From Malus domestica (lineage: Eukaryota; Streptophyta; Magnoliopsida; Rosales; Rosaceae), in contig NC_091677.1 in the NCBI RefSeq assembly GCF_042453785.1, forward strand, positions 6,667,501 through 6,731,500: 64,000 nucleotides of DNA, read 5' to 3'. A program made the position numbers and the translations under genes. The notes below the pieces were generated by a model, which was not told where the DNA came from, searched no databases, and was given only the letters and a program-made list of their open reading frames with translations. Positions 1 to 64,000 of the stretch are shown here, piece by piece. Each line of letters begins with the position of its first letter. Positions within the stretch are counted from its first letter, which is position 1.

Positions 1-82
1 ATCAAATTAGAAATATGAGTCGTAGCACCAGAGTCAACCCACCAAGTATTATAAGGAACTTCAGTTAAATATGATTCGAAAC

Positions 83-919
83 TCATATAAGCCAAAGGCT
101 CACCTTTCTTTTCGAACCATTCTTTAAATTTCTAGCAATTCTTTTGATAATGCCCAGGCTTCCTACAGAAGCGACATAAATCACTTTTCTGTTCCTTATC
201 ATGAGCCTGAGTAGCATTAGCACCTTAGGTGGTCCTCTTTTCTTTCCCTTTCCAGGCTTTCTTCCAAATTTTCTTTCAGCTCCTTGACTTACTAAATGAG
301 CGGAATGCTCTCTTTGCTGCTTAAGCCTTCCCTCCTCTTGAATAAGTTTAGTGGCCAATTCATCAACATTCCATTTGTCCTTAATAGCATTATAGTTGAT
401 TTGAAATGGCCCATACTGAGGAGGCAAGGAGTTCAAAATAAATTGAACAAGAAAGGAGTCATCCACATTCATTCCAAGAGTCTTTAGCTTTGTTGCTATA
501 TTAGTCATTTCAAAGACATGCTCATGCATGCTTCGCATACCATCAAATTTCTTGGTGGTAAGCTTAGCCATTAATGTCCCAGCAAGAGACTTGTCAGCAG
601 TCTTGAAACGAGTCTCAATATTTTTCAAGTATTCCTTAGCAGTTTCAGCTTGAGGAAGGCCAGTCTTTATGTTGCTCGCTATAGTCATTCGCATAAACAT
701 TATGCTCAATCTATTCGATCTCTCCCATGCATTATAGAGAGATTTTTCCTCAGTGCTCCTTGTATTCGTAAGAGCAGCAGGTTTGTCAGTTCGGAGTGCT
801 AAATCAAGATCCAGGACACCAAGGTGTAACTGAACTTGCTCACTCCAATCTGAGAAATTTGTTCCATTAAATGAGGGAATATATGGAGCAAGTGAATGAA
901 GAGAAACAGGCACTGACAA
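83..919 (-). pseudogene. gag: Copia gag, frameshifted near its zinc knuckle
   Basis: Encodes a 278-residue open frame starting MSVPVSLHSL, with the FNGTNFSDW motif of plant Copia gag (UBN2/DUF4219 type), then the helical gag core and a Lys/Arg-rich tail. The natural continuation, a zinc knuckle of the form CRFCRKPGHYQKNC, is in another frame at about positions 120-215. A small indel near 220-235 therefore breaks gag from protease, and the knuckle's frame also has a stop right after it near 135. Gag would package the element RNA into virus-like particles in the cytoplasm. Confidence 0.8.
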
Positions 920-1658
920 TTCAATTCAAAAGTGCTCACAACATTAATACTTTGAGTAATAAAAAACACGTGTAATAACAATAAGTGTCTTTTCATATTC
1001 TCCTTTGGGTAGATACTACAACAATACAAACAATCATCGATGCATAATACCTTATTGATAATTGTACATTTCTAACAAGACAGGTTTCGTTATCTTTGGA
1101 TATCTGAACAAATAAAATGAAATTCATATCATCAATCATATGAGCAATTAGTCTACCTTTGGGTGACCCTTAAGAACTTATGACAAATGAAAATCATATT
1201 ACTCATGTACAAACCTTTAAAACATAATAAGGTTTTGTTCGTTCATATGCATCATCCTACCATGAGTAATTGATTAATCATCATTTAATTTGAATCCATG
1301 TGATCTTCCTAGTTTGGCCACTTTGGTGACTAACAAATAATTTCGTAAGACGAATTACAAATTAAATGAATGATGTTTATAATCGTGATGATCAGTCACA
1401 AATATTCAAATTACTTTAACTAATTCCAACTAAAAGAATCGCCCAAATTGCATCATAGTTTCCATACCCAAATATGCAATTCGGCAAAAATTGTAATAAA
1501 ACTAAGATTACAATTTCTCAATCCCAACATGCATAATCGATACATGCAAATAAAATATAATCATGTCTGCCTCAAAATAGCAAACATTGAACCCTAATTA
1601 AGTCAATTCAGTTAAAGTTTATAATTGTAAATGGAAAATCATGAGAGCTCTCAACTAA

Positions 1659-1670
1659 GCTCTGATACCA
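1659..1670 (-). other. Primer binding site of left Copia element
   Basis: On the minus strand this reads TGGTATCAGAGC, the exact 12-base complement of the 3' end of initiator tRNA-Met used by most plant Copia elements. It lies 2 nt after the LTR end, fixing both element orientation and LTR boundary. Confidence 0.9.
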
Positions 1671-1672
1671 CA

Positions 1673-2238
1673 TGTAAATCGTAAATCAATTAAGCCAAGA
1701 TCGTCGAACTTCATGATTTTCACATACAAATAAAATGCGAAAATACATTAAACAACCAAGCGTACCTTGATCCATGACAACAAACGCTATGAGATACCCA
1801 ATTGGATTCTGTTAGCGGCGGAGGAAATAGATGTTCTCTCTCTTGCCTCTATTTGCATGTGAAAACTATAATCGTGTTTTTTTTTTCTATCAAGTGCATA
1901 TTAGATGGGTATATGCAATATACATAAGTGAGGCAGAGAAAGGACCCCTTTCCATTTAAAACACATAATCAAATATCACCCATCACAGTAATTTAATAGG
2001 AAACAATTCTCATAATTTGACCAATAGGATTATTCACAAATAATATCCATTAAAACCTACATATCATATACGTGTCATGTGAACCACTTTAGAATATTAA
2101 AATATTCTTACATTAAATGCTACATATCATATACATGTCATGTGGACTACTTTAGAATATTATAATATTCTTACATTAAATCCTACATATCATATACATG
2201 TCATGTGGACTACTTTAGAATATTAAAATATTCTTACA
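1673..2238 (-). repeat. LTR (566 bp) of left Copia element
   Basis: On the minus strand the LTR begins TGTAAGAAT (2238) and ends GATTTACA (1673), giving canonical TG...CA ends with short inverted termini. Its first ~190 bp (the U3 end) consist of three copies of a 63-bp tandem repeat. The base run just outside, TCCAA at 2239-2243, should be the 5-bp target duplication. Confidence 0.75.
2051..2238. repeat. 63-bp tandem repeat, three copies, in LTR U3
   Basis: The unit containing CTACATATCATATAC(A/G)TGTCATGTG followed by ACTTTAGAATATT recurs at 2056, 2119 and 2182, an exact 63-bp period with few mismatches. Lying at the U3 end of the LTR it could be an enhancer-like array, as in other plant LTRs; that function is inference. 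Confidence 0.85.
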
Positions 2239-3082
2239 TCCAAAATACGAGAAGAGGTATTTTCTGTGCAGTATGATAACTAGGTTTTCAACGAGTACTC
2301 GGAGATAGAATTTCCAATTGCTCTCAAGGAGGAAATTGGCAATGAATATTTGCACATTGTCGGCATTTGTAATGGGCTGGTATGCTTGGCGGATGATATT
2401 GTGCGTTCTGGTAAAAGCTTCATATTATGGAACCCATTTATTAGTAAGTTAGTGACCCTTCCCAGCCCTGGTATTACCTTTCCTATGTATAACAGCAGGT
2501 TTGACGCTGCTATTGGATTCGGTTATGATGCTATGACAGCTGACTATAAGGTCGTTAGAGTTGTTACCCCTAACAATGAACTTATGGGTCCAACCATGGC
2601 TGAAGTTTATTCACTAGCCACTGGCTCGTGGAAGAGTCTTGGTTCGGTTGCTCCTCAATGTGCAACATATGGAGTGAAAAACAGGTCATTTCTAATGGAG
2701 TTCTTCATTGGCTTGTAGTAAGTAGGGCAACCGATGATCATTTCATATTGACTTTTGACGTCGGCAATGAGTTATTTTGCAAGATATCAATGTCAACGAG
2801 TGTCGTATGGAGTTACACATTTGGATTGTTGTTGTCTGTTTCGAGAGATAGAAAATCTATAGCTCTATTTGTGATGAATATCGATTCTAAAGATTTTTAT
2901 CTTGAAATATGGGTGATGAAGGAATATGGCGTGAAGGAGTCATGGACCAAATTGGTTAGTTTCGGTCCACAGGGTCGAGAAAACCTTTTTCCTTGAGCGT
3001 TATGTTTTTAGAAAGAATGGTGAAGTATTAGTAATGCTTCTTAAAGGAGGCAGGCACATTTACATCGAGAGCAATATATCAA

Positions 3083-3290
3083 TATTAAACTAAATATGGT
3101 AAATACCAATATTAAGCTAAACATGGTAAATACCAAAAATATATATGACAATATTTGGGAATTTCTTATATATTCATTAATCTCCAAAGTGGAGTATATA
3201 TAGGAGTTACAATTGGTATTACATATGTACTTCACCAATGTAGGACAATAAACTACTATTTACACTTTAACTAATATATAACTCGCAACA
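3083..3290 (-). repeat. 3' LTR of right Copia (208 bp)
   Basis: Starts TATTAAACTAAATATGG and ends CTCGCAACA on the plus strand. On the minus strand it begins TGTTGCGAG and ends TTTAATA, so the terminus is TG...TA rather than the usual TG...CA. It is matched over its full length by 6955-7162. Confidence 0.93.
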
Positions 3291-3302
3291 TTCCCCCTCA
3301 AG
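3291..3302 (-). other. Polypurine tract of right Copia
   Basis: The minus strand reads TTGAGGGGGAA immediately before the 3' LTR, the expected plus-strand priming site for reverse transcription. Confidence 0.85.
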
Positions 3303-3456
3303 TTGGTGCAAAGATGTCACGCATGCCCAACTTGTCAAGTGAGTTGGAAAACCCATTATTATACACAGCCTTGGTAAGAACATCAGCAAGTTGATCTTCA
3401 GATCTCACAAACAGAAACATAATAATTATAGCATCCAATTTTTCCTTAATGAAATG

Positions 3457-6400
3457 TCAATCAATTTCCACATGTTTTGTTCGATCATGTTGCACTGGAT
3501 TATGAGCAATATCAATAGCAGCCTTGTTATCACAAAGAAGTTTCATAGCACCCTTGGGTTTAAACCTAAGATCTCTCAACAATTTTTTCAACCACAACAA
3601 CTCACATAGACCATGAGATATACCACGAAATTCAGCTTCTGCACTTGACCTAGCCACCACTTTTTGTTTCTTGCTTCTCCAAGTAACTAAATTACCACCC
3701 ACAAATGTAAAGTATCCAGTTGTAGATCGCCGATCAATGATAGAACCTGCCCAATCTGCATCTGTATACCCTTCGACATTCAAATGACCATTCTTGGAGA
3801 AAACCAAGTCTCTGCCATGAGTCATCTTCAAGTACCTCAAAATACGGGTTACTGCATCCATATGAGCTTCACTAGATGAGTGCATAAACTGACTTACCAC
3901 ACTAACTGCATAAGCAAATGTCAAGGCGAGTGTAAGACAAATAAATTAATCTCCCCACAAGCCTTTGATACCGTTCCTTATGAGTAGGAACTTGATCTGG
4001 AAATAAGCCCAGACGATGATTCTGCTCAATTGGAGTATCAACAGGTTTGCAATCTAACATACATGTTTCAGCCAACAAATCAAGAACATACTTCCGTTGC
4101 GACAAAAAATACCATGCTTGGATCGTGCAACCTCGATTCCAAGAAAATACTTCAATTCACCTAATTCTTTCATCTCAAATTCAATAGCTAGGTACTTTTG
4201 AAGGCGTTGTATCTTTTTCTGATCATCACCAGTCACTATCATGTTATCAACATAAATAATCAATGCAGTTAGCTTACCATTTTGTCGCTTTAGAAACAAA
4301 GTATGATCTGAATGACTCTGGATATACCCAAACTTTTTCATTGAACTTGTAAACCTCTCAAACCACGCTCTAGGAGATTATTTCAAATCATACAAAGCCT
4401 TTCGTAACCTGCATACAACACATTTTCCAGGAGATGTTCCAATACCAGGTGGGAAATCCATATAAACTTCCTCCTTAAGATCACCATGAAGGAAAGCATT
4501 CTTAACATCAAACTCCAACATAGACCAATCCTGGTTTGCTGCTAAGGACAGAATAACATGCACAATATTAAGTTTGGCAACAAGAGCAAAAGTCTCCTGA
4601 TAATCCACCCCATAGGTTTGAGTATAACCCTTAGCAACTAATCTGGCTTTATACCGGTCAATAGAACCATCTGCTTTGTGCTTAATAGTAAACATCCATC
4701 TACATCCAACAGCTTTCTTCCCATTTGGTAAAGGAACCAAATCCCAAGTATAATTCTTTTCCAAAGCTTCCATCTCAACTTTCATGGCATTAACCCACTT
4801 AGGTTCAGACAAAACATCTTGCAATTTTGTTGGAATTGATACACTAGATAGCTGACATATGTAAGATGCATACGGTTTGGACAAACGATGAGTAGACACA
4901 TAATTGTTGATAGGATATTTAGCTTTGGCATGCATATCAGGCTCATATTGTACTTTAGGTTTTCCACGATTAGCTCGTGGAGGCAACTGATAAGTAGAAG
5001 AATCGTCTAAATTTACCTCATGTATGTCACCATCTTGTACCAAACTGTTAGAAGAATCATCACTAGACGAACCATCATTAGGCAACTCGTTAGACATATC
5101 AGCAACAGGCAACCGATCATCAGAAGGTAATTCATCTGACATACTAACAGGCAACTCACTGGGTACATCTGATCTGTCGTCAATAGAAATAATTTCGGGA
5201 ATGACAGGTGATCAATCACTATCTGTAGTCAACTGATCAGTATCACGCAACATAATAGGTTCTGTTTCCAACTCTGTCTGTAACACATCATCCATACCAT
5301 CTCTTCTAATATGCACTTCACTCCCCCTCTTCCCTTGAAGTGGAGAGTCGGAAGAGGGCTTCACAAAATACGAAACTTCCTCGTGGAATGTGACATCCAT
5401 GGTAATATAAGTTTTTTGAGTCAGATGATGATAACACTTATAACCTTTTTTATTGTTAGCATACCCAATAAAGACACATCGAAAAGCACATGCATCAAGT
5501 TTACTCTGCTGATGAGAGTAGACATGCACATACGCAATAAACCCAAACACTTTTGGAGGAAGCTTTGATACAGAAACAAAAGAAACATGTTTTTGTAGCA
5601 CATCAAACGGTGTCTGAAAATCAAGAACTCTACTTGGAACATGATTGATCAAATACACAGCAGCCAAAACAGCATGACCTCACAAATTATTAGGAACACA
5701 TTTATCCAACATCAATGAGCGAACAACCTCCATTATTTGACGATTCTTCCGTTCGGACACACCATTTGTTGGGGTGTAAACGGGGTAGTCGTCTAGTGAA
5801 TAATACCATGATCACGAAAAAAACATGCCAAAGTGTGATTCACATATTCTCCTCCGTTATCAGACCTAAAGACCTTAACCTTGGTCTGAAACTGAGTAGA
5901 CACCATTGTACAAAATTCTTGAAGAAGTAACGGAACATCACTTTTATTCTTCATCAAGAACACCCAAGTTAACCGAGTACAATCATCAATAAAAGTAACA
6001 AACCAACGGAATCCATTAGAAGTAACTTTCGTTGGACCCCACACATCAGAATGTATCAAATCAAATGGCAAAGTAGCTTTAGAATCACTTACAGGAAAGG
6101 AAGCACGATGACTCTTAGTCATAACACATGTTTCATACTTGAACTTTGAATCACTACAAGTGCGAAACAAAGAAAGAAATAGATGCTTCATATAACTAAA
6201 TGATGGATGTCCCAATCGTCGATGCCACAACCAAATTTGATGTTTGTCATCCACTTTAGCACTTAAAACTTGATGATTATTTGAACCGGAAACAACAGTA
6301 TCCTCCATAATCAAGATGTACAAACCCCCTATTCTTTTACCACAACCAATTATCTTCTGAGTTTGAATGTCTTGAAAATAACAATACGTAAGGTAGAAGT

Positions 6401-6690
6401 GAGCAGAACAATATAAGGAATTAAGAAGTTTTCCTACCGACAAAAGATTTCACTTAACATCAGGAACAAGTAAAACACGAACCAGTGATAAGGTTGGAGT
6501 CAGAGAGATAGTACATTCACCCTTCACAATGGAAGGTGCTCCATTTGCACTAGTAACATACAGATCATGAACATAATCATATAACTCATCAAACACTTTA
6601 GGGTCACTAGTCACATGATTAGTGGCCCCAGTGTCAATTATCTATTTATTTGTTCCACCAAGATGCATAACAACACTATAATTATATTGA
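3457..6690 (-). pseudogene. pol: Copia pol polyprotein (PR-INT-RT-RNase H), decayed
   Basis: Minus-strand pieces in order: protease signature DTGATNH near 6640, preceded by a stop where the usual Trp should be; GAG-pre-integrase motif HRRLGHPS (~6215); integrase core with HSDVWGP, TFIDD and FRSDNGGEY (5793-6100) and its C-terminal part (5212-5667); RT from YTWDLVPLP through LEFDVKNAFLHGDL (4378-4770) and on to 4054; RNase H with TDADWAGS and SSAEAEF (3457-3924). The RT active-site box reads YVDNM near 4250 instead of YVDDM, so one catalytic aspartate is lost. At least five breaks divide the frame. It once encoded all replication enzymes but is now inactive. Confidence 0.9.
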
Positions 6691-6941
6691 GCCATTAAAC
6701 AAAATCACGAACAATAAAGGCACAAAAGATACGCAGCGGAATGAAAACAATTTACCAGAATACTGCAGCAATCATTGTTCACGGACTGTAGCAATATGTT
6801 CACAAACAGATCATTGTAGCACTATTCACACACTGTAGCAACGATGTACTGTAGAGTGACACTATTCACTTTTTTTTTCACGAAGGAACTCACTAAAAAT
6901 ATGGGCACAAAATTAAAGCACAGAAGTCACCAAGAGTGAAC

Positions 6942-6954
6942 TGCTCTGATGTCA
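6942..6954 (-). other. Degenerate primer binding site of right Copia
   Basis: Directly after the 5' LTR the minus strand reads TGACATCAGAGCA, two mismatches from the tRNA-Met complement TGGTATCAGAGC. It fixes the LTR end at 6955. Confidence 0.8.
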
Positions 6955-7162
6955 TATTAAACTAAATATGGTAAATACCAATATTAAGCTAAACATGGTA
7001 AGTACCAAAAATATATATGATAATATTTGGGAATTTCTTATATATTCATTAATCTCCAAAGTCGAGTATATATAGGAGTTACAATTGGTATTACATATGT
7101 ACTTCACAAATGTGGGACAATAAAGTACTATTTACACTTTAACTAATATATAACTCGTAAAA
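6955..7162 (-). repeat. 5' LTR of right Copia (208 bp)
   Basis: Same length and sequence as 3083-3290 except about 8 substitutions, including two in its outer end (GTAAAA where the partner has GCAACA). The ~4% LTR divergence implies an insertion that is not very recent. Confidence 0.93.
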
Positions 7163-7301
7163 ATCAAAGCCTGAACTTGTTTCCCTAGACCTTGTGAGCA
7201 AACAAATGAGAAGTCTTGAGATCTGTGGACCATATTGCTCTGTTGATTCTTATGAAGAGAGCCTTCTCTTGCTGGATAAGGCCGATGCAGTTTCTCTTTA
7301 A

Positions 7302-7871
7302 GTAAAGGAACAGATTCAGTAACGAGTTTCGGTGAGATGTATGAGGCCCCTGAAGGGCTGGTGTATTTTTCTCTTCTTTGGAGGGCATGTAACAATTTAT
7401 CTGAAACGCCGGTAGATTATCTTAAGTATGTCTTTGATTGTAAGCTTGAGTTTTTTTAAACTTTAGCTGAAGCTATGGAGGACTCTTGTTACAAATTTCA
7501 ATTGTTGTTGCAGCTTGAAACTATGTATTGAAGATCTATGAAATGTATTTGTGACTTCCTATAACTTAGAATAGTTTAGAATAAAATATCGCTGCTTTAG
7601 AAATTGTTAGGTTTGAATAACTAATAAAATATACGAAGATACAAGATCACAAACTTTTGGCCCAAAACAAGTGCTCATATTTAATAATTCTGTAGAAGAA
7701 AAAACTATCCCATAAAACCAAACGACTCCATAGGCATTTCATCCTCCAACCATTTCACTATTTCTCTCTCTTTTCCTGTCTGCGTTTCTTGTTTACATAT
7801 CAGTATGTCATGAAAGAAATGCGCAACCGAGTTTCCCATCGGTTTTTCTCCGAGGTTTCGGTCTGAATCTA
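7302..7871. other. Intergenic: F-box 3' flank and promoter of next gene
   Basis: No ORF or repeat is recognised. The right part, rich in CT and ending in CATATCAGTATGTCATG, is the likely promoter and 5' UTR of the gene at 7872. Confidence 0.5.
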
Positions 7872-10132
7872 ATGGGCGGTGAAGATAGGTGGCAAGGCAT
7901 TGCTCTAGCTCCAGTAAATACAGAGATAGAAGAGGAGCAATGGAGGAACTTCAACAACTCAGTGAATGCAGTTTCTTTAGGTTTTGTAGCAACTGCTATT
8001 CTCATCTCAATGTTTCTCGTCATGGCAATTTTTGAGAGATTTTTCAGGCCCAGATCATCACAGCTGACCACTTCAGCTCGGACTGCTGCCACTACTCATT
8101 TGGATCTTCAGGCACAGAATACCAACAATGATTCCAAGCTTGATCGCCACAACTATCACAAAGTAAGCTTTTTTATCTTTTTTTCTTCCCCTTTAATTGT
8201 TATTACTGCACAGATGTGGGTTAGCACAGTTGGACAGGGCCGTGTTCCCAGCTCCTTTACAGCCAAATTTCGAATCACTCTTCTTGTAAATTAGAGTAGT
8301 TTGATAAACAGTTTGTCTTACTTTCTTTTTTTACTTACTTGTTTATGGGATGCACTTCTAGTTAAAGGTGTGAAATTTGACGAGATTGTGCCAAAATTGG
8401 AAAAAAAATTTAAAAATTTAAAAAAAAAAAACCATTGTTTTTTCTTTGGATGGTGATTTCACATTTAAGTTTTCTCCTTACAAAATCATTCTCTCGTTTT
8501 CACCGTAAATTCTCTTTTAATTTATTCAGTCCAAGAGTTCGAAACGAAATGAAAGAATGCATGAAAGAAAAGGGAGGGTGGAAATTTCCTTCCGTTGTTC
8601 TTTTTAGCATTTCCTTTTGTTCATTTGTGTGCATTATTAGCATTTAGGCGCTTAAGCTAATTGAGGAGTTGGTGGTTTAGTTTAATGATTTAAAAACAAC
8701 CAGCAAAGATGACAGGGTGTTATTTGGAGCTTCCAATTTCAATAGTGGGCTGCATTACATTTAAGATTTCATAGGATCTGCATTATTATGCTCTACTTCT
8801 CCTTTTTTTTTTCTTCTAAAAAAGGATCAGATGGTGGTTTCGTCATAAAAGTCCACCCTTTTGGGGGCCGGAAAGACTCACTGAGGCATTTCAGCCTCCT
8901 TCTGACCACTATTGTGTGATTCACACGCACTCAGGAATTGAACTTAGGACATGCCGTGTGAAATACAAGCTTGAATTCGTCCCCAAACATTGGGTCACCC
9001 GGGGTGATTTTATGCTCTACTTAATTAATGATTAATATCCAAAATCTTGTGAAAAAATTTATCATTTTAATCCATTTTTCATAATTAATGTTTGTAATGC
9101 TTTGTTCACTTGGCTTAATCCTTTGGCCTTGTCACTTTGACGCTGATCCATCACATGAGAAGAGAGATAAAATACACCATGTTGCACTTATGTCTCTCCT
9201 CACTTGACACTCAAAGAGAAATAGGCACATAAAGTATGCTAAGTTTTAGCCCTAATTCACACCCCTTGAATTCAAGTACTCGAAATCGTGGGTAATAGCT
9301 AGCTAGTTAGGTAAATTGGTAGATATATACTAGGATCCATCAATTAGCAACAAGAACTTGTTTTTTACCCTTAAACAATTACCATGGGAATGGCAAACTT
9401 AATCACATGCTACAATGACCGATGTTTATGCCTTCTATGATCTCGAAAACAACAGGCATGTTTAACCCCATTTGTTAATCTTCATTCTACAATTATAATC
9501 TTGACTTAAGCCATATCTTAATCGCTTCCCATATACCACGTGTCCACGCGACATTGAGCGTTTTAGGAAGTTCAGGGAATTTTGGATATTTTTTATGTTT
9601 AGGAAGCCTTGATTTGTGGAGAGGGTTAGTATTTTGGAACGTATATAATTGAAGGAATATTTTTATAAGTTTGCTTTTCCTCGACCTACTTGTAAAGGGA
9701 ATAATTAAAATTAAAAAAGCCTGTTTTATAATAATTTTGATTAAATTATCAACAGCATGCTGCATTTGAATCTTTAAAGTTAAAAGCCACCAACCACGCC
9801 AGAAAAGTATCTTCCATGATCAGGACCCTCTTTGATTTTACTGATTCATTTGGATTCCTTCCTTCTGACTTCTTTATTTCGATGCGTCAATGGTTTATTT
9901 TAGTTACATTGGAGAGAATCGAACTCTGACCTAAAACATATTTGCTCGGGTTGATATGTTTTGTATTACATTTGTGCAGATGAGAAATTATGCCAGAGAA
10001 GTATCTGTGATGATGCCTGGAGAAGATATGCCTACCTTCATTGCACATCCTGCTCCTGCACCGTGTCTGCCAGAGCGCATCGCTTGGCCTCTCCATCAAC
10101 ACAAACCGCGCTTCAGTTCCATCTTCAGCTAA
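7872..10132 (+). CDS. Uncharacterised single-pass membrane protein, two exons
   Basis: Exon 1 is 7872-8162 and exon 2 is 9980-10132, joined in phase 0 (donor AAA|GTAAGC, acceptor TTTGTGCAG|ATG), giving 147 residues. The N-terminal ~37 residues are polar and acidic. A hydrophobic segment at about residues 35-57 (AVSLGFVATAILISMFLVMAI) ends in a basic stop-transfer FERFFRPRSS. Exon 2 begins MRNYAREVSVMMPGEDMPTF and contains a proline-rich IAHPAPAPCLPERIAWP stretch; its reading frame and splice sites are intact. I recall similar conserved small plant proteins but no assigned function. The 1.8-kb intron hosts a SINE. Exon 2 could be missed by gene finders because of its small size. Confidence 0.8.
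8799..9009 (-). mobile_element. tRNA-derived SINE in intron
   Basis: A 211-bp insertion flanked by the 13-bp direct repeat TTATGCTCTACTT (8786-8798 and 9010-9022). On the minus strand it starts with an A-box-like GGTGACCCAATGTTTGG and has a B-box-like AAGTTCAATTCC about 45 nt later, as in Pol III tRNA-SINEs, and ends in a T/pyrimidine-rich tail. It lies antisense to the host gene and does not touch the splice sites. Confidence 0.8.
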
Positions 10133-10388
10133 ATTGCAGGTCGAAGCAAGACATGGATACCGGCAACAAAACCTAGTTTTCGTTACTTCTTTTAGTTCCG
10201 GACATATGATTGAATTTGGGTTAGTTGACGACCACGTTAGTGTTTTGAACGTAGGAAGAAGCCAGGAACCAAACTCATCAGCACTACAACAATCATATGT
10301 ATAAAGCTTTGGCTGTCATCTCAAATGGATTTTCTTGGTTTTTACTTCTAAATATCAAATAATCATCTAATAAGTAAAGAATAGTATT

Positions 10389-10750
10389 TGGCTACTCAAA
10401 GGATGAGTCGGAGTTCCTATCAAAATTGTTCGTTCCAAATTTATAGAACTTTGTGTTTATGATCATGATCAAAATCGCTCATTTTATAAATCACTCTATA
10501 AAGATCGCATCTACAAATAATCAATTAAAACTAAGGTCTTTAATTTAGTCATCGAATTGTATAAAAACAAATGAACATAATTGGTAAAAGCATTACAAAC
10601 CGTCTATATATTTGCTACAATAACTTGATTAAACAACCTTAGTTTTAATTCATTTTTTGTATAGACGATATTTACATAATGATCATAGTATGAACGGTTC
10701 TAATCATAAACACAAAGCTGTATGATTAGAACACTCAGTAGGAGTTCAAC
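10389..10750. repeat. Imperfect inverted repeat (MITE-like)
   Basis: Two nested complementary pairs are visible: AACTTTGTGTTTATGAT near 10448 with ATCATAAACACAAAGCT near 10704, and CAATTAAAACTAAGG near 10521 with CCTTAGTTTTAATT near 10638. The outer flanks also share GGAGTTCCTA/TAGGAGTTC. This fits a decayed foldback transposon; no clear target duplication is seen. Confidence 0.55.
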
Positions 10751-11640
10751 TCAAAACTCAAAACAACACTACTCCTGAAAGCGATGACCCATTGTCCTTC
10801 ATTGTGTGAATGCTCCAAGTGCGGTACATAGTGTGAAAAGTGGTAACGTTTATGCTTAAAGTGGTAGTGCTTCAAATAGTAGTGTTGTGCTCGGAGTAGA
10901 ACATTCCACTCCGAGAGAGTAATGACCCCTCCGATGGAGCAATGTACCACTCTAACAATGGGAAAGTTCACTTAATGTGGTCACGTAATGAAGAAAAACC
11001 GAGGAAGGACAGGAAATTTCCTAGAAACAGCGGGATGCTGGAAGCTTGTACCCATCCCATTCCAAGCGAAGATACCAATATTCCAGGACAAACCTATCCC
11101 CACACAATTTTGCAAATCTCAACATTTGAAAAACAACCACACACACACACACACAAAAACAAGCCAAATAAGTAAATTATAACAACAATGGGAAGAAAGA
11201 ACAGCAACATTGTCATTGTCTGTAGTTTGTAAATTCTAAGGTCGGTCCGCCGGAGCATGCGCTGCCCGGCCACACATAGAAAGAGAGACTTTCGTATTCC
11301 CTTTTCTTCCGTTCCTACCCATGGTCTCATCCGATTGAGAGAGAGACTGAATGCGGCATCTGTCAGTACACAAGATCCTCTCCGAATGAAGGGTGCTCAT
11401 AACTAATTCACACAAAATTAAGATGCTAGAGCAACTTGAACAATATTTAGATAAAAGACTCGATCTTTATACCATTTTCCAGAGAATTTACATTGTTTCA
11501 GAAAGCAAAACCCAATTTGCCATTGTTTAAGAAAGCAAAACATGTTTTGCCAACATTTGCAAGGAAAGTGCTTAATTCCACAGTACTTTCAAAAACAAGA
11601 AAAGCACTTTTGACAAAATGCAACCAGTAAAGAATCAACT
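10751..11640. other. Intergenic, no gene recognised
   Basis: Holds a short (CA)n run near 11138-11153 and otherwise unique AT-rich DNA. The right part is the presumed 3' UTR of the minus-strand gene at 11641. Confidence 0.5.
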
Positions 11641-12636
11641 TTAGACAAAGATGAAGCACTCTAACGAAACCAGAGGGTTGTCGATGGAGGGCTCATTCCC
11701 CTGCTGTGAAACACCGCCGTTTGGTTCCTCCTCTCTAATTTTACCCTCATTCCCCTGCTCCACGACGGCGCTGTTTGGCCCATCCTCCTTTCTAGTTTTG
11801 CTCTGTTTCTCAACTCCCACTCCCAGCTGTGAAGAACTACCACCGGCTGGTCCAGTCAACTTCGACGCCGACGGGCTTCTTCCCCTCCCCCCTCGACCCA
11901 CTCCACCGGCAGTCCGGGTAGCCGGTGACCTCGACCTGGACGACACCGTATCCCGCCTCACTCCGGTGGGGCCAACGCTGCGCTGCTGCGTAGTCCGGGG
12001 CTGACCTGACTCCCGCCCGCGAAATGAACTCGTTTCGGTGCGATTTCTCTTCGCAATCGAAGTGTCCGATGCCCTTGCCAGAGGTCTGGCTGCTCTTTCC
12101 CTCCGGGCGGCGAGGCCGCCGGAGTAAGGGCGCTTACTACTCGCCGCGGTTGAAGAAGCGCCTTTCACTCTGGGACCTACATCTTTCTTCCGCTTACTCG
12201 TTGCCTCGTCGTCTCTGGCTTCCGTAATGGTGGTGGCTGTGGTCGCCGTCGAGTACGAGTAGCTTTCGCTGACGCTGACCCCACAGGGCTCCGAAGCCTG
12301 AGAAGGCTCGGCGGATACGGCAACGGCGACGGCGAGCTCTTTTGGCGGTTGCTCAGACTGGAGTTTCGGAGGCGAACGAGTGTCCTTGTCTGGGATTATT
12401 TTGGGCACTTGGGGTTTTGAAATGGGGGTTTCGGAGAGAACCTCTTTCACCGACTCTTCTTCGATTTCAACAACCGGTAGTGGCGGTGCTGCGGCTCTGA
12501 GTTGGGTTTTCGGGATAAGGGTCGGGTCAGGTTCCGCGAGGGAAGATCTGGCGTGGAAGTGGCGGTTGTTGGGGCCATTTGGGTGGTGGTGAGGGGGAGG
12601 TTTCTGGGTCTTGGCGGTGCCGAGACAACAACCCAT
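11641..12636 (-). CDS. Basic Ser/Arg-rich protein with MGCC lipid-anchor-like N-terminus
   Basis: Single-exon ORF of 331 residues, ATG at 12636. It begins MGCCLGTAKT: Gly2 is a candidate N-myristoylation site and Cys3/Cys4 candidate palmitoylation sites, which would place it on the plasma membrane. The body is low complexity: a His/Pro stretch (HHHPNGPNNRHFHAR), Pro/Glu-rich residues ~40-100, a Ser/Thr-rich part, then an Arg/Ser/Gly-rich region (RDTVSSRSRSPATR, GGVGRGGRGRSPSASK) at ~220-270 and an acidic end closing NPLVSLECFIFV. Plant databases label such proteins 'serine/arginine repetitive matrix-like', but no RNA-binding domain is visible. The coding sequence is much more GC-rich than its surroundings, with strong third-position GC. 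Function unknown. Confidence 0.8.
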   Translation of the reverse strand: MGCCLGTAKTQKPPPHHHPNGPNNRHFHARSSLAEPDPTLIPKTQLRAAAPPLPVVEIEEESVKEVLSETPISKPQVPKIIPDKDTRSPPKLQSEQPPKELAVAVAVSAEPSQASEPCGVSVSESYSYSTATTATTITEARDDEATSKRKKDVGPRVKGASSTAASSKRPYSGGLAARRERAARPLARASDTSIAKRNRTETSSFRGRESGQPRTTQQRSVGPTGVRRDTVSSRSRSPATRTAGGVGRGGRGRSPSASKLTGPAGGSSSQLGVGVEKQSKTRKEDGPNSAVVEQGNEGKIREEEPNGGVSQQGNEPSIDNPLVSLECFIFV

Positions 12637-12867
12637 TTGTGATTTTGATGGGGATTTGGTTTGTGAAAGCAGAGATTATCGCTTTTCAGAGCGCTTTAGT
12701 GGTAGCGACTGCTAGGGAGCCAAGGTGGGAATTAAAATTTTCGAATTTAACGGTCATAAATTGGAGACTGAAATCTGAATGAAAGGAATTGGGGTGACAG
12801 TGAGAGGAGAGAGCCGCCTCAGCGGGACAAGGTTCAACTTGTAAATATGAATGGACACAACAAAAGT
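12637..12867 (-). promoter_or_regulatory. Presumed 5' UTR/core promoter of MGCC gene
   Basis: About 230 bp between the MGCC start codon and the hAT-type insertion. No TATA box is obvious; the insertion lies immediately upstream and may define the promoter edge. Confidence 0.35.
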
Positions 12868-13483
12868 TGGGATGACAATCCAAACCGTTAAACCCGATAA
12901 CCGTGGATAATCATCCGAATGAAGTGGATTTGGGTATGAAAATTTGGGTATATTATGAATATGGGAAAAAATCGTGAACTTTTATTGGTTATGGTTTTGA
13001 ATATAGTTATAGAGGTCTCTAATCCGTATTCGTCACCGAATCCAAACCGAATAATATATTTAGTATATAATATTATAGTATTCACCGAACCCTATACTAT
13101 ATTCCTTATTTATGAAACCCTATACTATATTCATTATGCACCAAACATCATGTTTATGGGAGATATCAACAACTCACATCATCAATGTTTTATTCAATAC
13201 GCTTATTTTTATACTCTAAAAAATTCATTCATTGTTATGTTTCTTAGTATTAGATGTGGCTATTGAATGACGAAATTAGTATTTACTAAATTATTATGCG
13301 TCAATTAGATGAATATAATTTTTTGTTTTTGATGAAGATGAATATAACCATTAACTGATGGAAAATCCGTTATCCGGTGGGTATGGTTAATTTGCGGTTA
13401 TGGATATGGTTAATTTTCGTGGTTATGGGGATGGATATATAGCATTTCCGTCCCCAAACCGAACTGTTGTCATCTCATCCCTA
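12868..13483. mobile_element. hAT-type non-autonomous element (~616 bp)
   Basis: Flanked by the direct repeat AACAAAAGT (12859-12867 and 13484-13492). hAT transposons make 8-bp duplications, so 8 of these 9 bases are the likely TSD. The left end reads TGGGATGACAATCCAAACCG and the right end, reversed, TAGGGATGAGATGACAACAG, an imperfect terminal inverted repeat of the TAGGG hAT type. The interior is AT-rich with repeated GGTTATGG-like motifs and no transposase, so it needs a partner element to move. Confidence 0.75.
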
Positions 13484-13554
13484 AACAAAAGTACTGCAGG
13501 CAAAGGAACCCAACACGCTCAGTGATTATATGGTTTCTAGAGCAACTTAAAAAT

Positions 13555-13840
13555 TTGGGGTCACCAGGAGGGTTGGCTCAGTTGTTAAGGTCCTGCCTTG
13601 TGTGCTGTTTCATTAAAGTTCAAGTTTTGCTAACAGCAGTTCTCGTTGGTGCGCGATATGTAAATTCCTATGTAAATTTATACTAGCGGCAGTTGGCAAT
13701 TAGGTGTCATGCGTAATTACTTTTGTCTCGATGTTGTGAGTATGCCGTAGCTCTTAGCGCTGGCGATGAGAGTAACCAATCTCCTCCTAAACTCCTTTTT
13801 ACCAACAAACAAAAAAAAAAATATATATATATATATATTT
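13555..13840 (+). mobile_element. tRNA-derived SINE
   Basis: GGTTGGCTCAGTTGTTAAGG near 13573 matches a Pol III A box and AAAGTTCAAGTTTTGC near 13615 a diverged B box at normal spacing. The body (CTATGTAAATTTATACTAGC...) resembles tRNA-SINE bodies I recall from Rosaceae. It ends in an A-run followed by (TA)n at 13810-13839. A weak ATTTGG direct repeat flanks it, so the 3' boundary is approximate. Confidence 0.55.
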
Positions 13841-14514
13841 GGAGTCCGACTACAATACTCTGGCGTGAAATGCATCAGGATATTGATATTGATGGTTTTC
13901 GTACGGACAAAAGTTAAGAAACAAAGCCGAAAGATGCCCCATACGCCACCAGCGTCAATATTCAATATGGTCCCCAGAGGAGATGCATGTGAGCTTGTGA
14001 CCTACAAATTGAAAACTTGGGGCATGAAAGGCCCCAGACAAAACAGAATTTAGTAGCAGATTAGGACCAGTACTAACTACTGGTGCCAACAAACAGGTGG
14101 GTCTTACAAGCAAAGAATATATTAACTACACTGTCCATTCCTTCATCATCACATTGTATTAAGTTCTATAAGATACATCATCGTACGGCCGTTGCTTGCA
14201 TTCTGCATCCGACATTTCGCGTGTTTAGTGCCAAAACTAGAATCCGAAACAAAAAACAAAGCACATATACATGATTTGCTATTGAAGAATAAGCAATTAT
14301 TCTTGTTATTGAGTATTAATAAGATGATTCACAACTGACAATTACAATGAATTGAGAATACAACCGGAATTGATATCGTAACAAGACCGGGTAAGCTTGG
14401 GCCCTCTATAATCATCACTTGTACAATTCACAGACTGAGCCTGAGGGAGAAGAACACAGACCGGAATTTCATGGAAGACATGAAGATTTCATATGTAGGA
14501 AACAAACCCACTCA
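13841..14514. other. Intergenic, 3' flank of LIP1
   Basis: No gene or repeat recognised. The right ~200 bp is the presumed 3' UTR of the minus-strand lipoyl synthase gene. Confidence 0.45.
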
Positions 14515-16610
14515 TCACGAGGCAGAAACATGCGAAGATTTAGCCCGGTCTGATTCTATCATAGATTTGATGTAGTATTCACCAGCTTTGTATGACGACC
14601 TTACCATGGGACCAGATGCCACATATCGAAATCCCTGTTCCATTTAAAATATACAGTAAGTTAAACTTGTATACATACAAGAGGATCAGGTGATAGTATG
14701 CTTGATACAATGAGATGTAACAATACAGTGAGATGCTTGTCAACAAATTTATATAGGTGAGGCGGGCCAGAAGATCGTATGTTTAATAATGTTATGCTAA
14801 ACTCCCAATATAAATAGGTTGACAAAAATCACATCCCCTCATTTTTTGGCAACAATGACAAGTTGACGTTCAAGGATTACAGCCTTGAGTAGTTTAAGTG
14901 TTTCATCCCCTATAAGAGTTAATTATATAAATCCTGTGTCTTCCTATGGTTGTATTGCAGTCAACATTTCTCGAAAAGTGAATACTAGTAAGTGAGAAAA
15001 GGAAACACCCTACGATTCTTCTCGAACACAAGCATTACCAATAATGATCGTTGAGATAATAAAGTAGAGGACAAATCAAGTCAATAAGGAAATCCCTGAA
15101 CGGAGTCAATACTGTTGCCGTAGCCAAATAATACACTAGTTAAAGTCACATGGAAGAGCTACTAATCATCCCAATGCTCAAACAATCACCACAAGAGAAT
15201 ATGAAAAAACCTGCTCTGAATAGAAACATGGAATCAAATAGCATAGCCAGCATAGTTAAGAACAAAAGGGTAAAAGTATACCATTTCCATGCCAAGAGCT
15301 CGGTATCTCCCAAAGGCCTCAGGAGTAATGTATTCAGACACAGGCATGTGGCGCTTCGAAGGTCGCATGTATTGACCAAATGTCATAACATCGACACCTG
15401 CAGCTCTCACCTTCTCCATTGTCCTCACAACCTGATCAGGCGTTTCTCCACACCCTAACATTATTGAAGTCTTTGTAAGTGTTCCAGCAGGAGCATAGTC
15501 TTTGGCCATCATTAAAACATCTAAAGATTGTTTAAAATTGGCACGATGATCCCGCACTGCCCTCTGAAGCTCTTCAACCGTCTCTATATTGTGCGCAAGG
15601 ACATCTAATCCCGATGTTGCAACTTTCTCTACACAGCTTGAGTCTCCCCGAAAATCAGGAACTACAAGACAACGTGCAAAATCAACATCACATATGAACT
15701 CTAATCACATAATTGCCAAACTTCACATCCATTAGATTAATACTCACAACCTCTTAATCATACGGGCATACAAAAGGCAATATTTCGTCGAATCAAAATA
15801 AATGTTCCGAATTCCATACCGAGCTGACAACATCGTCCTAATTTAAACTGAAGAACAAAACCATACCCAAAGCCTCAATGAGCATGCTGGGTTTGAGCAC
15901 CTTCAACTTTTGCACGGTCTCAGCAAAATGTCCACTCCCTTGATCGGGCAAATCGTCCCGGTCCACGCTAGTAATCACCACATAATCCAAACCCCAAGAC
16001 GCAATCGCCTCCGCCACATTGGTCGGCTCATTAGGGTCCGGCGGCGGAGGAGTCCTGGAAGTCTTCACATTACAAAACCTGATAATATCAGCACAAAACC
16101 AAAAAATTCCCATCAACATACATAAACCAAAAGACACAGCAATTCTCTCACATGCGCATTTCATCAAACAACTTGCCTGCAACCGCGCGTACACGTATCA
16201 CCGAGAATCATAATCGTGGCGGTGGCGGTGCCAGTCTCGCCGCCGGACCAGCACTCGCCGAGGTTGGGGCACTTGGCCTCCTCGCACACCGTGTGGAGCT
16301 TCAATTCCCTGAGCTTTTTCTTGATCTGAGTGTACTTTTGGCCGCCGGGGATTGACTCCTTCATCCATTTCGGCTTCGGGAGAGGATTCTTCTTGGTTCC
16401 GACTTCGACGGAGTAGGGGCCTTCGCCTTCCACGAAGTCCGTCAGAACCGGAGAATCGGCGGCGAGGCGGGCCCGGAGGCCCGCCAGAGTTTGTGGGAAC
16501 TGGGAGGAGGTTGCGGCGGTTAAGGGCGGGGTTTGCGTGGAGGAGGAGGAGAAGGACCGGGCGGTCGATTTTAGGGTCCGAGCCGCTAGGGCCGTGAACC
16601 GGGTCTGCAT
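14515..16610 (-). CDS. LIP1: Lipoyl synthase, mitochondrial
   Basis: Four exons on the minus strand: 16610-16177, 16078-15867, 15661-15282 and 14634-14515, giving 381 residues, close to other plant LIP1 proteins. The enzyme inserts two sulfurs into protein-bound octanoyl groups, making the lipoyl cofactor of pyruvate, 2-oxoglutarate and glycine decarboxylase complexes. Residues 1-25 ([20 protein letters not shown]...) form a basic, Ser-rich mitochondrial presequence. The auxiliary cluster motif CX4CX5C is C109/C114/C120, the radical-SAM motif CX3CX2C is C140/C144/C147, and the C-terminal RSSY is residues 354-357. All are intact. Intron 1 starts with GC: exon 1 ends TGCAG and the intron reads GCAAGT...ATCAG, which is required to encode CTRGCRFC. 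Introns 2 and 3 are GT-AG. The mitochondrial form is preferred over plastid LIP1p on the presequence and the sequence as I recall it. Confidence 0.95.
16177..16179 (-). other. Non-canonical GC splice donor of LIP1 intron 1
   Basis: Minus strand CAG|GCAAGT with G16176 as first intron base. A GT choice four bases on would put CAA GTT TTG TAA after the splice, ending the protein in the Fe-S motif. AG|GCAAGT is the classic strong context of GC-AG introns. Confidence 0.85.
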
Positions 16611-16879
16611 CTCTCGCTGGATTGGAGATAATGGGATGGGAGATGGAGAGAGATTTCAGATGGTTCGATGGTTGGTGGGGAAGGTGGATGACATTTTGGT
16701 GGTTTGTTTGGTCGTTGGTTTGGTTGGCGCACAGTTTTGGATCTGAAATCTCAGGCCCATGTTTGATTTGGTAATGGGCCTGCGATTTTGATTTTATATT
16801 GGATTATTTTTGGGCCACTGTGCCTGATAAATTTTCAATCAAACATTGTTTATTTGGCAATCACTTCAATAATGACTAA

Positions 16880-18380
16880 TTATGTTGCCATCGTAACTGA
16901 AGTGAAGTGATTTTCACACGCTACTTTTTTCTTCCTTTATACTCATCATATTGAATTGTGAAAAATATGGGTGAGAGCTCTTAGTTCGAATTTCGTAGGC
17001 AGCAAGTTTAATACTAATTTATTATGATGGTTATTGTGAGACTTAGCACAAATTTTTCATTTTTTAGTATACATCGTTATATTAGATAAACAAGCGGACT
17101 GCTATTTGCATTCTAAAAATATAATATTGCCTCATCATAAGAGTAATTTTCTTTCTAACTATAAAAAGTTTGAAGTGCAAAGTTAGATTTTTAAAGTATC
17201 AATAACAATTTAAAAAACAAATAATAACTAATTATTGTTGTTATCAATAACTAAACGAAAGTGATTTCCACTCACTTTTTTTAGCTCTTAAAAAAAACAT
17301 CTTGCAAACTCTTCAAGAGGTACAAATCACAATTTCGATAAAAATCATTTTATTATGTGATTTTTAAATGGAGTGGACTATTACGTGATCTTTAAAAAAA
17401 AATCTCCTCACTAATTATTGTTGTTATCAATAACTAAACGAAAGTTATTTCCACTCACTTTTTTTAGCTCTTTAAAAAAACATCTTGCAAACTCTTCAAG
17501 AGGTACCGTAGATATCACAATTTCGATAAAAATCATTTTATTACGTGATTTTTAAATGGAGTGGACTGTTGCGTGATCTTTAAAAAAAATCTCCTCAATA
17601 TCGATTGTATAAGAAAATAGAGTGCCTTATCGGCAAAGGAAGAAAAAAAACTCTTTTGAAGTACTGAAAATGTTGAAACAAATAAAGACCTTTTTGAAAG
17701 AATAAATCCTAAATTTGAAAATAAGGAAGAGTTCTAGCGCACTTTCCCTCACTTTCCCGAACTTTCTAATTTTATTACATACGAGATTCTTGACTTTTCG
17801 TTAAATGATTCTCAATTATCAACATAAACAGTAATAAATTTGACTCAGTTAACTCTACGATGCCAATAAGTAGAGAATTATTTTTTGTTGGAATATATGG
17901 AGAATTTGGTCATATCATATTCTCTCTACATATATATACAGTAGCTTGATTATGGCGCGACTCCGACAGAACTTGTGGCTGCGATTGGTGGGGGAGTTCA
18001 TGAATTTGGCTACTTTTTCCTTTTAGTCTATATAAATTTGACTTATATGCGTGACAAAGACGTAAAATATTTGTATTGAGTTCGATACAACACTAGGAAC
18101 TAGACTCAGCCCACCAAACTACAACACATTGGTCCCTGCATTTGATTCGGAACCTAACAGAATTTTATGTAGGGCTTGCCGCCTGATACCAACGACCATA
18201 TGGTGCTAACTCTCATCATAAATCCACACTTGCGTGGATGTGTATGGTTATGAATATCTCGACAAGTTCGACTGCTAAATGTAGCACGAAACAATAATTT
18301 CTTTTTTCAAGAAAATCGTTACGTGATAGTACTAATTCAAGTGTTATAGTTGTTAAAAATTTTGAGAATACAGATAATGT
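16880..18380 (+). repeat. Local duplication, copy A
   Basis: Shares long diverged blocks with 20620-23070: GTGAGAGCTCTTAGTT... (16971 and ~20681), TTTCCACTCACTTTTT, CTTGCAAACT(T)CTTCAAGAGG, AATCCTAAATTTGAAAATAAGG, AAGTAGAGAATT, and TTTATGTAGGG(C/T)TTGCC with ACCATATGGTGCTAAC. Order and orientation are the same. No coding capacity is visible; the unit may be an old non-autonomous transposon or a segmental duplication. Confidence 0.7.
17229..17594. repeat. ~180-bp tandem duplication inside copy A
   Basis: Two adjacent near-identical units, 17229-17407 and 17411-17594, each running from CTAATTATTGTTGTTATC to AAAAATCTCCTCA. The second carries a CGTAGAT insertion after GAGGTAC. Copy B has a single unit, so this duplication is private to copy A. 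Confidence 0.9.
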
Positions 18381-20619
18381 TTATCCTACAAGAATTCACA
18401 CAAGATGAATATTAGTAAATTATAATTTATGTTGATATGATAAATCATATAAATAATGAAACAACAACGAAATACTTATTTTTTATAACATAGAAACCAC
18501 TCTTCGTCAATGCTTGATTAGAAACAAAATTTTAGGTTAAGGCATGTAAGTCACTGTCTTTAAGGGTAAATTTCACTCCTCGGCGACAATATCTCGATGT
18601 AGTAGGTTATGACGCCCTACCCTTCAAGACTTGTGATCTTTGTAAGCGTGTGTTCGCAATACTTAGATCGGATGAACAACTTAATTCTTTAGCACTTGAG
18701 AGAATAGGTGATCAAATTAAAAAGCAAGGATTGAAAACTTATAGAATAGTAGAGGACTTGACTGGAACTGCAATTTACCCTTTTGATTTACGCAATAGTA
18801 ATATATAGGTCTAATCACAAACAGAATGGTGGCCAAATAATGGGAATTCGAGGAGCATTATTGCACAATCAAATGCTAACAATAAACCTCCTTTAATGCA
18901 TTAATTTTGGTTTGCAAACAAAACTGAGAATTAAAAGAAAAATTAAGAATGATATTAACATGATCAATGAAGTTTTGATATATGAATTGTGTTTTGAAAT
19001 ACCCAATTACATATTCCAATAATCCCTGGCATATTTCAAAATACAAATTGAGTAGAAGGGAATTTGAGATGCAAAAGTTTAAAGAGGAAATGAAGTACCA
19101 AAGAAAAGTGAAAATCCAAACACATCAGAACTGGTGTCTTTTTGACTATGAACCAGCCTTATGAAGAGCTAGTCGTTACTCATAGAAATTTGTTGAAAAC
19201 TAAATTTTCTATGAATCAATGTTTATTTGTATGAATCATATGACTAACCATCCACATTAAATCCTTGAAATTGAGCTTGTTCGAGCAGGTTGGCATGAAT
19301 AGGTCATGCGCCCACTTGGATATTCATGATTGCTCCAAAGAACTTGCCTAAACTCTCATAGAAAGCATCCTTACTCCTACACTCATATAGATGAATCCAT
19401 CAAGTACACATTGCATTCAAGCATACCGCCTGTATATAGGGTATAGTATTCATTAAGAACATAAGTTCAATCTCATACACTGCAGTATTTGCACCATCTG
19501 CACCATAGGGATAGACTCTCAACAATAACAACATTTGATCTAAATTAATAGTGCACGCCCGACCAACAAGTGATTTGTTCTTACCTATATGAACCTACTT
19601 CATGGGATATCCATTCATAGAAGTTGGATTACCATCATTCTCGACGGTTATTATAGGCATACGTCTTATCCCCCTAATGAGATAATCAACACTAACATTT
19701 AGCTTAGTAAATTTGTCAGAGGATTAGCTAGATCCATTTTTTACCTCAGTAGGGGTTTAGTATACAAGAATTACTACTCATTTCTGGTTAATACAGTATA
19801 TATAGTACCTTAACATATTTAGTATATATTCAGAATATGCTTCTGTAATGGTCCATGAAACTTTTCGTACACCTGTTCAATTCCATTAAGTCCTATTTGG
19901 TGAACTGGATGAGATAGATTGTAATTAATTAAAATAGACTTGAGTCCAATCTGTTGTTTGATGTGTCAAAATATTAGATGGACATGACTGAACATGATGA
20001 GTAACAAGTTCATAATAGAGTGAGTTATTTAATATATCTTTATACATGGGTTACACGTCATATCTTATAAGTCTTTACCAATCAAATCTCATCTCTAAAA
20101 CTCAATCTTATCCACCCACCAAACGGGCTCTTACATCTGACCAGCTGAGTGTTACTATCATATTGGCCACACATAATTTTCCATACGAGAATTGGTAAGA
20201 ACAAAATTAGTTTCTATCGTATTTCAAGATAAATCTGATGCCATGCATATGAACAACATTTCAAGGAAGACATGTTTGCCAAGGTCAATATCAATTTTAA
20301 ATCGTATGTTTTAGAGAAATGGAGCATTTGCAATTGCATCATCATAAACTATGATGTATGTTTACCATACACCTAATCATTTATCACATATCATTTTACT
20401 TAATCTTAGTTAATATTTTTTAAAATTGAAAAAGTAACATTTAAAGTGAAAGTTAATTATAATTTAAGTGACATGACATGTGACAGATAATTAAGTGTAC
20501 AATAAATATATATTATAGTTATGGTGGTGAGCAAAAACGCTATGTAGAGAGAAACTTACATACTTGTAGCATATCTCCACATTTTCAAATATGTCTTATC
20601 ACCTGCAAAAAAGATTTGT
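18381..20619. other. Gene-poor DNA with possible Copia 3'-end remnant (19260-19740)
   Basis: No intact ORF. On the minus strand 19740-19260 contains a DLANPLTNLLS-like reading and phrases (GCATGACCTATTCATGCCAAC, GAATATCCAAGTGGGCGC) that I associate with RNase H ends and downstream sequence of Copia elements. The match is by recall only, the frame is not open, and no LTR pair is visible. The remainder shows no recognisable element. Confidence 0.35.
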
Positions 20620-21241
20620 ACACACTAATTTTTACTCCTTTTTACACTCATGTTCAATTGTACAATATGTGAGTGAGTGAGAGCTCTTAGTTGGAATTTC
20701 CCGATGGTTCACGTTTAATGGTAATTTATTATGATGATCATTATGAGACTTAGCACAAATCTTTCATTTCCTAGTATATGTCGTCGTGTTATAAAAAAAA
20801 ATAAAAAAAACTACTATTTGTACTCTAAAAATTTAAATGTACACTACTCATAAGAATATTTTTCTTTCAAAAAATAAGAAGTTTGGAGTGCACAATTAAA
20901 TATTTTGATTGCCAATAACAAATTCCAAAAAACAATGACTAAACGAAATTGATTTCCACTCACTATTTTTCTCCTTTTACATCTATACTTTCATGCTTAT
21001 TTTTTACCATTGAATTAAATATAATCCAGAAAGGGTAAATAATTGGTCATAAAACATAACTGAAAATGTAAAAAAAGTATAAAGGTTTAATCATCGTGAC
21101 ATAATAGTTACTTATCGGTTTTATAAATAAACAAGGTTCAACAAATGGAATGTTAGCTTACAATATCACGGGATAAAAATTGGTGCCCGTAAGATTATAT
21201 TTTAGCTATCGACAAAAAAAAATAAAAATAAAAATAAATAA

Positions 21242-21276
<35 letters not shown>

Positions 21277-21792
21277 TTAGCTCTTTGAAAAGGTCTATCT
21301 TGCAAACTTCTTCAAGAGGTACATATCACAATTTTGATAAAAATCATTTTCTTATGTGATTTTCAAATAGAGTTGACCGTTGCGAGGGGCTTATAGAGGG
21401 CTAATTCGAATCCATCATCGTCAATATTGTTTGTACAAAAAATAATGTCTTATCGATAAACAAAAATAAGACGCTTTTGAAGTACAAAAAATGTTTAAAC
21501 AAATAAAGATCATTTCAAAAATTAAATCCTAAATTTGAAAATAAGGAAAAGTTTTGGACGTACTTCCTTTCACTCACTATGAGATTCTTATTATCACGTT
21601 ATATGATGCTCAATTATCATTTCACGTCGACGAAAAGAGAATAAGCAATAAGTTTAACTTATCTAATCCTACGATGGGATTTCATGTGATTGGACAGGAT
21701 GGGCTCATTTAGTCAATTGTGTAGGCTGGTCCCGATAAGTAGAGAATTCTATTTTTGTTGGAAAATATAGAGAATTGATCATATTATATTAT

Positions 21793-22866
21793 GCCCTTTA
21801 TGTATAGGGATCCTCATTTTTTGAAAAAAAATGAAAATTAGATGAGATGCTCATTTTACATCGAATTTTAACTATCCGAACTATCTATTTTGTAAATTTC
21901 GATTGATAGATCATTCTGCAACAATTCAGTTCAATCTGAAACAATTTGCCTATTTAGTTATCAAGATCAAATTTCATTGTTTCTCGTATAATAAGGGTGC
22001 GTTTGGTACGCGGACGGGACGGGACGGAACGGGACGGGACGGGACGGAACGAAGGTGTAATTTTTGAAAAAGACATGGGGTATATTTGTCTTAAAATGGT
22101 AAAACATTGTGTTCCACAGACGTGGAACAAACCCGTTCCAGGGGGGAGAGGTGGAACGCAAAAACACCCAAAATCTGTCCCGTGGAACAACCCGTTCCAC
22201 CCATTTTTAGCGCACCAAACGCGGGACGGAACGCCTCGTTCCGTTCCGTCCCGTCCCGTCCCACGTACCAAACGCACCCTAAAGTATTCGTTCATTTCTT
22301 TGAACCCAATTATATGTCTTAAATATTTCCGATTTGGCTAATATATTGCAAGGATGATCTATGAGGTGCAACTTAAAATAAACGGTTCGGATCGTTAAAT
22401 TTTGATGTAGTGTGGACCCCACAACTAATCCCATTTAAAAAAAATAAAAAATGGGGATCCCTTCCCCTTAAAGGCTTCCATATATATATATATATATATA
22501 TATACCTTTAAGAGAAGGGATCCCTATTTTTTCATAAAAATGAGGATTAGTTGTAGGATCCACACAATATCGAATTTTAATGATCCGAACACCTCATAGA
22601 TCATCCTTGCAAAATATTAGCCAAATCGGAAATATTTATGACATCTAATTGGGTTCAAACAAATTAACGAATACTTTGTTATATAAGAAACCATGAAACT
22701 TTATCTTCATAATTAAATAGGCAAATGATTTTAGATTAAATTGAATTTTTGTAAGGATGATCTATGAATCAAGACTTACAATTCGGATCGTTGAAGTTCG
22801 ATTTGAAGTAGGCCCCATACCTAGTCCCTTTTTTAGAAAAAATAGAGATCTCTTTGCATAAAGGGC
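21793..22866. mobile_element. Foldback transposon (long terminal inverted repeats)
   Basis: Ends carry the inverted motif GCCCTTTATG, and the two arms are complementary over essentially their whole length, ~390 bp each once the nested MITE is removed. Examples: TTTCCGATTTGGCTAATAT at ~22327 against ATATTAGCCAAATCGGAAA at ~22614, and TTGCCTATTTAGTTAT at ~21945 against ATAATTAAATAGGCAAA at ~22711. The apex is a (TA)n run at ~22480-22503. No ORF is present. The RNA would fold into one long hairpin. Target duplication is not resolved. Confidence 0.85.
21995..22279. mobile_element. Tourist-like (PIF/Harbinger) MITE, copy 1
   Basis: A 285-bp element with TIR GGGTGCGTTTGGTACG and its complement CGTACCAAACGCACCC, flanked by TAA on both sides (21992-21994, 22280-22282). 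Subterminal arrays of GGGAC/GGAAC pentamers occupy both ends. It sits in the left arm of the foldback element; the right arm at the equivalent place (~22672) lacks it. The proline/arginine-rich ORFs it contains are artefacts of the pentamers. Confidence 0.9.
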
Positions 22867-23180
22867 CTATACATATATATACAATCTACAACATAACGGT
22901 CCCTGCATTTGAACAGAACTTTATGTAGGGTTTGCCCCTTGATACCAAGAACCATATGGTGCTAACACGCAAATCATAAATTCACACTTGCATGCATATA
23001 TGGTTATGAATATCTCTACAAGTTGACTACTGAACGTAATGATATTACTAATTCAAGTATTATAATATTAGCATATGATGAAATTTATAGTGGATCCAAA
23101 TTAGTAATACCATGGGATATGCTGCTAATTGTGACTAGGACAAGGTGTTATGTGGGGGAGAAGAAAACGAGAGGTCTTAA

Positions 23181-23231
23181 AATAGTGATATCAATTCTCT
23201 AAAAAAAAAAAAAAAAAAATAGTGATATCAA
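23181..23231 (+). mobile_element. Minimal poly(A) retro-insertion with 14-bp target duplication
   Basis: AATAGTGATATCAA occurs at 23181-23194 and again at 23218-23231. Between them lies only TTCTCT followed by ~18 A. This is the footprint of target-primed reverse transcription that copied just a poly(A) tail plus six bases of some transcript. Confidence 0.75.
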
Positions 23232-23486
23232 AAGATATTTGATTCAAGCATGTCAACTTGTGATTGGGCAAGGATTTGTGCAGCCAATAAGCACATGAGC
23301 ATCAACCTTTAGTCGAGAATCTATTCAATTGAATTGAAAGGGGCACCACCAGCACCAAAGGTCCTATAAATAATAATAAACATTCTGAAAGAGTGAGATA
23401 GAAACGGTTTGTTGATGTCGAAAGCAGGATATGGATTAGGCAACGCATGACATACATGGCTTTGTCACTATTAGATACCTTTGGAT

Positions 23487-23515
23487 ATATATACACACAC
23501 ACACACACATATATA
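23487..23515. repeat. (TA)n(CA)n(TA)n microsatellite
   Basis: TATATATACACACACACACACACATATATA-type simple repeat. Potentially polymorphic; no other role seen. Confidence 0.9.
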
Positions 23516-23559
23516 GAGAACAATTACTTGCCTTATCTCTTTTAGGATGAATTCATGCT

Positions 23560-23830
23560 CACACTTAAATAAGGTTTCTTCACTATAAAAGTTTTATAAT
23601 CACAACCATTAAATTTTCAACCTTCATTTGAAGGTATCTCAATGCAAATTTATTCGAATTAGAAACCAGTTAGTCATTCAAGTGTGATAAATAAATTAAC
23701 AGTTCATCATGAATATGTTATTTATACCTAGATTGTTGATTTACGAGACACATTTGTATGACTAAACGGTTTCCGACTGAATAATTATTTGAATGGATAA
23801 TCTTCAAATGATGGTTTAAAATTAAACGGT
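23560..23830. repeat. Imperfect foldback, MITE-like
   Basis: The segment around AACCTTCATTTGAAGG...AGAAACCAGTTAGTCATTCAAGTGTG (23618-23690) is approximately complementary to the one around TGTATGACTAAACGGTTTC...TTCAAATGATGGTTT (23752-23820). Arms are diverged and ends unclear. Confidence 0.45.
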
Positions 23831-23889
23831 TTCAATTATAAATTTCTAATATAAATATACATTATTTGCAAATCCAAGCATTACCCATA

Positions 23890-24045
23890 GAGTAGTGCTA
23901 TTTACACATAATTTTTAACTTCACACACGCCCTTATTTATTTTTTGTTCATTGTTCTTCTTCAATTCATTTAATCTGATGATTGAAAATTAAGAGGATGA
24001 GTGAATAATAAAAATAAGTGTGTAAATAACACCACCCTTATCCAT
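23890..24045. mobile_element. Small MITE-like inverted repeat (~150 bp)
   Basis: The left end AGTAGTGCTATTTACACA is mirrored by TGTGTAAATAACACCACC at the right end. The interior also pairs (CGCCCTTATTTATT with AATAAAAATAAGTG). No ORF; family not assigned. Confidence 0.5.
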
Positions 24046-24049
24046 ATAT

Positions 24050-24878
24050 ACACACACTTAGCTTAGATTAGCATGCACTAAATATGTATAGATATCCAAA
24101 TCAAATTCCATGTTTTAATAATTAATATGAGTGTGACTTTTTTTTTTTGTCGAAAAATATGAGTGTGGCTTAGCCAGCCTTATTCATGGCTAAAATTCAG
24201 TTATTATGTTGCTTTCTATGTTTTTCTCCTCCAACTCCATACCAGATATGCCCATTCATTACCACTATACTATGAATAGTTGTCCTTTTTGGTTTTAGAC
24301 TTTTAATGTTAATAATAGTGTACATATTTCAGATATGCTCACCTTTTCTTGGATCTCGATTTTTTCCTCTCTATTTTCCTTCCCCTTCCGTTCCTTCCTA
24401 TTTGAACGTTTTATTTCAACATCTTGTGTATAGAGAGAGAAAGACAAAGAGGAAAGTGAGAGAAGATGAGAGGGTAGGAGAGAAGATTTGAAGGGAAGAG
24501 AATCTTACTCCCATTTTCTCTCTGTTGAATCAAAATGCTTATACAAATCTTAGACCAAATCACTATGTCCATTGGAAAATAAGCTTTGTTTTTCTTTTGT
24601 TATAAAGGGATGGAGTTCTTCACCTTACAATAAATTTTGAAACAATGATCACGTGTTGTGATCACCATAAATTACGCAATAACGAAATCTCTAACAAAGA
24701 TATGAGATGATTTTAATTCTGAAACATGAATAGTTAGAATCAGTTCACACGTATACAACACTCGTCTTCATATGAATTTAATGAATATTGTAAGATGAGA
24801 GCAGACATATTATGTCCGTACAGTGTGCCATGTGATCTATTGATCAATAATTGAGCAAAATACATAAATATGGTAACC
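24050..24878. other. Intergenic, nothing recognised
   Basis: Low-complexity AT-rich DNA with a GA-rich purine run near 24430-24500. No gene, repeat pair or element end was found. Confidence 0.4.
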
Positions 24879-24881
24879 TAA

Positions 24882-25175
24882 GGGTGCGTTTGGTACGCGG
24901 AACGGAACGGGACGGGACGGGACGGAACGGGACGGGACGGTACGGAACGAAGGTGTAATTTTTGAAAAAGACATGGGGTATATTTGTCTTAAAATGGTAA
25001 AATATTGCGTTCCACAAACGTGGAACAAACCCGTTCCAGGGGGGAGGTGGAACGCAAAAACACTCAAAATCTGTCCCGTGGAACAACCCGTTCCACCCAT
25101 TTTTGGCGCACCAAACGCGGGACGGAACGCCTCGTCCCGTTCCGTCCCGTCCCGTCCCACGTACCAAACGCACCC
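24882..25175. mobile_element. Tourist-like MITE, copy 2
   Basis: A 294-bp sister of 21995-22279 with the same TIR GGGTGCGTTTGGTACG, pentamer arrays and TAA duplications (24879-24881, 25176-25178). The interiors (GACATGGGGTATATTTGTC, GGTGGAACGCAAAAACAC) are nearly identical, so the two copies are of similar young age. Confidence 0.9.
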
Positions 25176-25178
25176 TAA

Positions 25179-27203
25179 TAGAACCTTAACTCAGCCGTGG
25201 TGTCGCCGTAATATACTATTTCTTCCGGGGACCAAACAGACACTTTAAACTATGATTAAATCTGCTGACGTGAACAAAACGACACAAAAGTTGGCGTTTA
25301 AATTTAGTCGGTGAGCTTAACTGGCCCTTGTCAGATAGATTCCCAGATGAGTGACAGCTAAAATCTGCTTCCCTTTTTTCAGATACCCATTTTTTTTTTC
25401 CAATTTTTCTTATGACTTCTGACTTTTCTGAAAAAAAAGCAGATAAAATTGCTTTTTTCAAAAGCGCTTTTTCTGACCTACAATTTTATTTCCACACCCT
25501 AACGTTTATGACAAAAATATTCCAGCGCTCCTCATCCAGACGGGCTTCTGGAAAAAGTCAAGATTTATGACCGTTTTCGTAATTTTGTTTTCAGCGGATA
25601 TTTAAATATATTAATTTTTGTGGGCTTTCAATGATCTAAACAAAAAGCCCATAATAATCATTCGACGAAACACGTGAGGCCCATAGAAAAGCTGGCGGCT
25701 ATTATTGACGGTACCGTCTTTTACAGTAAGAAAACTTTTGAAACTTAGTTTTCCGGTGTCCCTTAATTTATCACGTTACGCGCGTGGGGTAAGCGTGGCA
25801 ACACAAACACTACCATGGCAAATGTTTTTTTATTTATTTATTTTTTTTAATTCTAATTTTAGTCCAAATAAAACTTCTTAAGGTATTTTTCTTTTATTTA
25901 ATTTTTCAAAAAAAAGGGATGGAAATATGGAATTAATATATGGTCTATTGTTTTTATTAAGCACAAGTATTAGTAACATAACAAAAATGCATTCCTAGTT
26001 TTCTCTTTAGGTTGATTCAACTTTTAAAGATTTTGTTCATGATTATCATATGATCTGGCGACACTCAATTTTTATTTTGTTGAAAGAGATATTTTTTTTA
26101 GACAGAGCACACAATTATTGCGCTCAATTCTCACAAAAATACATGGTAGTCATTAAGGTTTTTGTTTTCATGCTTCTAAAGAGCAAAATACACCCAAAAA
26201 AATATCGTCCCACGTTTAAGATGTGCAATTCAGTAGCCACAAATTTAGATGGACTCACACGATTCAAGCATCCTCACAATATTTATCCCAAAATTTATAA
26301 GTGGCAGAAAAGTAAAAATATTTTGAGATATTATTATTCTTAGAAGATGAATCTCAAATATAATAAATTTCACGCGCGCCCCAGAGAGAGCGTGGACTTA
26401 ATGTTCACCCTTTTTTCTTACGAGGAGATATGCATGACATACACGCACAGGCATTGACACATACAGTGTTCCTCAGTACAAGAAGTTTAGAGAGAGAAAG
26501 ATAGTGGAAGGAGAGAGAAAGAAAGAACAGAAAGCAGAGAGAGAAAGAAGAGTTTCAGAGCTTCACAACACCTCCACCTTCCTCCTTCCTCCTTCCTCCT
26601 TCCTCACTCTGTCTCCACCTTCTCTGCAGTTTCCTCTGCCTTTTTCTCCACCTCTTTCTTTTCTCCCAAGGCTTAAAAAAACAATTTCCGGTAAATATAA
26701 ATCCAAGTTATGACGCGATAATTATGTTCGCATCCCTCACTTCATTGCTTTCCATTTGCATCTTAGCGTCTAAGGTTTTTTTATCTTGTCCTGCTAAAAA
26801 CATCCCAGACAAGCAATCACTTCCTTTTCCGCAAAGCTCTCTGCATTTCCTGCATTATTTAATTCAATAATTTCCATTGGTTTCACTCAGCATTTGGTTA
26901 ATTAGTATTTCACCTCTCCATTTTCTCTGTAAGTTCATCTCGTTGCTTTTTTACATGAACCATATGCTTGTCTGTATGTTTGATTCTCTTATGGGGTTGT
27001 TTATCTTTGAATTTTGGCAATTGGGTTTTCGTTTTCTGGGAAGTTAAGATCATGGGTTGTTTTCTGTTTATATAAAGTATTAATTTTTGTTATTTAATAA
27101 TCCCTTTTAATTTGTTTTTTAATTGCTTTTCAGATTGGAAGATGATGTGTGAGTGATTGGATAGAGAAGAGGGGATTGAGAAGTAAGCTAAAATTTGAGA
27201 GCA
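25179..27203 (+). promoter_or_regulatory. Intergenic region, promoter and 5' UTR of SRF gene
   Basis: 25179-26400 shows no gene. 26480-26560 is a GA-rich purine tract (AGAGAGAGAAAG...) and 26570-26640 a CTTCCTC pyrimidine tract, typical of plant 5' leaders. A likely 5'-UTR intron begins at GGTAAATAT (26691) or nearby and ends at TTGCTTTTCAG (27134), placing a short leader exon next to the ATG at 27204. Transcription start is not resolved. Confidence 0.45.
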
Positions 27204-30200
27204 ATGGGAAGGAAGAGATCTGTTTTGGAGCACAAGAAGTTGAAGATCTATGCTGAGGTTTCAGTGGGGTTGCTTCTGATCTACTTTGCTCAAGTTTCTC
27301 TTGGAGCAACTAGTTCTACTGATGGTAATTCTCTACTTATTCGATCGATTTTTCGCTATAATGTGGCTTCCGTCTGGTAGTTTCGGAGTTCATATGCGTT
27401 AGTTTAGTGAAATTGTGTGTGGAAATATGTTGACTTGATTGTTTTTCTTAGTTCATATGGTTAATTGGAGATGTAAACACTTATTGTATGTGTTTTACTT
27501 GTGGTTTGATCAGTTGCTGCAATTAACAACTTACATGCTTCGCTTGGCACACCTGTTCTTCCCGGGTGGACTTCTGCTGGAGGAGACCCGTGTGGTGAAG
27601 CATGGCAAGGTGTTCAATGCAACGATTCTATAATATTGGGAATGTACGTTAATCTCTTTGCTCGACTTCTTTTATTGATATAATTTTTTTTTCGTAACAT
27701 GTTAATTGTCAGTGGCTTATGGTTCTAATGATTTTATAGTGTTCTTAATGGCGCTAATTTGGGAGGAGAACTGGGTGAACACTTGGGAATGTTTTCTTCA
27801 ATACGGGCAATGTAAGTTGTACTCTCTTTTTCTGGTTGAACTTGATGATTGTGTACGTGTGCGAGATTGCTGGTTTGTTATATCTTTTGCTCCAAATTAA
27901 TTTTTTTCATTCACTGGCATTAAAATCCTTTACATTGTTCTTCATTTCAAGACAAAACAGGCAAAATGGGAGTGATATGCAGGATGGGGCGATTGCGAGT
28001 AGAGTTAGGTTTGATTAGTTTGTATGGGCTTTTTGTGTTTAAGGTCACCACATTTTTTTTTACTCGAGTTATTTACTTTGGATGATAGTGTGGGGTGCAA
28101 AGCTCATCACTAGATGGTTTTCAACATGCTCATTAGGATGATAGTGCATTTGACAAGTGACTTGTTTCCATGGAGTGTGAGTGCGCTGCATATAGAATGC
28201 AAATTGTCGGGAAAAGATCGTAGAATACTTGCCTCATATCATAATATGTAGCTGACCTTATGTTTTTGATACATTTGTGGACCTTTGACATTGGTGTTTG
28301 TGTGCAGAGATCTAAGCAACAACCATATCGGGGGAAGTATTCCATCCAGTTTACCTGCTACCCTGCAAAGCTTGTACGTGAACCCTCTTTATGAAATAAT
28401 AATTTTGTACTGCATATATTAAATACTAGCCCCAGACTGCTGATTATTTCCTACCTGTTGTGCTCACATCCTTGTGCAAAAGATTTGATAGTCTTTACCT
28501 TTGGCAGTTTTCTTTCAGCTAACCAATTCACCGGAAGCATCCCAGATTCTATAGCCTCGTTAGCTGTGCTCACAGCAATGTAAGTCATCAATTTGCTAGC
28601 TTTTGGTACAGCACAGCAGCTCCCAGTTTTTTATATAATTGTTTCTAAGATATACTATTTCGCCAATCAGGTCTCTTAATAATAATCAATTAACTGGAGA
28701 AATACCAGATTCCTTTCAGAGCATTCCAGGGTTGACCAACTTGTAGGTTCTTATTCTGAATTTTTCGGAATTATACTTTGGATGACTTTTGTTAACTATT
28801 AGTAGCTGATGTACACACTGACTTTTTGCAGAGATATTTCCAGTAACAATTTGAGCGGCCAACTGCCACCCTCTCTAGGAAGCCTGACAACTCTGACCAC
28901 TCTGTGAGTATCTTGTGTCAGGTTTTTATTATGCATAGTTTATCTCAATGAGTTGAGCTAACTCCTCTATTGGCAGACATTTGCAGAACAATCAGCTGTC
29001 TGGAACCCTCGACGTTTTGCAGGATCTTCCCCTAAGCGACTTGTAATCCTCTAAACAACTCATTTTGATTGTTATATACAGTAGTCAGAAGTTTATAGTT
29101 TTATCTTGCCTTCTGATTATGTCCACTGTTTCTTTCCCATCATAAATGATTTTCTGCCTTGTTGAACAGGAATATAGAGAACAACCTTTTTGCTGGACCC
29201 ATACCTGAAAAGTTGCTGAGCATCCCGAATTTCAAGTGCGGTTTCACACACAGTAGACTTATCTTTAAATGAAGCTTTAAGTTTTATTGGTATCAAGGAA
29301 AGAGATTCTCCACGTAGCTAAGAGCTAATTCTTATATTTTTAATGCAGAAAAGATGGGAATCCATTCAATGCTTCTCTTGCTCCAGTCCCTCCACCAACA
29401 TCACCCACATCTCCATCGAGTCCGCCAGCACCTCCGCTAGCATTTTGGGGACCACCTACTGGGAAAACGCCTGGCAGAAGTCCTCCAAAAAATGGGAAAT
29501 CGGCTGATGGACCATCTTCACAAGATGCATCAAATTCTGGAAAACCGAAGAAATTTCTAACTAAGAAAAGGGTGGTTGGAATATCAATTGGAGGGGCTTT
29601 GGTGTTTATTATTTTGATTCTAGCGATTCTGTTTTTCATGCCAAGACGTAGTAGACGAAGAGAAGAGGCTGACAGAATTTCCAAGCGGCATCAAATAGGT
29701 GCATATACAGGTGACAGGGAAAACCCTCCCAGGGACGATGGGTCCTTGGTGGTTCAACCAACCAATCAAATGCAGAAAGGTAAATTCTTTCACTTTTTTC
29801 TTCAGTTTAATTTGTTTCTTCGGTCGTCCATTTTCATTCATCTTATTCTAAGAAATTCACTAAAATTTTGGTTAACAGTTCCAAAAGAAGTTGTGAGGCC
29901 CAAAGAGGATAATGAGCCAGAAACCAGAAGAACATGGGCAATTCCGAAGCCAAATGATGAGCAAGACAGAAAGGTACATAGAATGGCCGCAGCACCAAAG
30001 CGAGAGGATAGTTTGAGTGCACTTGATTTGTATTCAATACCTCCTCCTCCTCCACCTCCCCCTCCTCCAACACTGCCTGTTCAGAAGGTCATTGTGAAGC
30101 CAACTGTGCCTACCAAACTGCCTACACAGAAGCCTTCCACCAAAAGTCCAAATCGTACAATTTCTGCGAAGTCGTTTACCATTGCTTCCCTTCAGCAACA

Positions 30201-32726
30201 TACAAACAGCTTCTCTCCGGATAACCTTCTAGGATCAGGCATGCTGGGAAGTGTCTATAGGGCACAGCTACCTAGCGGAAAGGTCTGTTTCTTTATGATG
30301 GCCTTTTCTTTTATTGCATCTTCTTAATGGCTGAGTTGTTAAATGAAATTTATGTTAGGCGCTTGTTGTTTTGCACCATTTTCGCAATTTTGTTGTGCTA
30401 GGTCCACCAGCATTGCTTGATAGTTTTCGACAGCCTTCTTGTTTACAGTTTATTTAGTATCTGCTCTGTGTACTTCAAACCGCAGAGTTCTTTTTGAACC
30501 ATATAATTGATCTAGTAGCGAAATAACCATATGGCATGTGTGCATCTAATTCTTTATATAGACATTCAGTGCTTCATGTTCATTATGTGATAAGTTTCTA
30601 AAAAACCAAAAACCATTTTTCCCTCCCTTCTAAGATTATATGAATTGATATGTAGAGAGATCCTATTTTCATCGAGATCAAGTGTCAAACTTGATCGGCA
30701 ATTTCAGGAAGACTTCATAATAATTTTTTTATCAATTTCACTTTAAACAGATAAGATGTGGATATTTTACTTTATAAAGACTAAAAGTTGGTCAAAGAGT
30801 TGCGTGAAGAGAATTATTTCATTTTTTTGGGTACTTTTGTATGCACGAAGACATTCTTCTCTCTTCCCATGTCATGTGCTTCTATCTAAAGCGATCAAGC
30901 AGTTTCTGTTATATGCATAGAATAGTTTAGAAACTGACACTATTCTTTTGGGATGCTTTTGCAGCTACTTGCAGTCAAGAAATTGGACAAGAGAGCTTCT
31001 AGTCAGCAGAAAGATGACGAGTTCCTTGAACTGGTAGACAACATTGACAGAATCAGGCATGCTAATGTTGTCGAGCTTATGGGTTACTGTGCAGAGCATG
31101 GTCAAAGGCTTCTTATCTATGAGTATTGCAGTAATGGTTCACTGCATGATGCTCTGCACATGGATGATGAATTCAAGAAGAAACTCCCCTGGAATGCTCG
31201 TATTAGAATGGCACTTGAAGCTGCAAGAGCCTTAGAGTGAGTACAATTTCCAAATTTACTCATTTGCACGTCTTTTTCCCTGATCACAATGGTAATAGGA
31301 GATACAGTGAGTCTAACTCCATTTTTATTTTGTTCGAGAAGGTATTTACATGAAATCTGTGAGCCACCTATTGTACACAGAAATTTCAAGGCTGCCAACC
31401 TTCTCCTTGATGATGACCTTTCCGTGCATGTTTCTGACTGTGGCTTGGCTCCATTGATTTCATCAGGCTCCGTTAGTCAGGTGAGTCATTGTTCTACATC
31501 TTTTCCAGAGTTGCTGCTTTTTGTCTACAAAAGTGTGGGTCATGATTCGTGAGTCATGACCAACATTGACGATTTTAAGTTTTTTTTCTTTCCGGGGAGA
31601 TGTATTGTATTCCTTTTTCATGGTTTTAATTAGTGGGAGAATTTGGTGTGATAAATGATTTTTCCATTTTGATTGAATATATAGAATAGATAAATAGCCT
31701 TCAAATGAGGAGTATTGATGAAAAAATAGTGTATGAATGGAAACGATTCCTTTGCATTTTAGATGGATGTAATTGTGCACTCTAGTGCAAGCCAATATTC
31801 CCTATATTTTTGTAGCTTTTGGGTCATTCCTGTTGGTTGGTTGACTTCATCTTCTGATCTCGAAGCTTGCTTATTGGACTATTGGTCTTCCTTGTTACTT
31901 TGTTTTTGAAAAACATGCAGTGTCTTGATTGTCTACTTAGTGCCATCCTCAATGCTACTTACTAATACTAACTTGTTTTTTACTTTCAGTTGTCAGGACA
32001 TCTGCTAGCGGCCTATGGTTATGGAGCTCCAGAATTTGAGTCTGGAATTTATACTCGTCAGAGTGATGTTTACAGCTTTGGGGTGGTAATGTTGGAACTA
32101 TTAACAGGCCGAAAGTCCTATGACAGGTGAAAAGAATAACAAATTCTTAATTGCATTCTCACTTCTTCCCGTCCACCCCTGATTTGATTTTGTATGTGAA
32201 AATTTTGAATTCACAGCACAAGGAGCCGAGGGGAGCAATTCCTTGTTAGATGGGCCACTACCCAGCTACATGACATTGATGCATTATCGAGGATGGTCGA
32301 TCCTTCTCTAAATGGACAATATCCTACAAAGTCTTTATCGCACTTTGCAGACATTATATCTCGATGCGTTCAGGTGAGCAACGTCATTTTGACTTCTTAA
32401 ATTATGCAGTTAATCAAGACTTTGTTTTATGGAGTTTGGGACGTAATATGCTTCAACACGGGCATCATTCGGTTGATAGACATAAGATACCTGGTATCTC
32501 TATTCGGTCAAGATATAATATGCTTTAAATGTTCATACACTCTTAGTTTTATTTACCACAAGTTTACTAATTCGATTTCAAAGCCAACCATATTCCTGAC
32601 GCGTATTATATTCTACAGTCGGAACCAGAGTTCAGGCCACCAATGTCTGAAGTTGTTCAAGACCTGTTAGACATGATACGGCGAGAGCCTAATGGCAGTG
32701 GATCAAGTGAAGACTCGCATTTATGA
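27204..32726 (+). CDS. SRF: STRUBBELIG-receptor-family LRR receptor-like kinase (atypical kinase)
   Basis: Sixteen exons, all GT-AG: 27204-27324, 27514-27643, 27740-27811, 28308-28373, 28508-28579, 28671-28742, 28832-28903, 28977-29042, 29170-29235, 29349-29779, 29879-30282, 30965-31236, 31342-31480, 31990-32126, 32217-32373 and 32619-32726. Phases agree and yield 794 residues. Signal peptide ~17-36; SUB-type N-terminal domain with [16 protein letters not shown]; about six LRRs each on a 66- or 72-nt exon; Pro/Ser-rich linker; membrane helix ~321-343; juxtamembrane Pro-run; kinase ~500-765. The glycine loop GSGMLG and Lys in LLAVKKL (~529) are kept, but HRD is HRN (627-629) and DFG is DCG (647-649), as in SRF proteins generally, so signalling is probably non-catalytic. 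SRFs act at the plasma membrane in cell morphogenesis and wall signalling. Closest to SRF3/SRF1 by impression only. Confidence 0.93.
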
Positions 32727-34941
32727 AAAAAGACCTAATGACCACACTAGTAATGATGGGGGTGCACCAGTTGTAGCTACTGCTAGAACCAAGAATAGAC
32801 ATGTGCGTAAACGTGCTGCAGATGATGGCCGGAACTATCACCATCGACGTTCGCATCACAAGCGTTTCCAGGGAGTGCTCGCTGCGATCAACTACGCTAG
32901 TTCTGGAATGTGAATAGCTCAACAGTCCGATATTGGTGTTCGATATTTTCTGGTCATTCAATTATTATTTAAACTCATGCAACGTCGTCTATCTTGCAAG
33001 AATGAGCTAACCCATTTGTTTAGCAATTATTGTTTGTCACTAAAAGTTCTTGATAGTGAATCATTTTCAGCTGCTGTATTTCTGTGATGCCTTGCAAAAC
33101 TTGATTTCTACCGGTTCAAATTGTTCTACTCCATTTCGTAACTGATATGCACTGCGAATTTTTCACGGATTGAAACGCGGAATCACTCATAAACAACGGC
33201 AGGAATTTGATTTGTTCAGCCATTTAGGCTCTTCATGCATCGCTTGATTTGATTGTAGTTTTAGCAACAAGTTGGGACTGCTTTAGTCAAGTAGTGAAGA
33301 TGAAGTTAAAACTGGTTTCAGTTTGAATGTTTCAACTTAAACATGGTGTTAGGATGGACACTTCATTGACATGCTACAAGTACAACCAATTTGGCTGCAT
33401 GTATTCCGATTTCCACGTATCCGCGTATTTGATAAATTATGATGTACACGTATCTGTGTATTTGATAAATTATGCTGTACTCGTGAAGAGATGTATTGAG
33501 AATATAAAAGTTCTTGGCAAAAAATATACGAGCATTATAGTTAATTTACTGTCTCGAATAATAAAATTTAATAATAACCAGTGGTGAATTGTTTTATGAG
33601 AAAACACAAATTGGAAACGTCCCAATACAAGTTACAACAAACAGCTCAATAAAAATTGGGAAAAGCCAGAAAACCCATTTAACAATAAGACAAAATCATA
33701 AAAGGAAAACCATAACCCTAATCCCATCAAGCGTGCCGCCACCGCCGCAACCGCCGCAACCGCTACGCCGACAGTTACAAAATGAGCCGCCCTAAGAAAA
33801 CCAAGTCCGCATTGAATTCATTTTGATTGGTCTTAATTGAAGCTATTTTAATTGGTGTCAAATAGTTAAAACAAATTTTTTTACCTTAGTGATTGTGGTT
33901 TTACTTAATCACCGCTTTGCACGCTCCCTTAATGCATTACCACAATGCAAGCCTAAAAGAGTTGAACGCAAATAGCTCCACCTTTTTCTTGTATAGATAT
34001 ATATAAATCCTTTTGGGTGCTAGTCCAATCTAATACATGACGATCTCATTCGCTTCTAAAATTCAAATTTAATTCTCTATCAATACTATTAAGAAAATAA
34101 ATTGCTTATTTTTAGTTAGGACTCTTGAAACTCTATGTTGATTTTATTTTGCCCTTTTTAACTCAAAAATCATCACTTATTCCTGAAACTTAAAATTTGT
34201 TCCACTTAGACTGGTAGACTCTCTCTTCTCTTAAACTTATAAGTCGCTTCCTAAACATATGTGGGTTCCAACACCTAATAAGACTATGTCACATGCTCAA
34301 TAAATTTAATTATAACTTTCTATTATGTGTTAACATTCAACAAATAGAGAATATTAAGTTTAATAGAAATTGAAGAGATAAAAAAGAAAAAAAAAGAAAT
34401 TGATGAGCCTAGAGCACCCAAATCAAATCCACATAAGAAATTAACAGATCTAAGACAATGTGAAACGAATTTTGAGTTTTATAAAGACAACTTTTAAGTT
34501 TTAGGAGGCAAAATATGATCAAAATCGAGTTTAGAAGACAAAATGAAGTGAACTTCGAGTTTTAGAAAGTAGAATTATGACTTTTGAGTTACGGAATGCA
34601 AGTGAGAATAAAATTGAATTTGGTATAGCTAAAAATAAGCCAAAATTAAATCTAGTGAGGTGACAGTCTTAATTAGATAAAATCATAAAATTGTGCCTCC
34701 AAATCTTACTGACAAAGAAATGACTATTAAATATGACTTATTTTTTACTTCCCAATTTTTAATGTCTGAAATATTACACGTGGGATAAAAAAAAAGGCCC
34801 CATGCCACGCTTCCCCGCCAAACGCTTTTATATATAATATTTTCTCTAATTTTCCGTTTCAATTTTCCCGGGAAACAAACAGCTCCCACTAAAACCAAGG
34901 CCGTACGTACACTCTTCGTTTCACCAATCGACCACAATAAC

Positions 34942-34974
<33 letters not shown>

Positions 34975-35087
34975 ATTTTTCATGATCGGCAATTCCGATT
35001 CCCGAAACCTCTAACTCTCGCATTCCCGATTAGGAATCCCATTGTTATCGCAGAGTCGCCAGAGCGTGGATCTCCTGGTTCGCTCCC
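32727..35087. other. SRF 3' UTR, intergenic DNA and SCAMP 5' leader
   Basis: 32727 to about 33330 is the likely SRF 3' UTR; an open frame there is out of phase with the gene. A 33-bp tandem duplication containing GTATTTGATAAATTATG lies at ~33414-33480. 33900-34700 shows nothing recognisable. A (CT)n tract at 34942-34975 precedes the SCAMP start codon and is typical of plant core promoters/5' UTRs. Confidence 0.45.
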
Positions 35088-38000
35088 ATGAATCGATACG
35101 ATTCGAACCCTTTCGCCGACGAGGAGGTCAATCCCTTTGCGGTGAGTTCCATTACAGACCTGCATTACGAGTTTTTGGAATTGGAATTGCTGATATGTTG
35201 AAACTCCTTTGATCAGAGTGCGAAATGTTCAATGCGTTTCCGTTTCTCTTTGGAATTTGATTCCACCGGGAATTGAAATCCGCAATGTAGCTTGTTTTGA
35301 TTATTCGATGATCCGTTTCAGTTCTTAGTTGGTATCGGTTCACTTCCGGTAGATTAGAGTAGTTTAGAACATCGCATGTGTAAAGAAAGTTCCTTTCGTT
35401 TGTAACTTTCCATCTTATTACTTTTTGTTGAATTTGTAGAATGTAGGTGGAGGTGTTGCCCCTGCAAATCCAAGGCTTTCGCCCCTTCCTCCGGAACCCT
35501 ATGATCGCAATGCAACAATTGATATTCCTCTTGACAATTCAAAGGTAGTCAGCATATGGAAGATGTGGAATCACATTGTCAAGGCCTTTTGTTCATCTGT
35601 TATTAACTTATTGTACAAGCAATTAATTGTTTTCTGTTTTTCTTATTATTTTTGTTGCTATAGAGTATACAAGCAAAGGAGAAGGAACTCAAAGCTAAAG
35701 AGGCTGAATTGAAAAAGAGGGAACAGGTAATATCCTACAAACAAATTTCCCAGACCGTTACACGCAATTGTTGCAATGAGAACAGGAATAATCAACCACT
35801 TTCGATTGAATGTTTCGGTGAACAAAATATGCGTTCCAAGTTTTTATTTGGACACCATTAAGCAGTCCTTGCAACATTGATTTGAATGAGAATTTTTATT
35901 CTTTTAAACAAGTTACTCTTCTCCCCGATAAGCTACAAATATGTACATATACATGAGTCAAAATAAGCACACAAGAGGGAGCCTTCACAAAGGTTGCTTA
36001 GGAGTAGTCTCAGCAGTCGGTAGAGCCCCAGAAAGAGAAGGCACCGGAGGGGGATCATTTAGAGCCTCAGTACTAGACAGAACCCTAGAAGGAGGAGGCA
36101 TCAGAGGTTGATCATTTGGAGCTTCATTACGCGGTACAGCCCCAGAAGACGAAGGCAATAAATGCCTTTGGAACAAACCCACAAATCTCTTATGATCAAG
36201 TAAAACCTGACCATCAGTTTCCTTCATCTGGTCAAGCTTCCTCTTCATGTTTGTAGCATAGTCATGTGCGAGCCGGTGCAACTGTTTATTCTCATGCTTG
36301 AGCCCTCTAATCTCCTGTTTGAGACTCATCACTTCAGCCGCCAATGATTCAACTTGGCGGGTTCGAGCAAATAGGCGTTGGGCCATATTAGACACAGAAC
36401 CTGCACACTGAACACTGAGAGCCAGCGAATCCTTAACAGCTAACTCATCAGACCGTTTGGAAAGTAGTCTGTTATCTTTGGGAGTGAGAAGGTTCCTGGC
36501 CACCACCGCAGCGGTCATATCATTCTTCATCACGGAATCCCCAACGGTAAGAGGACCAGTAGGGGAGACGAAGGATGGGCGCCATATGTTGTCTGGAGAA
36601 GGCGGGGCTGCCTCTTCAACAAGGTTCAAGTCAAAACGACGGTCGGAGGGGCCAGACATTTTCAAAGGTGTTGAAGAGAGAAGAGGTCGGACAAATCAAG
36701 ATCTTAGAAGTGCAAGAATGAAGCTTCTACTGGTGGAGATTCAAGTGTGCTTTGGAACTTAATGCCAGCCCCTATAAAAATCTGCACTCGACGAAGCTTC
36801 AGAAATCGAAGAGGCGCCTGCTCAGAAATCGAAGAGGCGTTTGCTTTCTCAAAAGCTGGGCTGCTTAGAGATCACGAGGGTTGATCTCAGAAATCGAAGA
36901 GGCGTTTGCTTTCTCAAAAGTTGGGCTGCTCAAAGACCACGAAGGCCGATCTCAAAAATCGAAGAGGCGCTCGCTTTCTCAAAAGCTGGGCTCCCCAGAG
37001 ACCACGAGGGCCGATCTCAGAAATCGAAGAGGCACCTACTTTTCCAGCCTTTTCCAGCCTTGTCAGCACCTGTCACACGCACACTCAGTTTTGCGGAAAT
37101 TATGGGCATTCTGTCAAAGACTTCTGGGGAAGTAGAAAACATATGAATCTTACTGTTCAATCACCCACTTCCCACACGCAACAATAGCTCATGGGTACCA
37201 CAGATAACTTTGCCAAAGTTCTCTGCCAAAGTTGAGCACGTGAAGCTTGCAGCTCCCACTACATCGCTTTGACCAAGAAGGGTAAAAGAATAGCAAAGAA
37301 ACAACACTAACAAAGTTTAGACCCATAAATTTTGAAGGTCTAGCTACCATATTATTACCCACAAGGGTAAAGGAACAGTACCACTGCTGGATAATTGGAA
37401 AGTCCCTATGTGTCAACCTCTGTGCTTCGTGGCAAGGTAGACTAGCAAACATGCCCAACCTTTACTCACATTCGAGAAAACACTCCCAATAAGATTGCTT
37501 GCTCCAAAATCGAAGAGGCACCGTCCTCCGAATCTCGAGAGCCAGACTCCCAACATGACTACTTTCTTAAAAATCGAAGAGAGGGTAAAGGAACAGTACC
37601 ATTGCTGGATAATTGGAAAGTCCCTGTGTGTCAACCTCTGTGCTTCGTGGCAAGGTAGACTAGCAAACATGCCCAACCTTTACTCACATTCGAGAAAACA
37701 CTCCCAACAAGATTGCTTGCTCCAAAATCGAAGAGGCACCGCCCTCCGAATCTCGAGAGCCAGACTCCCAACATGATTACTTTCTCAAAAATCGAAGAGA
37801 CACTGCTCCCCGAATCTCGAGAGCCAGACCCCCAGCATGATTGCTTTCTCAAAAATCGATGAGGCATCGTTATCCGAATTAATCGAAGAGGCGCTCGCTT
37901 TCTCAAAAGCTGGGCTGCTCAGAGACCACGAGGGCCGATCTCAGAAATCGAAGAGGCACCTACTTTTCTAGCCTTGTCAGCACCTGTCACACGCACACTC

Positions 38001-41000
38001 AGCTTTGCAGAAATTATGGGCATTCTGTCGAAGACTTCTGGTGAAGTAGAAAGCACATGAATCTTACTGTTCAATCACCCACTTCCCACACGCAACAATA
38101 GCTCATGGGTACCACAAATAACTTTGCCAAAGTTCTCTGCCAAAGTTGAGCACGTGAAGCTTGCAGCTCCCACTACATCGCTCTGACCAAGAAAGGTAAA
38201 AGAATAGCAAAGAAACAGCAAAGAAACAGCACTAACAAAAGTTTAGACACATAAATTTTGAAGGTCTAGCTACCATATTATTACCCACAACTGTAAAGGA
38301 ACAGTACCACTGCTGGATAATTGGAAAGTCCCTGTGTGTCAACCTCTGTGCTTCGTGGCAAGGTAGACTAGCAAACATGCCCAACCTTTACTCACATTCG
38401 AGAAAACACTCCCAATAAGATTGCTTGCTCCAAAATCGAAGAGGCACCGTCCTCCGAATCTCGAGAGCCAGACTCCCAACATGACTACTTTCTCAAAATC
38501 GAAGAGAGGGTAAAGGAACAGTACCATTGCTGGATAATTGGAAAGTCCCTGTGTGTCAACCTTTGTGCTTCGTGGCAAGGTAGACTAGCAAACATGCCCA
38601 ACCTTTACTCACATTCGAGACAACACTCCCAACAAGATTGCTTGCTCCAAAATCGAAGAGGCACCGCCCTCTGAATCTCGAGAGCCAGACTCCCAACATG
38701 ATTACTTCCTCAAAAATCGAAGAGACTGCTCTCCGAATCTCGAGAGTCATACCCCCAGCATGATTGCTTTCTCAAAAATCGAAGAGGCATCGTTATCCGA
38801 ATCTCGAGAGCCAGATACCACAGACCACTTTTTCAAAGTGCTCTGACAGAGTTAAAACATGTGAAACTGGCAGCTCCCACTACCGTGCTATGACCAAGCA
38901 GGGTAAAGGAATAGCATTACTACTTGTTGTTAGGGAGACTCCTATATATGTCGACCTCCATCCCCAACGGACAGGCAGACCTGCAAAAATGCTCAACCCT
39001 TCATCATATCTGAGAGGGCACTCCCAACGAAGCCTTTCGAAATATTCAGCTTTCTTTCCCCCCGATAATACCTCTGCAAACAAGCTATACTAGAGCAAGA
39101 ATATCTCATATCATCAGGGTTAAAAGCAAGAGTATCCCATATCATGCTTTTTCCCTGTCTTTTCTTTTGGCCTTGTTTTTACCTGCAAGACAAGGAGAAA
39201 GAGAGCAATCAGTCAGCACTTGGAATCAAGCTTCCAGCCAGGAACTGACTGCCTGGAACCCCTTACCTGATTACTTACCTGGCATTGCTCTCGAGTACTC
39301 ATCTTCAACATCTTATGTTTCCAGGGAAGATTCCGCATCTGCTTGAGGAACAGATAGGGCAAGTGCGAAGGATACAAGGAAGCATGTGGAGACAAGCGTA
39401 ACAGCACACGTGCCGATACATTCATTACTCTGTCAAAAGCAAAAGTATCCCATATCAGCAGGGTGGAACGTACTCTAGATTTGATGGACTTGTTTTGACC
39501 CTCAAATTCTTCAGTCGGCCTTATACTCTGGAGGAAACCAGAAAACCCTCCAGCTCAGTTCAAGAATAAGCCTGTGGAAAGTTACTTCTTCAAAAGCAAA
39601 AGTATCTCATATCATCTCTTCTCATTTTTCTTCTCTTTATCCTTCATGCTGCTGCAAGATGGGGAGAAGGTGAACAATCAGTCGGAGCTCTGATTGCTTA
39701 CCTTGTCTGTCACCTCTTTCAGCAGACCCCCTAGCTCGGCGACTTGGGGGACTCCTACTACATGGTTTGTATCGCGCTTGACCAAGCCTGAAACTACAAG
39801 TAAGCTTCAAGTGAAATTGATACATTACCTTGTGCATCTCCACCAGTTAAAGATACCACCCCTGGATGGAGGAAGAGTACTTCCAGAGAAGATGCCACAT
39901 CTACCTATGAGACAGATAAGGCAAGTCAAGACGACACCACACTCCGATACTTAGAAGTTTCGTGATTACAAGATCATTCTCCCACAATATTTCCTAATGT
40001 CATTTGTACTAAATCATTCACTTGTACTCACTAAATGAGAGCTTGAACATATGTACTTGTGTAAACCCTTCACAATTAATGAGAACTCTTCTATTCCGTG
40101 GACGTAGCCAATCTGGGTGAACCACGTACATCTTGTGTTTGCTTTCCTATCTCTATCCATTTATATACTTATCCACACTAATGACCGAAGCAATCTAGCG
40201 AAGATCACAAAAAGCGATCGTTTTCGCTACCTAGGATCTATCTTGCAAGAGAACGGAGAATTAGATGGAGATCTCAACCATAGAATACGAGCTGGATGGA
40301 AAGAGTGCATCCGGCGTGTTGTGTGACCGTCGTAGGCCACTGAAGCTCAAGGGAAAATTTTATAGGACGGCAATAAGGCTAGCGATGTTGTATGGCACAG
40401 AATGTTGGGTGGTGAAGCATCAACACGTACACAAAATGGGTGTAGCGGAGATGAGGATGCTTCGTGGGATGTGTGGGCACACGAGAAAGGATAAGATTGG
40501 GAATGAGGATATCCGAGGTAAAGTAGGAGTAGCCGAAATTGTAGGAAATATGAGAGAAAATCGGCTCCGGTGATTTTGAACATGTGCAAAGAAGGCCGAC
40601 TGACGCTCCGGTTCGAAGATGTGACTACGGGACAGAGGTTCAGGGCCGAAGGGGTAGAGGAAGACCTAGGACAACTTTGGAAGAGACTCTAAGAAAAGAC
40701 TTAGAGTACTTGGATCTAACGGAGGACATGACACAAAACCGAGCGCAATGGCGTTCTAGGATTCATATAGCCGACCCCACTTAGTGGGAAAAGGCTTTGT
40801 TGTTGTTGTTGTAAACAAGTTACTCTTCTATTTAGTAAGTGGAGTTTACGGTTTTATTGTCCTTTTCCAGGAACTAAAGCGCAAAGAAGATGCCATAAAA
40901 CAAGGTTCATCCCTTTTCTGATATGTGCTTGTGAAAAACTATGACACCCAAGTCCAAATTTGTGATTTCCCTTGTTTTGTTCTGCAGCTGGAGTTGTTAT

Positions 41001-43085
41001 AGAGGAGAAGAACTGGCCTCCATTTTTCCCCATCATCCATCATGACATTGCAAATGAAATACCAATCCATCTACAGAGGATCCAGTATGTTGCGTTCACA
41101 ACATATTTGGGTAGGTTAAGTTTTATTTAATTTCTTTGTGATCGTTCACACAGGTGCCTCAGTTTCCAGATGATATTTGATTGCAGATTTTTCGGTGATC
41201 GCTTTTTTTTTGTTGTTGTATGTACTTTTGTAGTTTGAGTTTAAAACTGCTTACAAAAGTTATAACATTTCCAGAAAAAGGGATCTAGAAGCAATATAGA
41301 TCGCATGATTTGTTCAAATTTACTCATTATAATTCTCAGAGTTGGGTTTTGCTTTTGCATTATTCGGTTGGGTCGAGGCAATCTTGTTGAACTTTTTATA
41401 TCGTACCTGTTTTGGTACCAAAAGATCTTCTAACTACTACAACAACAACAACAACAAAGCCTTTTCCCAACAAAAAAAGATCTTCTAACTACTAAATGAA
41501 AAAATTCTGTAGTTGTTTAAGTTGACTAAGTTTATGGCACTGTTCAGGTTTGATTGTGTGTCTCCTGTGGAATATTCTGGCAGTTACCGTAGCCTGGATC
41601 CAAGGAGAAGGTTTGATCTGCGACTTAGTGTAGACCTATTAACCATTATAAATAAACTCATAATTTAGTCTGAATTTGTATCCTCTTGCAGGTGTAATAA
41701 TTTGGCTTCTGGCCATAATCTACTTACTAGCAACTGTTCCTGTAGCCTATTTCGTCTGGTATCGCCCTCTTTATCGTGCTATGAGGTACTTACGATTCCA
41801 TGGATATGACCTTGTTGTGTATTACTATGCCAAAACTGTATATGAGGCTCAAGGCCTATGCATTTAATGATTGTGCACTTCTCGGTTATCTGTCAGACAT
41901 ATCTTTTATCTTATACTTTTTTTCTTCCTGTTATTTGTTCATCCTAACATATTAGGTCTCATAGTTGTAATTGTGTACCATCTATTACAGGACTGATAGT
42001 GCTCTGAGTTTTGCTGGGTTTTTCTTGTCTTATCTGGTGAGTTTTGTTCTTACTGCAGTTATATTTTCTGCTTTCAAGATGTGAAAATTAGCTCGCTTTT
42101 GTGCCCTGATTTTCTTTTTGCAGCTTCATATTGCGTTTTGCATTTACGCTGCAATTGCTCCTCCAATCTTCTTAAAAGGGAAATCTATCACGTAAGTTTT
42201 CTTTACTGTGCAGTCTACAAGGTTTACTAATCGCTCAGTTACATTCATTCTTTCGTTTAGGGAGGAACGAGGCAGAAATGAAAAATGAATAAGGGATGCA
42301 TCATTCAAAATCATAGTTTTCAGCTTAACATTGCATTAGTGGATAATTTGCATCCATATGTGGGCTACTCCTATAATTATGATTTCGTGCAGACCTTGTT
42401 AGCTAAACTTTTCTCCCAATATTTGGCATCTTGTAGTCGTATTCTATTTCTGCAATGAAGAAATGTATATTAATCGTATTTCCTCTTGAATACTGTTTTC
42501 TTTCTGCTCTGAAGCTCATTTTTTTCTGTGGTGTGATCATGTTGACAGGGGTATTTTGCCTGCAATACAACTGATGAGTTACAACGTTTCGGTTGGGGTA
42601 AGTTTCAGGCTTTCAGTATTACATGTTGGCTTCCATATTGTCCTTAAGTAATTGCAAGCGGCAGACAACTTTGGTTGTCAGCTACACAGCAATCTAGCAG
42701 TGTTAGTGACAAGAATTTTTCAGTTCAATCGAAAAACTTGGAACTGTTGGATTGCTCCGTCAGTGGTTTGATCTTGAAGTTTTCTCTTGAGTTGATGACG
42801 CGGTAAAGACTCAGACTTTGTTTCTTCATTTCAGATACTCTACTTCATTGGATTTGCATTGTACGTCTTGGAAACGCTTCTCAGCATTTGGGTTATTCAG
42901 GTTCGACGATTAACAAACTTGCGTTCTTCTCTTGCCCTTGACTCTGCGTTTCTTCCCCCTCTTCGGAGAAACTGACTCTTTGTGCGTCGTATTTGCAGCA
43001 AGTATACACGTATTTCCGAGGCAGCGGAAAGGCAGAAGAGGCGAAGCGGGAGGCTGCACGAACCACCATGATGGCAGCAATATGA
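35088..43085 (+). CDS. SCAMP: Secretory carrier-associated membrane protein (SCAMP)
   Basis: Twelve exons: 35088-35141, 35440-35544, 35664-35726, 40871-40904, 40988-41110, 41548-41610, 41692-41785, 41991-42036, 42124-42191, 42549-42597, 42835-42900 and 42999-43085. All have GT-AG borders and consistent phases, giving 283 residues, the usual plant SCAMP length. Two NPF motifs at residues 7-9 and 15-17 bind EH-domain endocytic proteins. Residues ~53-85 are a coiled coil ([22 protein letters not shown]). Then come the amphipathic [13 protein letters not shown] segment, four transmembrane helices, and the conserved cytosolic loop [13 protein letters not shown] between helices 2 and 3. The C-tail is short and basic. 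SCAMPs cycle between trans-Golgi/early endosome and plasma membrane. Intron 3 is 5.1 kb because of a composite retroelement; the flanking splice sites are untouched. Confidence 0.95.
35985..36659 (-). CDS. Antisense ORF of composite retroelement, coiled-coil protein
   Basis: Open frame of 224 residues starting [18 protein letters not shown], on the strand opposite to the RTE tail. A central region ([20 protein letters not shown]...[20 protein letters not shown]) has heptad spacing and should form a coiled coil. The C-terminal third has repeated (S/P)S(G/R)(A/V)(L/V)-type 20-residue units ([40 protein letters not shown]). No enzyme motif is seen. Similar predicted proteins occur in Rosaceae annotations as 'hypothetical' by my recall. 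It is intact here but has stops in the sister copy (49564-50238). It may be a retroelement gene or a captured host fragment. Confidence 0.55.
   Translation of the reverse strand: MSGPSDRRFDLNLVEEAAPPSPDNIWRPSFVSPTGPLTVGDSVMKNDMTAAVVARNLLTPKDNRLLSKRSDELAVKDSLALSVQCAGSVSNMAQRLFARTRQVESLAAEVMSLKQEIRGLKHENKQLHRLAHDYATNMKRKLDQMKETDGQVLLDHKRFVGLFQRHLLPSSSGAVPRNEAPNDQPLMPPPSRVLSSTEALNDPPPVPSLSGALPTAETTPKQPL
36780..38850. repeat. Nested tandem arrays inside composite element copy 1
   Basis: Three scales are visible. First, ~65-bp units built on AATCGAAGAGGCG...GCTTTCTCAAAAGCTGGGCT, four copies at 36808-37040. Second, ~60-bp units with CCGAATCTCGAGAGCCAGA around 37500-37880 and 38440-38830. Third, a ~920-bp block starting GGCACCTACTTTTC at ~37031 repeated at ~37951. 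A ~210-bp unit with GGAACAGTACCA(C/T)TGCTGG recurs at ~37380, 37590, 38295 and 38515. Copy 2 has the 920-bp block only once. Open frames here simply reflect the periodicity. Confidence 0.85.
40211..40810 (+). pseudogene. RTE LINE 3' end (C-terminal RT region), truncated
   Basis: Encodes [20 protein letters not shown], then with frame changes [43 protein letters not shown] and [22 protein letters not shown]...RIHIADPT. This is the C-terminal domain after the RT of plant RTE-clade LINEs. A frameshift near 40300 and a stop near 40574 break it. It ends in (TTG)n at 40798-40810. Confidence 0.85.
41440..41474 (-). mobile_element. 35-bp RTE insertion in SCAMP intron 5
   Basis: The 20-bp repeat AAAAGATCTTCTAACTACTA occurs at 41420-41439 and 41475-41494. 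Between them the minus strand reads TTGTTGGGAAAAGGCTTTG followed by TTG repeats, the same 3' terminus as the RTE tails at 40810 and 53608. It is a fully 5'-truncated RTE copy carrying only the terminal ~25 bp and the TTG tail. Confidence 0.85.
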
Positions 43086-43834
43086 AGTGGTCAAAATCTA
43101 TGGACTTCGGATAGTAACTTGTTAGGAATTATTTTATTGTCGGTCGATGGTTTCTTCACGAACCAGAGGATTTTCGGGATAGTAGAACGCAACTTGTTAG
43201 GCTGTGCAGTCAGATGGATGTTGCTCTTTGGTTTCTTCGTGTGTAGTTCTTGTCTCTACAGCTTTGAATCTGCTACAACTTCAGTTTCTGTATTCATTTA
43301 TAAAGAACTGAAACCTATAACTTGTTCGGTAACTGTTTTCGCTTTCAGCTTAGAAATTATTTTGAAAGTTATTTGATGAACGTTTTTAGTTTTTGTTTTA
43401 TGTTTAACTTGGAAACGAAATTTTTCTTGAGATCAAATTGTGAATTTTGTGGTCAAAATACGTGACATAAAGTTCGTGATATAAAATAAATGTACTTACA
43501 TTTTAGTTTCAAATGCTTCTTGACAATCAAAAGCGCTTCAGACTCTAACTGAAAAGAAAACAAAAAAACTTATAAGTGTTTCTACTTCATAAAAGTACTT
43601 CTGGAAGAAGCAGATGACAAATGCATTTTAAGAAAGCACTTTTTTTAAGCTGCAATTGAAAATTCAATATAAAGTTTCAAAATATCTGGTCGGTTTTGGC
43701 CCTGAGGCTCATCTTGGTCCTACACGTGAGGAACAACTTCCAGGGGCTGCAGCAGGAAAACCCCTAATAAAACCCTCTGAGCTGGAAAAACCGGCGAGCC
43801 CCCACCGCCGAAGAGTCCGAGTAGAAAGCAGGCA
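43086..43834. other. SCAMP 3' UTR and PPR 5' flank
   Basis: The first ~300 bp is the likely SCAMP 3' UTR. 43500-43650 holds an AGCGCTT/AAGTGCTTT-type short repeat seen also near 55600. No other gene is visible. Confidence 0.45.
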
Positions 43835-46217
43835 ATGATGCTTCACAGCCAGAGTTACAGCTCCATGGAATTAGGGCAAGAAAGTTTCCAGAGCTCAATT
43901 CACCGTCGCCGCACTTTTTCACCAAGTAAGCTTCGAAACCCCCATCAATGTCCTTTCAGAGCTAGGGCTTTTCTAGAATTTAACTTACCCAATTCTCCGA
44001 ATTTCGAAAAGATTGTGAATTCACGAGCTCAGATACAGAATTTGAGAGGTTCTAGGGTTTTTGTAGGGTTTAAGATTCAGTGTCATTCGAAATCTTCGGT
44101 TTTGCCCACGAAGGTTTCTTCGATTAACGGTAAGAAGAAGGGGTATGGAGGCGTGTTGTCTTCGATTTTGCGGTCTATAGAGTCCGAAAATGATGTTGAA
44201 AAGACCCTTAATTCGTTAGGTGAAAATTTGAATCCGAAAGAACAGACTGTTATTCTCAAGGAACAAAAAAGCTGGGAAAGGGTTCTGCGTGTTTTCGAGT
44301 GGTTCAAGGCACAGAAGGAGTATGTTCCTAATGTAATACACTATAATGTGGTGCTTCGGAAATTGGGTAGGGCTCAGAAGTGGGATGAATTGAGGCTTTG
44401 TTGGATTGAAATGGCGAAAAGGGGTGTTCTGCCAACAAACAACACGTATGCAATGCTCGTTGATGTGTATGGGAAAGCCGGCCATGTGAAGGAAGCGCTT
44501 TTGTGGATTAAGCACATGAAACTGAGGGGAATGTTTCCGGATGATGTTACAATGAATACAGTTATTCGGGCCTTGAAGCATGCAGGAGAGTTTGATAGGG
44601 CTGATAAGTTTTATAAGGATTGGTGCACCGGGAAGATTGAGCTCGATGAACTAGATTTGAATTCAATGGGTGACTGTGAATAGTTATGGCTCAGAGCCTA
44701 TTAGTTTTAAGCATTTCTTGTCCACTGAACTTTTCAAGACAGGTGGGAGAATTCCCACATCAAAGGTTACGACCTCATTGGATACACAGAACTCTGTTCA
44801 AAAACCACGACAGGCATCTACATATAATGCTTTGATTGATTTGTACGGGAAGGCAGGGCGTCTGGATGATGCAGCTAATGTGTTTGGAGAAATGATGAAA
44901 TCTGGGGTCCCAATGGATGTCTTAACTTTCAACACTATGATCTTTACTTGTGGAAGTAATGGGCATTTGTCGGAAGCAGAAACTTTGCTTAGCAAGATGG
45001 AAGAAAGGGGAATTTCTCCTGACACAAGAACTTGTAACATTTTTCTATCTCTGTATGCTGATATGGGGAACATTGATGCTGCTCTGAACTGTTATAGGAA
45101 GATCAGAGAGGTGGGTCTTTCCCCGGATGTTGTCTCTCACAGGACTATTCTTCACATGTTATGTGAGAGAAACATGGTCCGAGAAGTGGAGACTGTGATT
45201 CAGGATATGGAGAAATCTGGTGTGCGTGTCAATGAGCATTCTGTTCCTGGTGTCATCAAGATGTATATTGCTGAAGGAAAGCTTGATCGGGCTAAGTTGT
45301 TTTACAAGAAATGCCAGTTGAATGGTGAGTTATCATCAAAGACATGTGCAGCAATTATAGATGCTTATGCTGAAAAGGGATTTTGGACTAAAGCTGAGGC
45401 GGTATTCTATAGGAAGAAAGACTTGGTAAGACAAAAGAAGGATGTTATGGAGTATAATGTCATGATCAAAGCTTCTGGTAAGGCAAAGCTTTATGATAAA
45501 GCTTTTTAACTCTTCAAGGGCATGAGAAATCATGGGACTTGGCCCGATAACTGCACATATAATTCTCTCATTCAAATGTTCTCAGGAGGTGATTTAGTGG
45601 ACCAGGCAAGGGATGTTTTAACTGAAATGCGGGAAATGGGTTTTAAGCCACACTCTCTAGCCTTCTCTGCTCTTATTGGATGCTGTGCTCGCCTTGGCCA
45701 GCTTTCTGATGCAATTGATGTGTACCAAGACTTGGTCAATTCGGGAGTAAAACCAAATGAATTTGTATATGGTTCTTTGATCAACGGATTTGTAGAAAAT
45801 GGCAGAGTTGAAGAAGCATTGAAGTATTTTCGTCACATGGAAGAATCTGGGATTTCTGCAAATCAAATAGTTCTTTCATCCCTCCTAAAGGCATATGGTA
45901 AGGTGGACTCCCTTGACGGAGCGAAAGTACTCTATGAGAGAATGAAAGATCTAGAGGGTGCCCGAGATATTGTTGCATCTAACAGCATGATTGATCTTTA
46001 TGCAGACCGTGGGATGGTGTCTGAAGCCGAATTGATTTTTGAAAAACTGAGAGCCAAGGGTTGGGCAAATGAGATAACATATGCGACCATGATATATCTT
46101 TACAAGAGTATGGGCATGCTTGATGAAGCCATTGATATAGCAGAGGAAATGAAACTGTCAGGTCTGGTGAGGGACTGCGGTTCATTTAACAAGGTAATGT
46201 CATGTTATGCCATTAAC

Positions 46218-49200
46218 ATTCCATCGGCACCCGGGTGCAGTGTTAAATGAGCAAGGGGGCCATAGAAACTTCTTTTCGAACGACTCCACTCAAAGTTGTT
46301 TGGGAGCATATGCTCCTATCAACTTTACACAGGACACACAAAAGAAGTACTTTGATCCTATTAGACGGGGGAAGGTGAAGAAGCTAGGACAGAAGGGTAG
46401 AGTTCAAGAGAGTAGAATGCGTTTAGGAACGTGGAATATAGGAACCTTAACGGGAAAATCTATGGAAGTAGTGGAAGTTATGGTGAGGAGAAGGATAAAT
46501 ATTATGTGCCTACAAGAAACTAAGTGGGTTGGTCTTAAGGCAAAGGATTTAGAAAACTCAGGGTTTAAACTTTGGTATTCGGGCACAAATAGAACGAGAA
46601 ACGGTGTTGGCATCATCGTGGACAAGACCTTGACACAAGATGTTGTAGATGTCAAGAGGGTAGGAGATAGAATCATGGCAATCAAGATTGTAATAAGACA
46701 AGAACTCATCAATGTGATTAGTGCGTACGCACCTGAAGTAGGGTTGGATACGAGTTCGAAGGAGAAATTTTGGGAAGACCTTGGAGACTTGGTGCAAGGA
46801 ATTGCTCAGACGGAGAAGTTATTTATAAGAGGAGATTTAAATGGACACGTGTGTAGGGAGACAGGCAACTATGGAGGTTTTCATGGTGGCCATGGTTTTG
46901 GGGAGAGAAACGAAGATGGGGAAGCTATCTTGGATTTTGCAATGGCATGTGATCTCTTCTTAGCCAACACCTTCTTTAAGAAGGGAGAAGAACATGTGAT
47001 CACCTACAAGAGTGGGTCGTCAAAAACACAAATAGATTTTCTTCTAATGAGGAAAGGGGATCGTATAACTTGTAAGGATTGCAAAGTTATACCGGGAGAG
47101 AGCTTGGCTAATCAACATCGTTTGTTGGTGATGGATGTACATATCAAAAGAGTGAGAAAAAATAACAAGACTTGGAAGTGCCCAAGGACTAGATGGTGGA
47201 ATCTAAAAAGAGAAAAACAAGCAATTTTCAAAGAGAAAGTAATCACCCAATGTGTGTGGGATAGAGAGGGGGAAGCTAGCGAAGGGTGGGATTCCATGGC
47301 TAGTTGTATCCGAAAAGTAGCAAAAGAGGCATTAGGAGAGTCCAAGGGTTTTGCTCCACACCAAAAGGAATCTTGGCGGTGGAATGAGGAGGTACAAACA
47401 AAGGTGAAGGCTAAGAAGGAATGTTGTAAAATCTTATACAAGGATAAGACCGATGAAAATGGTGAAAGGTATAGAAGAGCGAAGCAAGAGGCGAAGAAAG
47501 CTGTGAGAGAAGCTAACTTAGCGGCTTATGACGATATGTATAAGCGACTAGATACCAAAGAAGGAGAGTTGGATATCTATAAACTAGCTAGAGCAAGGGA
47601 AAAGAAGACAAGGGACCTAAACGAAGTGAGGTGCATCAAGGATGAGGATGGAAAGGTTCTTGCTACAGAGAACGTGGTCAAAGACAGATGGAGAGGTTAT
47701 TTTCATAATCTTTTCAATGAAGGACATGAAAGGAGTACTTTTTTAGGAAAGTTGAGTAACTCAGAAGAGTGTAGAAACTACTAATTTTATCGTCGAATTA
47801 GGAAGGAAGAAATGGTTGTAGCTTTGAAGAATATGAAGCATAGAAAAGCAGTGGGCCCAGACGATATACCGATCAAAGTGTGGAAAGTCTTGGGAGAGAC
47901 AGGTATAGTATGGCTCACTGACCTTTTCAATAGGATTTTGAAAACGAAAAAGATGCCAAATGAGTGGCGAAAGAGCACTTTGGTGCCTATCTACAAGAAT
48001 AAGGGTGACGTACAAAATTGCATGAACTATAGAGGTATTAAGCTAATGAGTCATACAAAGAAGCTCTGGGAAAGAGTCATTGAGCATAGATTGAGGCAAG
48101 AGACACGGGTTTCGGACAACCAATTCGGGTTCATGCCAGGGCGCTCAACCATGGAGGCAATCTATCTCTTACGAAGATTGATGGAAAGATATAGAGATGG
48201 GAAAAAAGATTTACACATGGTCTTTATAGATTTGGAAAAAGCGTATGATAGGGTCCCAAGAGACATTCTTTGGAGGATTTTAGAGAAGAAAGAAGTACGA
48301 GTAGCATATATCCAAGCTATAAAGGATATGTATGAAGGAGCAAAGACTACCGTAAGAACTCATGAAGGACAAACCGAAAGCTTCCCCATAATTGTAGGAT
48401 TACATCAAAACTCATCCTTAAGTCCTTACCTTTTTGCGTTGGTAATGGATGAGTTAACAAGACATATTCAAGATGATATTCCTTGGTGTATGCTTTTCGC
48501 AGACGATATAGTGTTGATAGATGAAACTCAGGAAGGGGTAAATGCGAAGCTTAACCTTTGGAGAGAAGTGTTGGAATCTAAAGGTCTTCGCCTAAGCCGA
48601 TCAAAGACAGAATATATGGAGTGTAATTTCAGTGCAAATAGAGGCCAAAATGAGTTAGGGGTGAGGATCGAAGATCAGGAAATACCAAAGAGCGACCGTT
48701 TTCGCTACCTAGGATCTATGTTGCAAAAGAATGGAGAATTAGATGGAGATCTCAACCATAGAATACAAATTGGATAGATGAAGTGGAATAGTGCATCTGG
48801 CGTGTTGTGTGACCACCGTATGCTACTGAAACTCAAGAGAAAATTTTATAGGAATACAATAAGGCCGGCGATGCTGTATGGCACATAATGTTGGGCGGTG
48901 AAACATCAACACGTACACAAAATGGGTGTAGCGGAGATGAGGATGTTTCGTTGGATGTGTGGGCACACGAGAAATGATAAGATTAGGAATGAGGATATCC
49001 AAGGTAAAGTAAGAGTAGTCGAAATTGTAGGAAAACTGAGAGAAAATCGGTTACGGTGGTTTGGACATGTGCAAAGAATGCCTACTAACGCTCCGGTTAG
49101 AAGATGTGACTACGGGATAGAGGTTCATGGCCGAAGGGGTAGATGAGGACATAGGAAAACTTTGGAAGATAGATGAAAACATAGGAAAACTTTGGAAGAT

Positions 49201-49303
49201 ACTCTAAGAAAAGACTTAGATTACATGGATCTAACGGAGGACATGACACATAACCGAGTACAATGGCGTTCTAAGATTCATATAGCAGACCCCACTCAGT
49301 GAC
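46218..49303 (+). mobile_element. RTE-clade LINE, nearly full length, 3' end lost
   Basis: Starts within the PPR coding region near CCATCGGCACCCGGG and carries endonuclease and RT in one frame. It stops at AGACCCCACTCAGTG (49303), ~25 bp short of the normal GGGAAAAGGC(TTG)n end, where the composite element begins. No target duplication is found at its left edge. A ~38-bp tandem duplication (ACATAGGAAAACTTTGGAAGA) lies at ~49148-49200. Confidence 0.85.
46417..49300 (+). pseudogene. RTE LINE ORF: AP-like endonuclease plus reverse transcriptase
   Basis: From ATG 46417 the frame reads MRLGTWNIGTLTGKSMEVVE, an exonuclease-endonuclease-phosphatase fold with CLQETKW, RGDLNGHV and TQIDFLLMR...NQHRLLVMDV motifs (46417-47130). 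A linker follows, then RT with [43 protein letters not shown] and an intact catalytic FADDIVL near 48500. It would nick target DNA and prime reverse transcription there. Breaks: TAA at 47782-47784, TAG at ~48775 where the family has Trp (GW to G-stop), TAA at ~48887 and others. The upstream gene context is the PPR pseudogene. Confidence 0.9.
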
Positions 49304-49563
49304 TTGGATTTTTCAAGTCTCAAACCAAGAAGTTTTCCTCACTCGAGAAATTAAGGGAACACTACCTCAACCTACATGCTCCACTCACAAAGCTTCAACA
49401 TACAAGCTTCAACAAAAGGAAAATTCAAAGAACTTAGTGAAGAAGGCTTTGGTGTATTTAACACAATACGTTGAAATGAAGTAAAATTTATTTATTGATA
49501 TCTCCGATAAGTTACAAATATGTACATATACATGAGTCAAAATAAACAAACAAGAGGGAGCAT

Positions 49564-50238
49564 TCACAAAAGTTGCTTAGGAGAAGTCTCAGCAGTCGGT
49601 AGAGCCCCAGAAAGAGAAGGCACCGGAGGAGGATCATTCGGAGCCTCAGTACTGGACAGAACCTTAGAATGAGGAGGCATCGGAAGTTGATCATTTGGAG
49701 CTTCATTACGCGGTACAGCCCCAGAAGACGAAGGCAATAAATGCCTTTGGAACAAACCCACAAACCTCTGATGATCAAGTAAAATCTGACCATCAGATTC
49801 CTTCATCTAGTCAAGCTTCATCTTCATGTTTGTAGCATAGTCATGTGCGAGCCGGTGTAACTGTTTATTCTCATGCTTGAGCCCTCTAATATCCTGTTTG
49901 AGACTCATCACTTCAGCCGCCAATGATTCAATTTAGCGGGTTCGAGCAAATAGGCGTTGGGCCATATTAGACACAGAACCTGCACACTGAACACTGAGAG
50001 CCAGATAATCCTTAACAGCCAACTCATCAGATCGTTTGGAAAATAGTCTGTTATCTTTGGGGGTGAGAAGGTTCCTGGCCACCACCGCAGCGGTTATATC
50101 ATTCTTCATCATGGAATCCTCAACGGTAAGAGGACCAGTAGTGGATAAGAAGGATGTGCACCATATGTTGTCTGGAGAAGGCATGGCTGCCTCTTCAACA
50201 AGGTTCAAGTCAAAACGACGGTCGGAGGGGCCAGACAT
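49564..50238 (-). pseudogene. Antisense coiled-coil ORF of composite element, broken
   Basis: Same protein as 35985-36659, starting [18 protein letters not shown] at 50238. Stops are present near 49934 (a codon after the RTR motif) and near 49808 (before MKESDGQ). The remaining sequence is about 90% alike by eye. Confidence 0.75.
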
Positions 50239-50369
50239 TTTCAAAGGTGTTGAAGAGAGAAGAGGTCGGACAAATCAAGATCTTAGAAGTGTAAGAAAGG
50301 AGCTTCTACTAGTGGAGATTCAAGTGTGCTTTGGAACTTAATGCCAGCCTCTATAAAAATCTGCACTCG

Positions 50370-51300
50370 ACGGAGCTTCAAAAATCGAAGAGGCGTTTGC
50401 TTTCTCAAAAGTTGGGTTACTCAGAGACCACGAGGGCCGATCTCAAAAATCGAAGAGGTGTTTGCTTTCTCAAAAGCTGGGCTGCTCAAAGACCACGAAG
50501 GCCGATATCAGAAATCGAAGAGGCGCTTGCTTTCTCAAAAGCTGGGCTGCTCAGAGACCACGAGGGCCAATCTCAGAAATCGAAAAGGCACCTGCTTTTT
50601 CAGCCTTATCAGCACCTGTCACATGCACACTCAGCTTTGCGGAAATTACGGGCATTCTGTCGAAGATTTCTGGTGAAGTAGAAAGCACGTGAATCTTACT
50701 GTTCAATCATCCACTTTCCACACGCAACATCAGCTCATGGGTACCACAGATAACTTTGCCAAAAATCTCTGACAAAGTTTAGACACGTGAAGCTAGCAGC
50801 TCCCACTACATCGCTATGACCAAGAAGGGTAAAAGAATAGCAAAGAAACAGCACTAACAAAGTTTAGACACATAAATTTGGAAGGTCTAGCTACCATATT
50901 ATTACCCATAAGGGTAAAGGAACAGCACCACTGCTGGATAATTGGAAAGTCCCTGTGTGTCAACCTATGTGCTCCGTGGCAAGGTAGACTAGCAAACATG
51001 CCCAACCTTTACTCACATTCGAGAAAACACTCCCAACAAGATAGCTTGCTCCAAAATCGAAGAGGCACCGCCCTCCGAATCTCGAGAGCCAGACTCCCAA
51101 CATGATTACTTTCTCAAAAATCGAAGAGACACCGCTCTCCAAATCTCGAGAGCTAGACTCCCAGCAGAATTGCTTTCTCAAAAATCGAAGAGGCACCGTT
51201 CTCCGAATTTCGAGAGCCAGATCCCCGACAAGATTGCTTGTTCGAAAATCGAAGAGGCACCGCTTTCTTAACTTCGAGAGCCAGATCTTATTGGATAAAG
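50370..51300. repeat. Tandem arrays of composite element copy 2
   Basis: Four ~65-bp units with AATCGAAGAGG(C/T)G...CTTTCTCAAAAGCTGGGCT at 50382-50590, and five ~60-bp units with CCGAATCTCGAGAGCCAGA-like cores at 51052-51285. They are separated by unique sequence. The array has the same order as copy 1 but is shorter. Confidence 0.85.
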
Positions 51301-52807
51301 TTTGTCTGTAATCTTCACAAGCAACATCAGTTTTCCAGATACCACAGACCATTTTTTCAAAGTGCTCTGACAGAGTTAAAACACGTGAAGCTGGCAGCTC
51401 CCACTACCGTGCTATGACCAAGCAGGATAAAGGAATAGCATTACTATTTGTTGTTAGGGAGACTCCTATATATGTCGACCTCCATCCTCAACGGACAGGC
51501 AGACTTGCAAAAATGCTCAACCATTCCCCATATCTGAAAGGGCATTCCCAATGAAGCCTCTCGAAATACTCAGCTTTCTTTCCCCCCGATAATACCTCTG
51601 CAAACAAGCTACACCAGAGTAAGAATATCTCATATCATCAGGGTTAAAAGCAAGAGTATCCCATATTATTCTTTTGGCCTTGTTCTTACCTGCAAGACAA
51701 TGAGACAGAGAGCAATCAGTTAGCACTTGGAATCAAGCTTCCAGTCAGGAACTGACTGCCTGGAACCCTTTACCTGATTACTTACCTGATATTGCTCTCG
51801 AGTACTCATATTCAACATCTTATGCTTCCAGAGAAGATACCACATCTGCCTGAGGAACAGATAGGGCAAGTGAGAAGGATACAAGGAAGCATGTGGAGAC
51901 AAGCGTAACAGAACATGTGCCAATACATCCACTACTTTGTCAACAACAAAAGTATCCCATATCAGCAGGGTCGAACGTAGTCTAGATTTGATGGACTTGT
52001 TTTGACCCTCAAATTCTTTAGTCGGCCTTATACTCTGGAGGAAACCAGAAAACCCTCCAGCCCAGTTCAAGAATAAGCCTGTGGAAAGTTACTTCTTCAA
52101 AAGCAAAAGTATCTCATATCATATCTTTTCATTTTTCTTCTCTTTATCCTTCATGCTACCTGCAAGATAGGGAGAATGAACAATCAGCCGGAACTCGAAA
52201 TCAAACTTCTGATCTGGGACTGATTGCTTGGAGCTCTGATTGCTTACCTTGTCTATCATCTCTTTCAGCAGATCCCCTAGCTCGGCGACTTGGGGGACTC
52301 CTACTACATGGTTTGTATCGCGCTTGACCAAGCCTGAAACTACAAGTAAGCTTCAAGTGAAATTGATACATTACCTTGTGCATCTCCACCAGTTAAATAT
52401 ATCACCCCTGGATGGAGGAAGAGTACTTCCAGAGAAGATGCCACATCTACCTATGAGACAGATAAGGCAAGTGAAGACGATACCACACTTCGGTACTTAG
52501 AAGTTTCGTGATTACGAGATAATTCTCCCACAATATTTCCTAATGTCATTTGTACTAAATCATTCACTTGTACTCACTAAAAGAGAGCTTGAACCTATGT
52601 ACTTGTGTAAACCCTTCACAATTAATGAGAACTCCTCTACTTCGTGGACGTAGCCAATCCGGGTGAACCACGTACATCTTGCGTTTGCTTTCCTGTCTCT
52701 ATCCATTTACATACTTATCCACACTAATGACCGAAGCAATCTAGCGAAGATCACAAACTTAATACTTTCTGTTGTACCAAAGTCCTCACTGATTTTGTGC
52801 ATCAACA

Positions 52808-53608
52808 ATCCTTAAGTCCTTACCTTTTTGCGTTGGTAATGGATGAGTTAACAGGGACATATTCAAGATGATATTCCTTGGTGTATGCTTTTCGCAAACG
52901 ATATAATGTTGATAGATGAAACTCAGGAAGGGGTAAATGCGAAGCTTAACCTTTGGAGAGAAGTGTTAGAATCTAAAGGTCTTCGCCTAAGCCGATCAAA
53001 GACAGAATATATGGAGTACAAGTTCAGTGTAAATGGAGGCCAAAATGAGTTAGGGGTGAGGATCGGAGATCAGGAAATACCAAAGAACGACCGTTTTCGC
53101 TACCTAGGATCTATCTTGCAAAAGAACGGAGATTTAGATGAAGATCTCAACCATAAAATACAAGCTGGATAGATGAAGTGGAAGAGTGCATCCGACATAT
53201 TATGTGACCGTCATAGGCCACTGAAGCTCAAGGGAAAATTTTATAGGACAACAATAAGGCCGGCGATGTTGTATGGCACAGAATGTTGCTGGGTGAAGCA
53301 TCAACACGTACACAAAATAGGTGTAACGGAGATGAGGATGCTTCGTTGGATGTGTGGGCACACGAGAAATGATAAGATTAGGAATAAGGATATCCGAGGT
53401 AAAGTAAGAGTAGCCGAAATTGAAGGAAATATGAGAGAAAATCGGTTACGGTGGTTTGGACATGTGCAAAAAGGCCTACTGACGCTACGGTTCGAAGATG
53501 TAACTACGAGAGTACTTGGATCTAACGGAACACAAAACCGAGCGCAATGGCGTTCTAGGATTCATATAGCCGACCCTACTTAGTGGGAAAATGCTTTGTT
53601 GTTGTTGT
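52808..53608 (+). pseudogene. RTE LINE 3' tail (partial RT and C-terminal region)
   Basis: Corresponds to 48414 onward of the RTE above. The catalytic box reads FANDIML where the neighbour has FADDIVL, so it could not encode a working RT. It carries the same Trp-to-TAG stop (GGATAG before ATGAAGTGG, 53170) as the upstream RTE copy, showing close common ancestry. An internal deletion removes part of the C-terminal basic region near 53500. Confidence 0.85.
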
Positions 53609-54140
53609 ATTCATAATATTGAAAAAAAGTGTTTCAGTTGAAGCAGTGACGCAGTTAGAGTCATCCTACCATGAAGGGAAACCTTACTCTAGGCAAGCTG
53701 TCATCACCATTGTCTTCTCTATGGTGGGTATGCATGCTTTGGTGTTCGAGTCCTGTGAGAAATTCACAAAAGCTAATGTAAAGCTCGATTCTTTTCTCTA
53801 TAACATCGCGATATATGCTTATGGGGCTGCTGGGGTGATCGACAAGGCTCTGAACATGTTCATGAGAATGCAAGATGAAGACCTGGAGCCAGACGTTGTA
53901 ACATATATTAACCTAGTATGTTGCTATGTAAAAAATGGTATGGTCGAAGGTGTGAAGCGAATATACAGCCGGTTGAAATACGGAGAGATAGAGCCAAATC
54001 ATTCCTTGTACAAAGTTGTTATGGATGCCTATACAGATGCCAACAGGCATGACCTTGCCAAACTGGTTAGCCAAGAGATGAGATATGAGTTCTACTCAGA
54101 ACAAAAGACTGGTTCCGAAACTAAAGACGAGTCCGATTAG

Positions 54141-55112
54141 GCTACTTAAAATCTTAAGGATGTGTAATTGTTTAAACGTATAAACTCCCTGTGTTGTTAC
54201 ACTGTACAGAAACAGATTTGTTCATGCATCTAATATCGTATTGTATAAATGTACCGGATTTGACAAAACATGTATTGTATTTCCCATCTGTGTTGTTACA
54301 CCGTACAGAAACACATTTGTTACTGCAATTTTGTTTTCCAATATAGTAGGGCAAAAAGGGAACCATTCAAATTTCTTTTCCCCTAAACAACAAGGTGTGT
54401 ACAAGTCAAATTTCCCTTCCAATTTTCTCAGCAGCCAAACAAAAGTTAAAGCTCCCTTATTTTTCCTCTGTCAACTGTATTTCCATTTTTTTTTCCACTT
54501 GGATGATGGATGGCCGTTGGATTTTCAAAGATTTGACTATAAAACTCAGCCAACTGAAGCCCATACCAAATAAACTTCGATACCTCCTACCTGCCACCCA
54601 CATTCCCCATCTGGAGAATTATTTTATTCTGACCGGAATACGGGTGATACACCACATACTTTTATATAAGTAGTGAAAATTTTTATTTTTTAAGTTATTA
54701 ATTTTTTAACACACATATTCTACAATTTTCATAGTAACATGTGATATATCACCTCGTATTTTGATCACACTAAAGAATCTCTTCACCATCTGACCCCATA
54801 TTAATCACCACAGCATTCTGAAACCACCATCTCCCACCATGTGTACGGCCATGATCTCATGCTCCCATCACTAAATTCCCCAGCCAGCTGGCAAAAATGT
54901 ACTGGCCTTGTTGCATGAGCCTTGATGCCCTAAACCTCAAACTCATCCAACGGTCAGAAACAGCAATGGCAACAAAACTTGCTCGATCTATAACTTGTCT
55001 CACGCGCATATAAGCAAAATTTTCATTTCTTATTTTTCAGCTTCCAAAATCAACATCTCACATTTTTTGGTTCTCTCTTCAGAAGTCAATTAAAAGCTGA
55101 AACCGGAACAGA
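54141..55112. other. PPR 3' flank and upstream region of small zinc-ribbon gene
   Basis: No gene recognised. A CTGTGTTGTTACAC(C/T)GTACAGAAACA(C/G)ATTTGTT motif is repeated at ~54188 and ~54291 (~103 bp apart). The last ~130 bp is the leader of the gene at 55113. Confidence 0.45.
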
Positions 55113-55319
55113 ATGGTGGTGTTTTGTTTTCTGGTGGATCAGAAGAGGCAAGTGCAGGGGAGCAAGCCGGTGGCGGGAATATGCTTGCGGTGCGGCGGAG
55201 GAGCGAGCGTGGCGGACATGAAGACCGCTACAAGATTTTGTTACGTCCTGTTTTATTGGAAATCTTGGAGGGCCATAATATGTACTTTCTGTGGAGATGT
55301 GCTTCGTTCTTATCGATAA
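55113..55319 (+). CDS. Small conserved CXXC...CXXC plant protein
   Basis: Single-exon ORF of 68 residues starting MVVFCFLVDQKRQVQGSKP. Cysteine pairs C24-L-R-C27 and C57-T-F-C60 are 29 residues apart, the layout of a zinc ribbon. FYWKSWRAIICTFCG...LRSYR at the C-terminus matches a family of tiny plant proteins I recall, which have no assigned function. A further Cys at 5 and 43 may be structural. The overlapping minus-strand frame is a shadow. It has its own promoter region and no obvious relation to the neighbouring pseudogene. Confidence 0.75.
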   Translation: MVVFCFLVDQKRQVQGSKPVAGICLRCGGGASVADMKTATRFCYVLFYWKSWRAIICTFCGDVLRSYR

Positions 55320-55740
55320 ATTATTGGCTAATTTGCATGTTTCTTCTAACAAAAGGGTGATTTGTTAATTTGCATGTATAGCTAGCTAGCTAGGCCTTTA
55401 GTAGTTTAATTTAATGAGTATTTGATTTCGGTATCTTTTACTTTGTGTTATTCATATTTCTCAGTTCAGTCATCGTCACTCCAATCCGACGCACCAAATG
55501 CCGCTTAAACTTGTTGCTTTTAGACACAATTTTACATACGTTTAGCACACTGCATCAAAGTCTAACACAAGCTAATGACTATGGGCACATTTGAATGTGC
55601 TTTAAAAATGGCTAAAAGTACTTTTAGAGAAAATATTTTTGGGTTCCAAAAGCACTTTAAGTGCATTCTGCAAGAAGCATCAATTATGTGCTTCTTCCAG
55701 TTATTGCGATGTGTATACTTCTTGCGATGTGTATACCTCT
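55320..55740. other. 3' flank and MITE-like fragment
   Basis: 55570-55700 (GGGCACATTTGAATGTGC, AAAAGCACTTTAAGTGC, AAGAAGCA...GTGCTTCTT) contains several short inverted pairs of the kind seen in common plant MITEs. GCGATGTGTATAC is duplicated at ~55707 and ~55726, just before the large inverted repeat starts. Confidence 0.45.
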
Positions 55741-56584
55741 GCAACAAAGTATTTCATCAGCAAACTAATAAGAGAGGCAACAAAGTATGTCATCGGCAAA
55801 GTGATAATAACTGTACGTGATAAGAACAAACTTATCAAATTCCCAAGACAATCCTAACCTATTTTGTCAGTTCACATCCACCAATTGCTCATGATCTCCT
55901 TCCCATATTCTTCCTAATCCTATTTTGTCAGTTCACGTCCCCCAATTGTCAGTTCGCATCCCCCAATTCCTCATGATCTCCCTCCCATAATATTTCTATT
56001 CTTATTTTGTTGGTTCACATCCCCTAATTACTCATGATCTCCCTCCCACATTCTTCGCTCTCAGCGTGCCATCCAATTTCACTTTTGTAAGAATTCCTAT
56101 TTATCATGTAACAACTTGGCGGGGTCTTTCCCGCTCAAAAACAATTTTGACGATCCTAAATCCCTAAGTTTATATATTAGGGTTCTTACACTCTTAACTG
56201 ACTCTCATCCACATCTCTACTTCAATCATCTCTCTCGCATCTCTCGCTCTTATGATCATCTCCATAATTTTGCAGAAGCAGCAACCATAAGCAACCAAGC
56301 AACCAGGCTTAATGGTAAGGATATAACCAAACTATTTAATATATTGCTTAATTATAGTTTGGTTCAAGACCTTTAGGCTACCCTTACTTTTTGTTCTGAT
56401 TTTTTCTTAGTTAGGGCATGTTATTGTTCGACTCTTGTAACTTGGGGTGCACTACAAATTGAAGTAAAGTTTTTTATTTGGATTTTTTATGCGTCAATGT
56501 CTTTGATTTTTATTATTACCAATGAATTGCAATGCACTGCATATGTGTATTTACATTTAACTTAAACTTTTTTTTTTTTTGTAG

Positions 56585-58500
56585 ATGCCAATGATTAGCC
56601 AAAAAAGGAAACAACCTCTTATGTCAACAGGAATCTTGCCTCTACCATCCCAGTCACGGTTTACATCTGCTATCGGAGCTGCTCCTCTTACTTTTCGTCA
56701 AGAAAGGAATAAGCCTGATATTTTGAGGCAAACTTATCTTTCTCGCACACAATCTCATTTTATGGGTACGACCGGGAGTGATGCTGCTCAGTTAGAGCAA
56801 AAAAACATTGATCATTCATGACCTTGGCGGGGAAACACTGTACCTTCTTCACCCTGTACTTGTTCCCAAACCATAAGTGGTGTGAGTGGGACCAATCTTC
56901 CTCGCACCCAATCCCAACCCGTAATTGGTACTAGGGAAACTTCTTATCAACATTGAGACACAGTAGGATCCCAGCTTGATGATACTCATAATGATTTACC
57001 TACTGAAGCACGTACTAGAAAGATGAGTGAAGTTCGTCGTTGACATGGGAGTAAGAAATTAAAAAAACTAATGTTATATACCATGATGAACAATGTCATT
57101 ACGTTACACCAATTACCATTGCATATTAATGCATTTTTGCTTTTCCATTGTATGTGTTAATGGTTTTGTACAAAACTTACCAGATGAAAGACCAGTGCGC
57201 AGGGTATGTCGGTTGGTTAAAACCAATCGTATTGTTCGTATTATGTAAGCAAAGATCAAGGTCGTTATAGACCCAGTGCACATGCGAGCAACTAATAAAG
57301 TTGTTCATAGATTGTTGGCATATGATACGAGGGCTATTGTTCACTAACACTGCCTAATGAACATGATATATTAGAAAAGAATGTCTGACGAGTCAAAGTC
57401 AAACCTCATCTCGGAGATCACTGTGAGTAGAACCATTAATTTAAGACATATACTTTGTAATAATCTCTATAATGACTTGAATTTTACTTTAGAAACATAA
57501 TGTATTTTGTTTTAGTTTTGGTTTAAATTTATTGGAATAAAATCACAACTGTTTTTAATTATCTCAGGTGAACTTTGACTTGGACACCAATATTAAAGGA
57601 TATTATGATTATGTTGATATACTCATGTCTAGATGATACAAGGAGTTCAAGTATGAGTTACATGCATACTTTTTAGAGTGGGCATCGGCTGAGGAGGCAT
57701 TGGCCAATCCTCCGATAGAGATAAACTTAAGACTTGGGGAACCTGGACAGTAGGAGTTTTTATGCGAACATTTTCAGTTAGAGAAGTTTCTGGTATTGTT
57801 TTAGTTGATTCATGCATGCATTTAGTCTTAATTTTTTTTGTTAGGTATATGGCACTAGCTAAGAAACTGTTGTTGTGTTGTGAAATATAGAAACAATCAA
57901 AGGCTAACAAAAAAAATCGAGCCCAAAAGAAGTATGAGCATCACGCTGGTTCACGCCTACTTGCCTACATAGTGGAAGAGTGTACACAGATTAAGCAATG
58001 AATGTTTTAATGCTATGTTTGTAGCAAATTAGAATTTGGTGTATACATTTTGGGTTTGAGGGATAAGGACTTTTGACCAAATATAAGGTTTTGTTATTTA
58101 AGAATCTAGTTGCTAGCATGATCCATTTTTATGGCTACTTAATTTCTGCCATTTATATTTGACCTTATATATTGATAATTACAATCTTTGAACCTAAAAT
58201 AATAAATGGCAGGCGGGTTCCCAATTCCCTGAGATTGCTTATGCCGGGAAGAACAAAAACTGGACCAATTAGACTGCCAAGTCCAAATTTGTAAGTCTAA
58301 AATTGTATATTGTTTTAGTTTTGCATAATAAAAGAAGCTATAAATTCTGGATGAAGTTCTAATCTATGTTTTTTATTTGAAAAAATAAAGGATGAGATGG
58401 TTGCTAGGAAAGAGGATTATCTTAATGAATTAGCAAAGGATTATCCAGAGTATACTCCATTGAATGAGATAGTAGTACCTGATCAAGATGTTGGCCTTCA
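56585..58500 (+). pseudogene. Transposase_24-like gene, left arm copy
   Basis: Discontinuous coding signals: MPMISQKRKQPLMSTGILPL...HFMGTTGSDAAQLEQ (56585-56821), VCRLVKTNRIVRI...AKIKVVIDPV (57210-57290), MSDESKSNLISEIT (~57380-57425), NFDLDTNIKGYYDYVD (~57572-57620), EFKYELHAYFLEWASAEEAL (~57647-57706), FLCEHFQLEKFL (~57760), QSKANKKNRAQKKYEHHAGS (57895-57948) and MVARKEDYLNELAKDYPEYT (58397-58456). The (S)K-NK-NR-K-KY-HHAGS motif is characteristic of Transposase_24 (PF03004) proteins carried by plant CACTA-type elements; the family call is from memory. Several stops occur between the segments and the splice structure is unresolved. The protein may act in DNA transposition. Confidence 0.6.
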
Positions 58501-58526
58501 TATAAGATTATCCGGAGGATACTCCA

Positions 58527-60236
58527 TTGATCAAGTACTGCTATCTCATTCAATGGAGTATCCTCCGGATAATCCTTTGCTAATTCATTAAGATAATCCT
58601 CTTTCCTAGTAACCATCTCATCCTTTTTTTTTCAAATAAAAAACATAGATTACAACTTTGTCCAGAATTTATAGCTTCTTTTATTATGCAAAACTAAAAC
58701 AATATACAATTTTAGACTTACAAATTTGGACTTGGTAGTCTCATTGGTCCAGTTTTTGTTCTTCCCGGCATAAGCAATCTCAAAGGTATCAATCTCAGGG
58801 AATTGGGAAACCGCTTGCCATTTATTAGTTTAGGTTCCAAGGTAGTAGTTATCAATATATAAGATCAACTATAAATGGCAGAAATTAAGTAGCCATAAAA
58901 ATGGATCATGTTAGCAACTAGATTCTTAAATAACAAAACCTTATATTTAGTCAAAAGTCCTTATCCCTCAAACCTAAAACGTATACGCCAAATTCTAATT
59001 TGCTACAAACATAGCATTAAAACATTCATTGCTTAACTTGTGTACACTCCTCCACTATGTAGGCAAGTAGGCGTGAACCAGCGTGATGCTCATACTTCTT
59101 TTGGGCTCGATTTTTTTTGTTAACCTCTGTTTCTATATTTCACAACACAATAACAGTTTCTTAGCTAGTGACATATACTTCACAAAAAATTAAGAATAAA
59201 TGCATGCATGAATTAACTAAAACTATACCAGAAACTTTTCTAACTGAAAATGTTCGCATAAAAACTCCCATTGTCTAGGTTCCTCGGTCTTGAGTCCATC
59301 TCTATCGGAGGATTGGCCAATGCCTCCTCAGCCGATGCCCACTCTAAAAAGTATGCATGTAACTTATACTTGAACTCCTTGTATCATCTAGACATGAGTC
59401 TATCAACATAATCATAATGTTCTTTAATATTGGTGTCCAAGTCGAAGTTCACTTGAGATAATTAAAAATGAGTTATGATTTTATTCCAATAAATTCAAAA
59501 CAAAACTAAAACAAAATACATTATGTTTCTAAAGTAAAATTCAAGTCATTATAAAGATTATTACAAAGTATATGTCTTAAATTAATGGTTCTACTCACAG
59601 TGATCTTCGAGATAAGGTCTGACTTCGACTCGTCAGACATTCTTTTCCAATATGTCGTGTTCAATTGGGCAGTGTTGGCGAACAATAGCCGGCGTATTAT
59701 GTGCCAACAAGCTATGAACAACTTTATCAGTTGGTCGCCTAGCATTGGGTCTATAACAACCTTGATCTTTGCTTGCGTAATACAAACAATACGATTGGTT
59801 TTAACCAACCGACGTGCCCCACGCACTGGTATTTCATTTGGTAAGTTTGGTATAGAACCATTAACACCTACGATGGAAAAGCAAAAATGAATTAATATGT
59901 AATGATAATTGGTGTAACGTACATTGTTCATCATGGTATATAACATTAGTTTTTTTAATTTCTTACTCCCGTGTCGATGATGAACTGCACTCCTCTTTCT
60001 AGTAGGTGCTTTAGTAGGTAAATCATTATGAGTATCATCAAGCTGGGATTTTCCTACGTCTCAATGTTGATAAGAAGTTTCCCTAGTACCAATTATGGGT
60101 TGGGATTGAGTGCGATGAAGAGAGGTCCCACTTGCACCACTGATGGTCTGGGAACAGGTACAGGGCCAAAAAGGTATGGTGTTTTCCCACCAAGGTCATG
60201 AAGGATCAATGTGTCTTGGCTCTAACTGAGGAGCAT
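58527..60236 (-). pseudogene. Transposase_24-like gene, right arm copy (inner part)
   Basis: Mirror copy of the left arm. MVTRKEDYLNELAKDYPEDT lies at 58616-58557 and a 141-codon open frame lies at 59946-59521 (RLVKTNRIVCITQAKIKVVIDPM...YWKRMSDESKSDLISKI). This arm keeps that exon open where the left arm has stops, so it is the less decayed copy. Its 5' part continues beyond the solo LTR at 62545-63200. Confidence 0.6.
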
Positions 60237-62539
60237 TGTCACAGCCCGTCCCAAAATTTCATTTATCGTGGATGTGAATTGACGAAATTGCCCTTAAAGG
60301 TTGCTAAGGTATGTGTGACATGTTTATTTGAATAATGCATACCTTCCTAAATTCTTGGACAAAAAATAAGTTGGATTAAATTGTATGCATTTGTGTGGTT
60401 AGGGTCTTAGGAGGACCACACATCACCTAAAGTACTTCTCTCTCTTCCGTGGACTTCCTCTCTCTCTCCCCTCTCGGTTTCTTCTTCTTGTGCATTGTGC
60501 ACGTACGGACAAAGATGGAACTTGCTCATTCTTCACAGATCGAGACTGAAAATGTAAGTTCTAGAATCCTTGCAAGCTTGTGAGTTTGTTGGTACCATTT
60601 TTGGAACTTAGAACCTTCGAAATCATCCCCTAACCCTGAAAATATGCACTGTTCATGCACACGTTATATTGAACGTTTCAGGAGGTTACAAGTTTGTAGG
60701 AAGCTTTGGGACACTCCTACGAAGTTCGGAGAAGAAGAATCGAAGGAATTGGACGTAAGGATCCCTAGTTTTTCTAATCCCCGAATTGGTCACTATTCAT
60801 GAACTTTTAAACCCTTAAGTTTTTGTGAATTTTAGGACCATAGCAAGCTTTAGGAGGTTCCCACGAAGCTCAGGGGCATTCGTTTGAAGGTTTTGGACGT
60901 CGGGATCACAAGGTTCGAAGGTGGCCGGTTTTGGTAGAAATTTTCCGATGAGTTTTCGAAGGATTTGGAAGTTTTAAAAGGTATAGCCTTCTTCCTCTCA
61001 TGATTTTTGACATTTTGGTGAAAGTTTCGTGGAAAATGGTGAAAAATCGAGCGAGAAAAAGGCATTTACAGGTTACCCAGTTTTCCAGCAACGGCAAGAT
61101 TAACGAGCGTGGGGGCGCGTAGCACCATGCCTTTCCCGGCGCATGGGGGCCCGTGCGGCGTTGAAAAATTATTCTAAAAATATCTCGACGTCCATGACGT
61201 CGAGTAAGTCACTGTGGTATATTCATATACCTAAATTGAGCATCGTATGAGAAGTTATTACGTATTGTTGGTTATGTGCTTTTAAATAACGTTTTTATAG
61301 TTATTTCGCATATAGGTGAGACCTATCCCGAGGACGAGCGCATTCAAGGGCGTCATGGGGGTTACGACCCTTTAACATACCAGTGAGTGGGCAGTTATTT
61401 TCTGTATATACCTATATACTACTGATTTTTCCTAGAAATTGAATTTAAATGATAGTATGTTTTAAAATGCCATGCATATATATTATATGAAATATATGAA
61501 CTAGTATTTGATGCATATATGTTAAATGGTGTTGTGGACGCACATGTGAGTATCAGGTGAGTTTTATGTTGTTCATGTGATTTATTGTTTGATGTGATTT
61601 ATGTTGAGAGCTCATAACCTGCACCCCCGGTGTTAGTGTTTATATTATTCACCCCGCACCACACGCTCACCTTGGATCCAAGTAGGTGCATGTCGTACAG
61701 ACCATTAGAGGTGGTTCCAACATGTCGTACAAACCATTAGAGGTGGTTCCGACATGTTGTACAGATCATTAGAGGTGGTTCTGACTTGTAGGTGACTTTA
61801 GATTATTATACAGCTGTTGATGAGAGAAGCACTAGAGCGTATTCTTACACCATTCTTGTCATACAGACTACTTCAGATAGTTCCGACTTATATGCAGAGT
61901 AGTGCCGTACAGGTCACAGTTGGTGACTCCGGCTGGATTGGATATTGAGCTATAGAATTAGCCGTACAGGACAACTGCAGAGTCTCCGGTTGATTCCTTA
62001 TTTCACCTGTTATATTGATGCATCCTTATTATGTTTTGAAGCATAGCATGGCATATTTCATGAAAAGTGTTAAAGACTTGTGATTTGAGTTAATTGTTGT
62101 TATATATGTATTATTTTTCTGGGAAAGTATATAGGTTTTACAGCGAGGGGTTAGAAGTGTTATTAAATGAAATATTTTCGAAAAGCTTTGTTTTACTGAC
62201 CTACTCAATCTTGTTTTGCGCCCCTTCAGGTTTTAATTAGCAGTGTTGGTGGCTCACGAGGATTCCCACAACGTTCTGACAGACTACTTAAATGTAGAAC
62301 TCACCTTCGGGTGTTGTAATTTAGTAATGGTCCTACTTGACTGCACCTAGTACTTATGCTCTGATTATGTGTGTTTCACACTTAAACTCACTCTAGCATG
62401 TTAGTTGGATATTATTGCTAGTAGTTGGTTTTTATTCCTTCGTATTTCTTTTACCCTTTTTGCTTCTGTGTCACATTTTTTGTTACGTCACGTCCACGTG
62501 ACGGCCAGCACGCCCTGATTTTTGGGTCGGGGTGTGTCA
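60237..62539. mobile_element. Solo LTR (2.3 kb), probably gypsy/chromovirus type
   Basis: Starts TGTCACAGCCCGTCCC and ends GGGTCGGGGTGTGTCA, i.e. TG...CA with imperfect 16-bp inverted ends. It is flanked by the 5-bp repeat AGCAT (60232-60236 and 62540-62544). The empty site survives in the left arm near 56780. No internal gag-pol is present, so it is a single LTR left after recombination between two LTRs. The TGTCACACCCCG-type end and 2-3 kb length fit Tekay/Del-like gypsy LTRs as I recall them. Tandem repeats occur at 61687-61790. Confidence 0.75.
61687..61790. repeat. ~48-bp tandem repeat in solo LTR, three copies
   Basis: Units built on CATGT(C/T)GTACA(G/A)A followed by CATTAGAGGTGGTTC recur three times, with degenerate GTACAG...GGT...TCCG(A/G)C versions further on to ~62000. 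Confidence 0.8.
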
Positions 62540-63560
62540 AGCATCACTCCCAGTTGCACCACCCATAGAATGAGATTGTGTGTGAGAAAGATAAGTCTAC
62601 CTCAAAATATTAGGCATGTTCCTCTCTTGACGAAAAGTAGGAGGAGCAGCTCTAATAACAGATGTAGACCGTGACTAGGATGGCAGAGGTGGGATTCTTG
62701 TTGACACAAGAGGTCATTTCCATTTTTGGCTAATCATTGGCATCTACCAAAAAAAAAAAAACGAAGTTTAAGTTAAACGTAAATACATATATGCAGCATT
62801 GGAATTCATTGGTAAGAATAAAAATCAAAGACATTGACGCATAAAAAAATCCAAATAAAAAACTTTACTTCAATTTGTAGTGCACCTTAAATTACAAGAG
62901 CCGACAATAACATGTCTTGACCAAGAAAAAATCAAAACAAAAAGTAATGGTAGCCTAAGGGTCTTGAACCAAACTATAATTAAGCAATATATTAAATAGT
63001 TTGTTATATCCTCACCGTTAAGCTTGGTTGCTTGTGGTTGTTGCTTCTGCAAAATTTTGGAGATGATCGTGAGAGTGAGAGAAGTGAGAGAAATGATAGA
63101 GGCAGAGACATGGATGAGAGTCAGTTAAGAGTGCGAGAACCCTAATATATAAACTTAGAGATGTAGGATCATCAAAATTATTTCTGAGCGGGAAAGACCC
63201 CACCAAGTTTTTACATGATAAGTAGGAATTCTTACGAAAGTGAAATCGGATGGCGCTTTGAGAGAGAAAAATATGGGAGGGAGATCATGAGCAATTGGGG
63301 GATGTGAACCGACAAAATAGGAATAGAAATATTATGGGAGGGAGATAATGAGCAATTGGGGGATGTGAAACGACAAAATAGGATTGGGAAGAATATGGGA
63401 GGGTGATCATGAACAATTGGGGGATGTGAACCGACAAAATAGGTTAGGATTGCCTTGGGAATTTGATAATTTGTTCTTATCATGTAGAGTTATTATCACT
63501 TTGCCGATGACATACTTTGTTGCCTCTCTTATTAGTTTGCCTATGAAATATTTTGTTGCC

Positions 63561-64000
63561 TCACATCGTCGGCTAATATTTCAATACAATGGGAAAAGTT
63601 TCCGCCATAGTTTACCCGTCAAAACAAAATTCGTCAGGGCATCGAATTTACGCCTACAAAATGATCTTCGGCTAACGTTCCAATTTTCTCAGCTAAGATT
63701 TGAGCCATGAGATGTTTTTGTTTAGAGTGGTGGAAGTCGACGGTAAGTCATGTGCAACGGGAAGGAAATTCGGCGGCTCATCGGCTTGCTCAGCTAGGGC
63801 TTACTTGTGCTAAGGAGATTGTGTAGTTTGAGGAACCTCCGGATTTAATTCAGGATATTTTGTTGGATGAAGGATTGTAAGTTTGATTGTTCATTTGAGG
63901 ATATGTCTATTGTTGTGCGGGACACTCTTTTCCTTTGACCGGGTTGAAACCCCCGGCAAGGTTTTTATCGAGGCCTATTTTGCAATCTATCCTCAGTTTG
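63561..64000 (+). pseudogene. RNase H-like (RVT_3) retroelement fragment
   Basis: 63728-63880 reads WWKSTVSHVQREGNSAAHRL then AQLGL...KEIV-stop-FEEPPDLIQDILLDEGL-stop (TAA 63878-63880). The HVQREGNSAAHRLAQ motif and the (W)FEEPPDLI end are typical of the RNase H domain in plant non-LTR elements and derived host-annotated 'ribonuclease H' proteins. A TAG replaces the Trp before FEEPP. Upstream sequence to 63561 has no clear match, and the downstream 120 bp continues to the edge. Confidence 0.7.

Follow-up and report, generated by a model that had tools for sequence, protein, structure and literature searches.

An RTE-type LINE family in apple that carries the 3' end of a gypsy element and a second RTE 3' end

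Within a 64,000-nucleotide stretch of the apple (Malus domestica) genome (NC_091677.1, positions 6,667,501 to 6,731,500; hereafter the window), we found two copies of a composite retrotransposon family. Overall, the family is very probably best explained as an RTE-type LINE lineage that carries a gypsy 3' end and a second RTE 3' end and is moved whole. The full-length unit of ~8.3 kb is larger than an initial annotation of the window had described. It consists, in order, of an RTE 5' end with a 1052-codon APE-RT ORF (RTE-a), a ~4-kb gypsy 3' end comprising an antisense ORF, tandem repeats and the 3' LTR, a second RTE 3' end (RTE-b) and a (TTG)n tail. Each unit has one LTR and neither a 5' LTR nor gag-pol. 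The element is probably an autonomous LINE of RTE type with an LTR-element 3' extension rather than a non-autonomous LTR-driven element.

Copy 1 (35923..40812; features are on the forward strand unless noted) is a 5'-truncated composite cut within the gypsy-derived part. It is enclosed, as first described, by an exact 17-bp target site duplication (TSD), AAACAAGTTACTCTTCT, at 35906..35922 and 40813..40829 (18 bp counting the preceding T); the right end lies at 40829 and not at 40827. The 5' end of this copy falls within internal gypsy sequence rather than within the LTR, and the copy contains an antisense ORF of 224 codons of the aORF-3R kind (35985..36659, reverse strand), the first 173 residues of which gave no match in a Pfam search. 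This is followed by tandem arrays with units of ~65 and 218 bp within a 0.92-kb direct duplication (36821..38815) and by the gypsy 3' LTR without its last 50 bp (39763..40211), delimited by alignment with three parent loci and comparison with copy 2. The missing 50 bp were lost in a deletion that extends into RTE sequence, with a short microhomology at its breakpoint. RTE-b of copy 1 (40208..40812) is an RTE 3' end with the (TTG)n tail common to 30/30 loci; the initial annotation had recognised this RTE sequence at the 3' end. The 5' part had been called LARD-like; its antisense ORF and arrays are present, but its identity is that of a gypsy 3' end, with the whole 3' LTR in copy 2. Copy 1 matched 16 of 20 fetched copies in one piece at 98.7-99.3% identity (L038, L042 and L046 match in pieces, and L043 is short), and its full-length relatives reach ~3.4 kb further 5'.

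Copy 2 is an older composite that forms a single block (46220..53608). Its longer junction had been noted correctly, whereas its start had been placed at 49304; the block opens further upstream with the RTE coding region. The copy sits in a PPR gene, where 28 codons are replaced and ~84 bp of target are lost. RTE-a (46220..49302) is an APE-RT coding region that is by now interrupted by stops. It finishes with CACTCAG, and the TGA that follows is created at the junction. The gypsy 3' internal region (49303..52308) holds the antisense ORF (49564..50238, reverse strand, two internal stops) and the arrays and extends to a complete 3' LTR of 499 bp (52309..52807; TGGTTTG...CATCAACA). RTE-b (52808..53608) runs from ATCCTTAAG, which equals RTE-a at 48414, to the (TTG)n tail. 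The family thus has two subfamilies, a younger one with the short junction, including copy 1, and an older one with the long junction, including copy 2.

Both ends of the LTR were located by comparison with other loci. Its end in copy 2 was set with a probe of the LTR end plus primer binding site (PBS), and the same terminus was seen in 20/20 sampled loci. In the search with this probe, all 62 bases of LTR end and PBS matched at 94-98% in 8/40 scored loci, and the motif after the LTR terminus, which related loci share, is one that we take to be of Tat/Athila type. The LTR start, located by alignment at three parent or related loci with LTRs of 481-514 bp, matches 52309. This is 3 kb downstream of the left junction between RTE-a and gypsy sequence (TGACTTGG), which therefore lies within internal gypsy sequence. 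Since LTRs also begin with TG, the TG found at the left junction could suggest LTR-LTR ectopic recombination between two RTE copies carrying LTR insertions; we rejected this origin as extremely improbable because the parent LTRs start 3 kb downstream. For the same reason we dropped the idea that the 3.5 kb of copy 2 is, in its entirety, one solo LTR.

With an antisense ORF upstream of the 3' LTR, the inserted part appears to be the 3' portion of a Ty3/gypsy element similar to the Tat/Retand type. Retand/Grande/RIRE2-type gypsy elements are described as having an antisense ORF between pol and the 3' LTR (PMC7264820), and the composite shares this order as well as tandem repeats like those of Retand. 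It differs from them in lacking gag-pol and the 5' LTR, in having LINE ends and in being moved by LINE machinery.

The composite moves as one unit, as had been proposed. Out of 1528 candidates, 40 loci were scored, and the whole 351-base query across the 40.2-kb junction matched at 40/40. At 39 of these the bit score was lower than that of the window itself by the equivalent of one mismatch; the shared junction is no chance join. The RTE-a 3' end was 100% identical over 109 bp in 38/40 scored loci (of 1034 candidates). All 30 loci read end at the RTE (TTG)n, and their right flanks are unrelated, with no common 200-bp flank, placing the copies in sites of their own. TSDs of 9-21 bp were clear in 12/22 copies, and a search in the same 22 copies gave none that was clear in the other 10. 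Exact flank matches of at least 9 bp occurred in 10/22 copies and in 0/462 mismatched pairs; in two more copies the match lies at a distance. Because of the recurrent junction, the (TTG)n ends with unrelated flanks and the TSDs, we conclude that RTE-type (LINE) retrotransposition moves the composite whole. Gypsy relatives are abundant (10277 first-look candidates for an antisense-ORF variant), and look-alike loci might have come about through independent nested insertions or through segmental duplication of DNA. A single junction, TSDs around whole units, unrelated right flanks at every locus read and variable 5' truncation make this vanishingly improbable.

The 5' ends of the copies bear on where the RNA starts. 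The initial annotation had envisaged a non-autonomous family with an LTR promoter, in which RTE protein, acting in trans, uses the RTE 3' end to copy RNA that started in the LTR. LTR and RTE tail do have the same orientation, and both short copies among the 30 loci (L014/L043 and L029) have their 5' ends within the LTR, at distances of 107 and 119 bp from where it begins. However, the RTE-a coding region lies upstream in 19/20 fetched copies, and in 7/20 the first base lies no more than ~40 bp away from the canonical RTE 5' end. In the fetched set, 5' ends are spread over RTE-a in 11 copies and lie in the gypsy part in one, and in eight they are at most 130 bp from the RTE 5' end; copy 1 also begins in internal gypsy sequence. 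By a rough estimate, two starts 12 bp apart are not unusual among 22 copies of an 8.3-kb element, and two short copies are too few to tell whether there is a preferred 5' end at the LTR. An LTR-driven, non-autonomous element is therefore very unlikely, although a minor LTR-started RNA could still exist, given both short copies.

Seven copies retain the start codon of the 1052-codon ORF; in three of them (L035, L046 and L048) the ORF is open throughout, and in four it is broken. The 1052-aa product of L048 contains Exo_endo_phos (PF03372) and RVT_1 (PF00078) domains above cut-off. Compared with the older copy 2, the ORF has a dN/dS of 0.42-0.48 (for the L040 counts, Fisher p = 2.7e-5), and it carries fewer amino-acid changes than expected under neutral drift. 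The dead copy 2 branch contributes part of this dN/dS contrast. To speak of selection after the fusion assumes one fusion common to both subfamilies, as the identical left junction suggests. Selection on the antisense ORF, also considered, is unsupported because its dN/dS is 0.79 against copy 2, where it has two stops.

RTE elements are characterised by a single APE-RT ORF, 5' truncation and variable TSDs; a tail directly after the ORF is their usual layout and not a defining feature. The composite has the single APE-RT ORF, the (TTG)n tail, 5' truncation and variable TSDs, and its assignment to RTE rests on tail, ORF plan and TSDs rather than on a tree. It departs from the usual layout: ~4.9 kb, including the gypsy LTR and the second RTE 3' end, separate the ORF stop from the (TTG)n tail. 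The ORF stop region joined to the tail matched two loci at 95%, as known by match coordinates. Two LTRs and a constant TSD of 4-6 bp would mark LTR-retrotransposon insertion, and the composite has one LTR and TSDs of variable length. Plant RTE-clade LINEs are reported to end in (TTG)n (PMC3747384); the composite differs by the long segment after the stop.

These features suggest a mechanism in which the composite RNA would start at the RTE 5' end and extend from AACTCCGCCTATGTC across RTE-a, the region of the antisense ORF and RTE-b as far as (TTG)n. RTE-a protein translated from this RNA would act in cis, using the tail of RTE-b to prime reverse transcription, and the whole RNA would be copied into a new site, with variable target duplications and frequent early stops that leave 5'-truncated copies.

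For the origin, we infer from two junctions that a gypsy element may have inserted into an RTE copy with its 3' LTR abutting RTE-b, and that read-through RNA with the RTE tail would have been reverse transcribed by RTE protein. The enzyme would then have switched templates, landing on the 3' end of RNA from an ordinary RTE; only the ~20 last bases of that RNA are missing in the fusion. A later ~320-bp deletion across the LTR/RTE-b junction would have given rise to the younger subfamily including copy 1. LTR read-through into RTE sequence, part of the initial proposal, may also fit the founding event: in copy 2 and at 20/20 sampled loci of its type, RTE-b follows the 3' terminus of the LTR with no base between them. 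The exact abutment is also expected of DNA insertion, and the same mobile LINE could have been fused at the DNA level, from a tandem of RTE-a and a gypsy-interrupted RTE-b in which the RTE-a tail was deleted and transcription read through (3' transduction). Left and right probes gave composites first and revealed no gypsy parent that continues beyond the RTE-a junction on its upstream side, and because of this a DNA deletion between neighbouring elements could yield the same left junction. P0085-type loci represent a gypsy relative that is further removed, and their left flank gave no convincing alignment to that of the composite. A fusion by DNA deletion must take just the last ~20 bases of RTE-a plus any gypsy sequence before the junction, whereas a template jump to the acceptor 3' end yields the left junction directly; we regard DNA-level fusion as possible and somewhat doubtful, and favour the template jump.

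Primate SVA and LAVA elements also combine LTR-derived and repeat modules moved by LINE machinery; they encode no reverse transcriptase and depend on L1, which mobilises them in trans. The composite, with an APE-RT ORF that is open in several copies, differs in having its own reverse transcriptase. LINE chimeras formed by template switching have been described in Magnaporthe, among them a tripartite one with direct repeats of 14 bp on either side (PMC2104539). They resemble the composite in that RNAs were fused by a LINE enzyme; they are described as chimeric retropseudogenes, whereas the composite forms a single family that is passed on by inheritance and has a LINE ORF that is still open. 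HODOR, enriched at putative centromeres, is likewise present in high copy in apple (PMC13334179, PMC6901071); it is set apart here by its description as an LTR element, not by sequence. A search of open-licence PubMed Central papers listed nothing that names the composite; Repbase or the 2017 apple genome paper may list it.

The family shows that the two great retrotransposon classes have fused in nature into an element that retained its own machinery and proliferated, and how new mobile elements can arise from parts of others. It fits RTE tail recognition, in that an RNA with ~5 kb extra past the stop moves if RTE 3' sequence ends it, and an LTR and an antisense ORF are dispersed by a LINE route. 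That the captured gypsy end aids the LINE, through RNA 3' processing, escape from RTE-directed silencing or antisense-ORF activity, and so made this a leading young RTE lineage, seeding LTR and antisense promoters, is speculative and rather unlikely.

The composite may also mislead annotation. A survey of Rosaceae reported a LINE clade among LTR elements (PMC11197308), and this clade might be linked to misannotation of the composite type. Relatives of the antisense ORF number 2434 database proteins at E <= 0.001; among the best 120 listed, many are hypothetical or unnamed Malus proteins. These relatives stem both from the composite and from gypsy elements.

A search of the 651-Mb assembly (19 contigs) with a 351-base junction query matched the whole query at all 40 loci scored of 1528 candidates, in 39 of them with a bit score one mismatch under the window's own. 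We examined 30 of these loci at 3.35 kb each, copy 1 (35923-40812) included; each terminates in an RTE 3′ end and (TTG)n tail, and the 200 bp to the right are not shared by any pair. In copy 1 an antisense ORF and tandem arrays are followed by an LTR piece and the RTE 3′ end with (TTG)n, and the perfect 17-bp duplication reported around it is indeed exact, at 17-18 bp. The initial annotation was thus right that there is a multi-locus family mobilised as one unit: the composite is a real family moved whole by RTE-type machinery. A 28-bp stretch on the minus strand at 41442-41469 repeats 40785-40812, in the RTE tail region, without mismatch; it may be where a further RTE copy or a SINE ends.

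Longer sequence was taken for 20 of the 39 junction loci outside the window. RTE coding sequence (RTE-a) precedes the gypsy-like body in 19, as in copy 2 in the window (46220-53608), the exception being L043 with only 951 bp; copies inspected base by base join at CACTCAG|TGACTTGG. The order of parts first described stands, as does the existence of a second copy, but the full unit exceeds 4.9 kb and the second copy begins before 49304. Leftward extension of nine long copies placed the start within ~40 bp of AACTCCGCCTATGTC... in seven, exactly there in three (L035, L039 and L048), and ~130 and ~790 bp inside the RTE 5′ end in L040 and L033; the full composite is ~8.3 kb long. These starts near the RTE 5′ end, with RTE-a upstream in 19/20 copies, speak against the proposed LTR promoter.

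We compared flanks for target-site duplications (TSDs) in 22 copies: the 20 longer ones, copy 1 and L029, added for being short. The longest exact left/right match was at least 9 bp in 10 of the 22 versus none of 462 mismatched pairs, where the maximum was 8 bp; the weakest of the ten is L032, a 9-bp case 12 bp off the 5′ end. A wider search covered L032 and the 12 copies without a match (left flank < 400 bp for L032, L034 and L050). It yielded a 17-bp TSD ~88 bp upstream in L037 and a 21-bp TSD ~190 bp upstream in L044, with an internal deletion; two 13-14 bp matches in L038 lie far from both ends and were left out of the count. Junction loci thus lie each in their own duplication, as anticipated, in 12/22 copies (ten by flank match, two by the wider search), and a clear duplication was absent after both searches in the other 10.

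The composite is a LINE that carries its own ORF and is extended at the 3′ end by part of an LTR element. The RTE-a ORF (1052 codons; Exo_endo_phos and RVT_1 domains) has a stop codon created by the junction (TGA after CAG). It is open in L035, L046 and L048, which speaks against the description of the family as non-autonomous, open but missing its start in L040, and broken in L036, L039, L042 and L049. Compared with the stop-containing RTE-a of copy 2, dN/dS is 0.42-0.48 (L040: 48 synonymous and 88 non-synonymous differences; Fisher p = 2.7e-5). The LINE protein was probably maintained by selection after fusion, a timing we propose because copy 2 is already fused with the same left junction. 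The antisense ORF gave no sign of selection in the copy 2 comparison (dN/dS 0.79, two stops in copy 2). In the model first put forward, an LTR-started, non-autonomous RNA is copied by RTE protein. The two short copies seen in the 30 loci (L014/L043 and L029; ~0.95 kb) have their 5′ ends within the LTR, 107 and 119 bp from where it begins and 12 bp apart, possibly at an LTR transcription start, which slightly favours that model. Two starts this close among 22 copies are, however, unremarkable by a rough count; the model remains very improbable, but an LTR-started side route may exist.

We probed the LTR end with 62 bases, 41 of them LTR end joined to a PBS motif, which we take to be of Tat/Athila type. 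All 62 matched, the genome being one base shorter, at 8 of 40 scored loci (94-98%), so that CATCAACA is very likely the true LTR 3′ terminus; in the remaining 32 the match runs only a few bases beyond the LTR. At three of the eight loci, blastn found no match at the expected LTR start at E ≤ 1e-3. MAFFT and local alignments both start at TGTTTGTA..., with differing flanks before it and composite sequence upstream of it unmatched; the score exceeded 500 shuffles at two loci and only equalled the best shuffle at L087. Implied LTR lengths are 481-514 bp, and from where these alignments begin we place the 3′ LTR of copy 2 at 52309-52807 (499 bp). Upstream of it lie tandem repeats and the antisense ORF. 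Passages of PMC7264820 describe the same order, antisense ORF then 3′ LTR, in Retand, Grande and other gypsy elements; the inserted part is Tat/Retand-like, judged by LTR, PBS match and ORF. Among antisense ORF relatives, the best 120 of 2434 are 87-99% identical, and those named are all Malus proteins. A more distant version (10277 first-look candidates) has no stop in 139 of 150 scored, and all six loci examined there share an upstream sequence, presumably Tat/Athila-like.

The LTR end of copy 2 joins the RTE 3′ part (RTE-b) at ATCCTTAAG, a join kept in 20/20 loci sampled (from 40 scored, 1977 candidates), a few with single base changes; ~320 bp spanning it are missing from copy 1 and its relatives at 99% identity. 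This young subfamily has a mean pairwise divergence of 0.35-0.67% by region (19 copies, L043 left out) and, judged by sequence in a sample chosen by similarity to copy 1, is a recent burst. With a probe of RTE-a end plus ordinary RTE tail (40 loci scored of 1034 candidates, judged from match positions), 38 loci, on two chromosomes, have 109 identical RTE-a bases and a match that stops at the junction; two match the ordinary RTE end at 95%. Because the right junction is the LTR terminus, a gypsy element would have inserted into RTE-b. The left junction falls within gypsy sequence; RTE-a is complete there but for its last ~20 bases. A read-through transcript ending in an RTE tail may then have formed, and the left junction would have come from a single template jump onto the 3′ terminus of an RTE RNA. 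This would be the simplest course; its main rival starts from a tandem arrangement and invokes a small deletion. LINE enzymes are already known to jump between templates (PMC2104539).

Copy 2 interrupts an At1g73710-like PPR gene (43835-46219 and 53609-54140). The left flank aligns with a Malus relative in the protein database, P0121 (1009 aa), as far as residue 796, and the right flank resumes at residue 825. Copy 2 has no clear duplication because the 28 codons in between are absent from the target at the insertion point. The same gene carries two further lesions, a frame break near 44670 and a stop near 45507. Elsewhere in the window, a ~1-kb sequence occurs twice in inverted orientation (55741-56785 and 62540-63559; 87% identical), and short direct repeats lie several kb apart (22005-22282/24904-25178 and 3082-3285/6954-7157; 96-97% identical).
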